NCBI GenBank assembly: GCA_003819975.1 | Contig: RPPU01000158.1 | Span: forward strand, 1-8,605 | Direction: 5' to 3' | Length of the DNA: 8,605 nt | From: Desulfobacteraceae bacterium | GTDB taxonomy: Bacteria > Desulfobacterota > DSM-4660 > Desulfatiglandales > HGW-15 | Part shown: positions 1-8,605 of the stretch, piece by piece | How positions within the stretch are numbered: the stretch's first letter is position 1 | Layout: each line of letters starts with the position of its first letter | The notes under the pieces: generated by a model | Database searches by the model: none | What the model was told of the DNA's origin: nothing | What the model saw: the letters and a program-made list of their open reading frames with translations, nothing else | Program-made: the position numbers and the translations under genes

Positions 1-1511
1 AAATATTTCATGACCACTGCGTTTTTTCCATGGTGAAAGGACGGATCTGCTATTTTGAATCCGGCTTTGGTAAAAGCTTGATACGAGGAAATATTTTCTT
101 CTTTGATCAAAGCCATGAAAGCTGAGATTCCGGGATCGCGTGACATGTCCCGGCAGCCCAAACGGATCAACCGCGCTCCAAGGCCCAGGCCGCGGAATTC
201 GGGATCAAGGCTTAGAGAGACAACCGCGTTCCGGTCTTTTTTATCGAAACGAATTTGTCCAACTGGAATTCCATCTGCGTTCTCAGCCACCCAAAGGCGG
301 GAATTGCGATTTCCCAGCTTGGCGCGAAACCATTCAGAATGGGTTTGTTCCGAAATCAGCTCGGAATAAAATGACATGGCGCGCACATAAGGCTCATTAG
401 CCCATCTCAGGAAAAGCTGACAATCCGTTTCTTGAGCAAGGCGCAGCCGTAAATCAGTGGGCGTCATGGCCTCACTGACCCGCGATCTCCCGCGGCCGTC
501 GACCATTTCCCTGCTGTTGCGACTGAGATTCCGCAGCAGACCCCTGTCCCGGATCGACTTTGAAAGAACTTCCGCGGCGGCGACTTCGTTGAAATCGCCG
601 ATCTGACCCAGATTTAATGCGGCCTTTTTTTCAGCTAAAGAATTAGCCACTAATCGCTGATTGTCGGCTAAGACTACCAGGATCATGGGAATGCCGAAAC
701 GCGCAAATTCAAAACAAGTGCTGCCTGCCGCTGAAACGGCCATGTCGGCCCATTCCAACAAAGGTCGCATATTCTGAACATGGTCAATCAGGCTAAAATT
801 GGATGAATGTTGCAATCTGAATTGTTCGAGGGAATCCCTGTGGTTGTTGGTCGGTCCGACGAGTACTTTAATTTCCGCACGCTCAAAGTTTGCTTGAAGC
901 AGCGCATGGAGAATCTTAAGAGTAGCGTTTTCAGGATCCGCTCCGCCCATGGATACCAGAATATTTTTAGCGGGTCCCTGACGGAACCGGACAGTGATGG
1001 GTTGGTCTAATAATTCGTTGCGCAGCAGAGCGTATTTTGTCCCGAGAAGAAAACGGCACTTTGGATCCGGATATTTTATCTTTTCGGCACCCGGGTTCTG
1101 ATTCAGGAGAATATCGGCTGCATATTCGGGTTGGTGGCCGTAATCGTCAACAACCAAAACGCGCAAGCCGGCCTTACGCATCGCGTTTTGGAAAACGGCA
1201 TCCAAATGATAGCCGTCGATCACGACCCAGCAATTTTCTGCCGAAACCGGTCTTGGATGATTTTGAATGATTTTTAAAGTAATTGCAAGGTCACGCCCGT
1301 CCGGGTGGGGCGCCGGCAATGCATGAAAAGCGAATCCTTCTTCTGCCAGGCGTCCCTCAAAAATTTCCGGCATGATTCCGATAAATATCGCCCGGCCGCC
1401 CCGTTTTTTCCAGGCTTGGGCCAAAGCAAGGCAACGCATCACGTGTCCGGTACCGATCCGGCTCGAAGCATCAGCCCTGATAAACAATGGCGCCGATAAA
1501 GATGTATTCAA
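1..1511 (-). CDS. pseG: PseG-PseH fusion: UDP-2,4-diacetamido-trideoxy-altrose hydrolase + GNAT N-acetyltransferase (3' end off window)
   Basis: At least 503 codons open to the window edge. Residues 10-345 are PseG, a GT-B-like hydrolase that removes UDP from UDP-2,4-diacetamido-2,4,6-trideoxy-L-altrose. Seen: RADASSRIGTGHVMRC at 12-27 with the family GxGH histidine (H23), SMGGADPEN at 187-195, and the MurG-like nucleotide-binding stretch SAAGSTCFEFARFGIP at 260-275. Residues 350-503 form a GNAT acetyltransferase with the acetyl-CoA loop FRGLGLGARLI (439-449) and the EENISSYQAFTKAGF strand-helix (471-485), as expected of PseH, which acetylates the 4-amino sugar one step before PseG. The frame is continuous across the linker (about 335-350), with no stop. 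Start: a TTG (1509-1511) overlapping the pseB stop as TTGA, preceded by GGAGAAAGAG. A second TTG at 1485-1487, giving MFIRADAS, is also possible but lacks a Shine-Dalgarno. PseG is secure; PseH is assigned by context. Confidence 0.9.
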   Translation of the reverse strand, partial: MNTSLSAPLFIRADASSRIGTGHVMRCLALAQAWKKRGGRAIFIGIMPEIFEGRLAEEGFAFHALPAPHPDGRDLAITLKIIQNHPRPVSAENCWVVIDGYHLDAVFQNAMRKAGLRVLVVDDYGHQPEYAADILLNQNPGAEKIKYPDPKCRFLLGTKYALLRNELLDQPITVRFRQGPAKNILVSMGGADPENATLKILHALLQANFERAEIKVLVGPTNNHRDSLEQFRLQHSSNFSLIDHVQNMRPLLEWADMAVSAAGSTCFEFARFGIPMILVVLADNQRLVANSLAEKKAALNLGQIGDFNEVAAAEVLSKSIRDRGLLRNLSRNSREMVDGRGRSRVSEAMTPTDLRLRLAQETDCQLFLRWANEPYVRAMSFYSELISEQTHSEWFRAKLGNRNSRLWVAENADGIPVGQIRFDKKDRNAVVSLSLDPEFRGLGLGARLIRLGCRDMSRDPGISAFMALIKEENISSYQAFTKAGFKIADPSFHHGKNAVVMKY

Positions 1512-2494
1512 CGGGACTCTTTCTCCAGAATGCCGATCATTTGTTCAATAGTTAAAAAGACTTTGTTTGTATTCGAGTTATATTCAAACTCAGCGGATAC
1601 CGGTTGGCCATGGTTGTTCCTGAACCTTCGCTCGAAAAACGCAAATTGCGGCTTAATGATATAATGATTTTCAAATTCAACGGTGGAACGCGCATCGTCT
1701 TTTGTGATCATCACTTCATGTAATTTCTCTCCCGGACGTATCCCGATGACTTCCGTCTCGCATTCCGGCCCGATTGCCTTTGCCAAATCCATCAATCGCA
1801 TGCTTGGAATTTTTGGAACAAACAGTTCTCCGCCGACCATCCTCTCGATGCACTGGAGGACAAAGTCGACGCCCTGCGCTAAGGTGATCCAAAAGCGGGT
1901 CATGCGGGGATCGGTTACGGTAATAACGCCGGATTTTCTTTGTTTCATGAAAAACGGGATCACGCTGCCGCGACTTCCGATGACATTTCCATAACGCACG
2001 ACACTGAAGCAGCTGTCCTCGTCGCCGACATATGAATTCCCGGCAATAAATAATTTATCCGAACATAATTTTGTGGCTCCGTAAAGATTAATGGGATTGG
2101 CCGCCTTATCCGTACTCAAGGCGATGACTTTCCTGACTCCCTGCGTTATAGCGACATCGATGATGTTCTCGGCCCCTATGATGTTAGTCTTTACGGCCTC
2201 AAAAGGGTTGTACTCCAAAGTCGGAACCTGTTTTAGAGCCGCGGCATGAATCACGTAATCGACGCCGTAAAAAGCCCTTTTAAGTCGCTCCGCGTCTCTG
2301 ACATCGCCGATGAAATAACGCATGCACGGGAATTCACGATCGCTGAAGACCTGCGCCATCTCAAATTGCTTCAATTCATCCCGGCTGAAAATAATCAGCT
2401 TTTTGGGTTTATACCGTTTCAGGATGATGTCAGTGCATTTTTTGCCGAAAGAGCCGGTACCGCCCGTAATCAAGATGGTTTTATTATTGAACAT
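1508..2494 (-). CDS. pseB: UDP-N-acetylglucosamine 4,6-dehydratase (inverting)
   Basis: 328 residues, normal length for PseB/FlaA1. It is an extended short-chain dehydrogenase that catalyses the first pseudaminic acid step, UDP-GlcNAc to UDP-2-acetamido-2,6-dideoxy-L-arabino-hexos-4-ulose, in the cytoplasm with bound NADP. Seen: the nucleotide-binding TGGTGSFGKK (10-19), the FSRDELKQFEM segment (36-46) typical of this family, HAAALKQVP (83-91), the catalytic TDK triad (128-130) and YGATK (138-142). These match the inverting PseB class, which uses TDK plus YxxxK. The ATG at 2494 is well supported by GGGAG 9 bases upstream. It lies between pseC and the pseG fusion, overlapping the latter by 4 bases, so both are probably translated from one message. 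A membrane-bound long-form dehydratase (PglF/WbpM) is excluded by the short length and lack of membrane segments. Confidence 0.95.
   Translation of the reverse strand: MFNNKTILITGGTGSFGKKCTDIILKRYKPKKLIIFSRDELKQFEMAQVFSDREFPCMRYFIGDVRDAERLKRAFYGVDYVIHAAALKQVPTLEYNPFEAVKTNIIGAENIIDVAITQGVRKVIALSTDKAANPINLYGATKLCSDKLFIAGNSYVGDEDSCFSVVRYGNVIGSRGSVIPFFMKQRKSGVITVTDPRMTRFWITLAQGVDFVLQCIERMVGGELFVPKIPSMRLMDLAKAIGPECETEVIGIRPGEKLHEVMITKDDARSTVEFENHYIIKPQFAFFERRFRNNHGQPVSAEFEYNSNTNKVFLTIEQMIGILEKESR
1517..1526 (-). promoter_or_regulatory. Ribosome binding site supporting the TTG start of pseG
   Basis: The minus strand reads GGAGAAAGAG inside the last codons of pseB. GGAG lies 11 bases and GAG 5 bases before the TTG at 1509-1511. 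Together with the TTGA stop/start overlap this points to translational coupling of pseB and pseG. It is the main reason for preferring this start over the later TTG. Confidence 0.5.
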
Positions 2495-2518
2495 ATCGTT
2501 TTACTCCCGTTGCACTTG

Positions 2519-2563
2519 ATGAAATCTTGGGGAACAAGATTTCATGTAACGCGGCTACGCCGC
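2519..2563. repeat. Hairpin repeat E1 (A + B hairpins), between the pseC tail scar and pseB
   Basis: A hairpin 2519-2545: arms ATGAAATCTTG and CAAGATTTCAT, an 11-bp perfect stem with loop GGGAA. B hairpin 2551-2563: GCGGC-TAC-GCCGC. The B hairpin starts 2 bases after the stop of the duplicated pseC tail (coding-strand view), and the A hairpin ends 24 bases before the pseB start. No U-tract follows, so it is not a classical terminator. It is one of about twelve related copies in the window. Confidence 0.9.
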
Positions 2564-2565
2564 TA

Positions 2566-2670
2566 TTAACTATTAAAAGACCAAAGGGTTTGGGTTACAA
2601 AATCGAACATATCTTGAGTCATAGCCGGGAAAAGGGGCAGGCTCAGATAGTTTGCAAAATATTTTTTTGC
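2566..2670 (-). pseudogene. Duplicated 3' end of pseC (about 34 codons), detached remnant
   Basis: The minus strand reads KKYFANYLSLPLFPAMTQ and on to a TAA at 2566-2568, nearly the same as the C-terminus of the intact pseC just upstream (EKYFANCFSLPLFPAMTQ, stop at 2721). Of 29 aligned codons from that lysine onward I count 14 identical, 9 synonymous and 6 replaced, mostly conservatively. The pattern is that of two functional genes that diverged before being brought together. The copy is offset about 155 bases from the original and each is followed by the same B + A hairpin pair, so gene tail and repeat form one duplicated block. An ATG inside hairpin E2 (2698-2700) happens to be in frame and would give a 44-residue peptide, but it has no ribosome binding site. 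Confidence 0.85.
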
Positions 2671-2672
2671 TA

Positions 2673-2718
2673 ATGAAATCTTGCAGGAGCAAGATTTCAT
2701 GTACCGCGGCTGAGCCAC
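2673..2718. repeat. Hairpin repeat E2 (A + degenerate B), directly after pseC
   Basis: A hairpin 2673-2700: ATGAAATCTTG and CAAGATTTCAT around CAGGAG; one more C-G pair can extend the stem to 12 with loop AGGA. B hairpin 2706-2718: GCGGC-TGA-GCCAC, one base off the perfect palindrome. On the coding strand B starts 2 bases after the pseC stop. The far side of the A hairpin marks the junction with the duplicated pseC tail. Confidence 0.85.
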
Positions 2719-2720
2719 TT

Positions 2721-3923
2721 TTATTTAAGAATGGATAAAAGGGTTTGGACGACATAGTCGAACATCTCTTGGGTCATGGCCGGAAAAAGAGGCAGGCTGA
2801 AACAGTTCGCAAAATACTTCTCGGACTCCGGGAATTGCGCCGGGTCCCTATGCCATTTTGCATGATGGAAGGGTTGCCGGTAAATCGGGATATAGTGAAC
2901 TTGCGTATAAATATTCCGCTCTCTGAGCTGCCGATAAAGATCATTTCTCTTAACCCCGCAAGCCGGTCCGAGTCGTAATGGATATAAATGATAACAGGGA
3001 TCCGTATGCTCCGGCCAAGGCGGAAGAATAAAAATCTCTTTTTTCGCCGCTTCCGCGAATGCCTTGTTGTAATTGCGGACAATCTGTTGCCGCTTTGCTT
3101 TATGTCGCTCGAGTCGTTTCATTTGCGAAAGGCCCAGTACGGAATGGATATCGGTCAAACGGTAATTGTACCCAAGCATTTGCATCTCATGATACCAAGC
3201 CGGCTTTTCCGAGCCTGCAATAATGGATGGATCCGGTAATCTATAGTTAGAATGGTTTCGTTCAATACCATGACTGGAAAGCAGTCTTAATTTGTGCGCC
3301 AGATGATCGTCATTGGTAAGAATGGCGCCGCCCTCGCCGGTGGTTATGGTTTTGACCGGATGAAACGAAAAAATCGCCAGATCCGTATGGGCGCAGGATC
3401 CGCAAGCATAGGTCTCCCCTTTATATTCATAAGTCGATCCGATGCTGTGCGCGGCATCTTCGATCAGTTTAAAACCATAGTGATCCGCCAGCTTCCTGAA
3501 ACGGGGAAGATCGGCCGGGACGCCGGCGAAATCGACCGGAATGACGACTTTAGGAACGGCTTGAGTTTTACAATAGGATTCGAGTTCATCGGGCGAAAGA
3601 CAAAGGGTTTGCGGATCAATATCAACAAAATCAGGACGGCCGTCGCAATAAACAATGCAATTCGCGGATGCTAAAAACGAGATCGGACTCGTTACGCCTA
3701 AATCTCCCGGGCCAACCTTCAAAGCCAAACAAGCCAGATGCAGAGCGGCCGTGCCGTTGGCCACGGCAATGCAATGTTTGGCTCCGCATTGAGCAGCGAC
3801 TGCTTCCTCAAATTCGGTGACCTTCGGCCCCATGGTCAACCAATCCGATTGCAGCACCGCGATCACGGCTTCGATGTCTTCCGGAATGACGCTTTGCCGG
3901 CCGTATGGAATGGGTTTTTTCAT
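2721..3923 (-). CDS. pseC: UDP-4-amino-4,6-dideoxy-N-acetyl-L-altrosamine transaminase
   Basis: 400 residues, a fold-type I PLP aminotransferase of the DegT/DnrJ/EryC1 (sugar aminotransferase) family. It converts the PseB 4-keto product to the 4-amino sugar, usually with glutamate as donor. Seen: the PseC-like N-terminus PYGRQSVIPEDIEAV (6-20) and SDWLTMGP (26-33), ANGTAALHLA (55-64) at the PLP phosphate site, IEDAAHSIGS (154-163) with the PLP-ring aspartate D156, and SFHPVKTITTGEGG (186-199) with the Schiff-base lysine K191. The ATG at 3923 fits the family start; the upstream Shine-Dalgarno is weak (GAAGTG, 5 bases away). pseB follows after 226 bases that hold two hairpin repeats and a second copy of this gene's own C-terminus. 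A different 4-aminotransferase is possible in principle, but the pairing with pseB and pseG fixes the role. Confidence 0.93.
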   Translation of the reverse strand: MKKPIPYGRQSVIPEDIEAVIAVLQSDWLTMGPKVTEFEEAVAAQCGAKHCIAVANGTAALHLACLALKVGPGDLGVTSPISFLASANCIVYCDGRPDFVDIDPQTLCLSPDELESYCKTQAVPKVVIPVDFAGVPADLPRFRKLADHYGFKLIEDAAHSIGSTYEYKGETYACGSCAHTDLAIFSFHPVKTITTGEGGAILTNDDHLAHKLRLLSSHGIERNHSNYRLPDPSIIAGSEKPAWYHEMQMLGYNYRLTDIHSVLGLSQMKRLERHKAKRQQIVRNYNKAFAEAAKKEIFILPPWPEHTDPCYHLYPLRLGPACGVKRNDLYRQLRERNIYTQVHYIPIYRQPFHHAKWHRDPAQFPESEKYFANCFSLPLFPAMTQEMFDYVVQTLLSILK

Positions 3924-3934
3924 CGTTTCACTTC

Positions 3935-3962
3935 ATGAAATTTTGAAGGAACAAAATTTCAT
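3935..3962. repeat. Hairpin repeat E3 (A hairpin only), between the 61-residue gene and pseC
   Basis: Arms ATGAAATTTTG and CAAAATTTCAT form a perfect 11-bp stem with loop AAGGAA. Compared with E1 the inner stem has TTTTG/CAAAA for TCTTG/CAAGA, a compensatory pair change. No B hairpin is recognisable. It fills most of a 44-base gap: 5 bases from the upstream stop codon and 11 bases from the pseC ATG, so an RNA hairpin here would sit against the pseC ribosome binding site. Confidence 0.85.
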
Positions 3963-3967
3963 ATAAA

Positions 3968-4153
3968 TTAAGTTCTTGCATACATAAAAAGTTCAATTAA
4001 ATATTTTTGAATCTGCGCTTCCGTCCACTCCGGATGTTCTTTTCGTAAGCCGACTTCCTTTAGGTGCCGGGCGGAAAAATACAATCTGAGAGATAACTTC
4101 AGCTTTTCTTCGGCGGACATGCTTTGAAAAATTTGTTTTTGCTCGGGAAGCAT
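3968..4153 (-). CDS. Small conserved-looking hypothetical protein, 61 residues
   Basis: 61 residues, MLPEQKQIFQSMSAEEKLKL at the start and LIELFMYART at the end. It is charged and helical, with no signal peptide, membrane segment or cysteines. The SAEEKL-x-LSLRLYFSARHLK, EHPEWTEAQI and LFMYART blocks look to me like a small, widespread family annotated only as hypothetical; this is recollection, not a search. It begins 67 bases after the stop of the dehydrogenase-acyltransferase gene and ends just before hairpin E3 and pseC. The Shine-Dalgarno is poor (GAG 9 bases before the ATG). I treat it as real because it is codirectional, fills the gap between two genes and its composition is protein-like. 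Function unknown; a glycan role is not implied by the residues. Confidence 0.7.
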   Translation of the reverse strand: MLPEQKQIFQSMSAEEKLKLSLRLYFSARHLKEVGLRKEHPEWTEAQIQKYLIELFMYART

Positions 4154-4178
4154 CGCAATAACTCAGATTCAAATCACA

Positions 4179-4207
4179 ATTATTTAGGGTTTAAAACCTA
4201 TTAACAA
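4179..4207 (-). promoter_or_regulatory. Possible sigma-70-like promoter before the 61-residue gene and pseC
   Basis: On the minus strand TTGTTA (4202-4207), a 17-base spacer and AATAAT (4179-4184) match the -35 and -10 consensus at 4/6 and 5/6. Transcription would start some 15-20 bases before the ATG at 4153, giving an internal start for the pse genes. This is the only gap between spaced genes that has no hairpin repeat. It is a consensus match in AT-rich DNA, so it is weak evidence. Confidence 0.27.
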
Positions 4208-4220
4208 CTAAAAGCCCTAT

Positions 4221-5846
4221 CTATATTTTGGAGACATTTTTCCCGTCTTGAATATATTTCAAGCCGCAGGTATCGCAAATGGCTTTATTCTTCTCAAAAT
4301 GCAGCCGTACTCCGCATTGACACATCCAACCCTTGATTTCGGCCGGATTGCCCACCACCAAGGCATAGTCCGGAACATCGTCGATAACCACGGAACCGGC
4401 GCCCACAAACGCAAACCGGCCGATCGTATGCCCGCAAACGATCGTGCAGTTGGCGCCCAGCGAAGCACCCTCTTTCACTAAAGTTTTACGGATTTCATCT
4501 TTGCGCGGAATATAACTGCGGGGATTATAAACATTCGTAAATACCATGGAAGGTCCGCAAAAAACACCGTCTTCTAAAGCGACCCCATCGTAAACCGAAA
4601 CATTGTTCTGGATCTTGACCTTATTGCCGATGATCACATCCGGACCGATCACCACATTTTGACCGATATTGCAATTTTGACCGATTTTACTGCCCTTGAT
4701 CACATGGGAGAAATGCCAGATCTTGGTTCCCCGACCGATCTCGCAACCCGAATCGACGATGGCGGTAGGATGAACAAATAGGTCGGGCTTAACGTTTTCC
4801 GGGCGAACCTCTTTTCGGATCTGAACGGTTCGACCCTCATTTTCCAGCGATTCCTGACAGGCCTGTAATACTTTGAGCACCTGCAGCGCCTCTTCTCCGT
4901 CTGTTTTGGGCCGAATCCGTTGGACAACACAATCGATAAAATGTTGACATTCTTCCCGTAAAGGCTCTTTCTTTTCCAAAACCACCTTCTCGGCTTCTTT
5001 CTTGTCGGGTACGGGCAGATGATCTTTCCATTCGATTCGATGCGGATAAAGCAGCAGTTTATTTTCCGGTTCCACATCATTGAAAACCGCCATCTTCCGA
5101 TCACCCACCACTACCAAGCGTTGTTCTTTGTAAGGATGCAGCCAACTCACGAAAATATGCGCCCGGATCCCGGAAGCAAAGGACAACGTGCTAAGGGTGA
5201 CATCCGCTATTTTTTCCTGTAAATAATTTCCACCCGTGCTGCTTACTCTTTCGGGCATCTCGCCGGCCAGAGCAAGGATGACGGATAAATCATGGGGTGC
5301 AAAACTCCAGAGAATATTTTCTTCTTTTCTGATTTTTCCCAAATTCAGACGGTTGGAATAGATGTATTGAATCTTGCCCAAATCACCGTCTGCAATGAGT
5401 TGTTTCAGCTTGACGACCGCCGGATGATACTGAAGCAAATGCCCGACCATCAATATTTTTTTCCTTTTTAAGGCAAGCTCGTGCAACTCGATCCCTTGGG
5501 CCTCATATAATGCCAAGGGCTTTTCAACAAACACATCTTTATCGGCCAGCAAAGCGGCTTTAACCATTTCAAAGTGCGTCTCCGCCGGACTGGCAATCGC
5601 CACGGCCTGAATTCCGGAGTTCGCTAAAACCGCCGCATAAGAAACCTCTCTTTCAATATGCGGATATAACTTGGCCATTTCGTCTAACGCGGGCTTTTGA
5701 TTTTCGCAAATCATCCCCAAAACGCCAAGCCCGGCGAAATTTCTGACTAAATTTTTTCCCCAATACCCCGCGCCGATGACGGCTAAAAAGTTACGCGGAA
5801 CTGTAATATCACCTGTTTTCACAAAGATGTTTGCATGTTCATTCAT
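4221..5846 (-). CDS. Gfo/Idh/MocA sugar dehydrogenase fused to hexapeptide acyltransferase with C-terminal zinc ribbon
   Basis: 541 residues in three parts. Residues 20-345 are a Gfo/Idh/MocA oxidoreductase: Rossmann loop [10 protein letters not shown] (23-32), catalytic-type VEKPL (107-111), GHLLQYHP (135-142) and APHDLS (183-188). Residues 358-505 are a left-handed beta-helix acyltransferase with many hexapeptide turns ([14 protein letters not shown] and on), the FTNVYNP loop (436-442) and a closing [11 protein letters not shown]. Residues 509-527 carry CQC...CDTC, four cysteines likely to bind zinc. The halves resemble WbpB/WlbA (3-dehydrogenase of UDP-GlcNAc-uronate) and WbpD/WlbB (3-N-acetyltransferase), normally separate proteins joined by a 3-aminotransferase (WbpE) that is not seen here. 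Substrate is therefore inferred only as a nucleotide sugar. The ATG at 5846 has GGAG 8 bases upstream, directly against hairpin E4. Confidence 0.9.
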
Positions 5847-5858
5847 TGTCGGCGCTCC

Positions 5859-5904
5859 ATAAAATTCCGCAAGGCCGGAATTTTATCAAACGCGGCTTCG
5901 CCGC
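5859..5904. repeat. Hairpin repeat E4 (variant A + B), before the dehydrogenase-acyltransferase gene
   Basis: A hairpin 5859-5886: ATAAAATTCCG and CGGAATTTTAT, 11 perfect pairs, loop CAAGGC. B hairpin 5892-5904: GCGGC-TTC-GCCGC. The stem sequence differs from E1 at several pairs, always on both arms. The coding-strand end of the A hairpin runs straight into the GGAG ribosome binding site of the next gene. Confidence 0.88.
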
Positions 5905-5941
5905 TATTTATAAGATTTTCTTCAAATAATGTTTTATTAAT

Positions 5942-5968
5942 ATGAAATCTTGTTCCTCAAGATTTCAT
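5942..5968. repeat. Hairpin repeat E5 (A hairpin, opposite orientation), overlapping the epimerase stop codon
   Basis: Arms ATGAAATCTTG and CAAGATTTCAT with loop TTCCT, 11 perfect pairs. The loop is the complement of the AGGAA loop of E6, so this copy is inverted relative to E1-E4. On the coding strand the gene ends TGATGAAATC: the final A of the stop codon is the first base of the repeat. It faces E4 across about 37 AT-rich bases, and the B hairpin of E4 may serve both. Confidence 0.88.
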
Positions 5969-6927
5969 CATTCTTTGAAGAAGTCAATCACGCTTTGCAC
6001 GATGGCCGTTAAATCGTAATTCGGCTTAAACCCGATCAGCTTACCGATTTTATCTATATTCGGGCACCGGCGCTGCATATCTTCAAAGCCGGGGCCATAA
6101 GCCTTTTCATACGGAATATGCTCGATCGGAGATCGGCTGCCGGTCATCTCCTTAACTTTTTGCGCCAACTCATTAATGCTTACTTCCTGGTCATTTCCGA
6201 CATTAAAGACATCGCCTTCCGCCCGCGGCTCATCCATTAACTTCATGATCGCGTTTACGACATCCCGGACATGCGTAAAACTGCGGGTTTGGGTGCCGTC
6301 GCCGAATACCGAAATCGGTTTCCCGAACAAAGCGCTTTGCACAAAATTGGGCAACACCATACCGTATTGTCCGGTCTGGCGCGGACCAACCGTATTGAAT
6401 AAGCGGCCGATGACGACCGGCAACTTCTTTTCGTCGTAATAGGCCAAAGCCAGGAATTCATCCAGGGTTTTGGAGCAAGCATACGCCCAGCGCCGCTTCT
6501 TGACCGACCCCATGATACGGTTGTCGTCTTCAGCCAGAGAGTGATCCAGATGATTACCGTAAATCTCGGACGTTGAGGCTACAAAAGTTTTTTTCTTGAA
6601 TCGATTCGCCAATCGGAGAACCGTTTCGGAGCCTTTGACGTTGATGTCCAGAGTCTCCACCGGATGATCCATGATGGTCCGGACGCCTACGGCCGCGGCC
6701 AGATGATAGATATGATCCGCTTTGAATATCAGTTCATTCATTACCGATTCGTTTAAAATGGTATCCACCACCAAATGAAATCGTTCGTGATTATGAATCT
6801 TCTCGATATTGGCGAGCTTACCGGTCCAGAGATTGTCGATCACAAACACTTCATTGCCGATCTCCAACTGTTTTTCCGCCAGATGCGACCCGATAAAACC
6901 GGCTCCGCCTGTTATCAATATCTTCAT
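5968..6927 (-). CDS. NAD-dependent nucleotide-sugar epimerase/dehydratase (extended SDR)
   Basis: 319 residues, the usual length for GalE/UDP-glucuronate decarboxylase-like enzymes. Seen: TGGAGFIGSH (6-15) NAD loop, HLAAAVGV (75-82), STSEIYG (118-124), the YACSK catalytic pair Y149/K153, RLFNTVGPRQ (175-184) and GDGTQTRSFTHVRD (209-222). The glutamate in STSE is shared with UDP-xylose synthases, ArnA decarboxylase and GDP-mannose dehydratases, while plain GalE enzymes usually have another residue there; so decarboxylation or dehydration cannot be excluded and I do not give a symbol. The ATG at 6927 is backed by a strong GAAGGAG 8 bases upstream. The stop codon overlaps hairpin E5 by one base. 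It precedes the dehydrogenase-acyltransferase fusion and probably supplies or modifies its nucleotide-sugar substrate. Confidence 0.92.
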   Translation of the reverse strand: MKILITGGAGFIGSHLAEKQLEIGNEVFVIDNLWTGKLANIEKIHNHERFHLVVDTILNESVMNELIFKADHIYHLAAAVGVRTIMDHPVETLDINVKGSETVLRLANRFKKKTFVASTSEIYGNHLDHSLAEDDNRIMGSVKKRRWAYACSKTLDEFLALAYYDEKKLPVVIGRLFNTVGPRQTGQYGMVLPNFVQSALFGKPISVFGDGTQTRSFTHVRDVVNAIMKLMDEPRAEGDVFNVGNDQEVSINELAQKVKEMTGSRSPIEHIPYEKAYGPGFEDMQRRCPNIDKIGKLIGFKPNYDLTAIVQSVIDFFKE

Positions 6928-7016
6928 CGCGCGCGCTCCTTCGTCGTATATGTTTGTTTATGGTTTCCAAATAGCAACAGTATCATGTCACGTCATTCCA
7001 TGTTTCTGCGCGCTTT

Positions 7017-7061
7017 ATGAAATCTTGAGGAACAAGATTTCATATAACGCGGCTGCGCCGC
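7017..7061. repeat. Hairpin repeat E6 (A + B), upstream of the epimerase
   Basis: A hairpin 7017-7043: ATGAAATCTTG and CAAGATTTCAT, loop AGGAA. B hairpin 7049-7061: GCGGC-TGC-GCCGC. It is one of the best consensus copies. Between it and the epimerase start lie 89 bases with no other recognisable signal except the ribosome binding site. An AT-rich stretch of about 80 bases (7062-7140) separates it from E7; I see no convincing promoter there. Confidence 0.9.
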
Positions 7062-7140
7062 TCGTTTAAAATAACAAGATCACTTTAAAAAAAACGAAAT
7101 GCTTAGTTTTCCGATTCATTCATTAACATATACTCGCTTT

Positions 7141-7187
7141 ATAAAATCCCGCGGGAACCGGGATTTTATATAACGCGGCTGCGCCAC
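7141..7187. repeat. Hairpin repeat E7 (variant A + B), directly after the nuclease gene
   Basis: A hairpin 7141-7169: ATAAAATCCCG and CGGGATTTTAT with loop CGGGAAC. B hairpin 7175-7187: GCGGC-TGC-GCCAC. The A-to-B joint and B hairpin are almost identical to E6 while the A stem differs at several pairs on both arms, the clearest example of covariation. On the coding strand B starts one base after the TAG of the nuclease gene. Confidence 0.88.
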
Positions 7188-7188
7188 T

Positions 7189-7818
7189 CTATATTTCTTT
7201 GTCCAGCACATTTCTGATGGTTTGGGCCGAGACGGCTCCTATGCCTTCCACTTGCATTAATTCTTCGATATCGGCATTCATAACCTTTCGGACGGTTTTA
7301 AAACGGCCCATCAACCGCTTTGCAATAGTCGGACCGACTTTCGGCAAACCTTGTAAAATAAAGAGTTGTCTGGATTTTAAACGCTTTGGACGGTAAGCGC
7401 CCCGCAAGGGAATGACATCTTTATTTGCTTCAGCTTGTCTGCCGATCATTTGAATAATCTTCACGGAGTCTTCTTTTGACCTGGAATAAAGTGCCGGAAT
7501 ATACCAAATAACCTGTGCGGAAATCAATGCGCCCCTTATGGCTGTCGGATCCATATCCAGATCTTCTTTGTATGGATTACCCTCGATCAATAAAATCGGA
7601 GCATAACAATATTTTTTCAGATTGGATAATTGCAAAAACAACCTGCCGTCAATAATGGAAACAATAAAATCCCGTGCCGTTTTGCGTTCGACCGTGACCG
7701 AATCGTTGATGACATAATCCCCGTATTTGACCGTTTTAACTTCCACATCGATATCGGCCTTTCTCAAAAGTTCGATCAATCCGGACGCTTTTTCGCGATA
7801 ATCGACTATAATTCGCAA
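7189..7818 (-). CDS. XPF/ERCC4-type structure-specific nuclease with tandem helix-hairpin-helix
   Basis: 209 residues. Residues 1-130 are an ERCC4 nuclease domain: VDYREK (5-10), YGDYVI (32-37) and VERKTARDF (43-51), giving the D6/D34/E44-R45-K46/D50 pattern of the GDx(n)ERKx3D active site. Residues 152-206 hold two helix-hairpin-helix motifs, LQGLPKVGPTIAKRL and MQVEGIGAVSAQTI. This is the compact layout of archaeal XPF without helicase. Such enzymes cut branched DNA, 3' flaps and forks near junctions, usually as dimers with metal ions. Start is TTG (7816-7818), chosen because the protein begins right at the family N-terminus and GAGGA lies 9 bases upstream; no in-frame ATG is near. Its place inside a glycan operon is unusual, and hairpin repeats crowd both flanks. 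Biochemical class is firm; substrate and role here are unknown. Confidence 0.9.
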   Translation of the reverse strand: MRIIVDYREKASGLIELLRKADIDVEVKTVKYGDYVINDSVTVERKTARDFIVSIIDGRLFLQLSNLKKYCYAPILLIEGNPYKEDLDMDPTAIRGALISAQVIWYIPALYSRSKEDSVKIIQMIGRQAEANKDVIPLRGAYRPKRLKSRQLFILQGLPKVGPTIAKRLMGRFKTVRKVMNADIEELMQVEGIGAVSAQTIRNVLDKEI

Positions 7819-7827
7819 TATCGGATT

Positions 7828-7832
7828 TCCTC
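7828..7832 (-). promoter_or_regulatory. Ribosome binding site deciding the TTG start of the nuclease
   Basis: GAGGA on the minus strand, 9 bases before the TTG at 7816-7818. The B hairpin of repeat E8 ends only 2 bases upstream of it, so folding of the repeat could affect access to this site. Confidence 0.6.
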
Positions 7833-7834
7833 AA

Positions 7835-7880
7835 GCGGCGCAGCCGCGCTATATGAAATCGTGTTCCTGCGCGATTTCAT
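7835..7880. repeat. Hairpin repeat E8 (B + A, inverted orientation), upstream of the nuclease
   Basis: B hairpin 7835-7847: GCGGC-GCA-GCCGC. A hairpin 7853-7880: ATGAAATCGTG against CGCGATTTCAT, nine perfect pairs, then a T-G wobble and a G-C pair, loop TTCCTG. Inner stem TCGTG is shared with E10. It is followed on the plus strand by CCCTTCGATTACAT, also found after E10. Confidence 0.85.
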
Positions 7881-7940
7881 AGCTCCGCCCCTTCGATTAC
7901 ATCTGGGGGATGTTTTCTGCTGAAAATGCTGTTTTTAAAA

Positions 7941-7986
7941 GCAGCGATAGCTGCGTCATATGAAATCTTGTTCTTCAAGATTTCAT
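7941..7986. repeat. Hairpin repeat E9 (B + A, inverted orientation)
   Basis: B hairpin 7941-7954: GCAGC-GATA-GCTGC, where the central pair of the usual GCGGC/GCCGC stem has changed on both arms. A hairpin 7960-7986: ATGAAATCTTG and CAAGATTTCAT, loop TTCTT. Second half of the first unit of the tandem duplication. Confidence 0.85.
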
Positions 7987-8002
7987 GGCCTAGCCGCATT
8001 TC

Positions 8003-8030
8003 ATGAAATCGTGTTCCTGCACGATTTCAT
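8003..8030. repeat. Hairpin repeat E10 (A hairpin, inverted orientation)
   Basis: Arms ATGAAATCGTG and CACGATTTCAT form 11 perfect pairs with loop TTCCTG. A degenerate GGC-CTA-GCC palindrome (7987-7995) may be the remains of its B hairpin. Opens the second unit of the tandem duplication. Confidence 0.85.
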
Positions 8031-8086
8031 CGTCCCTTCGATTACATGCACCGATGTCTCTACCGAAATAAAATACTTTTAATAAA

Positions 8087-8131
8087 GCGGCGCAGCCGCG
8101 TCATATGAAATCTTGTTCTACAAGATTCCAT
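8087..8131. repeat. Hairpin repeat E11 (B + A, inverted orientation)
   Basis: B hairpin 8087-8099: GCGGC-GCA-GCCGC. A hairpin 8105-8131: ATGAAATCTTG against CAAGATTCCAT, with one mismatch near the base of the stem; loop TTCTA. The only full-length A copy apart from E8 that is not fully paired. Confidence 0.85.
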
Positions 8132-8143
8132 CGGCGTAACCGA

Positions 8144-8164
8144 GGAATCTTCTCAAGATTTCAT
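8144..8164. repeat. Decayed hairpin repeat E12, overlapping the NusG-paralog stop codon
   Basis: Core AATCTT (8146-8151) pairs with AAGATT (8155-8160), and the right arm still reads CAAGATTTCAT (8154-8164). On the coding strand the gene ends TAATGAAATC, so the last A of the TAA stop is the first base of the repeat, as at the epimerase stop. The outer left arm is lost. Confidence 0.65.
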
Positions 8165-8605
8165 TATAGCTTTTCCAGCACCCAATCTTCCAGTTCCACT
8201 TCAACCGAGCGTTGCAGCAATTCAATACTGACAACTACTTTATCGGCCTGGCCTTTGTGGCGCATATAAAAACCGACCAGCCCTTTCAAAGGGCCGTCCA
8301 TGATCATCACCCGGTCGCCTTTCTTGATATAGTCCCGGTTTTGCACCGTGCGATCGGTTCCGTCTAAAATCATCAAAGAGTTGATTTCCGCTTCATTGGC
8401 CGCAACCGGCTTGCCCTCAAAACCGATCATGCGCACGACCCCGACGGTCCGGATGATCGTCCAGTAGATTTCAGGGTTCATTTCAAAATGGACGAATACA
8501 TATCCGGGCAAAAGGGGGATCAAAATTTTTTTCTTACGATCCGTGCGCCGGCTCATCATTTGGATTTTCGGAACAAAAACTTCGATGGATTTATTACTGA
8601 TCGCG
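8164..8605 (-). CDS. NusG-family transcription antitermination factor, RfaH/UpxY-like (5' end off window)
   Basis: 146 residues are visible, from an open frame at the right edge to TAA; about 25-40 N-terminal residues are missing. The frame is open upstream of the first internal methionine (8559), reading AISNKSIEVFVPKIQMM, so that ATG is not the start. Seen: IEVFVPK (7-13), LIPLLPGYVFVHF (28-40), the hallmark of the NusG N-terminal RNA polymerase-binding domain, and a C-terminal KOW domain around GDRVMIMDGPLKGLVG (96-111) ending in VVVSIELLQRSVEVELE. NusG paralogs of this sort bind elongating polymerase and help it through long surface-polysaccharide operons, often being their first gene. 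Housekeeping NusG is less likely because of the glycan operon that follows and no secE or ribosomal-protein neighbour on the visible side. The stop overlaps a decayed hairpin repeat. Confidence 0.85.
   Translation of the reverse strand, partial: AISNKSIEVFVPKIQMMSRRTDRKKKILIPLLPGYVFVHFEMNPEIYWTIIRTVGVVRMIGFEGKPVAANEAEINSLMILDGTDRTVQNRDYIKKGDRVMIMDGPLKGLVGFYMRHKGQADKVVVSIELLQRSVEVELEDWVLEKL

Follow-up and report, generated by a model that had tools for sequence, protein, structure and literature searches.

The intergenic regions of this locus carry a series of short, similar palindromes, which raises the question of what kind of element they are. The window, i.e., the whole stretch of 8,605 nt analysed here, was described in the first-pass annotation as holding about twelve copies of a bipartite hairpin repeat, all outside genes. 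The palindromes were present at the positions first given, as seen in the sequence and in a repeat search, and they all fall in non-genic sequence, which by the gene assignment makes up 12.4% (1066 nt) of the window; with the covariance model R1 the count was 11 copies and one remnant, in keeping with the number first given. The repeat unit consists of hairpin A with a stem of 10-11 bp, a spacer of 4-5 nt and hairpin B with a stem of 5 bp. An intrinsic terminator would have a G+C-rich stem and then a U run; by reading, the G+C part of hairpin A is short and the U-rich arm falls within the stem. The copies are as follows.

E1, 2519..2564, forward strand: hairpin A, spacer and hairpin B; R1 E 3.6e-11; RNA z -6.59, DNA z -7.18.
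E2, 2673..2719, forward strand: hairpin A and an imperfect hairpin B; R1 E 3.5e-9.
E3, 3935..3961, forward strand: hairpin A alone, no B; R1 E 0.0011; RNA z -4.03.
E4, 5859..5905, forward strand: hairpin A (inner stem TTCCG/CGGAA) and hairpin B; R1 E 1.3e-9; RNA z -3.36.
E5, 5942..5968, reverse strand: hairpin A alone, no B, overlapping the epimerase stop codon; R1 E 3.2e-4.
E6, 7017..7062, forward strand: hairpins A and B; R1 E 4.6e-11; RNA z -5.65.
E7, 7141..7188, forward strand: hairpin A (TCCCG/CGGGA) and hairpin B with one altered pair, ending at the ERCC4-type gene; R1 E 1.6e-10.
E8, 7834..7880, reverse strand: hairpin A (one mismatch) and hairpin B, adjoining an ops-like motif; R1 E 4.1e-9.
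E9, 7941..7986, reverse strand: hairpin A and hairpin B with the paired change GCAGC/GCTGC; R1 E 2.1e-8.
E10, 7987..8030, reverse strand: hairpin A (TCGTG/CACGA) and an imperfect hairpin B; R1 E 0.012 for 8003-8030.
E11, 8086..8131, reverse strand: hairpins A and B; R1 E 2.1e-10; RNA z -4.46.
E12, 8132..8164, no strand assigned: degenerate remnant, an A-type palindrome seen in the sequence; R1 E 0.84 for 8144-8162.

R1 was built from 55 copies, nine of which come from the window and match by construction. It found eight places in the window with E ≤ 2.1e-8, followed by E5, E3, E10 and the remnant; of its 25 rows, the remaining 13 were either weak and unrelated or echoes of the palindromes on the reverse strand. 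Hairpin B is imperfect in E2, E7 and E10. E1 and E2 are the halves of a diverged 155-nt tandem duplication (repeat family D3, 78%), with E2 as the second half. Both E3 and E4 lie 12 nt upstream of the start codon of a minus-strand gene, a DegT-family gene and a Gfo/Idh gene, respectively.

All eight folded stretches of the window were more stable than their dinucleotide shuffles (RNA z -2.38 to -6.59, DNA z -2.36 to -7.18). Among the 55 aligned copies, 98.5% of the stem cells pair, compared to 94.5% after shuffling (reached by 0 of 500 shuffles), and the paired fraction dropped to 34.5-51.6% when the register was slid. In another register control, the value for hairpin B slid by +3 (0.971) was uninformative, as trimming of the rows had kept only some of its pairs. 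The inner A stems occur in 11 different fully complementary versions. In hairpin A of the window's 11 copies, 10 cells were changed on both sides versus 2.1 in shuffles (0 of 500), while further pair types were not above the shuffles (6 versus 6.8; 440 of 500). The covariation signal is strong for hairpin A and weak for hairpin B. The first-pass annotation had stated that the two arms of the inner A stem change together in nearly every case; in E8, TCGTG faces CGCGA with one mismatch; the mismatch is seen reading from A to B and is a T-G wobble on the other strand. The paired change which it reported in hairpin B of E9 (GCAGC/GCTGC at 7941-7954) is real. Its GGAA/TTCC-like A loop holds for the window, whereas the A loop of other genomes is usually T-N-C. 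Pairing beyond shuffles and the many complementary stem versions also support its proposal that the fold is maintained as the sequence changes.

Paired changes could also come from mutation, since template switching may copy one arm onto the other, and covariation would then be uninformative on any use of the fold. Such quasipalindrome correction is a known mechanism, and one-mismatch intermediates are fairly common (one mismatched pair in 25 of 146 distinct cores), as if they had arisen and were then corrected. The shuffle controls do not separate selection from palindrome-correcting mutation. However, the outer shell ATRAAAT/ATTTYAT and hairpin B are nearly constant in sequence across genomes, which argues against arm matching as the sole constraint, and mutation leaves the spread and the placement of the copies unexplained. 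We consider mutation improbable as the full account; it can be true together with the explanation preferred below.

The spread of the repeat was examined in public genomes. A pattern scan gave at least 120 stretches in at least 28 assemblies, and 26 of the 28 assemblies listed were labelled as Deltaproteobacteria or Desulfobacterota groups. In two families, the covariance model was positive in 17 of 22 genomes of one and in 20 of 24 of the other, with up to 96 copies per genome (E ≤ 1e-5), and both families include genomes with few or no copies. A covariance-model search, as suggested at first pass, did reveal further copies in many related genomes. In a sample of 395 genomes of the phylum, the centre and only one other genome were positive with the model, whose sensitivity was low. 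Outside called ORFs lay 83 of 106 copies, and the 23 "inside" were placed there by a crude gene caller. In one family of genomes hairpin B is followed by a tail of about 24 nt; the copies of the window have neither this tail nor the TCAAGTT flanks described below. The window DNA was 64-75% identical at best to 34 repeat-bearing or related genomes, and its ERCC4-type protein had a best match of 68% among 389 genomes of the order and of 83% in a metagenome protein. It is only the repeat and the operon that place the window near Desulfobacterota. Plasmids gave no match to one 201-base stretch. In viral contigs the combined A and B pattern was found in two stretches (R1 1.2e-7 and 1.6e-6), and one of these loci, L226, resembles a phage contig in its ORFs; the tail pattern had no match there. 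Nine stretches matching the A pattern alone in viral contigs, none with an adjoining B hairpin, were taken as chance. The open-licence literature searched contained no description of this repeat and no instance of the exact B core string. The repeats of the window are members of a family of short DNA repeats, apparently mobile, that is dispersed in genomes of uncultured sulfate reducers.

The same sites differ in occupancy between related genomes. One copy of genome G003 (L164:5965-6028) is absent from flanks of 95-98% identity in G007 (L198), and one operon junction is empty in G003 and carries A-B, A-only or nested forms in G005, G007, G008, G011 and G018. Three other aligned locus pairs showed no presence or absence of the unit. 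The cleanest empty site could be a deletion, as the segment lacking there and the unit do not match in extent. At L160:12447 and L161:11123, the sequence of unit-free relatives resumes at the outer base of hairpin A. Among 78 intergenic copies with genes on both sides, crude gene calling placed a gene boundary within 20 nt of the A end in 50 and of the B end in nine. Other palindromic repeats are nested inside the hairpin loops. Since the differing occupancy, the gene-abutting A ends and the loop-nested palindromes all fit a non-autonomous mobile palindromic repeat, we propose that the repeats are probably copies of a small mobile DNA unit, non-autonomous and constant above all in its fold.

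Also in favour of a mobile unit, direct TCAAGTT-like 7-mers flank the repeat in G003-like genomes. Of 221 places, 78 had a copy whose tail was recognisable, and in these the left and right 7-mers agreed at 3.51 of 7 positions versus 3.22 in shuffles (reached by 25 of 2000). This slight agreement also fits target duplication, for which the case in G003-type copies is weak. A further point for mobility is the negative GC skew of the strand read from A to B (86 versus 49 copies, flip test 0.0002); against it, G003 taken by itself does not show this bias (34 copies, p 0.29), and copies within one locus had no strand preference (18 same, 15 opposite).

As for the enzyme, Y1_Tnp matches were found in 21 of 22 repeat-bearing genomes, 140 in total. 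The first-pass annotation had suggested REP-type or IS200/IS605-derived elements or a structured RNA; REP-like behaviour was supported, but the tie to RAYT/HUH genes was not, as the loci around 30 of the 140 matches (83.7 kb) contained no copies and no A, B or tail motif. Since chance would place only one or two copies in these loci, their absence excludes linkage but not a role in trans. These 30 of 140 loci likewise showed no autonomous element in which such subterminal hairpins accompany a Y1 transposase. In favour of mobility, the number of Y1 genes correlated with copy number in the 22 genomes (Spearman 0.61, p 0.003); against it, the correlation was smaller per Mb (0.43, p 0.046), and copy number also correlated with genome size (0.46).

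The copies could be ordinary GTAG- or CGTC-type REPs overlooked until now. Like these, they are short, high-copy and mainly intergenic palindromes, with inverted pairs in some leaders. However, neither a GTAG nor a CGTC foot was found in the aligned copies, where the feet by reading are the ATAA-type spacer and a variable or TCAAGTT-like sequence; no RAYT linkage was seen in the 30 loci, and two unlike hairpins stand in fixed order instead of one. This possibility is therefore very remote. The unit resembles the REP/BIME/REPIN sequences with TnpA-REP (RAYT) (PMC3733652, PMC6006769) as a set of small, lineage-specific intergenic palindromes of high copy number with inverted pairs, and Y1_Tnp genes are likewise present in most repeat-bearing genomes. 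REPs inside other palindromes are also reported in PMC3733652, and CGTC-tagged REPs appear there with no known dedicated transposase, so that both are palindromic repeats without an identified mobilising enzyme. Our unit differs from the CGTC-tagged REPs in tag, phylum and architecture, and from REP/RAYT systems in general also in that its A end abuts gene starts and gene ends.

Elements of the IS200/IS605 type insert beside a fixed short target and generate no target duplication. The unit shares with their ends and non-autonomous derivatives (PMC6006769) the hairpins and, as far as seen, the lack of terminal inverted repeats, and in some genomes it has a short fixed TCAAG-like sequence beside one end. 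It differs in that no autonomous element with these ends was found in the 30 of 140 Y1 loci. Terminal inverted repeats, as expected for a MITE of a DDE transposon, were not seen by eye in full-length units. Double-hairpin elements of Allomyces, in fungal mitochondria, are reportedly intergenic and apparently mobile as well. In the repetitive hairpin elements of sponge mitochondria, two hairpin types are described as differing by paired substitutions, and the stems as conserved with changes in the loops (PMC2800124). These fungal and sponge elements are, like ours, apparently mobile intergenic repeats of one or two hairpins, but they are mitochondrial and are likened by design, not by sequence.

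The surroundings of the copies suggest another role. An ops-like motif, GTAATCGAAGGGGCGGAGCT (7881..7900, reverse strand), lies in the leader after the NusG-like gene and adjoins E8, outside the repeat; we take it to resemble the E. coli ops. The same motif was found at the corresponding junction in the loci of six other genomes (L217, L219, L220, L221, L222 and L223). Because copies cluster at the relatives' version of the window's NusG-paralogue sugar operon, an RNA role is a possibility, i.e., a structured regulatory element in mRNA leaders or between operon genes, kept by selection at each gene and acting, for example, as a processing, translation or antitermination signal read with the NusG paralogue. 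The NusG-ERCC4-epimerase stretch was far denser in strong matches than expected (4 versus 0.025 in G009, 4 versus 0.024 in G001, 2 versus 0.004 in G021, 1 versus 0.009 in G022 and 1 versus 0.025 in G012); G020 has one copy upstream of the epimerase and G055 has none. Just before the epimerase start codon the A hairpin is kept with arms that differ between genomes, its loop carries CGGAG (G001, G012, G020), and hairpin B shows a paired change, with GCGGC/GCCGC in G012 and GCGAC/GTCGC in G001 and G020. A Shine-Dalgarno-like site with a start codon and an open frame was found outward of A in 21 of 100 copies and outward of B in three of 100, compared to 1.9% at random positions. LoaP, a NusG paralogue, uses a leader RNA hairpin (PMC12691694), and the operon here likewise starts with a NusG-like gene and has hairpins in its leader, as for LoaP/RfaH-type paralogues; in contrast to those, hairpins here are also found at many unrelated genes of other genomes and are known from sequence alone.

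Against selection for an RNA at each gene, about a hundred copies per genome adjoin unrelated genes, whatever the orientation (45 of 78 co-directional, 18 divergent and 15 convergent, close to the background of 57/23/21%), some members of the families have few copies or none, and occupancy varies at matching junctions. The window had no Rfam match at gathering thresholds. We regard this alternative as unlikely, if the most credible of those weighed here. That the same operon junctions carry copies in several genomes counts against the mobile unit, as it also fits a function there. Both features would be joined in a transposable leader element, a mobile palindrome whose A end could serve as or expose a ribosome-binding site and which was repeatedly captured beside the ops-like signal and the gene starts in sugar operons with a NusG paralogue, with its RNA fold now controlling expression and its loops as landing sites for further palindromes; this combination seems unlikely.

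Under the preferred explanation, a mobile double-hairpin unit, the unit would move as such and spread to new intergenic sites; one of its ends would be the outer base of hairpin A, which in most cases directly abuts a gene boundary. The substrate may be single-stranded DNA, with the hairpins exposed during replication. The least certain step is the enzyme; a Y1/HUH-type enzyme processing the hairpins in trans is conceivable, at somewhat less than even chance. After insertion, copies would diverge in sequence but keep complementary arms, and their hairpin loops would take up other palindromic repeats.

These results add a family of bacterial palindromic repeats from uncultured sulfate reducers, in which two hairpins are combined in a fixed design and for which no transposase is known. 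Where palindromes occupy loops in one of two close genomes and the other has these loops plain, the order of nesting can be read, and the spread and growth of small palindromes thereby becomes testable. If the copies in the NusG-paralogue operons have a role, they would be mobile repeats turned into leader signals.

The window is a complete metagenome contig of 8605 bases, and every gene assigned in it lies on the minus strand. The features assigned are listed here.

Window, minus strand, NusG-like gene
Window, minus strand, ERCC4-type nuclease gene
Window, minus strand, NAD-dependent epimerase gene
Window, minus strand, Gfo/Idh-hexapeptide fusion gene
3968-4153, minus strand, Rv0078B-like gene of 61 aa (Pfam 26.9 bits, slightly below the cut-off of 27.1)
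Window, minus strand, DegT-family aminotransferase gene
Window, minus strand, Polysacc_synt_2 gene
Window, minus strand, glycosyltransferase-28-C and acetyltransferase fusion gene
7881-7900, minus strand, ops-like motif GTAATCGAAGGGGCGGAGCT, after the NusG-like gene

The 61-aa product resembles Rv0078B-type antitoxins, and relatives of its gene were found at corresponding places in loci L217 and L218. The repeats, each composed of two hairpins, A and B, are located in the intergenic gaps, where 11 copies and one remnant are recognisable. The first two copies, E1 and E2, lie within a diverged 155-nt tandem duplication (78%; 2531-2664 and 2686-2819), which also took in the end of the DegT-family gene and thereby produced a gene fragment at 2575-2670.

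The first-pass annotation had claimed that the arms of A changed together in nearly every case, and the 11 window copies bore this out, with 10 two-sided changes (both partners altered) versus 2.1 in the shuffled control and 99.1% of base-pair cells paired versus 90.8%. In a set of 55 copies, drawn from the window together with 46 places elsewhere, 98.5% of the cells were paired versus 94.5% after shuffling, and 34 two-sided changes were counted versus 6.7; none of 500 shuffles was as high in either measure. As a register control, slid alignments of the 55 copies paired only 34.5-51.6%. A sequence-only profile covering 221 places gave 205 copies with a full A, from which 146 distinct cores were obtained. 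In these cores A was 98.4% paired (shuffled maximum 95.1%); 51 cells had changed on both sides and were paired, 17 had a one-sided wobble and 24 were broken. Eleven kinds of fully complementary inner trinucleotide stem together accounted for 121 of the 146 cores, and the other 25 fell short of full complementarity, mostly at one pair. The covariation is improbable as a product of mutation alone, and its counts overstate the number of events because the copies are related and not independent. Hairpin B was 98.0% paired (shuffled mean 97.4%, maximum 97.9%), with 4 two-sided paired cells, 3 one-sided wobbles and 12 broken cells, and is under-tested because the seed pattern left no freedom in B or in the outer 3' portion of A.

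GTDB representative contigs were scanned with a pattern that combined the 3' portion of A with B, giving at least 120 stretches in at least 28 assemblies. Among the matches listed, 26 of 28 assemblies were labelled Deltaproteobacteria, Desulfobacteria, Desulfobacterales, Desulfobacteraceae or Desulfatibia, the other two being labelled 'Proteobacteria' and 'Olavius algarvensis associated proteobacterium Delta 3'. R1, the covariance model built from the 55 copies, was positive in all 22 pattern-scan genomes searched, with 2 to 104 matches each (E ≤ 0.001, at most 150 candidates scored). At E ≤ 1e-5 it was positive in 17 of 22 genomes from the family of the repeat-bearing genome G003 (0 to 96 copies each) and in 20 of 24 from the family of a Desulfatibia genome (0 to 52 copies each). 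Among 395 genomes sampled across the phylum, with just 12 candidates scored per genome, G003 and G055 alone matched. An A-B unit was also seen in a viral-collection contig (L226:2836-2912), behind a gene that by eye is capsid-like.

A frequent layout in G003-type genomes is TCAAGTT - A - ATAA - B - TCAAAAAAGGAAATTCCTATACTA - TCAAGTT; the tail and the TCAAGTT flanks are absent from the window and most other genomes. A variant 7-mer was identical on both flanks of some G003-type copies and differed in others, and left/right agreement slightly exceeded that of shuffled pairs (78 copies with a recognisable tail). In some leaders of relatives, A-B is followed by an inverted B-A. According to a crude ORF caller, 78 of 106 copies lie between two genes, 23 inside ORFs and 5 without a gene on one side. 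A gene boundary was located within 20 nt of the A end in 50 of the 78 intergenic copies and of the B end in 9. A Shine-Dalgarno-like site with a start codon and open frame was found outward of A in 21 of 100 copies and outward of B in 3, and the directions of neighbouring genes matched background.

For signs of movement, matching regions in related genomes were compared. One G003 copy is absent at a 95-98% identical place in G007, where the gap does not match the unit. At one operon junction G003 has no copy, and G005, G007, G008, G011 and G018 carry various forms. In the remaining comparisons the copy was common to both genomes or the flanks had diverged. One of the comparisons gave 92 spanning rows versus 16 candidate empty rows, some rows being one place counted twice.

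Some of the loops themselves carry palindromes. A palindromic insert of about 67 nt was observed in the A loop at three places in G007 where the G003 loop is plain (L160:1600 versus L180, L160:12447 versus L181 and L171:7633 versus L208). At L161:8540 versus L190, the B loop of G007 holds a different palindrome with GCC doubled, and B is plain in G003, G005 and G008. In the loci analysed, 74 members of the first insert family were counted, 10 of them within A, and the second family was seen 6 times in B. Many short matches in L160-L209 (G003, G005, G007, G008 and G018) revealed several further repeat families, about 90-280 nt long and high in copy number. Some REPs are known with elements inside their palindromes, according to section 7 of PMC3733652. 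That the repeat is an ordinary REP with a GTAG or CGTC tag is very unlikely.

As for a mobilising enzyme, the Y1_Tnp domain (PF01797) of RAYT/HUH-type transposases gave 140 matches over 22 genomes, 21 of them positive. In 30 of the 140 loci (83.7 kb), neither repeat copies at E ≤ 0.1 nor A, B or tail motifs were found; the G003 comparison (366.8 kb), made of stretches picked around copies, contained 78 A, 32 B and 24 tail motifs. Copy number correlates with Y1 number over the 22 genomes, more weakly per Mb. On these data, a Y1 enzyme may or may not act in trans.

The window operon is kept whole or in part in G001, G009, G012, G020, G021, G022 and G055, with 80-85% epimerase protein identity to the window, and the R1 copies of these relatives again cluster between the NusG, ERCC4 and epimerase genes. 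Strong matches there numbered 4 in G009, 4 in G001, 2 in G021 and 1 each in G022 and G012, where 0.004 to 0.025 were expected, in loci chosen for resemblance to the window and hence a non-random sample. G020 has one copy before the epimerase gene and G055 none. The ops-like motif occurs at the same junction in the window and six operon-bearing relatives. Hairpin A comes straight after it in the window and in G001, G009 and G012; in G021, G022 and G055 it does not. A small CTTCGAT/ATCGAAG hairpin precedes the motif in several genomes, and a second, related variant lies near window position 8035. Ahead of the epimerase start, A varies in sequence between genomes and retains pairing; the B arms of G012 read GCGGC/GCCGC, those of G001 and G020 GCGAC/GTCGC. 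The epimerase leaders of L217, L218 and L220 have CGGAG within the A loop and the start codon after the 3' arm. Judged from sequence, A in this leader looks as if it could cover the ribosome-binding site. The operon hot spot favours an RNA role at some sites; that the repeat is mainly a regulatory RNA is unlikely. It is probably a palindromic DNA repeat that is, or once was, mobile, which would explain its copy number, its restriction to a lineage, its varied neighbours and the inserts nested in its loops.
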